Positions 1 to 50,576 of a DNA stretch of 50,576 bases are shown piece after piece. The translations under genes and the position numbers were made by a program. Positions within the stretch are counted from its first letter, which is position 1, and each line of letters starts with the position of its first letter. Source of the DNA: Paludibacteraceae bacterium (lineage in GTDB: Bacteria; Bacteroidota; Bacteroidia; Bacteroidales; Paludibacteraceae); NCBI GenBank assembly GCA_024401565.1, contig JAKSKU010000018.1:1-50576 (forward strand). Direction: 5' to 3'. The notes under the pieces are model-generated. The model was not told where the DNA came from, did no database searches, and was given only the letters and a program-made list of their open reading frames with translations.

Positions 1-2527
1 TGCCCTTGCCCTCGCAGAACTCTGGTTTGTCATTTTGTATCTTATCATCCACTTCTGGATTGGCAATGACAATAAACTCATCAGTCATCATACAACTTGT
101 TGATGTTGGATAATCAGCATCAGAAGATGTAAGAACAACCTCGATACCAGCAGTACCTCCTGCACTAGCCATATCCCATGTGATCTCAAATGGATCAGCA
201 ACAGAACCTCTTACAACATTAGTCTGATCAACACCATCAATTGACCATGTCATGAAGAAATTGCTATATAGCTCTGTCTTTCCTTCTGGTATTATAGCGA
301 CATCATTAGATGTCAAAACCACTTTCTCATCCTTACATAGACGTACTGTCTTCTTGCCTCTCACTGTAGTAGAGGCAACATCTGAAGAAATCTCTATTTC
401 TTTACTTGGAGTACATCTAGGACATGAAATCTCCACCTTAATAGCAGGTGATATAGAGAAAGAACCACATGGATCATCTGGATTATAATAGTTGTCTGTA
501 TGTAGTGCCATCTCTGTTTTGTTTGCAGCAACCACTCTTACATACAACTCATCGCCGTCTTCCAAACCTAAAGAAGAAATAACACCAGCAACCTTACCCT
601 CCAATACGTCCTCTTCGATAGGACCTTCAATATTCTTCCATGATTTCTTATCATCAGGAGTCTTACTATACTGATAGATGTAATGTAGATCCTTATAGTA
701 ATCTTTCAACATTTTTGAAGGGTTCACAAACAAGTCTACTTTATTATCTATACCATCACATGTCACAGTATCCTCTGCAAACGTATTCAAATCAAAATAC
801 ATATCAACAGTAGGAGCCGCACATCCATAAATAATGATATCATCGATCACCAAGTCGTTACCACACTCACCTGGGTTATTAGAGTAATCCAATACCTGCA
901 AAGTGATACTCTCACCAGGATTGTTTTCAACCTCTACAAAAGACTCCTTCCAATTAACACTCTCACCAGGTGCAAATTCAACAGTTTCAGGAGTAATATG
1001 CTCAACACCTCTAGAATCTATAATTTTCAGCTTCACATTTGCCGGAGCATAAACTCCAGCACAACTTGTGGTGAAAATACTGAAATAACAATATACAGTC
1101 AAATCAACACCAGTACACAGACCATCAATTGTTCTTTGATATACCACCTGTCCTGTTCCAGCACTTGCTGGAACGTTAATAAACAAAGCAGCACCATTCA
1201 AATCTCCAGAGTGATCTGGCAAAACTCCTTGATTATTTTTGCCTCCTAAGTCAGCAGACCAGCCTAGTTTTGAACCTTGTCCACTAGAAATTTGAGCAGC
1301 AACAGTATAATTTTTTGTGTCTACAGGACCTGTAGCAACATATGTAGTTCCCAACGGTGCATCATCAAGTTTATGTCGATAACCTTCACCTGTCAAAGTA
1401 ATCTTTTTAGGCTCTGCAATACCATCCGAGTAATCCCACACCCAATAACTATCAGGAGATGTAAATACGCCGAAGTTATCTACCCAAATCTGTTTTCTCG
1501 ACATAGAAGCACCAGTAAGAGGATCATCACAACATTTGATATCCTCAACTACATACTTATCAGACCCTACAGTTTTTCCATCAGGTGTTGTAACTTCAAA
1601 ATTATATGTAGTTTTCTTTCCTACCACTTCACCAGACACATGTATGTAAGAAGAGTTAGTTCCTACCGCTACACCTTCCTTATACCATTTATAAGTACAT
1701 CCGGCATAAGCCATTTTTGGTGACAATACAATCTGTTCTCCACCTCTACATATTCTGTTAGAACCACTGGAAGCGACACGAGGATCAATCTGAGCCTTAA
1801 CTCTGATGCCAGTAATCATAATCGCCTCCCCTTTAGGAATACGTTCAGCAGACAAAAATACATCCAAAGTTCCTCCAGAGATTTTTCCACACTGAGAAGA
1901 TGCATTAGTCAACTTAAGCGTTCCACTAGCTCCATATGCTGCTGATGGTGTGAACCTACTACTTGTACCTGCCGTTCTATTTCCTTCTGTATCCGGATTT
2001 GCAACGGCCTTAAACGTACATGAATAACCGCCCGACAAATGTGGTTTCGGAGCATCACCTGCAGTATTTAGATACTTTTTGCTATGAGGCAAATAATAGT
2101 CTATTTCAATCTCATAGTTACCATCATCCTTCAATCCTCCTACAGAGAAACTCATCAAGATTGTACCTTGTGATACATTAGTGAAAACGGCACCCTTCAC
2201 ATCCTTATCGTCCATTCTCAATGAATCAAGAACAATTGGATTAGATACAATAGCATACTGTGGATCACTCAAAAAATCAGAAGCCGCCACTGTAAATTCT
2301 GTCGTCTCCGCCAAATTAACACCACTAATGATAGATGAAGGCTTAAGAATACCTCCAAAATCACCTACTTCATTAAATGAACCAAATTCATCCGCTGCTT
2401 TACTAGGACATGAAAAATCAATATCTGTCACTAAAACCATCGGAGATGCAGGACCAAACTGAGCCCATGCATTACTACAACATAACGTAAGTAGTAATCC
2501 TAGAATGCTTGACTTAAGATACTTCAT
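1..2527 (-). CDS. Large secreted Ig-like-domain protein, 3' end outside window
   Basis: The frame is open from an ATG at 2527 to the left edge (842 codons), so the C-terminus is missing. The start MKYLKSSILGLLLTLCCSNA followed by WAQ is a good Sec signal peptide with cleavage after AWA. The mature part is rich in Thr, Ser, Asp and Gly, with paired cysteines and phrases such as CRGGEQIVL, CKDEKVVLTS and PEFCEGKG. These mark the starts of the PKD/Ig-like modules found in giant Bacteroidota surface proteins of the SprB or gliding-motility type. A jelly-roll-like stretch (about residues 350-600) lies between Ig-like blocks. In this phylum such proteins are usually T9SS cargo with a C-terminal sorting domain, which cannot be checked here. 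The PorP/SprF gene about 2.2 kb away fits that idea. Family placement is by module style only. Confidence 0.8.
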   Translation of the reverse strand, partial: MKYLKSSILGLLLTLCCSNAWAQFGPASPMVLVTDIDFSCPSKAADEFGSFNEVGDFGGILKPSSIISGVNLAETTEFTVAASDFLSDPQYAIVSNPIVLDSLRMDDKDVKGAVFTNVSQGTILMSFSVGGLKDDGNYEIEIDYYLPHSKKYLNTAGDAPKPHLSGGYSCTFKAVANPDTEGNRTAGTSSRFTPSAAYGASGTLKLTNASSQCGKISGGTLDVFLSAERIPKGEAIMITGIRVKAQIDPRVASSGSNRICRGGEQIVLSPKMAYAGCTYKWYKEGVAVGTNSSYIHVSGEVVGKKTTYNFEVTTPDGKTVGSDKYVVEDIKCCDDPLTGASMSRKQIWVDNFGVFTSPDSYWVWDYSDGIAEPKKITLTGEGYRHKLDDAPLGTTYVATGPVDTKNYTVAAQISSGQGSKLGWSADLGGKNNQGVLPDHSGDLNGAALFINVPASAGTGQVVYQRTIDGLCTGVDLTVYCYFSIFTTSCAGVYAPANVKLKIIDSRGVEHITPETVEFAPGESVNWKESFVEVENNPGESITLQVLDYSNNPGECGNDLVIDDIIIYGCAAPTVDMYFDLNTFAEDTVTCDGIDNKVDLFVNPSKMLKDYYKDLHYIYQYSKTPDDKKSWKNIEGPIEEDVLEGKVAGVISSLGLEDGDELYVRVVAANKTEMALHTDNYYNPDDPCGSFSISPAIKVEISCPRCTPSKEIEISSDVASTTVRGKKTVRLCKDEKVVLTSNDVAIIPEGKTELYSNFFMTWSIDGVDQTNVVRGSVADPFEITWDMASAGGTAGIEVVLTSSDADYPTSTSCMMTDEFIVIANPEVDDKIQNDKPEFCEGKG

Positions 2528-2581
2528 AAACACCCATTTACCTATTATAAAACTATTATTACATTTACGGACCAACGACCC

Positions 2582-2597
2582 CTTTGCATGTGCAAAG
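2582..2597. promoter_or_regulatory. Inverted repeat upstream of the Ig-like protein gene
   Basis: CTTTGCA and TGCAAAG form a perfect 7-bp inverted repeat with a 2-bp centre. It lies 55 bp upstream of the ATG at 2527 and overlaps a near-consensus -7 box on the minus strand (CTACTTTG, one base short of TAnnTTTG). It could be an operator, but no regulator can be named. The rest of 2528-2981 is very AT-rich with long A and T runs and no convincing gene. Confidence 0.35.
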
Positions 2598-2981
2598 TAG
2601 TCTTTTAACTTCTGTTTTAAATCACGTTTATACATTTTGTCTTCAAAATGGTTTTACAAATGATATTAGCCTGGCTGAGCGAGAATACAAGACACTTTTT
2701 TCATATACAAAAATCCTATACTCTAACACTCCAAAACACAAAACAACACAAATTTTAATATTATCTATGCGTTTTTCATGCTTTTCAACGGGTAAAGATA
2801 TAAAAAAATTTAATCTTGGAGAATTTAACCACAAAAAAATAGCCAAACAACATTGTTTTCGGGTAATTTGTGTAATATATCATACCTTTTTATTAAAAAA
2901 CAAAAAGAAAAAAATCACAATACTCTATTTTAATGCAAAAAAATCACCATCTTTGCATAATGAAAATGCGAATAAATTCTT

Positions 2982-3215
2982 ATGGTTATGGAAAGCAAAT
3001 TAATTGGAATCATCGGCGAAAACGCAGGTGTGGTTTGGAGATTTCTAAACGCATCAGCAAGTGAAAAATTCTCTTTCGACCAGTTGAAAAAGGGGACTAA
3101 ACTAAAGAACGACGAATTGTCTACCGCTATCGGATGGCTAGCCAGAGAAAACAAAATCAGGATAGAAGAAGACGGAAACAAAGTGTCGTACAGTGCCATT
3201 GAGTTCTATTTCTAA
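2982..3215 (+). CDS. Winged-helix domain protein (DUF2582 family)
   Basis: The product has 77 residues and resembles the DUF2582 winged helix-turn-helix family, which is widespread in Bacteroidota and of unknown function. The pattern ENAGVVWRFLN, then SFDQLKKGTKL (first helices), then AIGWLARENKI and a final beta wing (IRIEEDGNKVSYS) fits one compact winged helix with nothing added. Two in-frame ATGs at 2982 and 2988 are both possible; the second gives 75 residues (MESKLIG). A weak -7 candidate CATCTTTG sits at 2948-2955. The gene stands alone and ends in a strong hairpin terminator. Members may bind DNA or mediate protein contacts; neither is shown here. Confidence 0.85.
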   Translation: MVMESKLIGIIGENAGVVWRFLNASASEKFSFDQLKKGTKLKNDELSTAIGWLARENKIRIEEDGNKVSYSAIEFYF

Positions 3216-3222
3216 GAAATGT

Positions 3223-3262
3223 AAAAGAGGGTGTATCAATGATTGACGCACCCTCTTTTTTT
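3223..3262 (+). terminator. Intrinsic terminator after the winged-helix gene
   Basis: AAAAGAGGGTG and CACCCTCTTTT pair as an 11-bp stem, with an extra inner TCAAT/ATTGA stem, followed by a T run. It starts 8 nt after the stop codon. Its symmetry would let it also work on the minus strand, against readthrough from the aminopeptidase gene. Confidence 0.85.
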
Positions 3263-3282
3263 GCCGTAATCAAACACAAAGA

Positions 3283-3305
3283 GAGACGGAGATTTGCCCC
3301 GTCTC
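3283..3305 (-). terminator. GAGACGG/CCGTCTC hairpin after the M42 peptidase gene
   Basis: A 7-bp inverted repeat (GAGACGG..CCGTCTC) lies just downstream of the minus-strand stop at 3321. The following T tract is broken (TCTTTGTG), so termination may be weak. It belongs to the AGAGACG/CGTCTCT palindrome group seen again at 11844 and 28341. Confidence 0.5.
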
Positions 3306-3320
3306 AATTTATAACCCTAA

Positions 3321-4421
3321 TCAAAAGTTATGACAAGGAATGAAATCAAATATCTCATTCTGATCTATCTTCTTTATTGTCTCGACCAACAAGGATATGA
3401 TGGCGTCGACGTCACGCAAGTCGCAAACTTCCACAGGCGTATGCATGTATCTGTTCGGTATTGAGATCAAAGCTGTCGCAACACCTTCTCTCGTAAGCTG
3501 GATCTTGCATGTATCTGTTCCTCCTGTCGCCGATGAATTTGCCACATTCTGATATGCAATGCCTTTCTCCTCTGCGACGTCCTGCATCAAATGCACTAAC
3601 GCCACATTTGTATCAGCGAAATGACGTATAGCAGCACCGTCTCCCAACTTACATGAGCCATATTTTTTAGCGGCACAATCAGGAACATCAGTAGCAAAAC
3701 CGACGTCTAAAGCAAATCCTACCTGAGGATTAACCTTGAACGCGCTTGTCACAGCTCCTCGACAACCTACCTCTTCCTGAGAAGACGCTACTCCATATAC
3801 ACCAATTTTCAAGTCTTCCTTTGAAAGACGGCGGATAACTTCAGCTACAATGAAAGCTCCTATTTTGTCGTCCAAACCTTTGCTTGAAATTCTATGTTTT
3901 CCGATGAATGAGACGTTTGACACAACTGCGACAGGGTCTCCCACCTGCACCATCTCTTTCGCCTCTTCCGCCGACTCCGCGCCTATGTCAACCCATAGTT
4001 CGTCAAGCTCCAATGCTTTCACTCTCTCTGCCGCGCTCTGAAGATGAATAGGTTTCTTTCCTATCACTCCCCTAACCTTGTTGCCTCTTGAAAGAATGAC
4101 AACCTCTGTGCCTGGGACAGTCAGCAAATCTATACCTCCATGTTTACGCACATAGATGAAACCATTGTCGTCGATATGCATCACTTGGAAACCAATTTCA
4201 TCCACATGACCACAAAGCATCACTTTGAAATCCGCATCCGGATTGATGATACCATACGAATTGCATAGGACATCACTCTCTACAGCGGCAAACTGCTGCA
4301 CATAATCCATCCAGCAGTGAGCGGCCTCCATTTCATAACCAGAAGGCGAATAAGAAGACAGCAAGCTCTCCAAAAAATTGACGCTGCTTTCATCTATATT
4401 CTTGTAATCAGTCAAATTCAT
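3321..4421 (-). CDS. M42 family metallopeptidase (aminopeptidase/glucanase-like)
   Basis: The 366-residue length is normal for M42 cytosolic aminopeptidases, which use two metal ions and form large TET-type assemblies. The expected residues are visible in order: GHVDEIG (His72, Asp74), SSKGLDDKIG (bridging Asp in the GLDD motif, about 184), SSQEEVG (catalytic Glu and metal Glu, 216-217), ALDVG (Asp239) and YMHTPVE near the end (His about 328). No signal peptide is present, so it should act in the cytoplasm on peptides. It is a single-gene unit with a -7 box TAACTTTG at 4443-4450. The exact substrate cannot be read from sequence. Confidence 0.94.
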   Translation of the reverse strand: MNLTDYKNIDESSVNFLESLLSSYSPSGYEMEAAHCWMDYVQQFAAVESDVLCNSYGIINPDADFKVMLCGHVDEIGFQVMHIDDNGFIYVRKHGGIDLLTVPGTEVVILSRGNKVRGVIGKKPIHLQSAAERVKALELDELWVDIGAESAEEAKEMVQVGDPVAVVSNVSFIGKHRISSKGLDDKIGAFIVAEVIRRLSKEDLKIGVYGVASSQEEVGCRGAVTSAFKVNPQVGFALDVGFATDVPDCAAKKYGSCKLGDGAAIRHFADTNVALVHLMQDVAEEKGIAYQNVANSSATGGTDTCKIQLTREGVATALISIPNRYMHTPVEVCDLRDVDAIISLLVETIKKIDQNEIFDFIPCHNF

Positions 4422-4442
4422 ACATTACGTTTTAGTTCACTG

Positions 4443-4450
4443 CAAAGTTA
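4443..4450 (-). promoter_or_regulatory. -7 promoter element of the M42 peptidase gene
   Basis: TAACTTTG on the minus strand matches TAnnTTTG and lies 22 nt upstream of the ATG. No clear TTTG is seen at the -33 position. The rest of 4451-4670 holds AT-rich sequence with short TTAATGC repeats and one copy of a dispersed repeat (see 4561). Confidence 0.4.
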
Positions 4451-4560
4451 ACATTAAAAATTATAAATGCTTAATGCTTAATGCTAAATTATAAAGCGTA
4501 TTTAAATAAACGCAGAGACCGAGAGCTAGAAAGAAAGTCATCGCTTATTTTTTAGTAGTT

Positions 4561-4612
4561 AGGGCCAAATCAAACATGGGCCTTTAGCAATCCTCATTTT
4601 GAGCAACTGCAA
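4561..4612. repeat. Dispersed intergenic repeat, partial copy A
   Basis: The core GCAATCCTCATTTTGAG, preceded by CATGGGCC and AGGGC, is nearly identical to 15284-15325 and related to 23115-23153. This copy lacks the leading ACGCT..GCGT hairpin found in the other two. Confidence 0.6.
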
Positions 4613-4672
4613 TATATCCTAAAAATCTCTATGTATTTTATGTTTTCTATGTGAGACATGAACATCTCCAAT

Positions 4673-4706
4673 AAAAAAAGCGACACTCTTTCGAGCATCG
4701 CTTTTT
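4673..4706 (-). terminator. Intrinsic terminator of the PorP/SprF gene
   Basis: AAAAAGCGA and TCGCTTTTT form a 9-bp stem about 20 nt past the stop at 4728. On the minus strand it is followed by a run of seven T. Confidence 0.87.
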
Positions 4707-4727
4707 ATAACTTAAACTTTCTGATTA

Positions 4728-5717
4728 TTATCTACAGAAATGCTGTGTCTTACAGAATGAGTATCCTAACATCAACTCATGGTCACCTTTGTTGTGACGG
4801 TTGATATTTGTCAAACCAAGAGTGTAAGTGTAACCGATGTTAAACTTCTTGATTCTCACACCACCCATTGGCTTCAAGCATAATGGCTGTGCGTTGTCTT
4901 TATCCAAAACATGACGGTAAAGCAACTCAACCCAATAACCATAATCTCTATCAGTCAAATTCTGCTGGAACTTCAAGTGGAAGTCGAACTGACGCTGATC
5001 TTCAGTATTAAACTTGAACATTGCACCTGGTTCGAACACCATTCCGTCGCCAAGCTGGAAATCATAACCCATAAAAATGTATGGAGTAATAGGACGAACT
5101 GGCTCATCCTTACCAAGCTCAGTCAACTTTGTTGGTATCAAGTTGGCGATTGTCAAACCTGCGAAGAAGTTATCCAATAGCAAATATGTACCGAAAGTTG
5201 CGTTAAAATAGTAACCCTTGTCACGTCCACCGTTTGCAGTCACGATATCAGCTGCAGTACTCTCGCCGAACAATTCCTCAGAAAATGAATAGTGCTGAAC
5301 GACACCTGCAATCGCAAACGACAACTGGCGAGTGATATCACGCTGCTTCATCATATAACCACGAGTACTTCCTCCTGACAATGGAATATGATAGCCAATA
5401 GATACCTGACCACCCTGACGTTTTGAATAACCGTTCTTATCAACGTATGCATAAGCACCTATACCTAGACGCTCCATTCCACCACGCAATCTTGTACGGA
5501 AACTTAATGTAGTCGTACGAGGCGCGTCCTCCATACCGATCCACTGCAACTTACCTGTCCACATAAAGTGTGTACAACGCTCAGCTCCAGCTACAGCAGG
5601 GTTGACCAAGTAATAATTGTAATAGTACTGATCATAGACGATCTCCTCTTGCGCCTTTAGTCCTGTCTGAGATAGCAAGACCATCGTCAATGCTACTAAA
5701 ATGTGTTTTATCTTCAT
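4728..5717 (-). CDS. PorP/SprF family type IX secretion system membrane protein
   Basis: The 329-residue protein starts with a signal peptide (MKIKHILVALTMVLLSQTGL, cut after KAQ). The family hallmark QYYYNYYLVNPAVAG follows at once. The rest alternates amphipathic strands typical of an outer-membrane barrel (for example SFRTRLRGGMERLGIGAYAY, GGVRIKKFNIGYTYTLG). In the known family, PorP and SprF sit in the outer membrane and work with T9SS; SprF is needed for export of the giant adhesin SprB encoded beside it. Here a large Ig-like secreted protein lies two genes away, which suggests a similar pairing (inference). It has its own promoter and terminator. Which cargo it serves is not known. Confidence 0.93.
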   Translation of the reverse strand: MKIKHILVALTMVLLSQTGLKAQEEIVYDQYYYNYYLVNPAVAGAERCTHFMWTGKLQWIGMEDAPRTTTLSFRTRLRGGMERLGIGAYAYVDKNGYSKRQGGQVSIGYHIPLSGGSTRGYMMKQRDITRQLSFAIAGVVQHYSFSEELFGESTAADIVTANGGRDKGYYFNATFGTYLLLDNFFAGLTIANLIPTKLTELGKDEPVRPITPYIFMGYDFQLGDGMVFEPGAMFKFNTEDQRQFDFHLKFQQNLTDRDYGYWVELLYRHVLDKDNAQPLCLKPMGGVRIKKFNIGYTYTLGLTNINRHNKGDHELMLGYSFCKTQHFCR

Positions 5718-5800
5718 TTTTCAACTATTTTGCAACAGTTCTTAAATAATGGTAATTAGAAATAGGGTTTGTTTTTCCTAGTTCTTTTATTTACGTTTGG

Positions 5801-5832
5801 CAAATATAGATAAGTTTAATAAAACGTGCAAT
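5801..5832 (-). promoter_or_regulatory. Promoter of the PorP/SprF gene
   Basis: On the minus strand ATTG (5829-5832) and TATATTTG (5801-5808) are separated by 20 nt. This matches the Bacteroidota TTTG-N19-21-TAnnTTTG promoter with one change at -33. It leaves a leader of about 75-80 nt. Confidence 0.6.
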
Positions 5833-5863
5833 ACTTTTTTAAGAATTCTTTGCATATTTCTTA

Positions 5864-7252
5864 CTAATACGCTGCTTTATCTCCCTTTATCATATTAAAT
5901 ACTGTTTGGAATATGATTCGTATATCAAGCCAAAAGCTCCAATTCTCAATATACCAAACATCTTGTTTAACTCGTCCAATCATCTGACTGATATCAGATG
6001 TCTCACCTCTGAATCCAGTGACCTGTGCCCAACCAGTAATGCCCGGTTTTGCCAAATGACGCACCATATATTCATCTATCAGTTTAGAATACTGCTCCGT
6101 CTGGCTCACCATATGCGGACGTGGCCCGACAACAGACATATCGCCAAAAAGCACATTCACAAACTGAGGCATCTCATCCAAGTTTGTCTTTCTCAATACG
6201 GATCCAACCTTTGTGATTCTGGAATCTCCCTTCGTCGCCTGCAAATGGTCCGCCTCCGCATTGACTTTCATCGTACGGAATTTCAAACAATAGAAATCCC
6301 TGCCATTCTTTCCTGTTCTTTTCTGCTTAAAGAAGATTGGACCAGGAGACGAGAATTTGACAGCTATCGCCACCATAATGTATATTGGCGAGAACACCAC
6401 CAAAACCAAGGCTGAGAACAATATGTCAAAAATTCGTTTCGCCAATCGGTTCCAAGGCTCCTCTAACGGCTCGTCACGGAACAGAATCATCGGTATGTTG
6501 GCAACAGACACTAGAGACACTCCTTTCTTGATATATCTCTGGAAATCCGGCACTATCAGGCTCTTCACAAAACAGCGCTCTGCCTCCTGCAATATATCCA
6601 CCGACTTTTTGTCGTCTACGGCAGGCAACGCGCTTATCACTTCGTTGACAGTCCCCGACTTGATCAGAGTCAAAGCATCCGACAATGAACCTTTCACAAG
6701 CGTCTTGTCCACTTCATAATCAGCCTCGTCCCTATCGTCATATATTCCCAAAACATTGTAGCCCTGAATCTTGTTATTCTTAAGCACGTCGTATACCTCC
6801 GCACCAACATGGCCAGCGCCTAATATAATGACATTACTGCAGTTACGTGGAAGATGTCTCCAATAACGGTATATATTTCTTGACAAAAATCTCCACATGA
6901 ACACTACGACAAACAACAATGTGAAGAACAATGCAAAAAATCTAACCGAAAATATGACGTCAGCAAGTATGAACGCCACTATCAATATGAGTGAAAACAA
7001 AAAGACTGTGCGGAACACTTTCGACATGATGCCCTCAATCACAGCGGATGGCTTGTCGAATATTGTGCCATGCTGCGAAAACGACACAGCATATGCCAAT
7101 GTGGCCAACGCATACAACATATGTCTTTCCAAATAAGGATCAACACTGCTGCCAAAGAAGTGTAGCAATATAGTCAGAAGCAAGTTCAACAACAGTAGCT
7201 CTACAATAAATACTACCCCTTTGAAAAATATATTTTCGTAATTAACAAACAT
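5864..7252 (-). CDS. Undecaprenyl-phosphate sugar phosphotransferase (WcaJ-like)
   Basis: The product has 462 residues in the usual three parts. Four or five membrane segments occupy residues 1-125. A Rossmann-like CoA-binding-type domain follows with NVIILGAGHVGAEVYDVL (about 140). After another membrane segment (ILFSALVLVVFSPIYIMVAIAV) comes the sugar-transferase catalytic domain with FFKQKRTG, FYCLKFRTMK, LRKTNLDEMPQ, GDMSVVGPRPH and KPGITGWAQV. Such enzymes move a sugar-1-phosphate from a nucleotide sugar to undecaprenyl phosphate in the inner membrane, the first step of exopolysaccharide or O-antigen synthesis. No polysaccharide cluster surrounds it, so it may serve a locus elsewhere. 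The donor sugar, often UDP-glucose, is inferred from family only. Confidence 0.93.
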   Translation of the reverse strand: MFVNYENIFFKGVVFIVELLLLNLLLTILLHFFGSSVDPYLERHMLYALATLAYAVSFSQHGTIFDKPSAVIEGIMSKVFRTVFLFSLILIVAFILADVIFSVRFFALFFTLLFVVVFMWRFLSRNIYRYWRHLPRNCSNVIILGAGHVGAEVYDVLKNNKIQGYNVLGIYDDRDEADYEVDKTLVKGSLSDALTLIKSGTVNEVISALPAVDDKKSVDILQEAERCFVKSLIVPDFQRYIKKGVSLVSVANIPMILFRDEPLEEPWNRLAKRIFDILFSALVLVVFSPIYIMVAIAVKFSSPGPIFFKQKRTGKNGRDFYCLKFRTMKVNAEADHLQATKGDSRITKVGSVLRKTNLDEMPQFVNVLFGDMSVVGPRPHMVSQTEQYSKLIDEYMVRHLAKPGITGWAQVTGFRGETSDISQMIGRVKQDVWYIENWSFWLDIRIIFQTVFNMIKGDKAAY

Positions 7253-7288
7253 TTTAACTATGTAAATTAACCGCTTTACCTTTCAGTC

Positions 7289-7320
7289 AATCCGCATTTC
7301 ACTATATCAAAACGCGGATT
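7289..7320 (-). promoter_or_regulatory. 5' leader stem-loop of the sugar transferase mRNA
   Basis: AATCCGC and GCGGATT form a 7-bp stem with an 18-nt loop. On the minus strand it begins about 6 nt after the -7 box at 7326-7333, so the hairpin would lie at or next to the mRNA 5' end. A stabilising or regulatory role is inference. Confidence 0.45.
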
Positions 7321-7325
7321 AAATA

Positions 7326-7359
7326 CAAAGATAGCTACTTTCGCCAATTTCCAAGCAAA
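7326..7359 (-). promoter_or_regulatory. Promoter of the sugar transferase gene
   Basis: TATCTTTG (7326-7333) is a full TAnnTTTG match on the minus strand. TTTG at 7356-7359 is 22 nt upstream, one nucleotide longer than usual. Confidence 0.45.
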
Positions 7360-7383
7360 CAAATCTAAAAAATGTTAACAGCA

Positions 7384-9417
7384 TTACCAAATATGAGCTC
7401 TTCTACTTGGATCTATATACATAGAATCTGTCTCCGTAACCCCGAAAGCATCATACCATTCATTGATGTGAGGAATTGAGCCGTTGACTCTCCACTTTCC
7501 TAATGAATGCGGATCCTCTTTTGTTCGCCTGATAATCTCCTCCGGACGTATGTTGTTGGCCCACACTCCAGCATACGACAAGAAAAATCTCTGCTCAGGT
7601 GTGAATCCGTCAACTTCACTCAATGGATTTGTTTTCATCGCTCTCTTCAATGCGTTGAATGAGATTTTCAATCCTCCGTGGTCTGCCAAATTCTCTCCCA
7701 ATGTGAATTTGCCGTTTGCATGCACACCAGGAGCAACCTCAATACCGTTGAAATACTCCATAATGCTGCTGGCTCTTAGTGTGAACAACGCAGCGTCTTC
7801 TGCAGTCCACCAGTCTTTCAAATTGCCGTCAACGTCAAACTGACGTCCCTGGTCATCATATCCGTGAGTCATTTCATGGCCGATGACCACACCGATAGCT
7901 CCATAGTTGTAAGCGTCGTCGGCATTCATGTCAAAAAACGGTTTCTGAAGGATTCCGGCAGGAAAACAGATTTCGTTTGTTGTCGGGTTATAGTACGCGT
8001 TGACAGTCTGCGGATTCATGTGCCACTCAGTCTTGTCTACCGGCTTACCGGCCTTCTCCAACATGATATCCGCTTTGAATCGGCTGATTCTCTTTGAGTT
8101 CTCCCAAAGATTCTCGTCAGTCACCTCAAGCGCTGTATAATCTCTAAACTTATCAGGATATCCGATCTTTACAACAAGTCCGGCCAATTTCTCTTTTGCC
8201 TTGACTTTCGTAGCGTCGCCCATCCAAGACAAACTGTCAAGACGCTCCGCATACGAATCCTGAAGGTTCTTGACAAGCTGTATCATTCTCTCTTTGTGAG
8301 ACGCAGGGAAATATTTATTCACATACATCTCGCCAAGAGCCTCTCCCATCGCTCCTTCCAAAAGAGACACTGCCCTCTTCCATCTTGGAGACGGCTCCTC
8401 TCGGCCAGACAACACTTTGCCATAAAAATCAAAATTGGCATTATACACCTCGTCACCAAGCGAACCAGCGGCTCTGTCGATAAGATGCCATGTCATATAA
8501 TGCTTCAACGTCTCCAAATCCTCATTGGCGATCAGCTCCACAGCCTTGGCTATCGGCTTAATCTGAGACACATTAATAGAATCTTCTCTCAAATTGAACT
8601 TACCAAAGTAAAGGTCCCAGTCGAAACCAGCAAAATCCAGTTTGTACTGCGCATAATCGACCTTATGATAATTGTCGTTAGGCACACGAAGCTGCTCTTT
8701 TGTATAGAACGACTCAGCCAACGCTGTCTCTATCTTCATCACATCCTCCGTACACTTTTTTGCATCGTCCGCTGAATATCCGAATAGTTTGAACATTCTC
8801 TCTACATGCGCGACAAACTGCTCCCTGATGTTGATCATTGCGGAATCTTTCTGCGAAAGGTAATAGTCTCTGCTTCCAAGAGAAAGTCCGCTCTGATATG
8901 TCTGTAGCAAATTCATCTTGCTGTTCTTGTCGTCAGCACCGATATAGAAAGTGAAGAAGACGTCAGCGTCAATCTTATGAAGATCCGCAATGATTGCAGG
9001 CAACTGTTCTTTGCTGTTAATTGAATCAATGGCATGAAGATCCTCGGCCAAAGGAGTTTTCCCTATGGCATTAAGTTTCGTGGAATCCATGTAAAGATTA
9101 TAAAGCGTGCAAAGCTTGTTGCCGACGGTGCCTTTTTCAAACTTTTGTGTTGACAAATCCTCTATCAACGACTTCATCTGCTGTTTGTTAAGTTCCCCTA
9201 CCTTTTCAAAAGAACCATAACGCGCATATTCACCAGTCAACGGATTGTTTTTCATCCATCCGCCACAAGCAAACTGATAAAAATCATCCTTGGGATCGAC
9301 GGTAGTGTCGAGATTCTTCAAATCAATTCCCGACCCAATAGTCGTCGTCTTATCACCTCCACACGACGACATAGATATAACTGTGGCAGGCAATAATGTC
9401 AACATAAACTTCTTCAT
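7384..9417 (-). CDS. pepO: M13 family zinc endopeptidase, lipoprotein (PepO-like)
   Basis: This 677-residue protein has a lipobox (VISMSSC, Cys19), so it is probably anchored to a membrane on the periplasmic side. The N-terminal M13 domain covers about residues 40-430. The catalytic domain carries the zinc motif VIGHEMTHGYDDQGRQFD and the third ligand in GENLADHGGL. The preceding NAYYNPTTNEICFPAGIL, the substrate-binding stretch typical of neprilysin-like peptidases, is intact, and the C-terminal RRAHIW resembles the usual family ending. M13 enzymes cleave small peptides up to about 40 residues. It is last in a three-gene unit, 30 nt after the ABC-F gene. The natural substrate is unknown; the symbol is by homology only. 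Confidence 0.93.
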   Translation of the reverse strand: MKKFMLTLLPATVISMSSCGGDKTTTIGSGIDLKNLDTTVDPKDDFYQFACGGWMKNNPLTGEYARYGSFEKVGELNKQQMKSLIEDLSTQKFEKGTVGNKLCTLYNLYMDSTKLNAIGKTPLAEDLHAIDSINSKEQLPAIIADLHKIDADVFFTFYIGADDKNSKMNLLQTYQSGLSLGSRDYYLSQKDSAMINIREQFVAHVERMFKLFGYSADDAKKCTEDVMKIETALAESFYTKEQLRVPNDNYHKVDYAQYKLDFAGFDWDLYFGKFNLREDSINVSQIKPIAKAVELIANEDLETLKHYMTWHLIDRAAGSLGDEVYNANFDFYGKVLSGREEPSPRWKRAVSLLEGAMGEALGEMYVNKYFPASHKERMIQLVKNLQDSYAERLDSLSWMGDATKVKAKEKLAGLVVKIGYPDKFRDYTALEVTDENLWENSKRISRFKADIMLEKAGKPVDKTEWHMNPQTVNAYYNPTTNEICFPAGILQKPFFDMNADDAYNYGAIGVVIGHEMTHGYDDQGRQFDVDGNLKDWWTAEDAALFTLRASSIMEYFNGIEVAPGVHANGKFTLGENLADHGGLKISFNALKRAMKTNPLSEVDGFTPEQRFFLSYAGVWANNIRPEEIIRRTKEDPHSLGKWRVNGSIPHINEWYDAFGVTETDSMYIDPSRRAHIW

Positions 9418-9447
9418 TATTATGCTAATTATTCTGAAACATCATTA

Positions 9448-11085
9448 TCAAGAACGTTTTTCAAGTTCTCTCAAATTCTGCATTTTTTTCTCTTTCAAAT
9501 AATCGGTGATAGTGCTCAAATGTTCACGCACCTTACCACCTCCAAACTCATAGACTTTAGTGACCAGACCATCAAGGAAATCACGGTCGTGAGACACCAG
9601 GATGATAGTCCCTTCAAAATTCTGCAGGGCGGACTTCAAAATATCTTTTGTGCGAAGGTCAAGATGGTTGGTTGGCTCATCCAAGATCAATAGGTTGACA
9701 GGCTCGAGCAACAGTTTTAGCAAAGCAAGACGCGTCTTCTCGCCACCGGAAAGCACTTTCACCTTCTTCAAGGAGTCCTCGCCTCCAAACATGAATGCTC
9801 CGAGCAAATCCTTGATTTTAGTACGGATATCACCCTGTGCCACGTTATCAATCGTCTCAAACACAGTAAGTTCACCATCAAGCAGAGATGCCTGATTCTG
9901 CGCGAAATAACCTATCTGCACATTGTGTCCGATCTGGCAATTTCCGTCGAACGGAATCTCGCTCTTGATACACTTCACAAGTGTCGACTTACCTTCTCCA
10001 TTTCTGCCGACGAAAGCGACTTTGTCACCTCTCTCGATAGTAATGTTGACACCGAAGATGATAACCTTATCGTCATAGGCTTTTTGTAGGTTTTCTACAA
10101 TCACAGGATAGTTTCCTGAACGTGGAGCTGGCTGGAAACGGATCTTCAAGGCCGAAGTATCTACCTCATCGGGCTCAATAATCTCCAGTTTTTCAAGCAT
10201 TTTGACGCGAGACTGCACCTGAAGAGTCTTTGAATATGTACCCTTGAAACGTTCGATGAAATCTTTAGTCTCCTGGATAAACTTTTGCTGCTCCTCATAT
10301 GCTTTTTGCTGCTGCTCACGTCTCTCTTTGCGCAGCTCCAGATAATGGGAATAGTTGACCTTATAGTCGTAGATTCTTCCCATTGTCACCTCTATAGTGC
10401 GGGTTGTGATATTATCGACAAAGGCACGGTCGTGAGAGATCACGATCACCGCCTTTGCGCTATTCACTATAAAATCTTCCAGCCACTGAATTGACTCAAT
10501 ATCAAGATGGTTTGTCGGCTCATCCAACAGCAATACATCCGGTTTCTTCAACAACAGTTTGGCAAGTTCAATACGCATTCTCCAACCTCCGCTGAAATCA
10601 CTTGTCTGACGGTCGAAATCCGAACGAAGAAAACCAAGACCAAGCAGAGTTCTCTCAACGTCTTCCGCATAGTTGGTGTTGTCGATTGCATAAAACTTTT
10701 CACTCAAAGCCGACACCTTCTCAATAAGAGCCATATACTCGTCGCTCTCATAGTCAGTACGCTCTCCAAGCTCCTTGTTGATGTCTTCGATCTCCTTTTC
10801 CATAGCGAAAAGCTGTTCGAATGCCAGGCTTGCCTCTTCACGCACGGTACGGCCATCCTCAGTCATCAAATGCTGAGGAAGGTAAGCTATAACTGTATCT
10901 TTAGGTGCAGACACATTTCCTCTGGTTGGCTTCTGAACGCCAGCCAATATCTTCAACAATGTGCTCTTACCAGCACCGTTTTTTCCCATCAACGCGATTC
11001 TGTCTTTCTCGTTGACCTGGAAAGAGATGTTTTCAAAAAGGGTTTTGCCGCTGAACTCTACGGCCAATCCATCAACTGATATCAT
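9448..11085 (-). CDS. ABC-F family ATPase (ribosome-associated type)
   Basis: The 545-residue protein has two ATPase domains and no membrane segments. Domain 1 has Walker A GKNGAGKST (about 35), signature DFSGGWRMRIELAK and Walker B VLLLDEPTNHLD. Domain 2 has GRNGEGKST, LSGGEKTRLALLK and LLILDEPTNHLD. Between them is the charged helical linker (LELRKERREQQQKAYEEQQKF), the P-site tRNA interaction motif region of ABC-F proteins. Such proteins bind the ribosomal E site and help with stalled or drug-bound ribosomes. The short linker and the conserved housekeeping form suggest a YbiT/Uup-like role rather than a dedicated resistance protein (inference). It starts 9 nt after the stop of the upstream lipoprotein gene, so the two are surely co-transcribed. 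Confidence 0.93.
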   Translation of the reverse strand: MISVDGLAVEFSGKTLFENISFQVNEKDRIALMGKNGAGKSTLLKILAGVQKPTRGNVSAPKDTVIAYLPQHLMTEDGRTVREEASLAFEQLFAMEKEIEDINKELGERTDYESDEYMALIEKVSALSEKFYAIDNTNYAEDVERTLLGLGFLRSDFDRQTSDFSGGWRMRIELAKLLLKKPDVLLLDEPTNHLDIESIQWLEDFIVNSAKAVIVISHDRAFVDNITTRTIEVTMGRIYDYKVNYSHYLELRKERREQQQKAYEEQQKFIQETKDFIERFKGTYSKTLQVQSRVKMLEKLEIIEPDEVDTSALKIRFQPAPRSGNYPVIVENLQKAYDDKVIIFGVNITIERGDKVAFVGRNGEGKSTLVKCIKSEIPFDGNCQIGHNVQIGYFAQNQASLLDGELTVFETIDNVAQGDIRTKIKDLLGAFMFGGEDSLKKVKVLSGGEKTRLALLKLLLEPVNLLILDEPTNHLDLRTKDILKSALQNFEGTIILVSHDRDFLDGLVTKVYEFGGGKVREHLSTITDYLKEKKMQNLRELEKRS

Positions 11086-11094
11086 TTATTAAAT

Positions 11095-11739
11095 TTATTT
11101 TATCTCAAATGTAGACGCTATCTTGAACAACTCATCACGACGAGTAGAACGAAGCGAATCCGGCATAGTTATAATAACCTCATACACCTTAGGTGTCACA
11201 TAGAAAGTGTAATGCTCTGTATACTGCTTATTTGTCACAACAGCAAACTTATATGCATCATGACCAGCAAAAGTTGTCTTTTCTTTAGCAAGGACATCCA
11301 TTCCTTCAATATCTTCACTGTAGTAGTATTTATTAAAGACATCAACAATGTCGTCTACCTCGGAAGCCTGAACTGACGCTGGCTCAACCAACTTAAAATA
11401 CTGGATGCCAACTGAATAATGTCTATTACCCTTATTATCAACCTCTACAACTGTAGAATCATAAGTGACAAATGCATAAAATTTGTCTGTATGCTTGTCA
11501 CTTCCAATATAAGGCACCTCTACCTGTTCTTCATAAGGATATGCCTTCAATGGAAAATCAAGAGGATAAACAGCGGTAAAACCGTCTGAAAGCAATGCCT
11601 TGGAAGGCAGATCATTCCATCCATCAGGAGCTGGCTCATTTTCATCATCTTCAGTTTTACATGAAGTCAAACACAATGATGACAAACCAAACAATAAGAC
11701 TAAAGTCTTCGCAATTCTAAAGAAATTAAATTTTTCCAT
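11095..11739 (-). CDS. Hypothetical lipoprotein
   Basis: The 214-residue product has a signal sequence ending in the lipobox LCLTSC (Cys26) and an acidic linker (KTEDDENEPAPDG). The body looks like one alpha/beta domain. The end, FAGHDAYKFAV..YTFYVTPKVYEVIITMPDS..LFKIASTFEIK, resembles the closing strands and helix of PsbP/Mog1-like folds, but this is a weak impression. Family and function are not recognised. It is the first gene of a unit with the ABC-F ATPase and M13 peptidase, with a -7 box at 11765-11772. Confidence 0.8.
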   Translation of the reverse strand: MEKFNFFRIAKTLVLLFGLSSLCLTSCKTEDDENEPAPDGWNDLPSKALLSDGFTAVYPLDFPLKAYPYEEQVEVPYIGSDKHTDKFYAFVTYDSTVVEVDNKGNRHYSVGIQYFKLVEPASVQASEVDDIVDVFNKYYYSEDIEGMDVLAKEKTTFAGHDAYKFAVVTNKQYTEHYTFYVTPKVYEVIITMPDSLRSTRRDELFKIASTFEIK

Positions 11740-11764
11740 ATACCCTATTTTTAAGTTTATTCTG

Positions 11765-11772
11765 CAAATATA
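11765..11772 (-). promoter_or_regulatory. -7 promoter element of the lipoprotein/ABC-F/M13 unit
   Basis: TATATTTG on the minus strand is a full match to TAnnTTTG, 25 nt upstream of the first ATG. The -33 position holds only TATG at 20 nt. Confidence 0.45.
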
Positions 11773-11843
11773 ATGAAAAAAATCAGCATTTGCATATATG
11801 AGTTGTCCAAATCATTTTTTGAAGAGTCTGACAGGTCAATCGT

Positions 11844-11908
11844 AGAGACGTGGCGTGCCGCGTCTCTTTATTTTTGAATGCGTCTCTTTATTTGTGTGCC
11901 ACGTCTCT
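11844..11908. repeat. AGAGACG/CGTCTCT palindrome with two extra half sites
   Basis: AGAGACGTGGC and GCCGCGTCTCT (11844-11867) form an almost perfect 24-bp palindrome. Two further CGTCTCT copies follow at 11881-11887 and 11902-11908, the last in the context GTGCCACGTCTCTG. This looks like a REP-type element with partial duplication in the space after secDF. Confidence 0.65.
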
Positions 11909-11972
11909 GTGTTAATTTAATGCCCTCGCAGGGAGTCCGACAAAATTTCAATGAGAAAGCATGTGACAAAAC

Positions 11973-12005
11973 AAAAAAAGACCAAGCCTTATCCAGACTT
12001 GGTCT
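11973..12005 (-). terminator. Intrinsic terminator of secDF
   Basis: AGACCAAG (11979-11986) pairs with CTTGGTCT (11998-12005). On the minus strand the stem is followed by seven T. It sits 24 nt past the secDF stop. Confidence 0.88.
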
Positions 12006-12028
12006 ATAATTATTTCAAAAGAGATTGA

Positions 12029-15000
12029 TTATGCTCTATCAGCAAGAAGTCTCTCTTTCTCTAGTTTTCTTGCCTCTTCCTCCTCGTCAGCCTTTGCTGA
12101 ATAGTACTTGCAAGCGATAGGAGCTGCAATGAAGATTGAAGAATAAGTACCGACGATTACACCGATCAACATTGCGAAGATGAATCCACGGATAGTGTCA
12201 CCACCGAAGAAGAAAATGATAACCAACACGATCAATGTACTCAAAGATGTACTGAATGTACGGCTTAGAGTAGAACTGATTGCAGAGTTGAAAATTGCAT
12301 TCTTATCAAATTCCACATTACGGTTACGATTGCGGAAGAACTCACGGATACGGTCGAAGATAACCACCTTATCGTTGATTGAATAACCGATCACTGTCAA
12401 GATTGCAGCGATAAACGACTGGTCAACCTCCAATGAGAAAGGAACAATTCCAGTCAATGGCAACAAACAGTACAACAACAAGATTAGCAATGTGTCATGA
12501 GCAAGGGCAACCAAAGCACCACCTGAATATGCTAGTCTGCTAAATCTTACAAAGATATAGAAACCAATACCAAGCATTGCGATCAATACTGCGATAACAG
12601 CAGAGATCTTAATATCGTCAGCCATTGTTGGTCCTACCTTCTGTGACGACTGGATACCATATGTCACCTCCGACTGAGCGTCAGCAAGAGAAGCGGAACC
12701 ATCGTTCATCACATAACGGTTGACAAACATATCCTCTGTAACACCATTATTCAAAAGTGGTTTCAATGAGTTGTACATTCTTGACTCGATATCAGAATCC
12801 ACATTGTCGTCTGTATCCTGAATACGGTAGTTAGTCGAAATACGAACCTGATCAGCAGTACCGATTGTGATCACACTTGCGTTTGCATCCTCAAATGCAT
12901 TCTTAAGCAAATCCTTAACCTCACCTGTTGTCACTTCTTTCTCAAACTTCACTGTGTAATTTCTACCACCAGAGAAGTCGATACCCTGCTGTAGACCTAC
13001 TGCGAACAACGATACGACAGCAACTACAATGACTCCAATAGCAGCCATCAAATATGGCTTAGATTTGCCGATAAAGTCATACTTAACATTCTTGAACCAG
13101 TTCTCTGAGAACTTAGTAGAGAATGTAAGTTTCTCGAAGCCTTCACTCTTAGAGTACAAATCGAAGATCAAACGAGTAACGAAGATTGCTGTCAACAATG
13201 AGCAAAGGATACCGATGATCAATGTTGTAGCGAATCCCTTGATAGGACCTGTACCGAAGTAAGCCAAGATAATACCTGTCAAAATAGTAGTAACGTTAGC
13301 ATCGATGATTGCGCTCATCGCGTTGCCATAACCATCCTTCATTGCCTGAAGCATCTTCTTGCCAGAAGCCAACTCCTCGCGGATACGCTCGTAGATCAAC
13401 ACGTTAGCATCGACCGCCATACCTAATGTAAGCACGATACCTGCGATACCTGGCAATGTCAAAACAGCCTTCAATGAAGCCAAAACTCCGAAGATCAAGA
13501 ATACGTTGCAGATCAAAGCGATATCAGCAACAATACCTGGAATCAAACCGTAGTATGCAATCATATACAATAGTACAAGAGCAAATGCCACTACGAATGA
13601 GATCATACCAGCATTGATAGCCTCCTGACCTAGAGATGGACCAACCACGTCTTCCTGAACAATCTTAGCAGGAGCTGGCATCTTACCACTCTTCAATACG
13701 TTGGCCAAGTCTTTTGCCTCGTTAACCGAGAAGTCACCAGTGATCTCAGAACGTCCACCTGCGATCTCACCGTTAACACGAGGATATGAGTAAACATAAC
13801 CGTCAAGAACAATAGCGATACACTTTCCAATATTCTCACGTGTCATCTTAGCCCATGTCTTTGCACCTTCCTGATTCATCTCCATGCTTACTGCAGCATA
13901 GATAGACTTGTCGTTGAAGTCTGCACGAGCATCTGTCACACTTGCACCTGTAAGCTGTGCCTTTCTCTCCTTACCCTTCAAAGCCTTAGATTTCAAAGCG
14001 ATAAGGTCATACATACCGTTGCCTGTCTCCTTTACTGTCCATGCGAAGAATGTAGAGCTTGGGATCATACCCTTAGCACGAGCCATATTCAAATATTCAG
14101 TGACCTTGGCAGTGTCACTGTAGTGAGCAAGTCCGACACGTGGACCAGGATAAACCTGACCAGTCTGGAAATCGATCATTGGCTTCAAATATGTGAACAA
14201 TGCAACTGTACCCTTTACAGAGTCAGCCAACAAACTGTCTGCGCCCGACTTCAATGTGTCAGCATTCTTGTTCATCTCTGCAACCATATCGTTTACTGCC
14301 ATGATATTGCGAGCGATCTCAGAGAACTCTGTAGTTTCCCAGAATGCCAAATCGGCACTACCCTGAAGCAACTTACGTACACGCTCTGGCTCCTTTACAC
14401 CTGGCATCTCAATCAAGATACGGCTTGAACCCTCAAGTTTCTGGATATTTGGCTGAACCACACCATAACGGTCGATACGAGAACGAAGCACGTTGAATGA
14501 GTTGTCGATAGCACTGTCTACCTCTTCTCTCAACACTTTGATGACCTCGTCGTTTGATGATGTGTAGTTGATTTTATTCTTCAACGTGTAGCCACTGAAG
14601 ATTGATGCCAACTGGCCTCCAGGGTTTGCTTCGTTGAACGCCTCGATAAATAGTGTCAAGAAGTCTTTCTGTGAAGTCTTCTGCTTTGCTTTCGCCAAAT
14701 CAATTGTCTTTGTGAAAGCCTCCTCTGATGCCTGGTTGCCCGCAAGAGCCTTCAAGATGTCTGGAACGGAAATTTCCATCACCACATTCATACCACCTCT
14801 CAAGTCCAAACCTAAGTTCAACTCTTTCTCACGGCACTCTTTCAACGACCACGCTGACTCGTTGTGGCTAAGCAATGTATCCATGTACTCATCATAACTC
14901 TGAGCCTCTCCATTTGCTACCGCTGCCTCAGCTGCACTCTTATAGTGGTTTGAGACAAACGTGAACGATAGAGAATACACGCAAGCCAAAAAAAGAGCAA

Positions 15001-15034
15001 CAATCAGAAACCATACAATTCCTTTGTTTTGCAT
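12029..15034 (-). CDS. secDF: Fused protein translocase subunit SecDF
   Basis: This 1001-residue protein joins SecD and SecF in one chain, as is usual in Bacteroidota. The SecD half begins with one membrane helix and LNLGLDLRGGMNVVMEI (about 73-90). It then has the large periplasmic P1 domain (RSRIDRYGVVQPNIQ..RILIEMPGV) and five helices with GMAVDANVLIYERIREEL. The SecF half starts near residue 655 and has QQGIDFSGGRNYTVKF, its own periplasmic domain and GYSINDKVVIFDRIREFF. The complex uses the proton gradient to help SecYEG finish export. The Asp of the VDAN motif and Arg of the FDRIRE motif are both present. It stands alone with a -7 box and a terminator, and T9SS cargo and Omps in this window would depend on it. 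Confidence 0.97.
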   Translation of the reverse strand: MQNKGIVWFLIVALFLACVYSLSFTFVSNHYKSAAEAAVANGEAQSYDEYMDTLLSHNESAWSLKECREKELNLGLDLRGGMNVVMEISVPDILKALAGNQASEEAFTKTIDLAKAKQKTSQKDFLTLFIEAFNEANPGGQLASIFSGYTLKNKINYTSSNDEVIKVLREEVDSAIDNSFNVLRSRIDRYGVVQPNIQKLEGSSRILIEMPGVKEPERVRKLLQGSADLAFWETTEFSEIARNIMAVNDMVAEMNKNADTLKSGADSLLADSVKGTVALFTYLKPMIDFQTGQVYPGPRVGLAHYSDTAKVTEYLNMARAKGMIPSSTFFAWTVKETGNGMYDLIALKSKALKGKERKAQLTGASVTDARADFNDKSIYAAVSMEMNQEGAKTWAKMTRENIGKCIAIVLDGYVYSYPRVNGEIAGGRSEITGDFSVNEAKDLANVLKSGKMPAPAKIVQEDVVGPSLGQEAINAGMISFVVAFALVLLYMIAYYGLIPGIVADIALICNVFLIFGVLASLKAVLTLPGIAGIVLTLGMAVDANVLIYERIREELASGKKMLQAMKDGYGNAMSAIIDANVTTILTGIILAYFGTGPIKGFATTLIIGILCSLLTAIFVTRLIFDLYSKSEGFEKLTFSTKFSENWFKNVKYDFIGKSKPYLMAAIGVIVVAVVSLFAVGLQQGIDFSGGRNYTVKFEKEVTTGEVKDLLKNAFEDANASVITIGTADQVRISTNYRIQDTDDNVDSDIESRMYNSLKPLLNNGVTEDMFVNRYVMNDGSASLADAQSEVTYGIQSSQKVGPTMADDIKISAVIAVLIAMLGIGFYIFVRFSRLAYSGGALVALAHDTLLILLLYCLLPLTGIVPFSLEVDQSFIAAILTVIGYSINDKVVIFDRIREFFRNRNRNVEFDKNAIFNSAISSTLSRTFSTSLSTLIVLVIIFFFGGDTIRGFIFAMLIGVIVGTYSSIFIAAPIACKYYSAKADEEEEARKLEKERLLADRA

Positions 15035-15097
15035 TTTTTTTGTTATTTAATTTTTTATTTATATTCTACTAAAATTCTACTTAACACTATTAATATG

Positions 15098-15105
15098 CAA
15101 ATTTA
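15098..15105 (-). promoter_or_regulatory. -7 promoter element of secDF
   Basis: TAAATTTG on the minus strand fits TAnnTTTG and lies about 64 nt before the ATG. No good -33 match is seen. The gap 15035-15423 also holds a dispersed repeat (15244) and a terminator (15361), but no gene. Confidence 0.4.
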
Positions 15106-15243
15106 AGATAAAAAAATTGCATTTGAGAATTTTTCCGCATTTTTTTAACGTTTTTGCATTTCTTATTTTTGTCAAACAACAAATCTCGCATAATTAATAT
15201 AGGCAATTATATACGAGTTGTCCTACACACGCTTTTTCTTTAT

Positions 15244-15328
15244 ACGCTAGACCTCCGAGCTTGCGTTGGAGAAGGGGCAAGGGCAAAAAATCAGACATGG
15301 GCCCTTTGCAATCCTCATTTTGGACAAA
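15244..15328. repeat. Dispersed intergenic repeat, full copy B
   Basis: The element starts with an imperfect hairpin ACGCTagACCtcCGaGCTtGCGT. It continues with GGGGCAAGGGC and CATGGGCCCTTTGCAATCC and ends with TCATTTTGGACAAATG. It aligns along its whole length with 23079-23153, and its second half aligns with 4561-4612. Confidence 0.65.
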
Positions 15329-15360
15329 TGCCATATAATCTCCCTAATATATATAAGAAC

Positions 15361-15400
15361 AAAAATGTCCTATAAATACAGCATTCGTAATTATAGGACA
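15361..15400 (-). terminator. Intrinsic terminator of the kdsA/DUF3109/M16 operon
   Basis: TGTCCTATAA (15366-15375) and TTATAGGACA (15391-15400) are a perfect 10-bp inverted repeat. On the minus strand the stem is followed by TTTTTG. It lies 24 nt beyond the M16 stop codon. Confidence 0.75.
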
Positions 15401-15423
15401 ATGGTTTCGTTATCTTCAACGTT

Positions 15424-16656
15424 TTACTTTGTATATATCAGCGTCGACAACTTTTCTTCCGCAAAAATGTCATTCGCGATATCCAACAATTGCGAGGAAG
15501 TTATCTTTGATATTTTTTCCGCCACCACTGCATTGGATTCGTCCATGCCAAAGAACAAAAAGCTTTTTGCCATGCTCAACGCTGAGTTTTCTCTGTTCTC
15601 CTTGGCTATGGCTAGTTGGCCCATAAGCTGTTTCTTTGCTCGCTCCAACTGTGACGATGGCATCTCATTATCCCTAAGTTTTTTCAACTCTTTATATATG
15701 ACGTTCAAGCATTTCTCCGTATCCTCATGCTCTGTGCCGAAATAGATGTTGATCAATCCGTCGTCTGAATAGGCAGTGTATGCCGACTCCACTGAATATG
15801 CCAACCCTCTCTTCTCTCGCACAGCAAGATTAAGCTTGGAATTCATGCCCGGTCCGCCAAGAATATTATTCAATAAATATAATGGTAGACGTCGCTCATC
15901 CGACAGCGAATATGCTCTTGCTCCAATCAACGCATGTGTCTGATGCGTATTGAGATTCTTTCGCACATGGTCTGGCACATACAATGCCGACTTCTGTCTT
16001 GTCTTGGTGCTATATTTTGCAGCGACGTCGCCAAAATATTTCTCAGCGAGCCTCATCACTTTCTTAAATGGGATATTGCCGACGGAGAAAAACAAGATCT
16101 TGTCGGTAAAATAGTTGTTAGCGACGAAACGTAACGCATTCTCAGTGGTGTATTCCTGAAGACGATCCGCGTCGCCTAGTATATTTCTTCCGAGCTGCGA
16201 GTTTTTGAAGATGATGCTTTCAAACTCATCATAGATCAATTCCGACGGGGAGTCGTTATACGAGTTGATCTCTTCTATAATCACGTCGACCTCTTTCTCT
16301 ATCTCATGATCTAGAAAGGTAGGATGGAAAACAATATCCGAACATAGGTCAACCGCTTTTTCAAAATCAGCAGTCAACACTGTAGAATAGACGAATGTTT
16401 CTTCTTTTGTGGTGTATGCGTTGATCTCCCCTCCCACTCCTTCAAGGCGGTTGAGGATATGCCATGAGTTTCTCTTCTGAGTTCCCTTAAACAGCATGTG
16501 CTCTATAAAATGGGCCATACCGCTCTCGTCGGCCTCCTCATCACGGGTGCCGGCATTGATCGCAAAACCACAATATGCCACTTGCGACGTCTCTTCTTTG
16601 TGCACTATACGCACTCCGTTGGGCAACGTGGCTGTATGAATATCCGTCTCTATCAT
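15424..16656 (-). CDS. M16 family zinc peptidase (processing-peptidase type)
   Basis: The 410-residue protein has the inverted zinc motif HFIEH at residues 49-53, with the distal Glu in VIIEEINSYND (about 129), as in mitochondrial processing peptidase beta and bacterial YmxG/PqqL proteins. The second, inactive-like half contains RQKSALYV..HALIGARAYSL and VREKRGLAYSVESAYTAYSDDGL. The Arg and Tyr in RGLAYS are the usual substrate-binding pair. No signal peptide is present, so it is predicted cytoplasmic. Its ATG overlaps the DUF3109 stop in an ATGA arrangement, which indicates translational coupling. Substrate is not known. Confidence 0.93.
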   Translation of the reverse strand: MIETDIHTATLPNGVRIVHKEETSQVAYCGFAINAGTRDEEADESGMAHFIEHMLFKGTQKRNSWHILNRLEGVGGEINAYTTKEETFVYSTVLTADFEKAVDLCSDIVFHPTFLDHEIEKEVDVIIEEINSYNDSPSELIYDEFESIIFKNSQLGRNILGDADRLQEYTTENALRFVANNYFTDKILFFSVGNIPFKKVMRLAEKYFGDVAAKYSTKTRQKSALYVPDHVRKNLNTHQTHALIGARAYSLSDERRLPLYLLNNILGGPGMNSKLNLAVREKRGLAYSVESAYTAYSDDGLINIYFGTEHEDTEKCLNVIYKELKKLRDNEMPSSQLERAKKQLMGQLAIAKENRENSALSMAKSFLFFGMDESNAVVAEKISKITSSQLLDIANDIFAEEKLSTLIYTK

Positions 16657-17237
16657 TTAATCATTCCTTGCTTTTTCAACTCCCCGACACATAGTTCGAG
16701 TTCATCATACCATTCCTGTCCGAATCTTCTGATCAATGGCTCTTTCAAGAATTTGTAGACGGGAAGGTCGTTGATGCTTCCCAATTTTCTAGCGCACTTG
16801 CAGACATCCCACTTATGATAGTTGACTGCAATATTGTCACCGACCTTATCAAGTCTTACTGGATATAGATGGCATGATATTGGTTTGTAGAAATCACTTC
16901 TTCCCTCTCTGTACGCAACCTCCAAAGCACACTTACACATTCCATCTTTATCGATAGTTGTGAAGACGCACTCTTTGCCATTCACGATGGAAGTGACCTT
17001 GTCGCCCATCTCATCTGTGTACCAGACACCTTGCTCTTTGATAACAGCCTTTGATTCCTCCGAAAGCTGATCCCAAACAACGTCGACAAGACGCTCCAAA
17101 ATCGGAATCTCTTCATCTTCCAATGGGGCTCCACTATCTCCTTCGATGCAACAGATGCCCTTGCACTTTGCCAAGTCGCAAAGGAAACGGCGTTCCAACA
17201 CATCGAAACTTACTATCGTATCTTGAATCTGCAACAT
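16653..17237 (-). CDS. DUF3109 family cysteine-rich protein
   Basis: The 194-residue length fits the family. The conserved cysteine cluster is clear: FLCDLAKCKGICCIEGDSGAP near residue 19, then CVFTTIDKDGMCKCALE, KPISCHLYPVRL and WDVCKCA. The pattern recalls YkgJ-type proteins thought to bind zinc or an iron-sulfur cluster, but no function has been shown to my knowledge. It lies 3 nt after kdsA and overlaps the M16 gene by 4 nt, so the three form an operon. No signal peptide is seen; it should be cytoplasmic. Confidence 0.9.
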   Translation of the reverse strand: MLQIQDTIVSFDVLERRFLCDLAKCKGICCIEGDSGAPLEDEEIPILERLVDVVWDQLSEESKAVIKEQGVWYTDEMGDKVTSIVNGKECVFTTIDKDGMCKCALEVAYREGRSDFYKPISCHLYPVRLDKVGDNIAVNYHKWDVCKCARKLGSINDLPVYKFLKEPLIRRFGQEWYDELELCVGELKKQGMIK

Positions 17238-17240
17238 AAC

Positions 17241-18062
17241 TTATAGCTCAACTACTGCCTTACGCAATTTAACCAACTTTGTAAGCAATCCTTCTGCCAA
17301 ATCAAGACGAAGCATATTAGCGCCGTCGCTCTTCGCAACGCTTGGATCCATGTGTGTCTCCATGAACAAGCCGTCTGCACCGACTGCGATTCCCGCACGG
17401 GCGATAGTCTCAATCATATCTGGATTTCCACCAGTCACGCCAGAAGTCTGGTTGGGTTGCTGAAGCGAATGTGTGATATCAAGAACAACAGGATAACCAA
17501 TCTTCTGCATCGTTGGGATTCCGCGATAATCAACAATCAAATCCTGGTATCCGAACTCTGTACCACGGTCTGTCAAAAGGATCTTGTCGTTGCCACACTC
17601 CTTGATTTTGCCAGCCGCAAACTTCATCGACTCTGGCGATATAAACTGTCCTTTCTTAATATTGACAACCTTACCAGTCTTAGCCGCAGCGACCAAGATA
17701 TCTGTCTGTCGGCAAAGGAATGCTGGAATCTGAAGCACGTCAACATACTTAGCCGCCATGTCAGCCTCAGAAGCAGAATGGATATCTGTAACGACAGGGA
17801 TATTATACTTCTCTCCTACTCTCTTCAAAATATCCAAAGCCTTCTCGTCTCCGATTCCAGAGAAACTGTCAAGACGCGAACGGTTAGCCTTTCTGTATGA
17901 GCCCTTGAAAATGTATGGGATATGAAGTTTGTCACAGATAGCCACCATCTTGTCGGCAATCTCAAAAGCCATCTCCTCACCTTCAATGCAGCAAGGTCCT
18001 GCCATCAAGAAGAAATTGTTATCGGCAAGATATTTTAGTTTTGGAATGAAAGAGTAATCCAT
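17241..18062 (-). CDS. kdsA: 3-deoxy-8-phosphooctulonate synthase
   Basis: KdsA condenses phosphoenolpyruvate with arabinose 5-phosphate to Kdo 8-phosphate, the first committed step of the lipopolysaccharide inner-core sugar. The DAHP-synthase type barrel is complete: FFLMAGPCCIEGE, IFKGSYRKANRS, TDIHSASEADMAAKYVDVLQ, QIPAFLCRQTDILVAAAKTG, VNIKKGQFISPESM, LLTDRGTEFGYQDLIVDYRG, VVLDITHSLQQPNQ and GLFMETHMDPS. I chose the ATG at 18062 (273 residues), because an upstream ATG at 18089 lies only about 10 nt from the predicted transcription start and adds an unrelated MKIYIKYTT. It heads an operon with the DUF3109 and M16 genes. Confidence 0.95.
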   Translation of the reverse strand: MDYSFIPKLKYLADNNFFLMAGPCCIEGEEMAFEIADKMVAICDKLHIPYIFKGSYRKANRSRLDSFSGIGDEKALDILKRVGEKYNIPVVTDIHSASEADMAAKYVDVLQIPAFLCRQTDILVAAAKTGKVVNIKKGQFISPESMKFAAGKIKECGNDKILLTDRGTEFGYQDLIVDYRGIPTMQKIGYPVVLDITHSLQQPNQTSGVTGGNPDMIETIARAGIAVGADGLFMETHMDPSVAKSDGANMLRLDLAEGLLTKLVKLRKAVVEL

Positions 18063-18105
18063 AGTTGTATATTTAATGTATATTTTCAAATTATAATGTT
18101 GTCCA

Positions 18106-18136
18106 CAAATATAGCAAGATGCAAAGAAATATCAAA
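18106..18136 (-). promoter_or_regulatory. Promoter of the kdsA operon
   Basis: On the minus strand TTTG (18133-18136), 19 nt and TATATTTG (18106-18113) give a full match to the Bacteroidota promoter. Confidence 0.68.
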
Positions 18137-18202
18137 ACTGTGGAACAGTTATCTCATCAGGACTATATCAACGCGAAGGCTGAAAACCATTCATTACGTA
18201 AG

Positions 18203-18223
18203 GGACAGGTTTCAAACCTGTCC
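18203..18223. repeat. 21-bp palindrome overlapping the transporter stop codon
   Basis: GGACAGGTTT and AAACCTGTCC are a perfect 10-bp inverted repeat around one base. The minus-strand gene's last codons (G-Q-V) and TGA lie inside it. No T tract follows, so it is not a normal terminator and looks like a REP-type element. Confidence 0.6.
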
Positions 18224-19174
18224 ATTCTTATTCTTCTTATACAGCTGCCAACTATTGAACACATTGTGCCAGATGCTGTAGAATCCTCCAGCGATAGACG
18301 ACAACGGAGAGAAGAATGTATAGCCCACCCAGATTGCAAACACTGTGTTCTTCTGGCCTAATGCCTGACCTCCACTTATCTCGTCGTCGAATTTCTTTCC
18401 GAACAATTTACCTAAGGCAAACTGAGAAACACAAGCTATAAGCGACGCTAAGGCAATGCCAACAACTGTAGTGAAAGTAAGATCAGTAGCCGACACGATA
18501 TATCTTACCGTCACTGCGATGGCAAGAGATAAAGCAACAGCCCAGATATAGAATGCCAAATCTTTTGTGGATATCACCAATTTGTGAAACTTAGGCATTG
18601 TGTATCTCACGAGTACAGCCAAGAAGAATGGGCAAATCAGCATTGGGAATACTTTAGCCATAATCTTGAAGAATGCCACCCAGAATGTGATTCCACTCTC
18701 CGGATTCAAAATAGGCACGATAGTGGAAATAGCAACTGTAGTCACAAGGTTTATGAACATAGTGTACGACACCAACGTCGCAGCATTACCACCAAGTTTC
18801 TGAGTGAGGACAGCGGCTGCTGTAGCCGTTGGGCAGATGAAACAGATCATTGCCGACTCCAACGTGACTCTATATTCACTGTCTGGATAAAGATAAACCA
18901 ACAATCCCGTCATTACGAAAATCATTATCTGATAAGCGAGTCCATAGAAATGCCATTTTCGCCAACGTAAATCACGGATATTAATCTTGCAGAACGAGAT
19001 GAAAAGCATGGAAAAAATCAGTACTGGCTGAACAATCGCCACGACATTAGCGGCATTCGCTCGCATCTCCGTCGACACGGGAAGCAAGAAATGCCATATC
19101 AAATAACATGCAGCGCCCAACACCATTGCGCAAGGCAATGTCCAATCTCTAAAGAATTTTAATACTGGATTCAT
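18212..19174 (-). CDS. Bile acid:sodium symporter-like (BASS) transporter
   Basis: The 320-residue protein has about ten membrane segments and no signal peptide. Residues typical of the BASS/BART fold are visible: CPTATAAAVLTQKLGGN in the fourth or fifth helix (one of the two crossing motifs) and GGQALGQKNTVFAIWVGYTF near the end. Known relatives carry organic anions with sodium, including bile acids, pyruvate and pantothenate. Substrate cannot be called here. It is a single gene whose 3' end lies within a palindrome at 18203-18223. A -7 box TAATTTTG lies at 19195-19202. Confidence 0.86.
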   Translation of the reverse strand: MNPVLKFFRDWTLPCAMVLGAACYLIWHFLLPVSTEMRANAANVVAIVQPVLIFSMLFISFCKINIRDLRWRKWHFYGLAYQIMIFVMTGLLVYLYPDSEYRVTLESAMICFICPTATAAAVLTQKLGGNAATLVSYTMFINLVTTVAISTIVPILNPESGITFWVAFFKIMAKVFPMLICPFFLAVLVRYTMPKFHKLVISTKDLAFYIWAVALSLAIAVTVRYIVSATDLTFTTVVGIALASLIACVSQFALGKLFGKKFDDEISGGQALGQKNTVFAIWVGYTFFSPLSSIAGGFYSIWHNVFNSWQLYKKNKNGQV

Positions 19175-19194
19175 CTCTCTTTTATTAACGACTG

Positions 19195-19202
19195 CAAAAT
19201 TA
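19195..19202 (-). promoter_or_regulatory. -7 promoter element of the BASS transporter gene
   Basis: TAATTTTG on the minus strand, 21 nt before the ATG, is a full TAnnTTTG match. No -33 box is clear. Confidence 0.38.
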
Positions 19203-19291
19203 GTAAAAAATCCGCTCCGATATGCTAAACAACACCTTTCTTAATTCGTAATATATTCCATATTTGATTTAGGCTTCAGTAAGTCGACGGC

Positions 19292-19334
19292 AAAAAAATA
19301 AGCACCGTCTATGAAAACGATGCTTATTTTTTTT
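19292..19334 (-). terminator. Intrinsic terminator of ssrA
   Basis: AATAAGCACCG and CGATGCTTATT pair with T runs on both sides. On the minus strand it follows the tmRNA 3' end by about 7 nt, and it ends transcription of ssrA before the transporter gene. Confidence 0.82.
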
Positions 19335-19340
19335 CAAAAG

Positions 19341-19732
19341 TGGAGATGGAGGGGGTCGAACCCTCGTCCAAACGAGGAATCAATATGCTTTCTACATGCT
19401 TATTCCAGCCTTCATTGTCGGGTGTTGGCAAGACCTGGACCACCAACCAGCACCTTAGTCTGTAAATTTCATGCCGTCATCCAGACTCTAACGACACTAT
19501 TCCCGATATTCTGCGCCTCGCTAATCCAATCGCCTCAGGACTTGGGCTTGGGGAGACGTCTTGTCGCAGTCATCTTGACCGCGATAAAGCTAACTTACTG
19601 TACTTCGGTTAGGCTGCAAGAGCATAGTTATTCTCGCCAGTTAAATTTTTGGTCTCAAGATTATAGTGCTAGCCACCAGCGCACTGCATGCTTACATACC
19701 GCTTCTGCCCGCTGTCAAAACCGGTCATCCCC
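19341..19732 (-). ncRNA. ssrA: Transfer-messenger RNA (tmRNA)
   Basis: tmRNA rescues stalled ribosomes and tags the unfinished protein for degradation. On the minus strand the 5' end GGGGATGACC pairs with the 3' CATCTCC in a 7-bp acceptor stem with one G-U pair, followed by discriminator A. CCA is not encoded, as the next bases are CTT. The T-arm GAGGGTTCGACCCCC is complete. The tag ORF ends at TAA and reads GENNYALAA, the form expected in Bacteroidales. Pseudoknot-like GC-rich stems (CGTCTCCCC, GGTGCTGGTTGGTGGTCCAGG) follow. Length is about 392 nt. The 5' boundary is set by the acceptor pairing; processing from a leader of about 30 nt is inferred. Confidence 0.96.
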
Positions 19733-19765
19733 ATATTTGAGGTGCAATCCCGTAAGATTACACTG

Positions 19766-19797
19766 CAAAATTAAATGTTTTATTTATTCTGCGCAAT
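19766..19797 (-). promoter_or_regulatory. Promoter of ssrA
   Basis: ATTG (19794-19797), 20 nt and TAATTTTG (19766-19773) on the minus strand fit the Bacteroidota promoter with one change at -33. The start would lie about 27-30 nt before the mature 5' end. Confidence 0.66.
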
Positions 19798-19843
19798 ATT
19801 TTTCACAATTAGTCGTGATGATTCTGCCTCTTGTTTACATAGG

Positions 19844-20659
19844 CTATTGTATTAATGTCCTATCAGAATTCTCTTCAAGGACTTTCATTTGTTGAATTGC
19901 AATCTTGTTTAATTTTATCAAACGTTCATTTTGAAGCAGTCCTTCATTAATAAAAACCGCATTCAAATTTTCCATATTTGACAAACAAATCAATTGATTT
20001 ATCGTAGCATAATCACGCATATTACCTTTTAATTCAGGATTATTCTCTCGCCATTGCTTTGCTGTCATACCAAACATTGCCATATTCAACACATCAGCCT
20101 CATCAGCATAGATAATCGATGCTTGTGCAGGAGTAATAGAATCTGGTATCAAATTCAATTTGATTGCATCAGTGTGAATACGATAATTGATTTTTGACAA
20201 CTCTCGCTTAACAGACCAACCGATTTGTTTCTGTTCCTCTTCCTTTAATCTCTGAAATTCCTTTATCAAATAAAGTTCAAATTCTGCAGACACCCAACTT
20301 GCAAACTTAAAAGCTAAATCTCTATGTGCATAAGTGCCCCCATATCTACCAGACTTGGTAATAATACCAATAGCATTTGTTGATTCTATCCACTTTGATG
20401 GAGAAAGTGTAAATGCATTCAATCCAGCTTGACTCTTAAACCCCTCGAATTCGAGAGGGTTAAAACTCTCGTTATACAGAGATTCCCATATTCCAAGATA
20501 CTCCAACGTGTTACGATTTCTCATCCAATTGCCAATCACAACATTAGGTTCTTCACTTTTGAATTTTGCTATATCCGTTATACAAATATAATCCACACCA
20601 TTTACCTGTACTGTTCTGACTTCAGTCTCTTTTACCTGTACTGTTTGTATTCTTACCAT
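19844..20659 (-). CDS. KilA-N domain protein
   Basis: The 271-residue product carries a KilA-N DNA-binding domain at about residues 20-140. Visible parts are DYICITDIAKF, NVVIGNWMRNRNTLEYLGIWE, GLNAFTLSPSKWIESTNAIGIITKSGRYGGTYAH and DLAFKFASWVSAEFELYLIKEFQRL. The C-terminal half is helical and of the kind often found with KilA-N in Bacteroidota. KilA-N is shared by phages, large DNA viruses and many bacterial stand-alone genes. Its N-terminus has a 10-residue repeat (TVQVKETEVR/TVQVNG) encoded by two copies of a 15-bp sequence. It is more AT-rich than its neighbours, and with its place beside tmRNA this hints at acquisition by transfer. It begins 38 nt after the radical SAM gene. Function is unknown. 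Confidence 0.87.
   Translation of the reverse strand: MVRIQTVQVKETEVRTVQVNGVDYICITDIAKFKSEEPNVVIGNWMRNRNTLEYLGIWESLYNESFNPLEFEGFKSQAGLNAFTLSPSKWIESTNAIGIITKSGRYGGTYAHRDLAFKFASWVSAEFELYLIKEFQRLKEEEQKQIGWSVKRELSKINYRIHTDAIKLNLIPDSITPAQASIIYADEADVLNMAMFGMTAKQWRENNPELKGNMRDYATINQLICLSNMENLNAVFINEGLLQNERLIKLNKIAIQQMKVLEENSDRTLIQ
20601..20645. repeat. Two 15-bp direct repeats, 30-bp period
   Basis: TTTACCTGTACTGTT occurs at 20601-20615 and 20631-20645. The 30-bp period equals ten codons at the start of the KilA-N gene and duplicates the TVQV segment. Confidence 0.6.
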
Positions 20660-20697
20660 AATTATATCTTTATAAGCTGTTTTTGTAATCCTCCATT

Positions 20698-21315
20698 TTA
20701 CATTTTATCAATCTCCATCCTATAACAGAATAGATCAAAATCAGAAAAGCCCATCTTTTTTAGTTTTGCGACGCTACTATTCTGATCCTCTTTAGTGTTA
20801 TATTCTGATATCGACGGTATACGAACCTTGACGTTCTCCGGCATTCCACGCAATAGTTCAAGATTTTCCAACATACGTTCATTCGTCTTGCCTGTATATG
20901 CTTTGTAAATCTCTGGATTCATGTCTTTGACGTCAACAATCCAAAAATCTATAACAGGAAGAAGTGCTTCGATATTCTTCTTTGGCACATTCAACGCTGT
21001 CTCTATTGTCAGTTTCCAATCCGGTCCACAAAGTTCACGAAACTCCCGTATGAACTCATATCTTAGGCTTGGCTCACCTCCGCCAAAACAGACGCCTCCT
21101 CCTGTCGCAAGAAAATATAGTTCATCCACTCTTACTTTCTCATATAATTCAGCGGTAGAATAAACTCTTGCCGTATCCGCTTCACGCAAAGACTGCGGAT
21201 TAAGGCAATACTTGCAATTCAACGTGCAAGTGTGGAATGCGGCAAGCGTCGTCACACCTTCACCGTCTACAACAAGCCTGTGACGAGCAACGCCTATGAA
21301 CGGAGCCTCCTGCAT
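20698..21315 (-). CDS. Radical SAM protein (glycyl-radical activase-like)
   Basis: The 205-residue protein has the cluster motif CTLNCKYC (CX3CX2C), which binds the [4Fe-4S] centre and S-adenosylmethionine. It also has GGGVCFGGGEPSLR, the SAM-binding GGE region, then KLTIETALNVP and DFWIVDVKDMNPEIYKAYTG, which recall pyruvate formate-lyase activating enzymes. It is shorter than PflA (about 245) and lacks a second ferredoxin-type cysteine cluster. No glycyl-radical enzyme gene is adjacent. It starts 17 nt after the flavoprotein gene, so the two are co-transcribed. The exact target is unknown. Confidence 0.87.
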   Translation of the reverse strand: MQEAPFIGVARHRLVVDGEGVTTLAAFHTCTLNCKYCLNPQSLREADTARVYSTAELYEKVRVDELYFLATGGGVCFGGGEPSLRYEFIREFRELCGPDWKLTIETALNVPKKNIEALLPVIDFWIVDVKDMNPEIYKAYTGKTNERMLENLELLRGMPENVKVRIPSISEYNTKEDQNSSVAKLKKMGFSDFDLFCYRMEIDKM

Positions 21316-21332
21316 ATCAGCAACTCTTTATC

Positions 21333-22910
21333 TCAGTTTTTGAGCCACTCTGAAATTTTTACTGCCACATTGTCGCCATCGACAGCAGAGCTTGTGATTC
21401 CACCTGCATAACCTGCACCCTCTCCTGCTGGATAAAGTCCTTTGATCTGGATATGTTGCATCGTCTCCTGATCTCTTGGAATACGCACTGGCGACGATGT
21501 GCGGCTCTCCACTCCGATAATCACGGCGTCGTTAGTCAGGAATCCCTTGCGTTTCTTATCAAACTCCTTGAAGCCTTCACGCAATCTCTTCGATATGAAA
21601 TCAGGCATCCAGAAATGGATTGGCGACGACGTCACGCCTGGCAAATATGAAACCTCCGGAAGTTCAAAACTTAATCGTCCGTTGACAAAATCGTATAATT
21701 TTTGGCATGGAGCTTTATTTCCTCCTCCTGAGTTGGCAAACGCAATCTGCTCGTATCGTTTCTGGAACTCCAGTCCGGCAAGCACACCATACCGCTCATA
21801 GTCTGGCATCAACTCTGGCAAATCCTCCACACGTATCTCCACCACAACAGCCGAATTAGCATATGGTGAATTTCGTCCGGACGATGACATTCCGTTGACT
21901 ACAGTCTCGCCTTTATATGTTGACGCTGGGACAACGAATCCTCCTGGACACATACAGAATGTGTAGACTCCTCTACCGTCGACCTGCGTCACGAAAGAAT
22001 ATTCTGCGGCAGGAAGATATGGTCCACGTTCAGCGGCATGATACTGTATCTTATCAATCAAAGCCTGTTTATGCTCCACTCTGACTCCCATCGCAAAACC
22101 TTTGGCTTCAAGAGCGACACCCTCGTCGTGAAGCATCTGATAGATATCTCTTGCAGAATGTCCTGTAGCAAGCACCACTGCCCTACTCTTATATTCAGTA
22201 CCGTCGGAAGCGACCACTCCCTTGATTGTATCATTTTCGATAATCAGATGAGAAACTTTTGTCTCAAAATGGATTTCACCACCACAATCAAGAATTGTCT
22301 TACGCATTTTCTTGATCACCTCTGGAAGACGGTCTGTACCGATGTGCGGATGTGCCTCGTAAAGGATAGAATCCTGTGCTCCATGGTAGTGGAACACCTG
22401 AAGTATACGCTCGCTATCACCCTTCTTCTTGCTTCGAGTGAATAGTTTGCCATCGGAGAATGTACCTGCGCCACCCTCTCCAAAACAGTAGTTTGACTCC
22501 TCATTCAATCCATTATTACGGCATAGCTGAGCGACGTCGACCTTTCTATCCGACACTGCTTTTCCACGCTCCAACACGACCGGACAATAACCAAGCTCTA
22601 TCAATCGCAATGCAGCGAACAAACCAGCTGGACCAGCTCCTACGATGACAATTTTCTCGCCATTCTTCACGTCGCCATACTTGAAAGGATATTCAATCGG
22701 TTTAGCCACAGTCTTGTCTGTGAAAGCCTGTACTGTAAGGTTGACTTTTACCTGCACCTTGGAACGGGCGTCGATACTCTTACGGATGACACGAACCTGA
22801 CGCACACGGTCAGGACGCACACCAAGTTTCTTAGCCACCTCAGCACGTAACAAATCCTCCTTAGCTGCCTGTTTTGGCAGAACCACCAACTGAATATTAT
22901 CGTAGAACAT
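21333..22910 (-). CDS. FAD-dependent dehydrogenase, COG2509 type
   Basis: This 525-residue protein starts with a small alpha/beta domain (residues 1-80, with AKKLGVRPDRVRQVRVIRKS). The FAD-binding GEKIVIVGAGPAGLFAALRL (about 86) follows, then VVLERGKAVSDR, the second nucleotide motif VVLATGHSARDIYQ and the closing GLYPAGEGAGYAGGITSSAVDG. These are hallmarks of a conserved bacterial flavoprotein family with no proven reaction. CFGEGGAGTFSDGKLFTR is also characteristic. It is followed by a radical SAM gene, so a shared redox role is possible (inference). A -7 box TACTTTTG lies at 22934-22941. Confidence 0.9.
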   Translation of the reverse strand: MFYDNIQLVVLPKQAAKEDLLRAEVAKKLGVRPDRVRQVRVIRKSIDARSKVQVKVNLTVQAFTDKTVAKPIEYPFKYGDVKNGEKIVIVGAGPAGLFAALRLIELGYCPVVLERGKAVSDRKVDVAQLCRNNGLNEESNYCFGEGGAGTFSDGKLFTRSKKKGDSERILQVFHYHGAQDSILYEAHPHIGTDRLPEVIKKMRKTILDCGGEIHFETKVSHLIIENDTIKGVVASDGTEYKSRAVVLATGHSARDIYQMLHDEGVALEAKGFAMGVRVEHKQALIDKIQYHAAERGPYLPAAEYSFVTQVDGRGVYTFCMCPGGFVVPASTYKGETVVNGMSSSGRNSPYANSAVVVEIRVEDLPELMPDYERYGVLAGLEFQKRYEQIAFANSGGGNKAPCQKLYDFVNGRLSFELPEVSYLPGVTSSPIHFWMPDFISKRLREGFKEFDKKRKGFLTNDAVIIGVESRTSSPVRIPRDQETMQHIQIKGLYPAGEGAGYAGGITSSAVDGDNVAVKISEWLKN

Positions 22911-22933
22911 AATGAATTGAAATCTGATTTATG

Positions 22934-22941
22934 CAAAAGTA
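22934..22941 (-). promoter_or_regulatory. -7 promoter element of the flavoprotein/radical SAM unit
   Basis: TACTTTTG on the minus strand, 23 nt before the ATG. The -33 region is occupied by AT-rich TAATTCNTAATT repeats with no clear TTTG. Confidence 0.38.
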
Positions 22942-23022
22942 GGAAATAATTCGTAATTCTTAATTCATAATTCGTAATTATGACAGATTGTATTACTTCT
23001 ATAGCACCAAATATGAGTTAAT

Positions 23023-23055
23023 AAAAAAGCGGAACCCTGCAAAGCAAGATTCCGC
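23023..23055 (-). terminator. Intrinsic terminator of rpoD
   Basis: GCGGAA and TTCCGC, with an inner TGC/GCA stem, form a hairpin that on the minus strand is followed by six T. The dispersed repeat at 23079-23153 lies between it and the rpoD stop, inside the transcript. Confidence 0.86.
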
Positions 23056-23078
23056 GAATATATTCGTTTCTTATTAGG

Positions 23079-23153
23079 ACGCTCGCCCTTCGGGCTCGCG
23101 TGCATGAGTGGGGTTAGGGCGTTCCGCCCTTAACAATCCTCACTTGAGGACAA
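23079..23153. repeat. Dispersed intergenic repeat, full copy C
   Basis: The element has a tight hairpin ACGCTCGCCCTTCGGGCTCG followed by CGT, then GGGGTTAGGGC/GCCCTTAAC, and ends in CAATCCTCACTTGAGGACAA, where CCTCA and TGAGG are an inverted repeat. This is the best-preserved of three copies and sits in the rpoD 3' untranslated region. Confidence 0.68.
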
Positions 23154-23191
23154 CCTCCTTACGTTATTAATTCTTAATTATTAATTAAAAA

Positions 23192-24052
23192 TTATCCTAA
23201 GTAACCCTTCAAAAGTTTGCTACGTGAATTCTGACGTAGACGACGGATAGCCTTCTCTTTGATCTGACGTACACGCTCACGAGTAAGTCCAAACTGCTCT
23301 CCGATCTCCTCAAGAGTCATCTCCTGACAACCGATTCCGAAGAACATCTTAATGATCTCGCTCTCACGCTCTGTCAATGTATCCAATGCACGGTCGATCT
23401 CCTTCGACAATGACTCGTTGATCAACGAACGGTCTGCAACTGGAGAATCTGCGTTTGGAAGGACATCAAGCAAACTGTTATCCTCACCCTCAGCAAATGG
23501 AGCGTCGATAGAAGTGCTTCGTCCTGACACCTTCAAAGTATCAGCCACCTTATCCTCTGGCATATCAAGCTCACGTGCCAACTCCTCTGCGGATGGCTTT
23601 CTCTCGTACTTCTGCTCGAATGCAGAGAACGCCTTGTTGATCTTGTTCAATGAACCGACCTGATTCAAAGGCAAACGCACGATACGTGACTGCTCTGCCA
23701 AAGCCTGCAAAATGCTCTGACGGATCCACCACACTGCGTATGAGATGAACTTAAATCCACGAGTCTCATCGAATTTCTCAGCAGCCTTGATCAATCCCAA
23801 GTTACCCTCGTTGATCAAATCCGGCAAACTCAATCCTTGATTCTGATACTGCTTTGACACAGACACTACAAATCGCAAATTCGCACGGACCAACTTATCC
23901 AAAGCTCGCTCATCTCCCTGACGAATTCTCTGTGCTAGATCAACCTCTTCCTCCACTGAAACCAATGGCTCACGACCAATCTCCTGCAAGTATTTGTCAA
24001 GTGATGCACTCTCTCTGTTGGTAATTGACTTGGTAATTTTTAACTGCCTCAT
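23192..24052 (-). CDS. rpoD: Primary RNA polymerase sigma factor
   Basis: The 286-residue length matches the short Bacteroidota primary sigma factor, which lacks region 1.1 and the long spacer. Region 1.2 is [16 protein letters not shown]. Region 2 runs from [20 protein letters not shown] through [20 protein letters not shown] and [20 protein letters not shown]. Region 3 has [16 protein letters not shown], and region 4 has [15 protein letters not shown] and the [30 protein letters not shown]. It should direct RNA polymerase to TTTG/TAnnTTTG promoters, of which many lie in this window. It is a single gene with its own -7 box and terminator. Confidence 0.97.
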
Positions 24053-24088
24053 AAATATAGACTATTAGACTATTTTACAAAATTCGTG

Positions 24089-24096
24089 CAAAAGTA
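24089..24096 (-). promoter_or_regulatory. -7 promoter element of rpoD
   Basis: TACTTTTG on the minus strand lies 36 nt before the ATG. It is identical to the -7 box of the flavoprotein gene. The -33 position is weak. Confidence 0.42.
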
Positions 24097-24136
24097 GAAA
24101 AAAAATCGCAATTGTTACACTTTCAAGCAAAAAATC

Positions 24137-25045
24137 TTAAACATTTTTTTGCGACGGTGCATCGTTCAACTTTCCTTGCGAGATTTTTGAGAATGGCGGC
24201 ACATCATGTGTGATCCAGACGTTACCTCCGATAATAGAATCATGGCCTATAGTGATTCGTCCCAAGACAGACGCATTTGAATAGATAGTCACGTTATCCT
24301 CTATAATCGGGTGACGCGGAAGATTCATCGGATGTCCGTTCTCATCAAGAGTAAAGTTTTTTGCTCCCAATGTCACACCCTGGTAAAGATTGACATGGTT
24401 TCCTATTATACACGTCTCTCCGATCACAACACCTGTACCATGGTCGATACTGAAATATTCTCCAATCTGAGCTCCAGGATGAATGTCGATTCCTGTTTTT
24501 GAATGAGCCATCTCTGAAATAATACGTGGTATGATAGGCACTCCCATCTTTAGCAAACAGTGCGCGATACGATAGTTGCTCATGGCCTGTAGCACTGGAT
24601 AACAAAGAATAACCTCTCCATGACTAACTACAGCCGGGTCGTTGTCGAACATCGCATTCACGTCGGTATAAAGCAGACGTTTGATTTCAGGTATCTGCTC
24701 TATAAAATCCATCGCAAGTCCCGGAGCCATCTTCTTGGCCTGGTCCGCAGAAATATTAGGATCAAACTCTAATCCTGAACTGATCTGCGTCTTCAATTCG
24801 CCATATAGATTATCGATTGCCACACCGATACTGAACTTACGCATTCCTTCTCCCACTGGCTCAAAATCAAAATAGCCAGGAAAGACGACGCTTTTTGTCA
24901 GCTTGACTATCTTCTTTAACGACGATAATGAAGGCAAATCCTGCTCACGAGACGGATCTACCATATTCTCAGCCGATGTGGTGTCCGACAATACGTCGAC
25001 AACCTTATGCAATCTTTCGTTGTCTATATTCATATAGAAAGTCAT
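24137..25045 (-). CDS. cysE: Serine O-acetyltransferase
   Basis: The enzyme makes O-acetylserine from serine and acetyl-CoA, the precursor for cysteine synthase. The 302-residue form has an N-terminal helical domain (to about 175) and a left-handed beta-helix of hexapeptide repeats. Visible are GIDIHPGAQIGEYFSIDHGTG with the catalytic His, VVIGETCIIGNHVNLYQGVTLG, HPIIEDNVTIYSNASVLG and IIGGNVWITHDVPPFS. The protein is longer than E. coli CysE, as in other Bacteroidota. A second start at 25033 (MNIDNERLH) is possible. It is transcribed away from the tyrosine-rich lipoprotein gene, with back-to-back promoters. Confidence 0.93.
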   Translation of the reverse strand: MTFYMNIDNERLHKVVDVLSDTTSAENMVDPSREQDLPSLSSLKKIVKLTKSVVFPGYFDFEPVGEGMRKFSIGVAIDNLYGELKTQISSGLEFDPNISADQAKKMAPGLAMDFIEQIPEIKRLLYTDVNAMFDNDPAVVSHGEVILCYPVLQAMSNYRIAHCLLKMGVPIIPRIISEMAHSKTGIDIHPGAQIGEYFSIDHGTGVVIGETCIIGNHVNLYQGVTLGAKNFTLDENGHPMNLPRHPIIEDNVTIYSNASVLGRITIGHDSIIGGNVWITHDVPPFSKISQGKLNDAPSQKNV

Positions 25046-25056
25046 TAAAATCTATA

Positions 25057-25088
25057 CAAAAATAGAAAATAATGGAGAAAACTGCAAA
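25057..25088 (-). promoter_or_regulatory. Promoter of the serine acetyltransferase gene
   Basis: TTTG (25085-25088), 20 nt and TATTTTTG (25057-25064) on the minus strand are a full match. The start would lie close to the ATG, giving a very short leader. Confidence 0.66.
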
Positions 25089-25117
25089 AAAGTTGTTCAT
25101 TGGCATAATATTTGTAG

Positions 25118-25125
25118 TATTTTTG
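25118..25125 (+). promoter_or_regulatory. -7 promoter element of the tyrosine-rich lipoprotein gene
   Basis: TATTTTTG is a full TAnnTTTG match, 38 nt before the ATG. The best upstream partner is GTTG at a 22-nt spacing. Confidence 0.47.
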
Positions 25126-25163
25126 TGGAACTAAATTAAAGAAAAAAAGAATTTTAGATCATA

Positions 25164-25574
25164 ATGAAGAAATTAGTAGGATTTTTGATTATTGCCTTAT
25201 CTATGATTGCGAACAGCTGTTCTAGCGATCATGACCATTTACGTGGTTACGACTACGACGATTATTATTACGACACTCACTACTATTATTACGATGGGTA
25301 TTATTACTCAGACCCAGAGCATCACTACCGTTACGAGCACGACTACAACCATTACTACTATGGCAGACTTGAGTGGAAAGGCAATTATTGGGCTGTAGTG
25401 TTGAGAGAAAATCCTTATTATGGTCTTGTTTGCGCTATCGACAATCCTGGTATCCTAGAGGCAAAACTCGGTCATCACAATGTATACGACCATGAAGTAA
25501 TGGTACAATTTGCATTTGTAGGTCACGACGGTGGAAAGAATTGGATCCGAGTTGATCACATCTACTACAGATAA
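25164..25574 (+). CDS. Tyrosine-rich putative lipoprotein
   Basis: The 136-residue product has a signal sequence and lipobox-like MIANSC (Cys19). Residues 29-66 hold 18 Tyr in 38 positions, mixed with Asp, His and Glu, in runs such as YYYDTHYYYYDGYYY. The C-terminal half (GRLEWKGNYWAVVL..FVGHDGGKNWIRVDHIYYR) looks like a small beta-rich domain. The gene has a clean promoter and terminator and a plausible start, so it is real despite the odd composition. I recognise no family. A surface-exposed, metal-binding or tyrosine cross-linked segment is possible but is inference only. Confidence 0.83.
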   Translation: MKKLVGFLIIALSMIANSCSSDHDHLRGYDYDDYYYDTHYYYYDGYYYSDPEHHYRYEHDYNHYYYGRLEWKGNYWAVVLRENPYYGLVCAIDNPGILEAKLGHHNVYDHEVMVQFAFVGHDGGKNWIRVDHIYYR

Positions 25575-25597
25575 TAAAAATCAGTTTTGAAATATAG

Positions 25598-25626
25598 AAA
25601 AAGACGAGAGTAATCTCGTCTTTTTT
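25598..25626 (+). terminator. Intrinsic terminator of the tyrosine-rich lipoprotein gene
   Basis: AAAAGACGAGA and TCTCGTCTTTT form an 11-bp stem with a four-base loop, followed by T residues, 24 nt after the stop. Confidence 0.88.
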
Positions 25627-25738
25627 GTGCCTTTAAATTAGGTTTTAATTATTTATTGATATGTTTTATTTAATACAATAAGCATCCATTCAAAATTATA
25701 TCTACAAATCGAATGTCTGCAAATTCTCTTATTAATTT

Positions 25739-27010
25739 ATGAAGATAAAAATCGATACAGATGAATTGGTAAAAAGACAGGTTATTTCGCAGGAGACCGC
25801 CGACGGAATAATCCAATACTATGATTCATCGAAAAACACATCAAGCAGCAAATATGCGTTGAGCATCGTAGCGGCAGTTTTCGTGATATCAGGAATTGCA
25901 ATTCTGATTGAAGATTCGTGGAGATCGGTAGGCTTAAACGCACATATCTTCTTCAGTATCCTACCAATTATCGGTGCTTCCGCATTGTCATATTTTGTAG
26001 ACTGCAAATTATCCGACAAAAAAGTCTTTACGGAAAGTGTGACTATACTGCAATGTGTTGCTATTTTCCTAACCTTTTTCATGATACTGTCTACTTTTAA
26101 TCTGAAAGTCAACGAACCCATAACCATCCTCGTTTCGGTTTTGGTATGTTTCCCATTTGTCATTTATTTCAAAGCTACGATTGCAGCCACTGTCATAATT
26201 ATTGTGACGGCATTAACCCTAATAATTGACGGTGCTACACGAGACAATAGCGCGAGTTGTATATTCAGTTGTCTGATATTGGCAATAGACATTTTCTACT
26301 TGTACAAGACATATTTCAAAGACAAAGAGCAATTGATGCTGAACATCCGACTTTTCATCTCACCATTCGTCCTAACAGCAGTTTTCTATCATTTATGCTG
26401 CATGTTCAGTAACCACGATGTAATGCCTAATCTGCTCATTCCTCTGATTGTATCTTGTTATGGATTCACATTTGTCGTTTGGAACAAAGCGAAACAATGG
26501 TTGGAGACAAGAGTCAATTGGATTGAATTGGGAAGTTTTGTCCTTTCCTTCATAGTGTTGACACGCGGTGTATCTACACATTTTTATGATTCAAAAATCC
26601 AAGGAGGATTCGCTATCATTCCTTTCGTTCTGCCTCTTATTCTGTTGTGGATAATCCAGTATAAAAAGAGCATCAAGATACAAATTGGCCAATATTTCTG
26701 TCTTGTATATGCAATATTGGTAGCGTCGACTGCACCTATATTAATAGAATCGACATCCAACTTATACGCTATACTTTTACTTATATTTTTGGCATACCAT
26801 ACCTACAGATGGACCAAAAGCAATAATGTCCTATTCTTCAATATTGGAATGTTATGCTGGATAATTGCCATCGCAAACATAGCCGACCTAAGAGACTTTA
26901 ATCCTTCCGTCGTGGCAGTCTGGATAATCATCTGGGGCATTATACTATTGGCAATCAACTATTACCTAATTAAAAAGAGAAAGAGCCATGGAATCGAAGG
27001 TGATAAATAG
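25739..27010 (+). CDS. DUF2157 family membrane protein
   Basis: The 423-residue protein has a short cytoplasmic head (residues 1-38, DTDELVKRQVISQETADGII) typical of DUF2157, followed by about twelve hydrophobic segments. The head plus the first helices (ALSIVAAVFVISGIAILIEDSW) match the family. In many bacteria a DUF2157 protein is encoded beside a GDYXXLXY protein; here the next ORF overlaps by 23 nt but lacks that motif. The function of the family is unknown. No clear promoter is seen in 25627-25738. Confidence 0.85.
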   Translation: MKIKIDTDELVKRQVISQETADGIIQYYDSSKNTSSSKYALSIVAAVFVISGIAILIEDSWRSVGLNAHIFFSILPIIGASALSYFVDCKLSDKKVFTESVTILQCVAIFLTFFMILSTFNLKVNEPITILVSVLVCFPFVIYFKATIAATVIIIVTALTLIIDGATRDNSASCIFSCLILAIDIFYLYKTYFKDKEQLMLNIRLFISPFVLTAVFYHLCCMFSNHDVMPNLLIPLIVSCYGFTFVVWNKAKQWLETRVNWIELGSFVLSFIVLTRGVSTHFYDSKIQGGFAIIPFVLPLILLWIIQYKKSIKIQIGQYFCLVYAILVASTAPILIESTSNLYAILLLIFLAYHTYRWTKSNNVLFFNIGMLCWIIAIANIADLRDFNPSVVAVWIIIWGIILLAINYYLIKKRKSHGIEGDK

Positions 27011-28088
27011 AAAATATTACTTGATAGGAATGATTGGTTGTCTATTCCTATTCGTCTTAGGACTAATCGGTTGGTGCGGAGGAGCAAACTCTACGCACAA
27101 GGATTTAAGATTGAGGATAGAGAAGATAGACAAATCGGATTTTGAAATGAAGAATCCCTTTCCGAGTGTACAATCCACTTTTACAGATTCTCTTCTGAAT
27201 GAAGGATATTCATTTGGAGGTTATATAGTGTTTGGAGAAAATGAGGAAGGATACGATGTGCCTCTACACAGTAGCATTATTCCAAGTTTCACCAAGCCAA
27301 GTGTGGAATGCATTGAACGTTATGAAGCAAACCATCATAAAAGTTGCAAAAACATAAACGAATTAATATATCGATACGACTATCATTCAAAAAGTTTCAC
27401 GGATAGCATATACTTTTGCAGCATGCAGATTCTGAAGATGGCACAAGATAGAAACGCTACAATATGCGCGATCATACCGTCGTATAGCATCTCCGACAAA
27501 ACCAGCGGAGTGAGCGACATGGAGATTGACGGAGTCTTATTGTCTCAACTTGTGAAAGAGTCCGTCAACACTGAATGGATGGCAGACTCTTTGATGACCA
27601 GCATCTATTGTGAGTTGAAAGAATACTGTGACAAAGAGCATTGCAACGTCGGCGACAATCACGTCAAAAACCTAACTGAAGCTCTTAGCATTCATAAAAG
27701 AGAAGCTCTTAAATTTGTTTCCAAAGATAGAATCAAAAAATGGTTGGAAATGCATAATGAGCAAATCAGAAAACTGGCAAAAGAATGTCCGGATATCTAT
27801 AATGCGTCCAGCCAGCTTTTAGACAGCTATCATTGGATAAACCCACAGAACTATGAGAAAGTAATTTCCATCTCTAAAAGCCGTGCGGACAATTGGAAAT
27901 ACATAGACAGTTGGGACTATGATGACATAAGAGATAAAGAAGAGATCGATCAAATATGCAATATCATAGGATACGACGGAGATAAAGAGTCAATCAACAA
28001 ATTCATGTACACCATAAGATTCTGGAGTATCCGTTGGGATGAAGGAGACGCGGAATGGATTTATAATTGGCTGAAAGGGATAATGTGA
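26988..28088 (+). CDS. Unknown protein with one N-terminal membrane anchor
   Basis: The 366-residue product begins with a single hydrophobic segment (YYLIGMIGCLFLFVLGLIGW, about 11-30). The rest is hydrophilic, with several Cys and many Tyr and His residues. The part GYSFGGYIVFGENEEGYDVPL (split here as GYSFGGYIVFGENEEG and YDVPL) and later helices (KRIKKWLE-like and NWLKGIM) match no family I know. The start at 26988 overlaps the DUF2157 gene by 23 nt, and no better start lies downstream near the membrane segment, so translational coupling is likely. It probably works with the DUF2157 protein in the inner membrane (inference). The 302 nt after it hold little: an open fragment at 28195-28284 and the purC terminator. 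Confidence 0.78.
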   Translation: MESKVINRKYYLIGMIGCLFLFVLGLIGWCGGANSTHKDLRLRIEKIDKSDFEMKNPFPSVQSTFTDSLLNEGYSFGGYIVFGENEEGYDVPLHSSIIPSFTKPSVECIERYEANHHKSCKNINELIYRYDYHSKSFTDSIYFCSMQILKMAQDRNATICAIIPSYSISDKTSGVSDMEIDGVLLSQLVKESVNTEWMADSLMTSIYCELKEYCDKEHCNVGDNHVKNLTEALSIHKREALKFVSKDRIKKWLEMHNEQIRKLAKECPDIYNASSQLLDSYHWINPQNYEKVISISKSRADNWKYIDSWDYDDIRDKEEIDQICNIIGYDGDKESINKFMYTIRFWSIRWDEGDAEWIYNWLKGIM

Positions 28089-28337
28089 TATTAAACTAAA
28101 AAACTCCAAATTATCTCTCAATGTTGGTAAACATCCAATTCTCAAATATAATTCTAAATTAATGCATACCTTAAAAGCAAGCATTCTTTTCGTACTATGT
28201 AGGAATAACCTTGGCTTTACGACCTTTGTAATCACTCAAAAACCTATCTATATCTATAAAATTAACTGCTTGAGATTTGAAAATTTATAGTACATCTAAA
28301 AACAACGTGCAAAATTTTAAGTTTTACAAACATAAAC

Positions 28338-28368
28338 AAAAAGAGACGCTGCAATCGCAACGTCTCTT
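28338..28368 (-). terminator. Intrinsic terminator after purC
   Basis: AAGAGACG and CGTCTCTT, with an inner TGC/GCA stem, form a hairpin followed by TTTTTG on the minus strand, 23 nt after the purC stop. It belongs to the AGAGACG palindrome group and ends the long his-to-purC unit. Confidence 0.78.
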
Positions 28369-28390
28369 AAACCATTTTATCATTCAAGCA

Positions 28391-29344
28391 TTATAGCTTT
28401 GCCAAATAATCGCTTACATTCTTCTCAATTCTTGCATTGATAGAAGATGTGTCTGCGCACTTGTCAAACTTCTCTCCTGTGATATTCTCGTAAAGTTCGA
28501 TGTAACGGTTAGAGATAGACTCAACGATTGCGTCTGTCATCTCTGGAACCTGCTGACCTGCCTTACCCTGGAAACCATTGTCCATAAGCCACTCACGAAC
28601 GAACTCCTTTGAAAGCTGCTTCTGAGCCTCACCGTTCTTGAATCTCTCCTCGTAGCCTTCTGAGTAGAAGTAACGAGATGAATCTGGAGTGTGGATCTCA
28701 TCCATCAAGTAGATCTTACCGTCGTGCTTACCGAACTCGTACTTTGTATCAACTAGGATCAAACCTCTCTTTGCTGCAATCTCTGTACCTCTCTGGAACA
28801 ATGCCAAAGTATACTTCTCAAGAACTGCGTAATCCTCAGCAGAGACAAGACCCTGAGCAATGATCTCCTCCTTAGAGATATCCTCGTCGTGCTTACCGAT
28901 CTCAGCCTTTGTTGTTGGAGTGATGATTGGAGTTGGGAACTTCTGGTTCTCCTTCATTCCCTCTGGCAACTTAACACCACAGATCTCTCTGACACCGCTC
29001 TTGTATGCTCTCCATGCGCTACCGCACAAATAACCACGAACGATCATCTCAACTGGGAAACCTTCGCAACGTACACCTACAGTAACCATTGGGTCTGGTG
29101 TAGCCAACTTCCAATTTGGACAGATATCCTGAGTAGCATCCAAGAACTTGGCTGCGATCTGGTTCAACATCTGACCCTTGAAAGGAATTCCCTTTGGAAG
29201 AATAACGTCGAATGCAGAAATACGGTCTGATGCCACCATTACTAGCAAATCCTCACCGACACTGTAAACGTCTCTTACCTTTCCGTGGTAAACGGACTTC
29301 TGATTCTTAAAATTGAAATCAGTTTTTGTTAATGCATTATTCAT
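28391..29344 (-). CDS. purC: Phosphoribosylaminoimidazole-succinocarboxamide synthase
   Basis: PurC joins aspartate to CAIR with ATP in purine synthesis, giving SAICAR. The 317-residue protein is the longer SAICAR synthetase form. Clear motifs are [39 protein letters not shown], here seen in parts as [15 protein letters not shown] and GIPFKG, then [29 protein letters not shown] and [13 protein letters not shown]. It starts 3 nt after nth and is last in the unit headed by hisG. The link is sensible: the histidine pathway releases AICAR, the product made two steps on from PurC, and both routes draw on PRPP. Confidence 0.96.
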
Positions 29345-29347
29345 CTC

Positions 29348-29983
29348 TTATTCTTTAAATTCTTTACAATATTCTCGAATTCCGCACTCATTACACTTCG
29401 GAGCAATAGCTGTGCAGACGTATCTGCCGTGCAATAGCAACCAATGATGAGCATCACTCAAAATCGCCTCCGGTATATACTGACGCAGTATCATCTCCGT
29501 CTGCAACGGATTCTTTGCCTCCTCAGCAAGCCCCACCCTGTGCGACACTCTGAACACGTGTGTATCCACCGGCATCGCTGGTTTTCCGAATGCTACCGCG
29601 AGCATCACGTTGGCTGTTTTTCTGCCGACTCCTGGCAATGAAGTCAAGGCATCCATCGTCGACGGTATGACTCCATCACACTTCTCCGACACAATCTTAG
29701 CCATTTGAAGCAGATGTTGGGCTTTTGCGTTTGGATAGGATACGCTGTTGATATAGTTAAGTATCTCATCCTCTGTTCCCTTTGCCAATGAGAAGACGTC
29801 GGGATAACGCTCAAACAGAGCCGGAGTCACCTGATTGACTCGCTTATCCGTACATTGAGCCGAAAGCATCACTGCCACAAGCAACTCATACGGATTCCTG
29901 AAATTCAGCTCACTCTTGGCATTACGCATATTCTCCGCAAACCAAGCCAAGACGTTTGAGTAGCGTTCCTTACGAGAAAGCAT
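29348..29983 (-). CDS. nth: Endonuclease III (DNA glycosylase/AP lyase)
   Basis: The 211-residue enzyme removes oxidised pyrimidines from DNA and cuts the abasic strand. The helix-hairpin-helix is LTSLPGVGRKTANVML with the catalytic Lys (in GRKTA), and the catalytic Asp follows in PVDTHVFRVSHRVGL. The C-terminal [4Fe-4S] loop is CTAIAPKCNECGIREYC, the exact CX6CX2CX5C spacing. It lies 2 nt after the DUF3127 gene and 3 nt before purC, so the three are one transcript. Confidence 0.97.
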   Translation of the reverse strand: MLSRKERYSNVLAWFAENMRNAKSELNFRNPYELLVAVMLSAQCTDKRVNQVTPALFERYPDVFSLAKGTEDEILNYINSVSYPNAKAQHLLQMAKIVSEKCDGVIPSTMDALTSLPGVGRKTANVMLAVAFGKPAMPVDTHVFRVSHRVGLAEEAKNPLQTEMILRQYIPEAILSDAHHWLLLHGRYVCTAIAPKCNECGIREYCKEFKE

Positions 29984-29985
29984 AC

Positions 29986-30519
29986 TTAAAAAGGCAGGTC
30001 ACTACCATCTGCATTAGGAGCAGGCTGTGCAGGAGATGCCGGTGCTGCCTGTGTTGGTGCTGCAGGAGCAGTGAATCCACCCTGCTGCATTGGCTGCTGG
30101 TAGCCACCCTGTGGTTGCGCATAACCCTGCTGCATTGGCTGCTGGTAACCACCCTGTGGCTGTGCATAGCCCTGCTGCATTGGCTGCTGAGGATAGCCTC
30201 CCATCTGCTGGCCATAGCCCTGCTGCGCCGCCATACCGTTGAATGGCTCAGCGCGGAAAGCACGGATATCGTTGAACCAACGACCGTTGTATTCTCTTGC
30301 GTCAACACTGCATGTTACTCGCACAACTCCCTGCTGCTGCTGAATTGCAGCGATTGTATTATAAGCGTTCTCATCCCAAACACTTACAAGTACGCGACGT
30401 GGAAACTGACCTGTTGTGTCGTGCTCAATAACGCACTCCCACATCTTCCATGGACCTCTTGCAGACTGTCCACTTCTCTCGCTCAAGTTTAGGACTGTAC
30501 CGATAAATTCGTATGTCAT
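29986..30519 (-). CDS. DUF3127 single-strand-binding-like protein with repeat tail
   Basis: The 177-residue product has a DUF3127 domain (residues 1-90), an OB-fold-like family of Bacteroidota. Family signs are GKW-like GPWKMWECVIEH, FPRRVLVSVWDENA and the near-invariant DAREYNGRWFNDIRAFR. The tail (about 95-165) is built of Gln, Gly, Pro, Tyr and Met, with 2.5 copies of a 15-residue repeat (core QPMQQGYAQPQGGYQ), then an Ala/Pro stretch. It ends in GSDLPF, like the acidic tip by which SSB proteins recruit repair enzymes. So the plan is that of SSB, though it is not the canonical Ssb. It lies between hisC (1 nt) and nth (2 nt). Confidence 0.88.
   Translation of the reverse strand: MTYEFIGTVLNLSERSGQSARGPWKMWECVIEHDTTGQFPRRVLVSVWDENAYNTIAAIQQQQGVVRVTCSVDAREYNGRWFNDIRAFRAEPFNGMAAQQGYGQQMGGYPQQPMQQGYAQPQGGYQQPMQQGYAQPQGGYQQPMQQGGFTAPAAPTQAAPASPAQPAPNADGSDLPF
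30080..30190. repeat. 45-bp tandem repeat, about 2.5 copies
   Basis: Copies at 30080-30124 and 30125-30169 differ at about four positions, and a third partial copy starts at 30170 (CCCTGCTGCATTGGCTGCTG). The repeat is a multiple of three and encodes the Q/G/Y/P/M-rich tail of the DUF3127 protein, so copy number could vary without frameshift. Confidence 0.85.
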
Positions 30520-30520
30520 A

Positions 30521-31552
30521 TCAATATTTTTTTAATGCTTTAATTAACTCCTCATTTTCTTCTTTTGTACCAATCGTGATACGCACACAATTACCACACA
30601 ACTGCACACGATGACGATTTCTGACAATGATTCCGCACTGTGTCAGATAAATATAAAGATCAGTTGCGTCATTCACTTTTACCAACACAAAATTAGCATC
30701 GGTAGGATAAATCTTCTCAACAAACTTGAACGCCTTCAACTCATACTCCAAATCAGCACGAAGTGAGATTGTCTCCTTCGCCCAGTTTTTGATGACGTCT
30801 GGATTCTTAAGAATCTTCAACGCATAGTCCTGAGTAAGCTTATTGATATTGTATGGATATTTGATCTTATTCAAGATGCCAATAATCTCCTCTGAAGCGA
30901 ATGCCATACCCAAACGCACTGACGCACTTGCCCATGCCTTTGAGAATGTCTGCAACACTATCATATTTGGATATTTCGCCAATTTCTGGCTATACGATTC
31001 TCTACCGCAAAAATCCCAGTACGCCTCGTCGATAACAACGATACCATCAAACTGTGTCAGCAACTTCTCGATGTCACAATCATTCAAGCAATTACCTGTA
31101 GGATTGTTTGGCGAACAAAGCCACATGACCTTAGTATGGTCGTCCACAGCGGCAAGCATCGCGTCCACATCAATCTGGAATCCTTCCTTCAAAGCTATAG
31201 GACGATACTCAACATTGTTGACATCCGCGCACACTTCATACATTCCGTATGTAGGAGAGATTGCCACAACATTATCAATGCCTGGCTCACAGAAAGCACG
31301 GTAGACCAAGTCAATAGGCTCATCACTACCATTTCCGAAGAGTATGTTCTTCGCATCCACATGCTTTACCTCTGCCACACGATGCTTAACTGCCCACTGC
31401 AATGGATCTGGATATCTGTTGTACGGATCATTACGTGGATTTTCGTTAGCATCCAAATAGACAGACGCCTCGCCCTTAAACTCATCACGCGCGCATGAGT
31501 ATGGCTTAAGCTTTAGGATGTTTGGTCGAACCAATTGACTTAATTCTTTCAT
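30521..31552 (-). CDS. hisC: Histidinol-phosphate aminotransferase
   Basis: HisC is a PLP enzyme that converts imidazole acetol phosphate and glutamate to histidinol phosphate. The 343-residue chain shows [57 protein letters not shown] and the PLP lysine in [19 protein letters not shown], ending with [19 protein letters not shown]. It lies 30 nt after hisD and 1 nt before the DUF3127 gene. Confidence 0.96.
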
Positions 31553-31582
31553 ATAACAAAAATTTATTTGTTGAATTCCAAC

Positions 31583-32863
31583 TTATTTGTTCTTCATTCT
31601 TAAAGTGACGGCATTCTTGTGAGCAAACAACATCTCGTTCTCCGCCATTATCTCAATTGCGTTTCCGATAAGCTGAAGACCGTTAGGAGTGATCTCCTGA
31701 TATGTGATCTTCTTGCGGAAACTGTCGAGATTCACACCGCTGTATGCCTTGGCATAACCGTTTGTAGGAAGTGTGTGATTTGTGCCCGATGCATAATCTC
31801 CAGCACTTTCAGGAGTAAGGTGGCCCAAGAATATTGATCCGGCGTTTGTGATCTTTTCCGCAATCTTCATATAGTCTGCAGTAGAGATGATCAAATGCTC
31901 AGGTGCATATTCGTTTGTGACGTCGATCACCTCAGCCAAATCCTTAACAAGGATGATCTTACTGTTGGCAACAGACTTCTCTGCGATCTCTTTTCTTGGC
32001 AGCAACTGTAGCTGACGGTCAACCTCAGCCAACACTTTCTCTGCCAAAGTCTTGCTTGTTGTGATGCAAACAGCCTGGCTGTCTACTCCGTGTTCTGCCT
32101 GTGACAATAGATCGGCAGCAACGAATGCCGGATTAGCAGTCTCGTCGGCGATAACCTCCACCTCACTTGGTCCGGCAGGCATATCGATAGCGACATCCTT
32201 CAAAGACACTCTCTGCTTTGCTGCTGTCACATACTGGTTACCAGGTCCGAAAATCTTGTATACCTTAGGAACACTCTCTGTTCCGTATGCCATCGAACCG
32301 ATAGCCTGAACACCACCGATCTTAAAGATCTTGCTTACACCAGCCACCTTAGCGGCGAACAACACAGCAGGATGAACCTTACCGTTTTTAGCAGGAGGTG
32401 TACAAAGCACGATCTCCTTGCAACCTGCGATTTTAGCAGGAATTGCAAGCATCAACACTGTTGAGAACAAAGGTGCTGTACCGCCTGGAATATAAAGTCC
32501 GACCTTCTCGATAGGCATTGCCTTCTGCCAGCAAGTGACGCCTGGCATAGTCTCAATGCGAGGAAGCTCGTGATCCTGGGCAGCATGGAATTTCTCAATG
32601 TTGCTCTTTGCCAAACGGATTGCATTCTTCAACTCGTCTGCCACCAAAGTCTCAGCCTCCGCTAGCTCAGCTTCCGACACCTGTAAAGAATCAAGCTGAA
32701 CCTTGTCGAATTTCAACTCGTACTCCTTCACCGCAACGTCGCCACGACTCTTGATATCGTCAAGCACAGCAGTGACGGTCTCTGTCAAGCTGCTATTATC
32801 CAATGCAGGACGTGATAGCAACGTCTTCCAATCTTTCTGATCCGGATATTCGATTATCTTCAT
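31583..32863 (-). CDS. hisD: Histidinol dehydrogenase
   Basis: HisD catalyses the last two steps of histidine synthesis, a zinc- and NAD-dependent four-electron oxidation. The 426-residue protein has the expected blocks: KVGLYIPGGTAPLFSTVLM, IFKIGGVQAIGSMAYGTESV, KIFGPGNQYVTAAKQRV, DMPAGPSEVEVIADETANP, DLLSQAEHGVDSQAV (zinc ligands Gln and His), APEHLIIST and the C-terminal SAGDYASGTNHTLPT. Its start codon overlaps the hisG stop by one base (TAATG). Confidence 0.97.
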   Translation of the reverse strand: MKIIEYPDQKDWKTLLSRPALDNSSLTETVTAVLDDIKSRGDVAVKEYELKFDKVQLDSLQVSEAELAEAETLVADELKNAIRLAKSNIEKFHAAQDHELPRIETMPGVTCWQKAMPIEKVGLYIPGGTAPLFSTVLMLAIPAKIAGCKEIVLCTPPAKNGKVHPAVLFAAKVAGVSKIFKIGGVQAIGSMAYGTESVPKVYKIFGPGNQYVTAAKQRVSLKDVAIDMPAGPSEVEVIADETANPAFVAADLLSQAEHGVDSQAVCITTSKTLAEKVLAEVDRQLQLLPRKEIAEKSVANSKIILVKDLAEVIDVTNEYAPEHLIISTADYMKIAEKITNAGSIFLGHLTPESAGDYASGTNHTLPTNGYAKAYSGVNLDSFRKKITYQEITPNGLQLIGNAIEIMAENEMLFAHKNAVTLRMKNK

Positions 32864-33720
32864 TAGAGAATCATTTTTTCAATAGGAACTACAAGGATAC
32901 CCTCTGCGCCAAGTTGCTTCAACTGGCTGATGATATCCCAGAAAGTTTTCTCTTCGATCACTGAATGAAGAGACGACCAACCCTCCTGGCGAAGCGGAGT
33001 GACTGTTGGAGACTTCATTCCTGGAAGAATCTTGCAGACAGCGTCGATCTTATCGTTAGGAATGTTAAGAAGGATGTACTTCTTTCCCTCTGCATTCTTG
33101 TAAGAGTCGAAACGGAAAAGGATCTCCTTCAATGTGGACATCTTTTCAGCGTCATTCTTTAGATTCTTATTTCCGATAAGAAGAGCCTCTGAATACATAG
33201 CGACCTCAACCTCCTTCAAGTTGTTGCTCACCAATGTAGAGCCAGAGCTTACAATATCAAAAATACAGTCTGCCATTCCGATACCAGGAGCGATCTCTAC
33301 GCTTCCCATGATAGTATGGATCTCTGCCTTAACACCATTCTTATCCAAATAGTTCTTCAAGATACGAGGATAAGATGTAGCGATCTTCTTGCCGTTGAAC
33401 CACTGGACACCAGTGTAGTCAACTGCCTTTGGAATAGCCAAAGACAAGCGGCACTTGCTGAAATCCAAACGCTTGATGATTTCTGCGTCCTCTCCCTTCT
33501 CCTCAAACTCGTTTTCTCCGACGATACCGACGTCTGCAATACCTGTTGCTACTGCCTGAGGAATATCGTCATCTCTCAAATAAAGAATCTCCACAGGGAA
33601 ATTCTTGGCTTTCACCAACAATGTTCTCTTTCCTGACTCTACTTTGATGCTCGATTCTTCCAACATCGTCATCGTCTCTTCAAATAGACGTCCTTTTGCC
33701 TGAACTGCTATTCTTAACAT
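32863..33720 (-). CDS. hisG: ATP phosphoribosyltransferase, long form
   Basis: HisG starts histidine synthesis from ATP and PRPP and is normally inhibited by histidine. At 285 residues it is the long form with its own C-terminal regulatory ACT-like domain (about 210-285, with SPTVTPLRQEGWSSLHSVIEE), so it needs no HisZ. The catalytic part shows MLRIAVQAKGRLFEETM, DIPQAVATGIADVGIVGENE, KKIATSYPRILKNYL and ADCIFDIVSSGSTLVSNNL. It is the first structural gene after the his leader peptide and attenuator. hisB, hisH, hisA, hisF and hisI are not in the window. Confidence 0.96.
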   Translation of the reverse strand: MLRIAVQAKGRLFEETMTMLEESSIKVESGKRTLLVKAKNFPVEILYLRDDDIPQAVATGIADVGIVGENEFEEKGEDAEIIKRLDFSKCRLSLAIPKAVDYTGVQWFNGKKIATSYPRILKNYLDKNGVKAEIHTIMGSVEIAPGIGMADCIFDIVSSGSTLVSNNLKEVEVAMYSEALLIGNKNLKNDAEKMSTLKEILFRFDSYKNAEGKKYILLNIPNDKIDAVCKILPGMKSPTVTPLRQEGWSSLHSVIEEKTFWDIISQLKQLGAEGILVVPIEKMIL

Positions 33721-33742
33721 AATTTGAATTTGTAATGGTTTT

Positions 33743-33780
33743 ATAAAAAAGGAGACCTACCGTTTCAAGTAAGCCTCCTT
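33743..33780 (-). terminator. Attenuator terminator of the his unit
   Basis: In minus-strand RNA, AAGGAGGCUUAC pairs with GUAGGUCUCCUU over 12 bp with two G-U pairs, then a U run. The G-U pairs become A-C mismatches on the other strand, so the stem is perfect only in the his direction. It lies between the leader ORF and hisG, the place of an attenuator. Confidence 0.88.
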
Positions 33781-33794
33781 CGTTCCTCTATCGT

Positions 33795-33884
33795 TTATTT
33801 TGCAGAACACACACAAAGCTCACTTGCATCATTTTCTATGCAATGATGATGATGAATGTGCGTATGTAGTCTGCGAAATGTCAT
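33795..33884 (-). CDS. hisL: His operon leader peptide
   Basis: A 29-codon ORF starts at ATG 33884 and ends at TAA 33795. It contains HTHIHHHH at residues 7-14, that is six His codons in eight, followed by CIENDASELCVCSAK. It begins about 15 nt after the predicted transcription start and is followed by an intrinsic terminator 14 nt past its stop and then hisG. Known his leaders in enteric bacteria use a run of His codons so that ribosome stalling on low His-tRNA blocks terminator formation. The same logic is inferred here. It is not homologous in sequence to enteric HisL; the symbol marks function only. Confidence 0.88.
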   Translation of the reverse strand: MTFRRLHTHIHHHHCIENDASELCVCSAK

Positions 33885-33902
33885 TTTCTCTTTATTTTTC
33901 TA

Positions 33903-33933
33903 CAAAATTATATAAAAATGAGATTATGACAAT
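33903..33933 (-). promoter_or_regulatory. Promoter of the his unit
   Basis: ATTG (33930-33933), 19 nt and TAATTTTG (33903-33910) on the minus strand place the start near 33897, about 13 nt before the leader ATG. The -7 box is the same as that of ssrA. Confidence 0.7.
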
Positions 33934-33961
33934 CTATCTTGCAATTTTTTATCAAACTTTT

Positions 33962-36900
33962 TTATTTCTTGACAAATCTTGCAGTATAAGTTGTCTCGTC
34001 GGCGAATATAGTCATGACGTAAACTCCTGTGTTCAAATCACTGACGTCGACCATAGAAACTTTTTCTGTAGACTCCATTTCAACCACTTTGCGCGACACG
34101 CAATCAGAGATCATGATGCGGTATGGCTTATCTGTCGGAACATCAACATACAATGTGTTGTCGACAGGGTTTGGATAGATAGAAATGCTCTGTTTTACAG
34201 AATCCTCCAAACCTGATGGGTCGTCACATGTAAGTGATCCGTTGGCTGCAAGCGGTGTCGAGATATCAAGTCCCTTATTCAACATGCGGTTGCAAGCAGC
34301 AAACAATGTCAAAGACTCTCCACCATCAGACACACGTCCATAACTTGCGTTCTGCGGGTGTACCTCATAAGTCAACTCGTCAAGAATTGTATTCTCTCCC
34401 ATATAGTCGACAGACAAAATCAACTTCTGACCCTGCTCTGCATCCAACTTGAAGTTCAAATGAAGAGGTCCGTCTTCTGGCTTATTGTCAGCATAAAGAA
34501 GCACTCTACCCTTTGCCGGGATAACTGTCTCCTTGCGAGAGCTAGGGAATGTGAAGCTTTTAGCTTTTGACACATTTGTAAGTGTGAATCCAGCCAAGTC
34601 AACAGGATAAGCCTCTCCATTGTAGATTTCAATCCAGTCTGGTGTTGCGTCATACTCGTCTCTTGTTATATTGTTGGATGCACAAACCTCGTTGATAAAC
34701 AATGACGGTATCTTATAGTCATCGTCAGCCTCCACATACAATGTGACTGTCATATCCTTTCCAACCTTGCCCTCAAACACATCACCCTGAATGTCCGATT
34801 TAGCATTGGATACAGACGATGCTGTCAGTTTCATTGTCAAGTCAGAACTTGATGCCTTGTTCTGATGAATTTCAACGGCAATGACGTTCTTTCCTTTCTT
34901 GAACATAGATCCGTCTATAGAGAACGACGACTCTTCATCATTAGCATACTCGTCTTCCAATACTGCCAGCATATCGTATGTATATGTAGTGTCTTTAGGC
35001 AAATTATATACTGCGACCACCTTTCCATTGACATACACAACAGCAGCGTCGTCGTACATCACATTAAACGAAACCTTCTTGTATTCCTTATCTGAAGCAC
35101 AATCCACTGTGGTACGGAAATAAGCTGTGATATACTTGTTCTCCTTATCTTCTCCATAAGGCAAATTAGTATTGTAGTCACGGTCTGAAGCATAGCCAAA
35201 CTTACCTTTACCAGTTTTCCATTTAGCATCGTCATAGTCTACATCCATCCAATTCTTTGCTGGCATGACACTGTCGTAGAAATATGTCCATACAGTGGAT
35301 CCTGTGATAAGATCCTTTGTATCCACAAGAGAATCCGAAAGGTTCCACTTCTGAATCTTATATCCAAGAGGCAATTTTGGTTCAATCTTTATTTTTTGTC
35401 CTAAATAAGCATTGTAGGAAACAGAAGTTCCAGTCATCGCCTCCTTGTTGAACAAATAATCAACTTCGCTCAACTCTTCAGGAAGTTTGACCTTAAAATC
35501 AAACTTAACTTTAGAGTCAGTCATTCCGAATTTTGAAAGAATCTGATCCTTTATAACTCTGCAACGTGTACTTGTGAACGATTTGATTCCGTTAGTGTAG
35601 TCGTCAACCCTTCCTGAGATAGCTTTTGTGGCGCAGAAATCTCTCTTAACCAATGTCGCTATGGAATCCCATTTTGCCATGATTTTCTCTTCTGTGAAAC
35701 GAGTATTCAACTGTTTCAAGAACTCTGTAGAGAAACGGATCTTGAAATCCTCATTCTGCATACAATGATAGAAAAGGGTTGTCTTCCATTTCGACTTTTC
35801 ATTAAACTGATAGCCGCCACCTGCACCTACTCCATTAGCCCAGTTTACAGCGCTACCGACTCCCATTGAGAAATCGATCATATTCAAACCTGGATCACAA
35901 TAGTTTGGACCCCAGCTGTCATACATTCCGTAACCGAAATCTGTATCGTAAACTATCCAACGGAACTTACCGCCTTTTCTCTTTCTCCATATTTTAGTGT
36001 TGTTGCCTGGCCAGTCTGTATTCACGACAAACTGCTCCAAAATCAACCAATGAATGTACTCTTCCACATCCATTCTCGTAGACAACTGCTCGTAGAAATC
36101 AGCGTCAGCATAATGGTTTTCTACATAATCAATCATCTCATTATAAGCCTCAAGTGTTCCGACAACACTAGAGAGCTTATCTGTCTTGATTGAGATCACA
36201 TCGATTTCATCCTCTTCATAACCATAATTATGGAAAACATAATCCTCATTAGTGCGTTCACGAAGTCCCATCAAACCTTGATACTTACCATTTAGATAAT
36301 AAGCGACAGGCTGGTATCCCTGATAATCAATACCCATGCCCTTACCTAACGACTGCATGAATCCGTCGCGGCATCTCAAAGAGCCATAAGCGTTACCTCC
36401 ATTACGGATTTGAAGGCTCTTCATTTCAGAGAATGACTTTTCTTTAAAGAACTTAGTGTAATTAAGACGATTGTTTCCCGTCTTTTTCGAAGCCTTAATC
36501 TTCAAGCTCTTAGTCTTATATGAATCCTGACGCGAGCAGCCTCCAGTCACACCAATCTCCACTTTCTGGCCACACTTCAACACTCCGCCTTCGAAATACT
36601 CAAAATATGCAGGACGCGTCCAATCTCTATTATAATTTGCTCGCGCTTCAACACACGAACTAGCTCCGGCAACACCATTAGTACCCTTTACACAAATACC
36701 TATCTGGTCATCGTTCAAAAACGCATCGTCTGTCACAATAGAGACAACAGGAAGTTCTGTGCCGGAACACTCTCCATATGGTGATTTTAGCACAAACGTA
36801 CCTGCCAAAACATCACTGGACAACTGTCCTTTAATAAACGCTTTCGCTCTGATTGGCTTGTTCTCCTTTATCTTAATCGGACCTTCATACAAATGGCTGT

Positions 36901-37537
36901 CTTCTGTCGGAGTTGATCCATCCGTAGTGTAATAAATCACGGCATTGGCAGAATCACAAGATATAGAGATCTCTTTGCTCTCCTCGTCAAAATAAAAACC
37001 TGGTTTTGTCACAAAATGTGGCGTAGGCACACGAGACGCAAACGCCTTTGAGTTCTTTTCTCCTGGAGTAGGCTCCATATAACCACCGTCTCCATACGAC
37101 ACATTTGGCAATTGAAGCGGATAATTCATTGAAAACTTAGTTCCATTTGGAAGAACTATTTCTATTTTACCTGCCTTATACCCCAATTTCTTTGGGAATC
37201 CGCCCAAAATGGTAGACGACGTTGACTTTGTCTCAACATCACCGTCGAATGCCAATATACTATAACCTTTAGGAATTTTATGGCTCTCCTGGAAGACTCC
37301 TGTCCAATCTACCTTACCAGTTTCCTTATATGCAGTAACTGTCGCTCCCTTTAACTCTACAGGATCTCCATCATTATAGAATTCCAGCCACGAAGGGAAA
37401 TCAAATGTAGAGCCATCCATGTATGCCGAAATATTGCACGGCATTATCTCATTAATCTTAACAACAGCTTTTGCGACTCCAAAAGAAGAAGCCAACAAAA
37501 GTATAGCAGTAAGTTTTCTATATATAACGTTTCTCAT
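33962..37537 (-). CDS. CotH-type secreted protein with T9SS sorting domain
   Basis: The 1191-residue protein has a signal peptide (ILLLASSFGVAKA). A lamin-tail domain follows (about 25-170, VVKINEIMPCN, WLEFYNDGDPVELKG), then a chitobiase-like Ig domain (AVIYYTTDGSTPTEDSHLYE). The CotH kinase-like region (about 260-640) has LQIRNGGNAYGSLRCRDGFM, YYLNGKYQGLMGLRERTNED and FRWIVYDTDFGYGMYD. A discoidin or jelly-roll-like block and a second lamin-tail domain (LFINEVCASNN, PDWIEIYNGEAYPVDLAGF) come next. The end (SISIYPNPVDNTLYVDV to YTARFVKK) is a type A T9SS sorting domain. CotH of Bacillus is a spore-coat protein kinase; catalysis here is not shown. It should be secreted and attached to the cell surface. 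Confidence 0.92.
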   Translation of the reverse strand: MRNVIYRKLTAILLLASSFGVAKAVVKINEIMPCNISAYMDGSTFDFPSWLEFYNDGDPVELKGATVTAYKETGKVDWTGVFQESHKIPKGYSILAFDGDVETKSTSSTILGGFPKKLGYKAGKIEIVLPNGTKFSMNYPLQLPNVSYGDGGYMEPTPGEKNSKAFASRVPTPHFVTKPGFYFDEESKEISISCDSANAVIYYTTDGSTPTEDSHLYEGPIKIKENKPIRAKAFIKGQLSSDVLAGTFVLKSPYGECSGTELPVVSIVTDDAFLNDDQIGICVKGTNGVAGASSCVEARANYNRDWTRPAYFEYFEGGVLKCGQKVEIGVTGGCSRQDSYKTKSLKIKASKKTGNNRLNYTKFFKEKSFSEMKSLQIRNGGNAYGSLRCRDGFMQSLGKGMGIDYQGYQPVAYYLNGKYQGLMGLRERTNEDYVFHNYGYEEDEIDVISIKTDKLSSVVGTLEAYNEMIDYVENHYADADFYEQLSTRMDVEEYIHWLILEQFVVNTDWPGNNTKIWRKRKGGKFRWIVYDTDFGYGMYDSWGPNYCDPGLNMIDFSMGVGSAVNWANGVGAGGGYQFNEKSKWKTTLFYHCMQNEDFKIRFSTEFLKQLNTRFTEEKIMAKWDSIATLVKRDFCATKAISGRVDDYTNGIKSFTSTRCRVIKDQILSKFGMTDSKVKFDFKVKLPEELSEVDYLFNKEAMTGTSVSYNAYLGQKIKIEPKLPLGYKIQKWNLSDSLVDTKDLITGSTVWTYFYDSVMPAKNWMDVDYDDAKWKTGKGKFGYASDRDYNTNLPYGEDKENKYITAYFRTTVDCASDKEYKKVSFNVMYDDAAVVYVNGKVVAVYNLPKDTTYTYDMLAVLEDEYANDEESSFSIDGSMFKKGKNVIAVEIHQNKASSSDLTMKLTASSVSNAKSDIQGDVFEGKVGKDMTVTLYVEADDDYKIPSLFINEVCASNNITRDEYDATPDWIEIYNGEAYPVDLAGFTLTNVSKAKSFTFPSSRKETVIPAKGRVLLYADNKPEDGPLHLNFKLDAEQGQKLILSVDYMGENTILDELTYEVHPQNASYGRVSDGGESLTLFAACNRMLNKGLDISTPLAANGSLTCDDPSGLEDSVKQSISIYPNPVDNTLYVDVPTDKPYRIMISDCVSRKVVEMESTEKVSMVDVSDLNTGVYVMTIFADETTYTARFVKK

Positions 37538-37562
37538 AAGCCCTATTTAAATTATGAAGACA

Positions 37563-37593
37563 CAAATATATTAATCGACTTCATAAAATCAAA
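37563..37593 (-). promoter_or_regulatory. Promoter of the CotH-type gene
   Basis: TTTG (37590-37593), 19 nt and TATATTTG (37563-37570) on the minus strand give a full match, 25 nt before the ATG. Confidence 0.67.
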
Positions 37594-37720
37594 ATTTACA
37601 GATTTAAAAAACAGGCCAATATGTAAAATTCCATAAAAAAGATAGATTTTATGCGAGTTATATCAGCTCGCTCATTTTAATGCCCGTCCTTGCACAGAGT
37701 GACAAAGACGACAATTACCT

Positions 37721-38236
37721 TCAGTCACTGTTCTGATGCAATATCAGATTATAAGCGTCAATCATGCGGTTAAGTTCCTCACGCGTCTCCAACAACAATG
37801 TCAACGCTCTGTCCCTTGTGTTTCTTTTTCTCTCATTTCTGATTTCAGAAATAGCTCCTTCTATTGTGAGTCGGCGTTCTCTCAACAAGAGTTTTAGCAA
37901 TTGAAGATTCTCAATATTCTCTTTGGTAAACTTTCGTGTGCCCTTTCGTGAACGGCAGCTACAAAAATTCTTTCCCAAAACTGAAAATTGATCTTCCCAG
38001 AAACGAATCGTAGATTGGGTTTCTCCAATTATAGTCTCTACCTCACTTATCTTAAAATACTTTTTTTCATAGACGGAAGGTTCTTCACCATCGGATAATC
38101 CGCCATCGGCATCTTCACCTTCAGGCAGATCCGCCTCATCGTCAGTCTCGTTCCAGACATCACTGTCATTCGTCGTCTCTGACATTTCGGAAGAATCATC
38201 CCAAACTATTAGATCATCGTCAGTTTCACCAATCAT
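37721..38236 (-). CDS. MerR-family regulator with acidic N-terminal tail
   Basis: Residues 57-130 form a MerR-type winged helix: YFKISEVETIIGETQSTIRFWEDQF, then GTRKFTKENIENLQLLKLLLRERRLTIEGAISEI, ending in a short helix (RALTLLLETREELNRMIDAYNLIL). This resembles the small MerR proteins common in Bacteroidota, which lack an effector domain. Unusually, residues 1-53 hold 22 Asp/Glu and no Lys or Arg. No start codon inside the frame removes the tail before the HTH, since the only other Met is at residue 18. Targets are unknown. It lies after the OmpA gene, behind that gene's terminator. Confidence 0.88.
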   Translation of the reverse strand: MIGETDDDLIVWDDSSEMSETTNDSDVWNETDDEADLPEGEDADGGLSDGEEPSVYEKKYFKISEVETIIGETQSTIRFWEDQFSVLGKNFCSCRSRKGTRKFTKENIENLQLLKLLLRERRLTIEGAISEIRNERKRNTRDRALTLLLETREELNRMIDAYNLILHQNSD

Positions 38237-38258
38237 ACCTATTCACTCTTTATATATC

Positions 38259-38296
38259 AAAAAAAAGAGAAAGAACCGCCGAAACGATTCTTTCTC
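38259..38296 (-). terminator. Intrinsic terminator of the OmpA-family gene
   Basis: GAGAAAGAA and TTCTTTCTC form a 9-bp stem followed by eight T on the minus strand, 22 nt after the stop. Confidence 0.88.
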
Positions 38297-38317
38297 AAAT
38301 TTATACTGGGAATTCTA

Positions 38318-39772
38318 TTAGAACTCAACCTCGAATGCAACGCGGCGGTTCTCAGCACGACCCTTAGCTGTCTTGTTGCTAGCTACTGGAACTGTATCAC
38401 CGTAACCTGCAGCAGCCAAACGAGACTCGTCAACACCCTTCTCTACTAGGTATGCTCTAACAGCAGCAGCACGATCCTTAGAAAGCTGCATGTTCTTACC
38501 TGGATCACCTACGTTATCTGTGTGACCACCGATGTTCAACTTGTATGCAGGGTTCTCATTCATTACCTTAACAACATCGTCTAGGATAGCGAATGAAGCC
38601 TTACCCTTGATCTTAGACTTACCAGTCTCGAACTGAACTCCGTTAAGAGCCTTCTTGAACAACTGCTTAACCTCAGCCTTGATCTCAGGACATCCCTTGT
38701 TCTCCTTGATACCTGGAGTCTCAGGACACTTATCCTCGAAGTCGTAAACACCATCACCGTCCTTATCTGTTGGACATCCGTTAGCGTCTACAAATCCATT
38801 AGCACCAGCAGGAGTACCAGGACACTTATCCAAGTAATCAGCTACACCGTCACCGTCTGTATCTAGTGGACAACCCTTCTCGTCTACCATACCTCTAGCC
38901 TCAGCTGGAGTGTCAGGACACTGGTCAAGGTAATCAGGAACACCGTCACCATCAGAATCGATAGGACAACCTGTTGAATCAACCTTTGCCTCTGAAGGAG
39001 TACCAGGACACTTATCCAAGTAATCAGGAACACCGTCCTTATCCTCATCTAGTGGACAACCGTTTGCATCAACTGCTACACCAAGAGGAGTGTTTGGACA
39101 CTGGTCAAGCTTATCCTCAACACCGTCCTTATCTGAATCCTTAGGAGCACCGAAAGCAAACTTCAAACCTAGGCTGTGCATCAACTGCTGATCGTTGAAG
39201 CTACCGTAATCGTAAGTATCCTTATCGTCACCTAGAGTGTAACCGTAACGTGCCATGTAAGACAATGAAAGACGCTCTGTCAATCTCAAATCACATCCAA
39301 GACCTGCAGCGATAACTACATCACCGCCTTCCTCTCCGATATACTTCTCAGCATCCTTCTCCATCAAATAACGATATCCAACACCTGCGAACAAGTATGG
39401 GTGGAAAAGTGCCTTGTCTTTTGTAACAAACTTGAAGGCAGCAGTCAAATCGCCATAAACCTCTCTCAACTTCATCTCAGGAAGGTTGCTCTTTGGTGCA
39501 GACGCCTCTTCCTTCTTTGCTCCTAGTAAACCGTATGAACCGAAGAATGAAACATCCCAACGCTGGTTCAAGAAACGAGATACAGAAACACCGCCATGTC
39601 CATAGAAACTATAGTTATCCTTTAGGATGCCCATCATATTGCTAGCGAGCTCTCCTTCATACTCTGTCAAACCGCCATAGACACCTACTGCCCACGGATT
39701 TGACTCTGTCTGAGCTGTTGCGACTGCTACACTTGAAAGTGCTGCACACGCTAAAGTTACAATCTTTTTCAT
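38318..39772 (-). CDS. OmpA-family outer membrane protein with TSP3 repeats
   Basis: The 484-residue protein has a signal peptide (cut after VATAQ), then an eight-stranded barrel domain (about 22-205). Five thrombospondin type 3 calcium-binding repeats follow (for example DSDGDGVPDYLDQCP, DTDGDGVADYLDKCP) at about 210-350. It ends in an OmpA/MotB peptidoglycan-binding domain with NIGGHTDNVGDPGKNMQLSKDRA and GYGDTVPVASNKTAKGRAENRRV. It ties the outer membrane to the cell wall and is often one of the most abundant Bacteroidota surface proteins. The final EVEF is a good barrel-type ending. A -7 box lies at 39828-39835. Confidence 0.95.
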   Translation of the reverse strand: MKKIVTLACAALSSVAVATAQTESNPWAVGVYGGLTEYEGELASNMMGILKDNYSFYGHGGVSVSRFLNQRWDVSFFGSYGLLGAKKEEASAPKSNLPEMKLREVYGDLTAAFKFVTKDKALFHPYLFAGVGYRYLMEKDAEKYIGEEGGDVVIAAGLGCDLRLTERLSLSYMARYGYTLGDDKDTYDYGSFNDQQLMHSLGLKFAFGAPKDSDKDGVEDKLDQCPNTPLGVAVDANGCPLDEDKDGVPDYLDKCPGTPSEAKVDSTGCPIDSDGDGVPDYLDQCPDTPAEARGMVDEKGCPLDTDGDGVADYLDKCPGTPAGANGFVDANGCPTDKDGDGVYDFEDKCPETPGIKENKGCPEIKAEVKQLFKKALNGVQFETGKSKIKGKASFAILDDVVKVMNENPAYKLNIGGHTDNVGDPGKNMQLSKDRAAAVRAYLVEKGVDESRLAAAGYGDTVPVASNKTAKGRAENRRVAFEVEF

Positions 39773-39827
39773 TTTTTTCGTGTAGAATGAAAATTAATAT
39801 TTTTTTATTTCTGCTTACAAATGTATA

Positions 39828-39835
39828 ACTTTTTT
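39828..39835 (-). promoter_or_regulatory. -7 promoter element of the OmpA-family gene
   Basis: TACATTTG on the minus strand fits TAnnTTTG, 55 nt before the ATG. No clear -33 box is found. Confidence 0.42.
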
Positions 39836-39875
39836 AGAGTATTTTATCAAAACGTAACATTTTTTTACACTTATG

Positions 39876-42170
39876 TTAGTTTTCTATCAAACTTTCTCCA
39901 AATATCAAGAATCCTATATTCAATCCGACATTTATATTTTTAAACGGTTTTTGATAAGACCCAACATGCACTCCAGCCGTAATCAAATCCAATTGAAGCG
40001 CAAATGTAAGCTCATTTATAGTGTTCCAATCACGTGGCACAATCTTACAAGTGTTGAACAAATCGGTTCGTCCAAAGAGATATGACTCATAACGTAACTG
40101 CAGCTGGTTGTTGAACTTAACAACTGGCTTCAACCCTACCGCGACATAACATGGAGATCGGTAATCGAACAGCAAAGATGTCAGGGAATGTGTGGTTGGC
40201 TCAAATGCAGGCAACTTGAAAAATGTAGATTTCTCATTGCCATTGTATCCCCAATTGCTGGTCACAAACTCCACAAACGTGCCCAATGAAAAATGACTGG
40301 CCATATCATAGTATTTCTCATGGTAACCTTTGAACACGACATTAGTATGCCAATGAGGATCGCTGGCCAACTGGTACAAGTCGCCTTCAAACGCCTCTTC
40401 ATACCATGTGCGCTGCTCTCGCGAACGTATCACCTGTATGCTCACCTTATGGTTCGACCCAGACGTCGAATACTTCCTGTGCGGAAAGGAATTATAGTGC
40501 GCGGAAATACCAGACGCCCATGCCCGCACTCGCGTCATATCCCTCTCCTCCTCATTGGATTTCAATCCGGAATGACGGTACTTGTTCAGTCCGTATCCTG
40601 TGCTTGCCTCAACTTTTCCATGATTGCCCAATGGAATTCCATATTTCAGTTTTCCAAAGATCTCATACTTGCTGCCCTGGCTTGGCGAATCATATTTAAA
40701 ATACACCTTGTCGCCATAATACTTGAAATTCTGCACCGCGCCGTAGGCCTTCACGTACATCGGCTTCTGCGTCGGCATGTCCAATCTGCCCATCAGCTGG
40801 AGTGCCGAATAGAAATTTCCTATCTGGCCGGAGCATACCAAATCGAACGGGACATACGTCACTCCTTGGTAATCAGCGCCAAAATACAACTGGTTGAGCA
40901 AAGCCGAAGATATATTACCTCCAATGCCCACAGAAAGGTTGTTTTGCATCTTCATATTCATTATCAGATCAAAGCCTTCCCCATAATATGCGCCAGACGG
41001 CTCTATCTCCTGGATGCGGTGATCCGACAACAAACGAAAATATCCTTTCTCAAAATCCTCAAAGCTGACGCTGTCTTTTTTTGCCTGCATCATTCTCAAC
41101 ACATAATCTCGCTTGTAGCCTCTGACTCCAGGCGTATACACATGTCGGAACGAGAACTCTGGCAGTTTGCCACGATAGTCTTGTCTGACGGAATCCAATG
41201 AAGCCAGACTCCTGCGTCTCGCCACCTCTGCCTTTATCTCCGGCATGTGTGCCATACAGGAATCGTAGCCAATCTGCACAAGTTCTTCAATTCTGTCAAA
41301 ATCAAGCAGACGCACATCGTCGTATTTGAACTCAAATATCTTTCCTTTCTTTCCCTGCGGCATAGAGAAATCCTGCTTAAGCGTGATCATGCACTCCAGC
41401 AAATCGTACAACGAGGCCGACTCATCCAACGGTGTGATGTCTGACGTCACTGACGAACCGATAACATAATCGGGATCAAACTCCTTCACCAGCGTATGAA
41501 TAGGGAAATTATCGTAAATACCACCGTCTACAAGCAATTTGCCGTCAATCTTCACCGACGGATAGATCAACGGGAATCCCATAGTGGAATGCATACACTG
41601 CGTCAGGTCTCCTCCCCTATGCACCACACTTTCTTTCTTATAGATATCCGACGCCACACATCTGAAAGGGATCATCAGGCTGTCGAAGTTTCCATTACAC
41701 ATCGCACCCTCCCTAAGATACATTTTCATAAAGGCAAAATTCTTATAGACGGGATTTATCAGACTGCGAGGGAAACGCGGAGCTATGGCGATAGAGTCGT
41801 CCAACGTTATCTTTAGGCTTCCAAACTCTGGTGTCGGCTCATTGCGTCTGAACCTATACGCTTTGTCATCCGGAAGATAGAAATTAGTCCACTCTTTGAA
41901 GTCATCACTCAGCAGCACACCTTTGATCTCGTCCACCGTATATCCCATACAATACAAAGATCCGATGATGGCTCCCATCGAAGTTCCTATCACATAGTCG
42001 ATAGGGATATCGTTCTCTTCCAAAGCCTTCAGCACTCCTATATGCGTGCCTCCACGGGCCCCTCCTCCACTGAGGGCGACACCTATCGACTGCGAACTGA
42101 CATTCACAACCGACAGCGACAAGCAGAAACATATTAAGATTCTAGACAAAACTGATCTCATAAAATACAT
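39876..42170 (-). CDS. Patatin-like phospholipase fused to an outer membrane barrel
   Basis: The 764-residue protein has a signal peptide and then a patatin domain (about 28-310). The oxyanion loop is ALSGGGARGGTHIGVLKALE, the nucleophile Ser is in VIGTSMGAIIGS and the Asp of the dyad is in LLVDGGIYDNFPI. A POTRA-like segment follows (FSFRHVYTPGVRGYKRDYVLR, residues about 345-400), then a long beta-rich region of the Omp85/surface-antigen type to the C-terminus. This order, patatin-POTRA-barrel, is that of type Vd autotransporters such as PlpD. So the lipase is expected to be carried to the cell surface or released. A shorter start at 42161 (MRSVLSRI) is possible. The phospholipid substrate is inferred. 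Confidence 0.92.
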   Translation of the reverse strand: MYFMRSVLSRILICFCLSLSVVNVSSQSIGVALSGGGARGGTHIGVLKALEENDIPIDYVIGTSMGAIIGSLYCMGYTVDEIKGVLLSDDFKEWTNFYLPDDKAYRFRRNEPTPEFGSLKITLDDSIAIAPRFPRSLINPVYKNFAFMKMYLREGAMCNGNFDSLMIPFRCVASDIYKKESVVHRGGDLTQCMHSTMGFPLIYPSVKIDGKLLVDGGIYDNFPIHTLVKEFDPDYVIGSSVTSDITPLDESASLYDLLECMITLKQDFSMPQGKKGKIFEFKYDDVRLLDFDRIEELVQIGYDSCMAHMPEIKAEVARRRSLASLDSVRQDYRGKLPEFSFRHVYTPGVRGYKRDYVLRMMQAKKDSVSFEDFEKGYFRLLSDHRIQEIEPSGAYYGEGFDLIMNMKMQNNLSVGIGGNISSALLNQLYFGADYQGVTYVPFDLVCSGQIGNFYSALQLMGRLDMPTQKPMYVKAYGAVQNFKYYGDKVYFKYDSPSQGSKYEIFGKLKYGIPLGNHGKVEASTGYGLNKYRHSGLKSNEEERDMTRVRAWASGISAHYNSFPHRKYSTSGSNHKVSIQVIRSREQRTWYEEAFEGDLYQLASDPHWHTNVVFKGYHEKYYDMASHFSLGTFVEFVTSNWGYNGNEKSTFFKLPAFEPTTHSLTSLLFDYRSPCYVAVGLKPVVKFNNQLQLRYESYLFGRTDLFNTCKIVPRDWNTINELTFALQLDLITAGVHVGSYQKPFKNINVGLNIGFLIFGESLIEN

Positions 42171-42252
42171 GCAATTTAGCTGTCCAAAAACGCACTAATC
42201 ATCCAACTTTCACGAGCCCGGACAACACTTCTCCATTTTATATAAACGTCTG

Positions 42253-42260
42253 CAAAAATA
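42253..42260 (-). promoter_or_regulatory. -7 promoter element of the patatin gene
   Basis: TATTTTTG on the minus strand fits TAnnTTTG, about 82 nt before the ATG. TTTG lies 16 nt upstream, which is too close for a good pair. Confidence 0.35.
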
Positions 42261-42343
42261 TAAATAAAAAACATCACAAACGTTTGCTTCTGACATCATT
42301 TGACCAACATCATGGACAATAGTTTTCAACAATTCCAACTTCT

Positions 42344-42375
42344 TTTGCATTACGTCTCCATTTTTCTTACCTTTG
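42344..42375 (+). promoter_or_regulatory. Promoter of the LytTR regulator gene
   Basis: TTTG (42344-42347), 20 nt and TACCTTTG (42368-42375) are a full match, 48 nt before the ATG. Confidence 0.66.
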
Positions 42376-42423
42376 TGCTCATTTTTCCGGGAAAAGAGAA
42401 ATCACAAGGATAATTGAAGAAAA

Positions 42424-43515
42424 ATGCAAGAGATCAAACTACAGATTGGCTGTCTACTACTATCTATTTACATCATCGTGAGATACTCACGTCTGTCTAA
42501 ATTTCTAGGAATAGAAAAATCACGCATTTTTGAAAGGCTTTCGTTTTTTGCCATCATCGAGCTATGTTTTGACGCTGCCACCGCCTACTCGGTCAACCAC
42601 ATCGGGACAATACCGCCTTTGGTGAATGACATCCTTCATTGGGGCTTCTTTCTATCGTTGATCGGATTCTGCTACTGCATATTGGAATACTTCTACTTAT
42701 CCGTACACGTCAACCCGAAAAATCGCAACAAAGTGTTCATCCCGCTCTTTGTAGTCGGAGCTATATTGGTGACGGCGACTATGCCATACATACATTATAT
42801 AAAGGGGGACAACACAAGCTACTCCATGGGCATTCCCGTATATGTCTGCTTTGGAGTTGTGGCATGCACCATCATCGAGACTCTCATCGAGCTTTATAGG
42901 AATTGGAGCGTCATAGAAAACAGGGAAAGGGCCAACGCCACAGTGGTGTTTATGTCGACGCTGATAATATCCACCATACAGTTGATTTTTCCGCAGGCTT
43001 TGTTCTCCTCACTTGTGCCATTGTTCATTCTTGTGTCAGCCTACATCAACCAGGAAGACCCTGTATCACTCTATCTTCAAGCAAAGCAGGATGAGCTTCA
43101 AAACGAGCTGGAGAAGATCAATATCCAACTGTCGAAAAACAAAGCAAAGGAAACAAAACAAGAAACGTCTACAGATCAAATCACAATCACAGGGACAACA
43201 CAAGAGAATGTGACGCTGTCGCCATCTGATTTTCTTTTTGCAGAGGCTGAAGGCAACTACATATCCATCTATTTCAAGAAAGACGGGAAAGCAGAAAGAC
43301 GACAACTTAGACAGACAATGAAACAGCTAGCTTTTGAATTGGAGGAATATCCCAGAATAATGCGTATACACCGCGCTTTTCTTGTAAATCTCGACCAGAT
43401 ATCACGCGTAGATGGCAATAGTCAAGGATACAGGCTCAAAATAGACGGCTACGATGGCGAGATACCGGTGTCAAGAGGCTATATAGCTGATTTTAACGAA
43501 GCTATAGCGAGCTAG
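42424..43515 (+). CDS. Membrane-bound LytTR-domain regulator
   Basis: The 363-residue protein has about seven membrane helices in residues 1-205. A charged coiled-coil linker (QAKQDELQNELEKINIQLSK, about 215-245) follows, then a LytTR DNA-binding domain (about 250-360). The LytTR part shows LSPSDFLFAEAEGNYISIYF, RRQLRQTMKQLAFEL, IMRIHRAFLVNLDQISRVDG and IPVSRGYIADFNEAI. It is thus a one-component sensor and regulator in the inner membrane, without a receiver or kinase domain. The ligand is unknown. The BACON lipoprotein gene downstream, whose promoter region has repeats, is a reasonable target (inference). Confidence 0.9.
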   Translation: MQEIKLQIGCLLLSIYIIVRYSRLSKFLGIEKSRIFERLSFFAIIELCFDAATAYSVNHIGTIPPLVNDILHWGFFLSLIGFCYCILEYFYLSVHVNPKNRNKVFIPLFVVGAILVTATMPYIHYIKGDNTSYSMGIPVYVCFGVVACTIIETLIELYRNWSVIENRERANATVVFMSTLIISTIQLIFPQALFSSLVPLFILVSAYINQEDPVSLYLQAKQDELQNELEKINIQLSKNKAKETKQETSTDQITITGTTQENVTLSPSDFLFAEAEGNYISIYFKKDGKAERRQLRQTMKQLAFELEEYPRIMRIHRAFLVNLDQISRVDGNSQGYRLKIDGYDGEIPVSRGYIADFNEAIAS

Positions 43516-43535
43516 TGACGTTGTGCATACGTCAC
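43515..43535. promoter_or_regulatory. Inverted repeat GTGACGT/ACGTCAC after the LytTR gene
   Basis: A perfect 7-bp inverted repeat overlaps the LytTR stop codon. The TGTGCAT in its loop recurs at 43541-43547, giving direct repeats 19 bp apart upstream of the BACON gene promoter. No T run follows, so an operator is more likely than a terminator. Confidence 0.4.
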
Positions 43536-43600
43536 AAAACTGTGCATTTCATCACTTATCAATGCGAATAATCACATATATCCTCAGTCTGTCCCAATAA

Positions 43601-43632
43601 TTTGGCGAGCCCCCAAATACGCCGTAATATTG
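43601..43632 (+). promoter_or_regulatory. Promoter of the BACON lipoprotein gene
   Basis: TTTG (43601-43604), 20 nt and TAATATTG (43625-43632) match the consensus with one change in the -7 box. It supports the downstream start codon at 43674 for this gene. Confidence 0.52.
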
Positions 43633-43670
43633 CAATCGGAAATAAGTTAACACAAAATCAAAACCGATTG
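43633..43670. promoter_or_regulatory. Inverted repeat spanning the BACON gene leader
   Basis: CAATCGG (43633-43639) and CCGATTG (43664-43670) pair over 7 bp, with a 24-nt gap. The left arm is at the expected transcription start and the right arm ends 3 nt before the ATG, so it could be an operator or a ribosome-blocking stem. Confidence 0.42.
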
Positions 43671-43673
43671 TTT

Positions 43674-44033
43674 ATGAAACGTTATTTTATCTATTTAGCC
43701 ATCGCGCTAACGTCATTATTATCTTTCAATAGCTGTTGCTGTGAAGACGCTGACTCAGACGACTACGACACTCATTATGTAGACATGCTCGACACATACA
43801 AAAGCACGGAAAGAAAATACAAATTCTTCTCCAACGGAGACTGGTACGTGGAGAGTGATTCTGAATGGTGCCAGCCACAGAGATGGCATGGACACTACGG
43901 GCACCACACCCTGCGCATCAACATCGAAAAAAACCGCACTGGAGAAAAAAGAGAAGCAAAAATTTACATCATTAATAATTGTTCTGATGAGGAGATCGTG
44001 ACGATCTATATCAGCCAACCAAGCCGACGTTAG
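43674..44033 (+). CDS. BACON-domain lipoprotein
   Basis: From the ATG at 43674 the product has 119 residues. I chose this start because it begins a proper signal (MKRYFIYLAIALTSLLSFNS) with a lipobox at Cys21, and the earlier in-frame ATG at 43602 lies inside the promoter. After CCCEDADSDDYD comes a BACON-like beta domain: YKFFSNGDWYVESDSEWCQ, LRINIEKNRTGEKREAKIYI and EEIVTIYISQPSR. BACON domains are frequent in Bacteroidota surface proteins and are thought to bind glycans or mucin. Here it stands nearly alone, which is unusual since BACON is mostly an accessory domain. Confidence 0.8.
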   Translation: MKRYFIYLAIALTSLLSFNSCCCEDADSDDYDTHYVDMLDTYKSTERKYKFFSNGDWYVESDSEWCQPQRWHGHYGHHTLRINIEKNRTGEKREAKIYIINNCSDEEIVTIYISQPSRR

Positions 44034-44056
44034 GACAAAATTTCTTCTATTATCCC

Positions 44057-44088
44057 AAAGTTCTGTGCTCTCACGCACAGAACTTTTT
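44057..44088 (+). terminator. Intrinsic terminator after the BACON lipoprotein gene
   Basis: AAAGTTCTGTGC and GCACAGAACTTT form a 12-bp stem with a six-base loop and a short T run. It separates this gene from the efflux operon. Confidence 0.82.
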
Positions 44089-44182
44089 AATGCTCAAGAA
44101 AAAAAAGCGAAAACTATTCCAGTAGCGAAAGTTTTAAAAAATGTTAATTTTCATTTTTTACAGCATTATTTTGAAAACTTAT

Positions 44183-44213
44183 TTTGTTTTTTGAGTTTTC
44201 TAAGATAATTTTG
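44183..44213 (+). promoter_or_regulatory. Promoter of the TetR/efflux operon
   Basis: TTTG (44183-44186), 19 nt and TAATTTTGC (from 44206) are a full match, 36 nt before the TetR ATG. No strong palindromic operator is evident, though AAAACT..AGTTTT flank sequence further upstream (44108-44134). Confidence 0.7.
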
Positions 44214-44249
44214 CATTGTAATTATAAAGAGTATTAAAGTCACTAAAAT

Positions 44250-44891
44250 ATGAGTTTGATAGATTCAATAATTGATACATCTACCAAGTTATTTGAACGT
44301 CATGGTATAAAGGAAGTCAAAATGGATGACATCTCTTCTGCCCTTGGCATATCAAAACGAACTCTTTACGAAACAGTACAAAGTCGCGACGAGCTTATCA
44401 AGCTTTGCTGCAAACATTATGCAAATCAGCTTAAGGAGCAGTTTGAGACTGTTGTCAACAAAGACTACAACTCTACATTCGAACGTATTCTTAGCTTGAA
44501 TGAAATCTTCATCAGGCATGTCCACAACTCTCATAAATCTTTTTTGGATGAGGTAAAGAAAAACGCACAATGTGATCCAAACAAAAAGGAGCATAAGGAA
44601 CTTCAGCTCGAATATTTCGAGCGTTTGTTAACGGAAGGACAAGCAGCAAAAGATGGCAGATTGCCGGAAATTGATCCTGGTCTTAAACCGGACATCATGT
44701 CGAGACTTCTTGTGTTGCAATTGAGAGCAATCGCAGAACAAGATGTCTTTGACTATTCAAGACAATCATTTTTTGAAGTTTACAGCACTTCATGGAAAAT
44801 ATTCATGCGCGGAATCGCAACAGAATATGGAAAGAAGGTTATTGATGCCTGGATAGCAAACGAACAAAAAAACGTCAAGACAACTTTATAA
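44250..44891 (+). CDS. TetR/AcrR family transcriptional regulator
   Basis: The 213-residue protein has the N-terminal TetR helix-turn-helix (about 8-54): IDTSTKLFERHGIKEVKMDD, then ISSALGISKRTLYETVQSRDEL. The rest is a helical ligand-binding and dimer domain with no clear family signature. It is the first gene of the operon with TolC, adaptor and RND pump genes, 25 nt before tolC, so it likely represses its own operon until a pump substrate binds (inference). Confidence 0.93.
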   Translation: MSLIDSIIDTSTKLFERHGIKEVKMDDISSALGISKRTLYETVQSRDELIKLCCKHYANQLKEQFETVVNKDYNSTFERILSLNEIFIRHVHNSHKSFLDEVKKNAQCDPNKKEHKELQLEYFERLLTEGQAAKDGRLPEIDPGLKPDIMSRLLVLQLRAIAEQDVFDYSRQSFFEVYSTSWKIFMRGIATEYGKKVIDAWIANEQKNVKTTL

Positions 44892-44916
44892 AAGAAATAA
44901 AAAAGAATATCAAAAT

Positions 44917-46392
44917 ATGAAACGAATCACACTTTCAGCCGCAGCATTAATCGCAATGCTTAGTGCCACTCCTGAGATCGTGGCACAGGGCACAGAAAGC
45001 ACGCAGAACGCGACTACTACCGCACAACAAGACAAAAAAATGAGTTTGTCGCTACAAGACGCCATCAACTACGCTCTTGAGCACAACCGTGAGTTGAAGA
45101 ACGCTTCTCTTGATGTACAAAAGGCAGAGATGCAGCGTTGGCAAACTATCGCCCAGATGCTTCCTCAGATTGACGCGTCTCTAACTTATGTTAACATGTT
45201 GAACCAAGAGCTTGACATGAGCAGTTTGGCGGCTACAGCACCCGTAGACACGGCAGCTTTGTCTAAAATGTTGTCAGCTGATCCTAATGATAAAGATCTA
45301 AATGATCTTAATCGCAAAATGACAAAAATCGAAAACAGCAAGGGCTACCTTCAAATGCAATCATACGAACCCACTAAAATGAATGACTACGGACAGCTTG
45401 GCATTTCTGTGTCTGCAGGTCTTTCAGCACAGGGAATCATCGGTGCTCAGATGCAGCGTATTGCTAAGGAGATTTCTGAAATCAATGTTCAGAAAAGCCA
45501 GCAAGAGACTAAATATCAAGTTGAGTCGACATATACTACTATCCTTGCTTTAGAGGAAACAGTTCGTCTACTTGAGACAAATATGGAGAACCTAGAGAAA
45601 ATGAAATCTATGACAGAGAATGCTGTCAAGGCTGGCGTCGCAGAACAGAATGATGCCAATCAGATTTCAATTCAAGTTGCTTCCATGAAGAGCGCAGTCA
45701 ACACAACTAAACGTCAGATTGAGTCTCTTTACAATGCTTTGATTCTAAACATGGGTGCAGACAGCGATGTGGAAATCACCCTAACTCAGAAACTTGATGA
45801 AGTGGTCAATGCAGGAACAATTATAGAATTGGTAAGTTCAAATCTTGACTTGAACCAGAATCTTGACTACCAGATGCTTTCAAAGAGTACTGAAATCACA
45901 GACAAACAAAAGCAGATGGCAGTTGCCGCATTCTTCCCAACAGTTGGTGTTCAGTACAACTACGCAAAAAAGAATTATTTCGAGGCAGAAAAGAACTTTG
46001 ACATGTCGCCAAAGCACACAATTGCAGCAGCGATCAATGTGCCAATCTTCTCATCAGGAAAGAGAACATGTGCTGTCAAGGAGGCTAAGATTGCACAGAT
46101 CGAGCAGGCTAACACTGTAGAGAACGCTGAGGTTGGTCTTAAGATTCAGGAGAAACAGTTGAAATACAACTTGACTTCAGCATTTGAGAACTACAACATC
46201 CAGAAGGACAACATTCAGGTTATGACTTCTGTATTCAACAGCTACGGAGAGAAGTTCAAGTATGGACGTGCATCAAGTATGGATGTGACAAATTCAAGTA
46301 TCAATTTGACTCAAGCTCAGTCTAACTATATCAACTCTGTGCTTGAGATGGTAAACGCAAACATCGAGCTAAAGAAGCTCCTTAACAAGTAA
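44917..46392 (+). CDS. TolC-family outer membrane efflux protein
   Basis: The 491-residue protein has a signal peptide (cut after PEIVAQ) and the two repeated helical halves of TolC-type channels. Visible are LSLQDAINYALEHNRELKNASLDVQKAEMQ at the start, seen as LSLQDAINYALEHNRELKNA, and LEETVRLLETNMENLEKMKS. The second half has ATAAF-like MAVAAFFPTVGVQYNYA, AAINVPIFSSGKRTCAV and YGRASSMDVTNSSINLTQAQ. It forms the exit duct through the outer membrane for the adjoining RND pump. It starts 25 nt after TetR and ends 22 nt before the adaptor gene. Confidence 0.95.
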   Translation: MKRITLSAAALIAMLSATPEIVAQGTESTQNATTTAQQDKKMSLSLQDAINYALEHNRELKNASLDVQKAEMQRWQTIAQMLPQIDASLTYVNMLNQELDMSSLAATAPVDTAALSKMLSADPNDKDLNDLNRKMTKIENSKGYLQMQSYEPTKMNDYGQLGISVSAGLSAQGIIGAQMQRIAKEISEINVQKSQQETKYQVESTYTTILALEETVRLLETNMENLEKMKSMTENAVKAGVAEQNDANQISIQVASMKSAVNTTKRQIESLYNALILNMGADSDVEITLTQKLDEVVNAGTIIELVSSNLDLNQNLDYQMLSKSTEITDKQKQMAVAAFFPTVGVQYNYAKKNYFEAEKNFDMSPKHTIAAAINVPIFSSGKRTCAVKEAKIAQIEQANTVENAEVGLKIQEKQLKYNLTSAFENYNIQKDNIQVMTSVFNSYGEKFKYGRASSMDVTNSSINLTQAQSNYINSVLEMVNANIELKKLLNK

Positions 46393-46414
46393 AAACAAAA
46401 AAGATATATAAATT

Positions 46415-47455
46415 ATGTACAGAAAATCACTCATTTTCTTAGCAGCCGGCATGATCGCTCTTTCTTCATGTGGCAAAAAAGACAACGCAAAGTCACAGGG
46501 CGACAGTGCTGTTGTCGATTCAGTAGAGGCTCAGATTGTACGCACAGGTTTGGTGGAGAAGCGCCAGATCGAGCGTAAGCTTCAGTGTTCAGCTGTCCTT
46601 GACGGTTGGGAGACAGTAGCTGTTTCACCTTCAGTCACAGGTATCATCGAGAAAATCAACAAGGAGATCGGTGACAGAGTAAGTGCAGGCGAGATCGTTG
46701 TCCGCATGGATCAGACTCAGCTTAACCAGGCCAAGCTAGCCTATGCTAACATCTCTACTGAGATGCAGCGTATGGAGGCTCTTCTTGCTGGTGGTAACAC
46801 TACTCAGCAGCAGTACGACGCTCTTAAGCTTCAGATGGATCAGGCAAAGCAGAACCTTGACTTCCTTCAGAAGAACACTTATTTCAAGGCTGAGCTATCT
46901 GGTGTGATCGCAGAGAAAAACTACGAGAGCGGTGAGCTTTACAACGGTGCTCGTCCAATCTACTCTATCAAGCAGACTAATGTACTAAAAGCTTTGGTTG
47001 CAATTCCAGAGTCGTACATTCCAGCAATCAAGAAGGGACAGAAGATGGTGTTCACTTCAGACATATACCCAGGCAAGGAGTTCACTGGTATCATCGACGT
47101 CGTTTACCCAACAGTAGACGCTTCGACACACACATTCCAGGTTAAAGTTAAGATTGCTAACGGAGCCAACGCACTTCGTCCAGGTATGTATGTTAAGACA
47201 GTTCTTGGAGTTGGTAAGACAGAGACAATGCTTGTCCCTTACATGTCAGTGCTTAAGCTTGTAGGTTCAAACAACCGTTATATGTTCCTTGCTCAGCCTG
47301 ATGGCACAGCAAAGAGAGTCGACGTTACTCTTGGCGACAGATTCGACGACATGGTTGAGATCATCTCGGATGAAGTGAAATCAGGTGATATTGTAGTGAC
47401 TTCAGGTCAGGGACGCTTGATTGACGGAAGCGCCATTAATATCGTTAACGACTAA
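46415..47455 (+). CDS. RND efflux periplasmic adaptor lipoprotein
   Basis: The 346-residue protein has a lipobox (MIALSSC), so it is anchored in the inner membrane and reaches the periplasm. The lipoyl half-motifs (VSPSVTGIIEKINKEIGDRV, GDRVSAGEIVVRMDQTQL and YFKAELSGVIAEKNYESGEL) flank a short helical hairpin. A beta-barrel (VVYPTVDASTHTFQVKVKI, ALRPGMYVKTVLG) and a membrane-proximal domain (VTSGQGRLIDGSAINIV) follow. It links the RND pump to the TolC channel. It lies 23 nt before the pump gene. Confidence 0.95.
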   Translation: MYRKSLIFLAAGMIALSSCGKKDNAKSQGDSAVVDSVEAQIVRTGLVEKRQIERKLQCSAVLDGWETVAVSPSVTGIIEKINKEIGDRVSAGEIVVRMDQTQLNQAKLAYANISTEMQRMEALLAGGNTTQQQYDALKLQMDQAKQNLDFLQKNTYFKAELSGVIAEKNYESGELYNGARPIYSIKQTNVLKALVAIPESYIPAIKKGQKMVFTSDIYPGKEFTGIIDVVYPTVDASTHTFQVKVKIANGANALRPGMYVKTVLGVGKTETMLVPYMSVLKLVGSNNRYMFLAQPDGTAKRVDVTLGDRFDDMVEIISDEVKSGDIVVTSGQGRLIDGSAINIVND

Positions 47456-47478
47456 TTAATTAAGCTACTTATTCAGCT

Positions 47479-50400
47479 ATGAGTATATTTAAAACGGCGA
47501 TTGACAAGCCGATAACAACATCGCTCATCTTTATTGCGGTGATGGTGTTAGGTATCTTCTCTTTCAAGAAGCTGCCTATCGACCAGTTCCCTGAGATGGA
47601 GCCTCCATTCGTCTGCGTAATGACCGCATACCCTGGTGCCAACGCCAGTGAGGTGGAGACAAACGTGACGAAGGTCATGGAGAATACACTTAACTCTGTG
47701 GATGGACTAAAGACATTGACATCAACAAGTAAGGATAATATCTCACTTGTTGCCATGGAGTTTGAGTGGGGATCTGAACTAGACGAAGCGGTGAACGATA
47801 TCCGTTCATTCGTGGACATGGTAAAAGACAACTTGCCTGATGGAACAAGTACACCACTCGTTATCAAGTTCTCTACAAGCTCAATGCCTATCATCCAGTA
47901 TATGATTCAGGCCAAAGAGTCGTATCCAGGACTTGAGAAATATCTAAACGACGTCGTGGTTCCACAGCTTAACCACGTCGACCAGATCGGTAATATCACA
48001 CTGAGTGGTGAGCCTGAGCGTCGCATATACGTGGATATCGACCAGAACCAGCTTGACGCATACGCAATCTCATTGGAGCAGGTTGGTCAGGCAGTGGCAG
48101 GCAACAACCTCAACCTTTCGAGTGGTACTGTAAAGATGAACAAAGAGCAGTATGCACTTGAGGTTCGTAGTGAATATGCGGAGAGTAAAGAGATTGAGAA
48201 CATCGTCGTTACAACAACAGCAGACGGCAAGACAATCTACATCCGTGATATCGCCACTGTAAAAGATACAATCAAAGACCTTACTTTGGAAGAGAAGGTT
48301 AACGGACAAGACGCCGTTCGTTTGATTGTAACAAAACAGACTGGTGGTAACACAGTACAGATCTGTACAGACGTCAAGAAAGAGGTTGAGAAGATCAAGA
48401 AGGTACTTCCTTCAGATATTCAGTTCAACCTACTATACGACTCTTCAAGAGATATCGTAAACGCTATCAACTCACTTGAGGAATCAATCATGTATGCGTT
48501 GTGCTTCGTGGTGCTTGTGGTATTGTTCTTCCTTGGAAAATGGAGAGCAGCGATCATCGTCGGTATCACAATCCCGATCTCATTGCTCGTATCCTTCATC
48601 TACTTGTTGGGTGCAGACAGTTCAATCAACATCATCTCACTATGTTCATTGACAATCGCAGTCGGAATGGTGGTGGATGACGCGATTGTGGTGCTTGAGA
48701 ACATTTCTACTCATATCCAGAGAGGAAGTTCACCTCGTGAGGCATCTATCTACGCGACAAATGAGGTTTGGGTATCCGTTATCGCAACTACACTCGTAAT
48801 CTGTGCGGTATTCGTTCCGCTTACAATGGTAACAGGTATCGCAGGTATCTTGTTTAAGGAGCTTGGTTGGATTGTGACAATAAGTTGTTGTACATCTACC
48901 GTCGTTGCCATCTCACTGACTCCAATGCTTTGCTCAAAACTGTTGAAGAACAAACCAGTTCACATTGAGAACGGAGTACTAATTGAAGAAGAGGTAAAAG
49001 ACAACTGGTACCAGAGAACAGTTGTAAAAGCTCTTGACAGGGTTGACGCATTCTACGCTAACGTTCTTCGTTGGTGTTTGACACACAAGAAGATTACAAT
49101 GCTTGGAGCAATCGCATTCTTCGTGATCTCACTTATTCCAATGATGACAGGAATGATCGGTACAAACTTTATCTCTAACCAGGATAACGGACGTCTATCA
49201 GTCAAGGTTGAGTTGCAGCAGGGTAACCGTGTAGAAGAGACTGCCAAGATCGCACGTAAGATCGAGCACGACTTCGAGGCTGCATTCCCAGAAGAGATCC
49301 GATTGATCAACACAACTTGTGGATCAAACGACGAGGCTGGTCTTGGAGCGTTGTTTACACAAACAACAAACAACAAGATCGAGATGCGTGTAATTTGTAC
49401 TCGTAAGGCAGAGCGTTCAGTGACTATCGACGAGATTGCAGAGAAGCTACGTCAGATTCTTAGCAAATATCCAGAGATCATCACATACAAGGCAGAAAAC
49501 CAAGGAGGTTTCGGTGGTCAGGGTGGTCAGACTGTAGATATCGAAATCTACGGTTATGAGTTCGACGCCACAAGCCAATACGCATACGCACTAAAGGACA
49601 TCATCGAGAAGAACGTAGCTGGAGCCCGTGACGTTGACATCAGCCGTGAGAAAGACCGTCCAGAGTTGAAAATCATTGTCGACAAGGAAAAAGCATCTAA
49701 GCTTGGTCTTAATTCAGCAACAATATCTTCATATGTACGTAACCGTGTAAATGGTATGAACGCCGGACTTCTTAAGGAAGACGGTGATGAGTACAACATC
49801 CTTGTCCGTTTGAAGGAAGAAAACCGTAATTCACTATCATTGATCAACGACCTTACTATCCCAACTATGATGGGAAGAGTTAAGCTAAGTGAAATCGCTA
49901 AAGTTGAGGAGTTCTGGTCACCACCACAGATTGAGCGTAAGAGCCGTCAGCGTTGTTTGACTATGAAGATTACACCATTCAACACTTCACTAGGAGAGCT
50001 TGCTGTTGAAATTCAGAAAGTGGTCGACAAGTCAGAAGTTCCAGCAGGATGTTCTGTCATGTTGTCTGGTGCATATGAAGACCAGCAGGAGTCGTTCCAG
50101 GATATGGGTATGCTATTGGCACTAATCGTGTTCCTTGTATACGTGGTTATGGCATCTCAGTTTGAGTCGCTTGCTAAGCCATTCATGATCATGATGGCCG
50201 TACCGTTCGCGATCTCAGGAACTATCATCGCATTGCTTGTAACAAACACATACTTGGATATGATCGGTATGCTAGGTATCATCATGTTGGTGGGTATCGT
50301 AGTAAAGAACGGTATCGTGCTTGTGGACTATATCGACTTGATGCGTGACCGTGGCTACGAGCTTAACGAGGCTATCGCATTGTCAGGACAGAGCCGTCTA

Positions 50401-50576
50401 CGTCCGGTATTGATGACAGCCGCAACAACAGTGTTGGGTATGATCCCAATGACATTGAGTAAGGCTGAAGGATCTGAGATGTGGGTATCAATGGGTATCG
50501 TCGTAATCGGTGGTATTTGTGTGTCAACATTGGTAACACTAATCGTTGTGCCTGTACTTTACGGTATCATGAGCCG
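47479..50576 (+). CDS. RND efflux pump permease, 3' end outside window
   Basis: The frame is open from ATG 47479 to the right edge, 1032 codons. The usual length is about 1030-1060 residues, so only the last few are missing. The start MSIFKTAIDKPITTSLIFIA is typical of HAE1-type pumps. The proton-relay Asp pair is in VGMVVDDAIVVLENI (Asp400, Asp401), and the partner Lys is in GIVVKNGIVLVDYIDLM. LRPVLMTAATTVLGMIPM marks the conserved TM11 region. It uses the proton gradient to push drugs or other compounds through the adaptor and TolC. Substrates cannot be predicted. Confidence 0.96.
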   Translation, partial: MSIFKTAIDKPITTSLIFIAVMVLGIFSFKKLPIDQFPEMEPPFVCVMTAYPGANASEVETNVTKVMENTLNSVDGLKTLTSTSKDNISLVAMEFEWGSELDEAVNDIRSFVDMVKDNLPDGTSTPLVIKFSTSSMPIIQYMIQAKESYPGLEKYLNDVVVPQLNHVDQIGNITLSGEPERRIYVDIDQNQLDAYAISLEQVGQAVAGNNLNLSSGTVKMNKEQYALEVRSEYAESKEIENIVVTTTADGKTIYIRDIATVKDTIKDLTLEEKVNGQDAVRLIVTKQTGGNTVQICTDVKKEVEKIKKVLPSDIQFNLLYDSSRDIVNAINSLEESIMYALCFVVLVVLFFLGKWRAAIIVGITIPISLLVSFIYLLGADSSINIISLCSLTIAVGMVVDDAIVVLENISTHIQRGSSPREASIYATNEVWVSVIATTLVICAVFVPLTMVTGIAGILFKELGWIVTISCCTSTVVAISLTPMLCSKLLKNKPVHIENGVLIEEEVKDNWYQRTVVKALDRVDAFYANVLRWCLTHKKITMLGAIAFFVISLIPMMTGMIGTNFISNQDNGRLSVKVELQQGNRVEETAKIARKIEHDFEAAFPEEIRLINTTCGSNDEAGLGALFTQTTNNKIEMRVICTRKAERSVTIDEIAEKLRQILSKYPEIITYKAENQGGFGGQGGQTVDIEIYGYEFDATSQYAYALKDIIEKNVAGARDVDISREKDRPELKIIVDKEKASKLGLNSATISSYVRNRVNGMNAGLLKEDGDEYNILVRLKEENRNSLSLINDLTIPTMMGRVKLSEIAKVEEFWSPPQIERKSRQRCLTMKITPFNTSLGELAVEIQKVVDKSEVPAGCSVMLSGAYEDQQESFQDMGMLLALIVFLVYVVMASQFESLAKPFMIMMAVPFAISGTIIALLVTNTYLDMIGMLGIIMLVGIVVKNGIVLVDYIDLMRDRGYELNEAIALSGQSRLRPVLMTAATTVLGMIPMTLSKAEGSEMWVSMGIVVIGGICVSTLVTLIVVPVLYGIMS

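Follow-up and report, generated by a model that had tools for sequence, protein, structure and literature searches.

A probable histidine attenuator with a His-rich leader peptide upstream of hisG in a Paludibacteraceae bacterium, and its counterparts in other Bacteroidota

The window, by which we mean the whole stretch of 50,576 nucleotides that was analyzed (contig JAKSKU010000018.1 of a Paludibacteraceae bacterium), carries hisG, hisD and hisC on its minus strand, preceded by a short His-rich ORF and a hairpin with a U run (Table 1). An earlier note, made from the sequence alone, had placed a minus-strand promoter, a His-rich 29-codon ORF, a terminator with a U run and then hisG at this locus, and each part was found where it had been placed; the name hisG was borne out by two protein family models, and hisD and hisC downstream could be named in the same way. 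No match was obtained in an NCBIfam search with the leader peptide, which at 29 codons would hardly be expected to fold. An Rfam scan of the window returned a tmRNA as its sole match (RF00023; 19338-19732, minus strand), with no family at gathering score for the attenuator. Downstream of hisC is a gene for a DUF3127 protein with a tail of Gln-Pro-Gly-Tyr repeats (29986-30519), and directly upstream of the leader, on the same strand, is one whose long, secreted product has a type IX sorting domain (TIGR04183; 33962-37537) and which is confined to part of the genus.

Table 1. Positions in the window of the leader elements and of the histidine genes that follow them.
Feature	Position	Strand	Details
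Leader promoter	33903..33932	-	TTG 33932-33930, 19-nt gap, TAATTTTG 33910-33903; read from the sequence
Leader peptide ORF	33795..33884	-	29 codons, MTFRRLHTHIHHHHCIENDASELCVCSAK; ATG at 33884, stop 33797-33795
Six His codons	33843..33866	-	Codons 7, 9, 11-14; proposed sensor
1:2 hairpin (protector)	33802..33874	-	Predicted to form without a ribosome; MFE and centroid folds
Strand 2, antiterminator strand	33815..33825	-	AAGUGAGCUUU; within the leader ORF
Strand 3, terminator 5' arm	33769..33780	-	AAGGAGGCUUAC; partner is strand 2 or strand 4
Intrinsic terminator and U run	33743..33781	-	Strand 3, loop, strand 4 at 33760-33749
hisG	32863..33720	-	ATP phosphoribosyltransferase; TIGR00070, TIGR03455 above cut-off
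hisD	31583..32863	-	Histidinol dehydrogenase; TIGR00069 above cut-off
hisC	30521..31552	-	Histidinol-phosphate transaminase; TIGR01141 above cut-off

The promoter motif recurs with the leader. Of 41 related leaders, 39 have TAnnTTTG no more than 60 nt from the leader ATG, compared with 34 of 820 shuffles, and only 3 of the 41 have it in the next 60 nt further upstream. Passages of a study of flavobacteria describe this motif as the sigma-A −7 box (PMC9723704).

The leader RNA folds more stably than expected from its composition. The terminator stem has a predicted energy of −19.2 kcal/mol (z −3.97; 1 of 200 shuffles equally good), and the whole leader reaches −47.8 kcal/mol (z −5.26; 0 of 200 shuffles). 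As the earlier note had claimed, the terminator is directional, its value of −19.2 kcal/mol in the his direction comparing with −7.9 on the opposite strand; the claimed 12-bp stem holds for the core, and RNAfold pairs 14 bp in all. The note had also suggested folding the RNA for an antiterminator, which it did not name. When the RNA was cut just before strand 4 and the first part of the leader was removed, a complementary strand emerged at 33825-33815, where AAGUGAGCUUU pairs with GGAGGCUUACUU of the terminator 5′ arm. The leader therefore holds the classical parts of an attenuator: a protector hairpin (33874-33802), an antiterminator (2:3) and a terminator (3:4).

We looked for loss of these parts in close relatives, as the earlier note had proposed. 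hisG is present in eight of nine genomes of the genus, and all eight, the window included, have kept the His codons of the leader, the antiterminator strand and the terminator. Seven have a long leader, common to the window and six others (L002-L006, L111), and one has a short leader, MKNYTLNKHHHHHHIS (L007, whose hisG is 93% identical), with the antiterminator strand and the terminator retained. In most genera, strand 2 begins a few bases past the leader stop or contains the stop codon. Seven of the eight genus leaders, in comparison, read through the antiterminator strand: in the genus of the window, the ORF spans strand 2 together with the sequence that flanks it on the 3′ side, and a ribosome finishing the leader would therefore pass over strand 2. 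Strand 2 also lies within the ORF in L055 and in genomes of family f124, which belongs to another order.

The tail of the long leader, CIENDASELCVCSAK, carries three Cys and is almost invariant in six of the seven long-leader sequences of the genus, with two changes in L111. Such constancy would suit a genuine small His/Cys-rich, metal-binding protein, with the hairpin merely terminating an upstream transcript, an explanation that we consider very improbable. The tail is missing in L007 and in the leaders of other genera, and the features that do recur are the His codons, the three strands of the switch (2, 3 and 4) and the position ahead of hisG. Moreover, the tail sequence doubles as strand 2, so that RNA pairing may explain its conservation. 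As for an upstream transcript, among the loci compared the gene upstream of the leader had matches in L001-L006 alone and the element persists elsewhere, which argues that the element is not just carried along with that gene.

Covariation was assessed in 36 Bacteroidales elements aligned by MAFFT (alignment A2). These came from 42 regions chosen out of 109, of which 40 were kept after an unrelated His-ORF with a TTG start (L023) and a distant region (L030) had been dropped before alignment; L043, L048, L056 and L100 were left out of A2 because the scan found no perfect stem in them. A subset of 31 (A3, without L004, L005, L014, L027 and L035) was the source of a model, R1, that is built from his leaders and covers strand 2 to the terminator; R1 still matched L043, L048, L056 and L100, at 42.1, 31.3, 34.9 and 33.2 bits, respectively. 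By the scan criterion, a U run follows the stem in the window and in the other 35 rows of A2, some tails being T-rich and not pure T.

Both alternative pairings covary, the antiterminator more weakly. In the terminator, 92.6% of cells are paired and 7 of 12 pairs have double changes, with 37 double-change (compensatory) cells versus 8.5 in shuffles. In the antiterminator, 85.3% of cells are paired, counting as non-pairs the three rows in which the alignment either did not locate strand 2 (L014, L035) or misaligned it (L027); 3 of 10 pairs have double changes, and there are 14 double-change cells versus 3.2 in shuffles. Its covariation score was 0.300 versus 0.220, with 0 of 500 shuffles as high, and controls in which the strands were slid gave 26.7-46.1% paired. 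However, on two of the five measures the antiterminator did not exceed the shuffle level (pairs changed on both sides, 66/500; further pair types, 288/500), and at a slide of −3 the number of double-change cells was 21, above the 14 of the true register. Little freedom to vary would be expected of strand 3, which is bound to two partners, and the weaker antiterminator signal fits this. The homologue of strand 2 in the alignment is the box CGGUGGGC and its variants, which covaries with strand 3, and the genus of the window contributes double changes, with A-U pairs where other genera have C-G and G-C.

The comparison upstream of hisG that the earlier note had called for covered 138 hisG upstream regions: 29 from relatives (L015 having no upstream sequence), the best 80 named loci and 29 from other orders, the last being the 29 best of the 127 other genomes that had a match. 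After short and identical regions were removed, 135 were left. We scored an ATG ORF of 10-40 codons with at least three His in eight codons and a terminator downstream, within 350 nt of hisG. Such a His-rich ORF with a terminator was found in 60 of the 135 regions, many of which are mutually related, far above the controls: it was absent from all 135 reverse complements and all 675 dinucleotide shuffles, and it occurred once in 520 random flank segments. Among the best 80 named loci, the leader was present in all 14 of Bacteroides (ten with a perfect stem by scan, the other four through R1), in both of Phocaeicola, in all three of Paraprevotella and in the single loci of Dysgonomonas, a Dysgonomonadaceae record and a Tannerellaceae record. 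No leader was found in the 31 loci of Prevotella, Prevotellaceae and Xylanibacter whose upstream sequence was long enough (in a 32nd it was 41 nt), and R1 gave no match to these 31 at E 0.1 or better.

In the family of the window, 8 of 17 loci outside the genus carry the element. Four have it right before hisG; in the other four (L008, L011, L016, L017) it lies about 500-530 nt upstream. We rejected the idea that the element is mostly missing in relatives of the same family, since the 400-nt span of the search was too short and R1 finds matches at 500-530 nt. In these four loci and in the named locus L038, the His-rich leader is followed by a gene of 156-164 residues and then by hisG. In L016 and L017, the two that were scanned, the intervening gene is a Pfam 4HBT thioesterase, and the histidine operon of all five loci may include a thioesterase.

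Of the 29 loci from other orders, 22 had a leader and a terminator, two a leader with no detected terminator and five neither; six of the 29 loci fall outside the class, and five of these six are among the last seven. Family f124, from another order of the same class (L166, L167, L169, L170, L173, L178, L181-L184, L187, L189), has a different strand 3, CGUUUGAG, and a different terminator sequence, AACCCGTTTGAG. Its strand 2, CUCARGCG, is predicted by a helix search to pair with CGUUUGAG, and most of its leaders have a conserved QA near the end.

R1 also linked the his element to leaders of other pathways. It scored the element of the window at 52.6 bits, being built partly from the same sequence, with the next match in that genome at 29.7, and it matched 81 of 198 genomes of the order at E 0.01. 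Of the 30 loci listed, 21 lie before hisG, four before trp genes (L120, trpB; L130, trpE; L133, trpG; L141, trpE) and five before neither; among 20 further matches picked by hand, six lie before hisG, five before trp genes (L144, L146, L147, L148, L158), one before ilvD and eight before neither. The loci without a his, trp or ilv gene (5 of 30 and 8 of 20) reflect that R1 below about 40 bits also takes ordinary terminators. The nine trp loci, which precede trpE, trpG or trpB, all have leaders in which two or more Trp codons stand side by side (WW or WWW), and in L161 a Val/Ile-rich leader, MFALVVSVLVIILVVVASGSGKVC, and the same kind of module stand directly before ilvD. The gene names at these loci come from NCBIfam and Pfam matches of N-terminal pieces; L158, L144, L146, L147 and L141 are named through the Anth_synt_I_N domain only.

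A shared origin of the his, trp and ilvD modules may be read from these matches. Bacteroidota terminators generally have A and U runs, so that part of the likeness may be generic. We entertain, as a tentative and somewhat doubtful possibility, a single cassette family (strands 2, 3 and 4: CGGUGGGC, GAGGCUURCC and GGUAAGCCUC) that would sense His, Trp or Val/Ile by codon swapping, with the leader in the genus of the window extended so that a finishing ribosome sweeps the switch.

The match between codons and pathway, His before hisG and Trp before trp genes, also argues against a leader that senses a ligand or a protein, be it a riboswitch or the target of an RNA-binding protein, and in which the short ORF would play no part. 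The choice between 2:3 and 3:4 pairing would fit any sensor, and yet no Rfam family reached its gathering score here and none named the element in a relaxed search of L116; we rate such a sensor as highly unlikely. Equally slim are the chances of translational attenuation, in which the hairpin would hide the hisG start region: the hairpin does end only 27 nt from the hisG ATG, but the start codon lies beyond the stem and is not part of it, and the stem is followed by the U run described above.

To ask how a translating ribosome might set the balance between the two pairings, we placed it at successive codons under a stricter rule, with 12 nt covered ahead of the A site and pairing solely ahead of the ribosome. 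With the ribosome at the first His codon, 2:3 pairing exceeded 0.5 in 32 of 33 elements (all except L110), and at the stop codon it fell below 0.3 in 29 of 33 (exceptions L007, L010, L020 and L065). In the window, the 2:3 value (sum over pairs divided by 8) was 1.25 with the ribosome at the His codons and 0.00 with it at the stop codon, with the switch point at codon 19 under the stricter rule or at codon 17 otherwise; the last His codon is codon 14. Both pairings are feasible. Without a ribosome, the antiterminator already exceeded 0.5 in 9 of 33 elements, and when pairing across the ribosome was allowed, it also formed at the stop codon of the window (0.81). For the full RNA at equilibrium, the terminator prevailed wherever the ribosome stood (0.83 or more), so that the switch would require a co-transcriptional order of events.

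These models suggest the following mechanism. Transcription would begin just upstream of the leader. With charged His-tRNA plentiful, the ribosome would pass the six His codons and then cover strand 2, so that strand 3 would bind strand 4 and transcription would end before hisG. With His-tRNA scarce, the ribosome would stall at the His codons, the 1:2 hairpin would be melted and strand 2 would become available to pair with strand 3 ahead of the synthesis of strand 4; no terminator would form and hisGDC would be transcribed. What we infer from the arrangement of the parts is that the ribosome stalls, that it does so in response to His-tRNA, that the steps follow this co-transcriptional order and that expression changes as a result. 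We consider that classical ribosome-mediated histidine attenuation is very probably the best explanation of the element, and the earlier proposal, attenuation through ribosome stalling on the His codons, is supported as the best reading.

Leader-peptide attenuation is textbook knowledge for enteric bacteria, and Bacteroidota mostly lack Shine-Dalgarno sequences. Such sequences are described as absent in flavobacteria in passages of one study (PMC9723704). In open-licence PMC papers, we found little direct experimental support for leader-peptide attenuation in Bacteroidota. If the attenuation reading is true, many gut and environmental bacteria would sense histidine through coupled transcription and translation, by an element that stands outside Rfam, and the Bacteroides leaders permit direct tests in culturable strains. 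Two wrinkles deserve note: the leader that runs through the antiterminator strand, and the module shared with trp and ilvD, which offers a route to asking if amino-acid specificity evolves by codon swapping.

The principle of attenuation is known. Among the matches listed from open-licence PMC papers, none reported a His leader peptide in Bacteroidales. Vitreschak et al. (2004) reportedly state in their abstract that candidate attenuators also occur in Bacteroidetes/Chlorobi. Where passages of published work touch on the subject, one describes a structured, transcribed element 5′ of hisG in Flavobacteriaceae, conserved in the family and without an Rfam match, as well as strong clues for leader-peptide attenuation ahead of amino-acid operons (PMC9723704); the likeness to our element is one of description, as these passages give no sequence and do not name hisG as a leader-peptide case. 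Others mention that long 5′ UTRs of B. thetaiotaomicron contain short ORFs reminiscent of leader peptides (PMC7366714) and that his operons of Firmicutes, another phylum, have predicted leader peptides with three to five consecutive His codons (PMC9413887), again alike by description. In the available text of a 2010 paper, the authors knew of no leader-peptide system outside Proteobacteria and Actinobacteria before their own Firmicutes case (PMC2965389), and in that of another, His leaders were found only through the Rfam model (PMC3766115). The design is commoner in Bacteroidota, and nearer to published work, than the earlier note assumed.

Compared with the enteric HisL (RF00514, His_leader; E. 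coli sequence MTRVQFKHHHHHHHPD), the element shares a run of His codons, alternative hairpins and an intrinsic terminator before hisG, whereas its terminator sequence differs and the leader in the window is longer and covers the antiterminator strand. On an origin separate from HisL, at which the earlier note had hinted, the comparison points both ways. RF00514 did not match the window at its gathering score, nor any of 13 loci (the element of the window included) at E up to 5, and R1 gave no match in the E. coli his region, but in some Bacteroides the leader has HPDE as its end, with a superficial likeness to the HHHHHHHPD of E. coli. T-box models likewise had no match in the window or in the relaxed Rfam search of the 13 loci. 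Nearer in phylum is the Bacteroid-trp leader RNA (RF01692), listed in the part of Weinberg 2010 that bears on it (PMC2864571), which has a short leader ORF and an AAAGGCUURCC strand ahead of a biosynthetic gene, but with Trp codons and trp genes in place of the His codons and his genes seen here. RF01692 scored three trp loci found by R1 at 44.1 (L120), 41.7 (L130) and 35.8 bits (L141), none reaching its gathering score of 49, and did not match the element of the window, its genome or the scanned his loci (E up to 5). Thus, the element of the window, which has no Rfam family, is most likely a real, conserved histidine attenuator of a known kind, and what is new beside these systems is the links drawn by R1 to trp and ilvD leaders, the genus leaders that run through the antiterminator strand and, in five loci, the gene between attenuator and hisG, a thioesterase in the two that were scanned.
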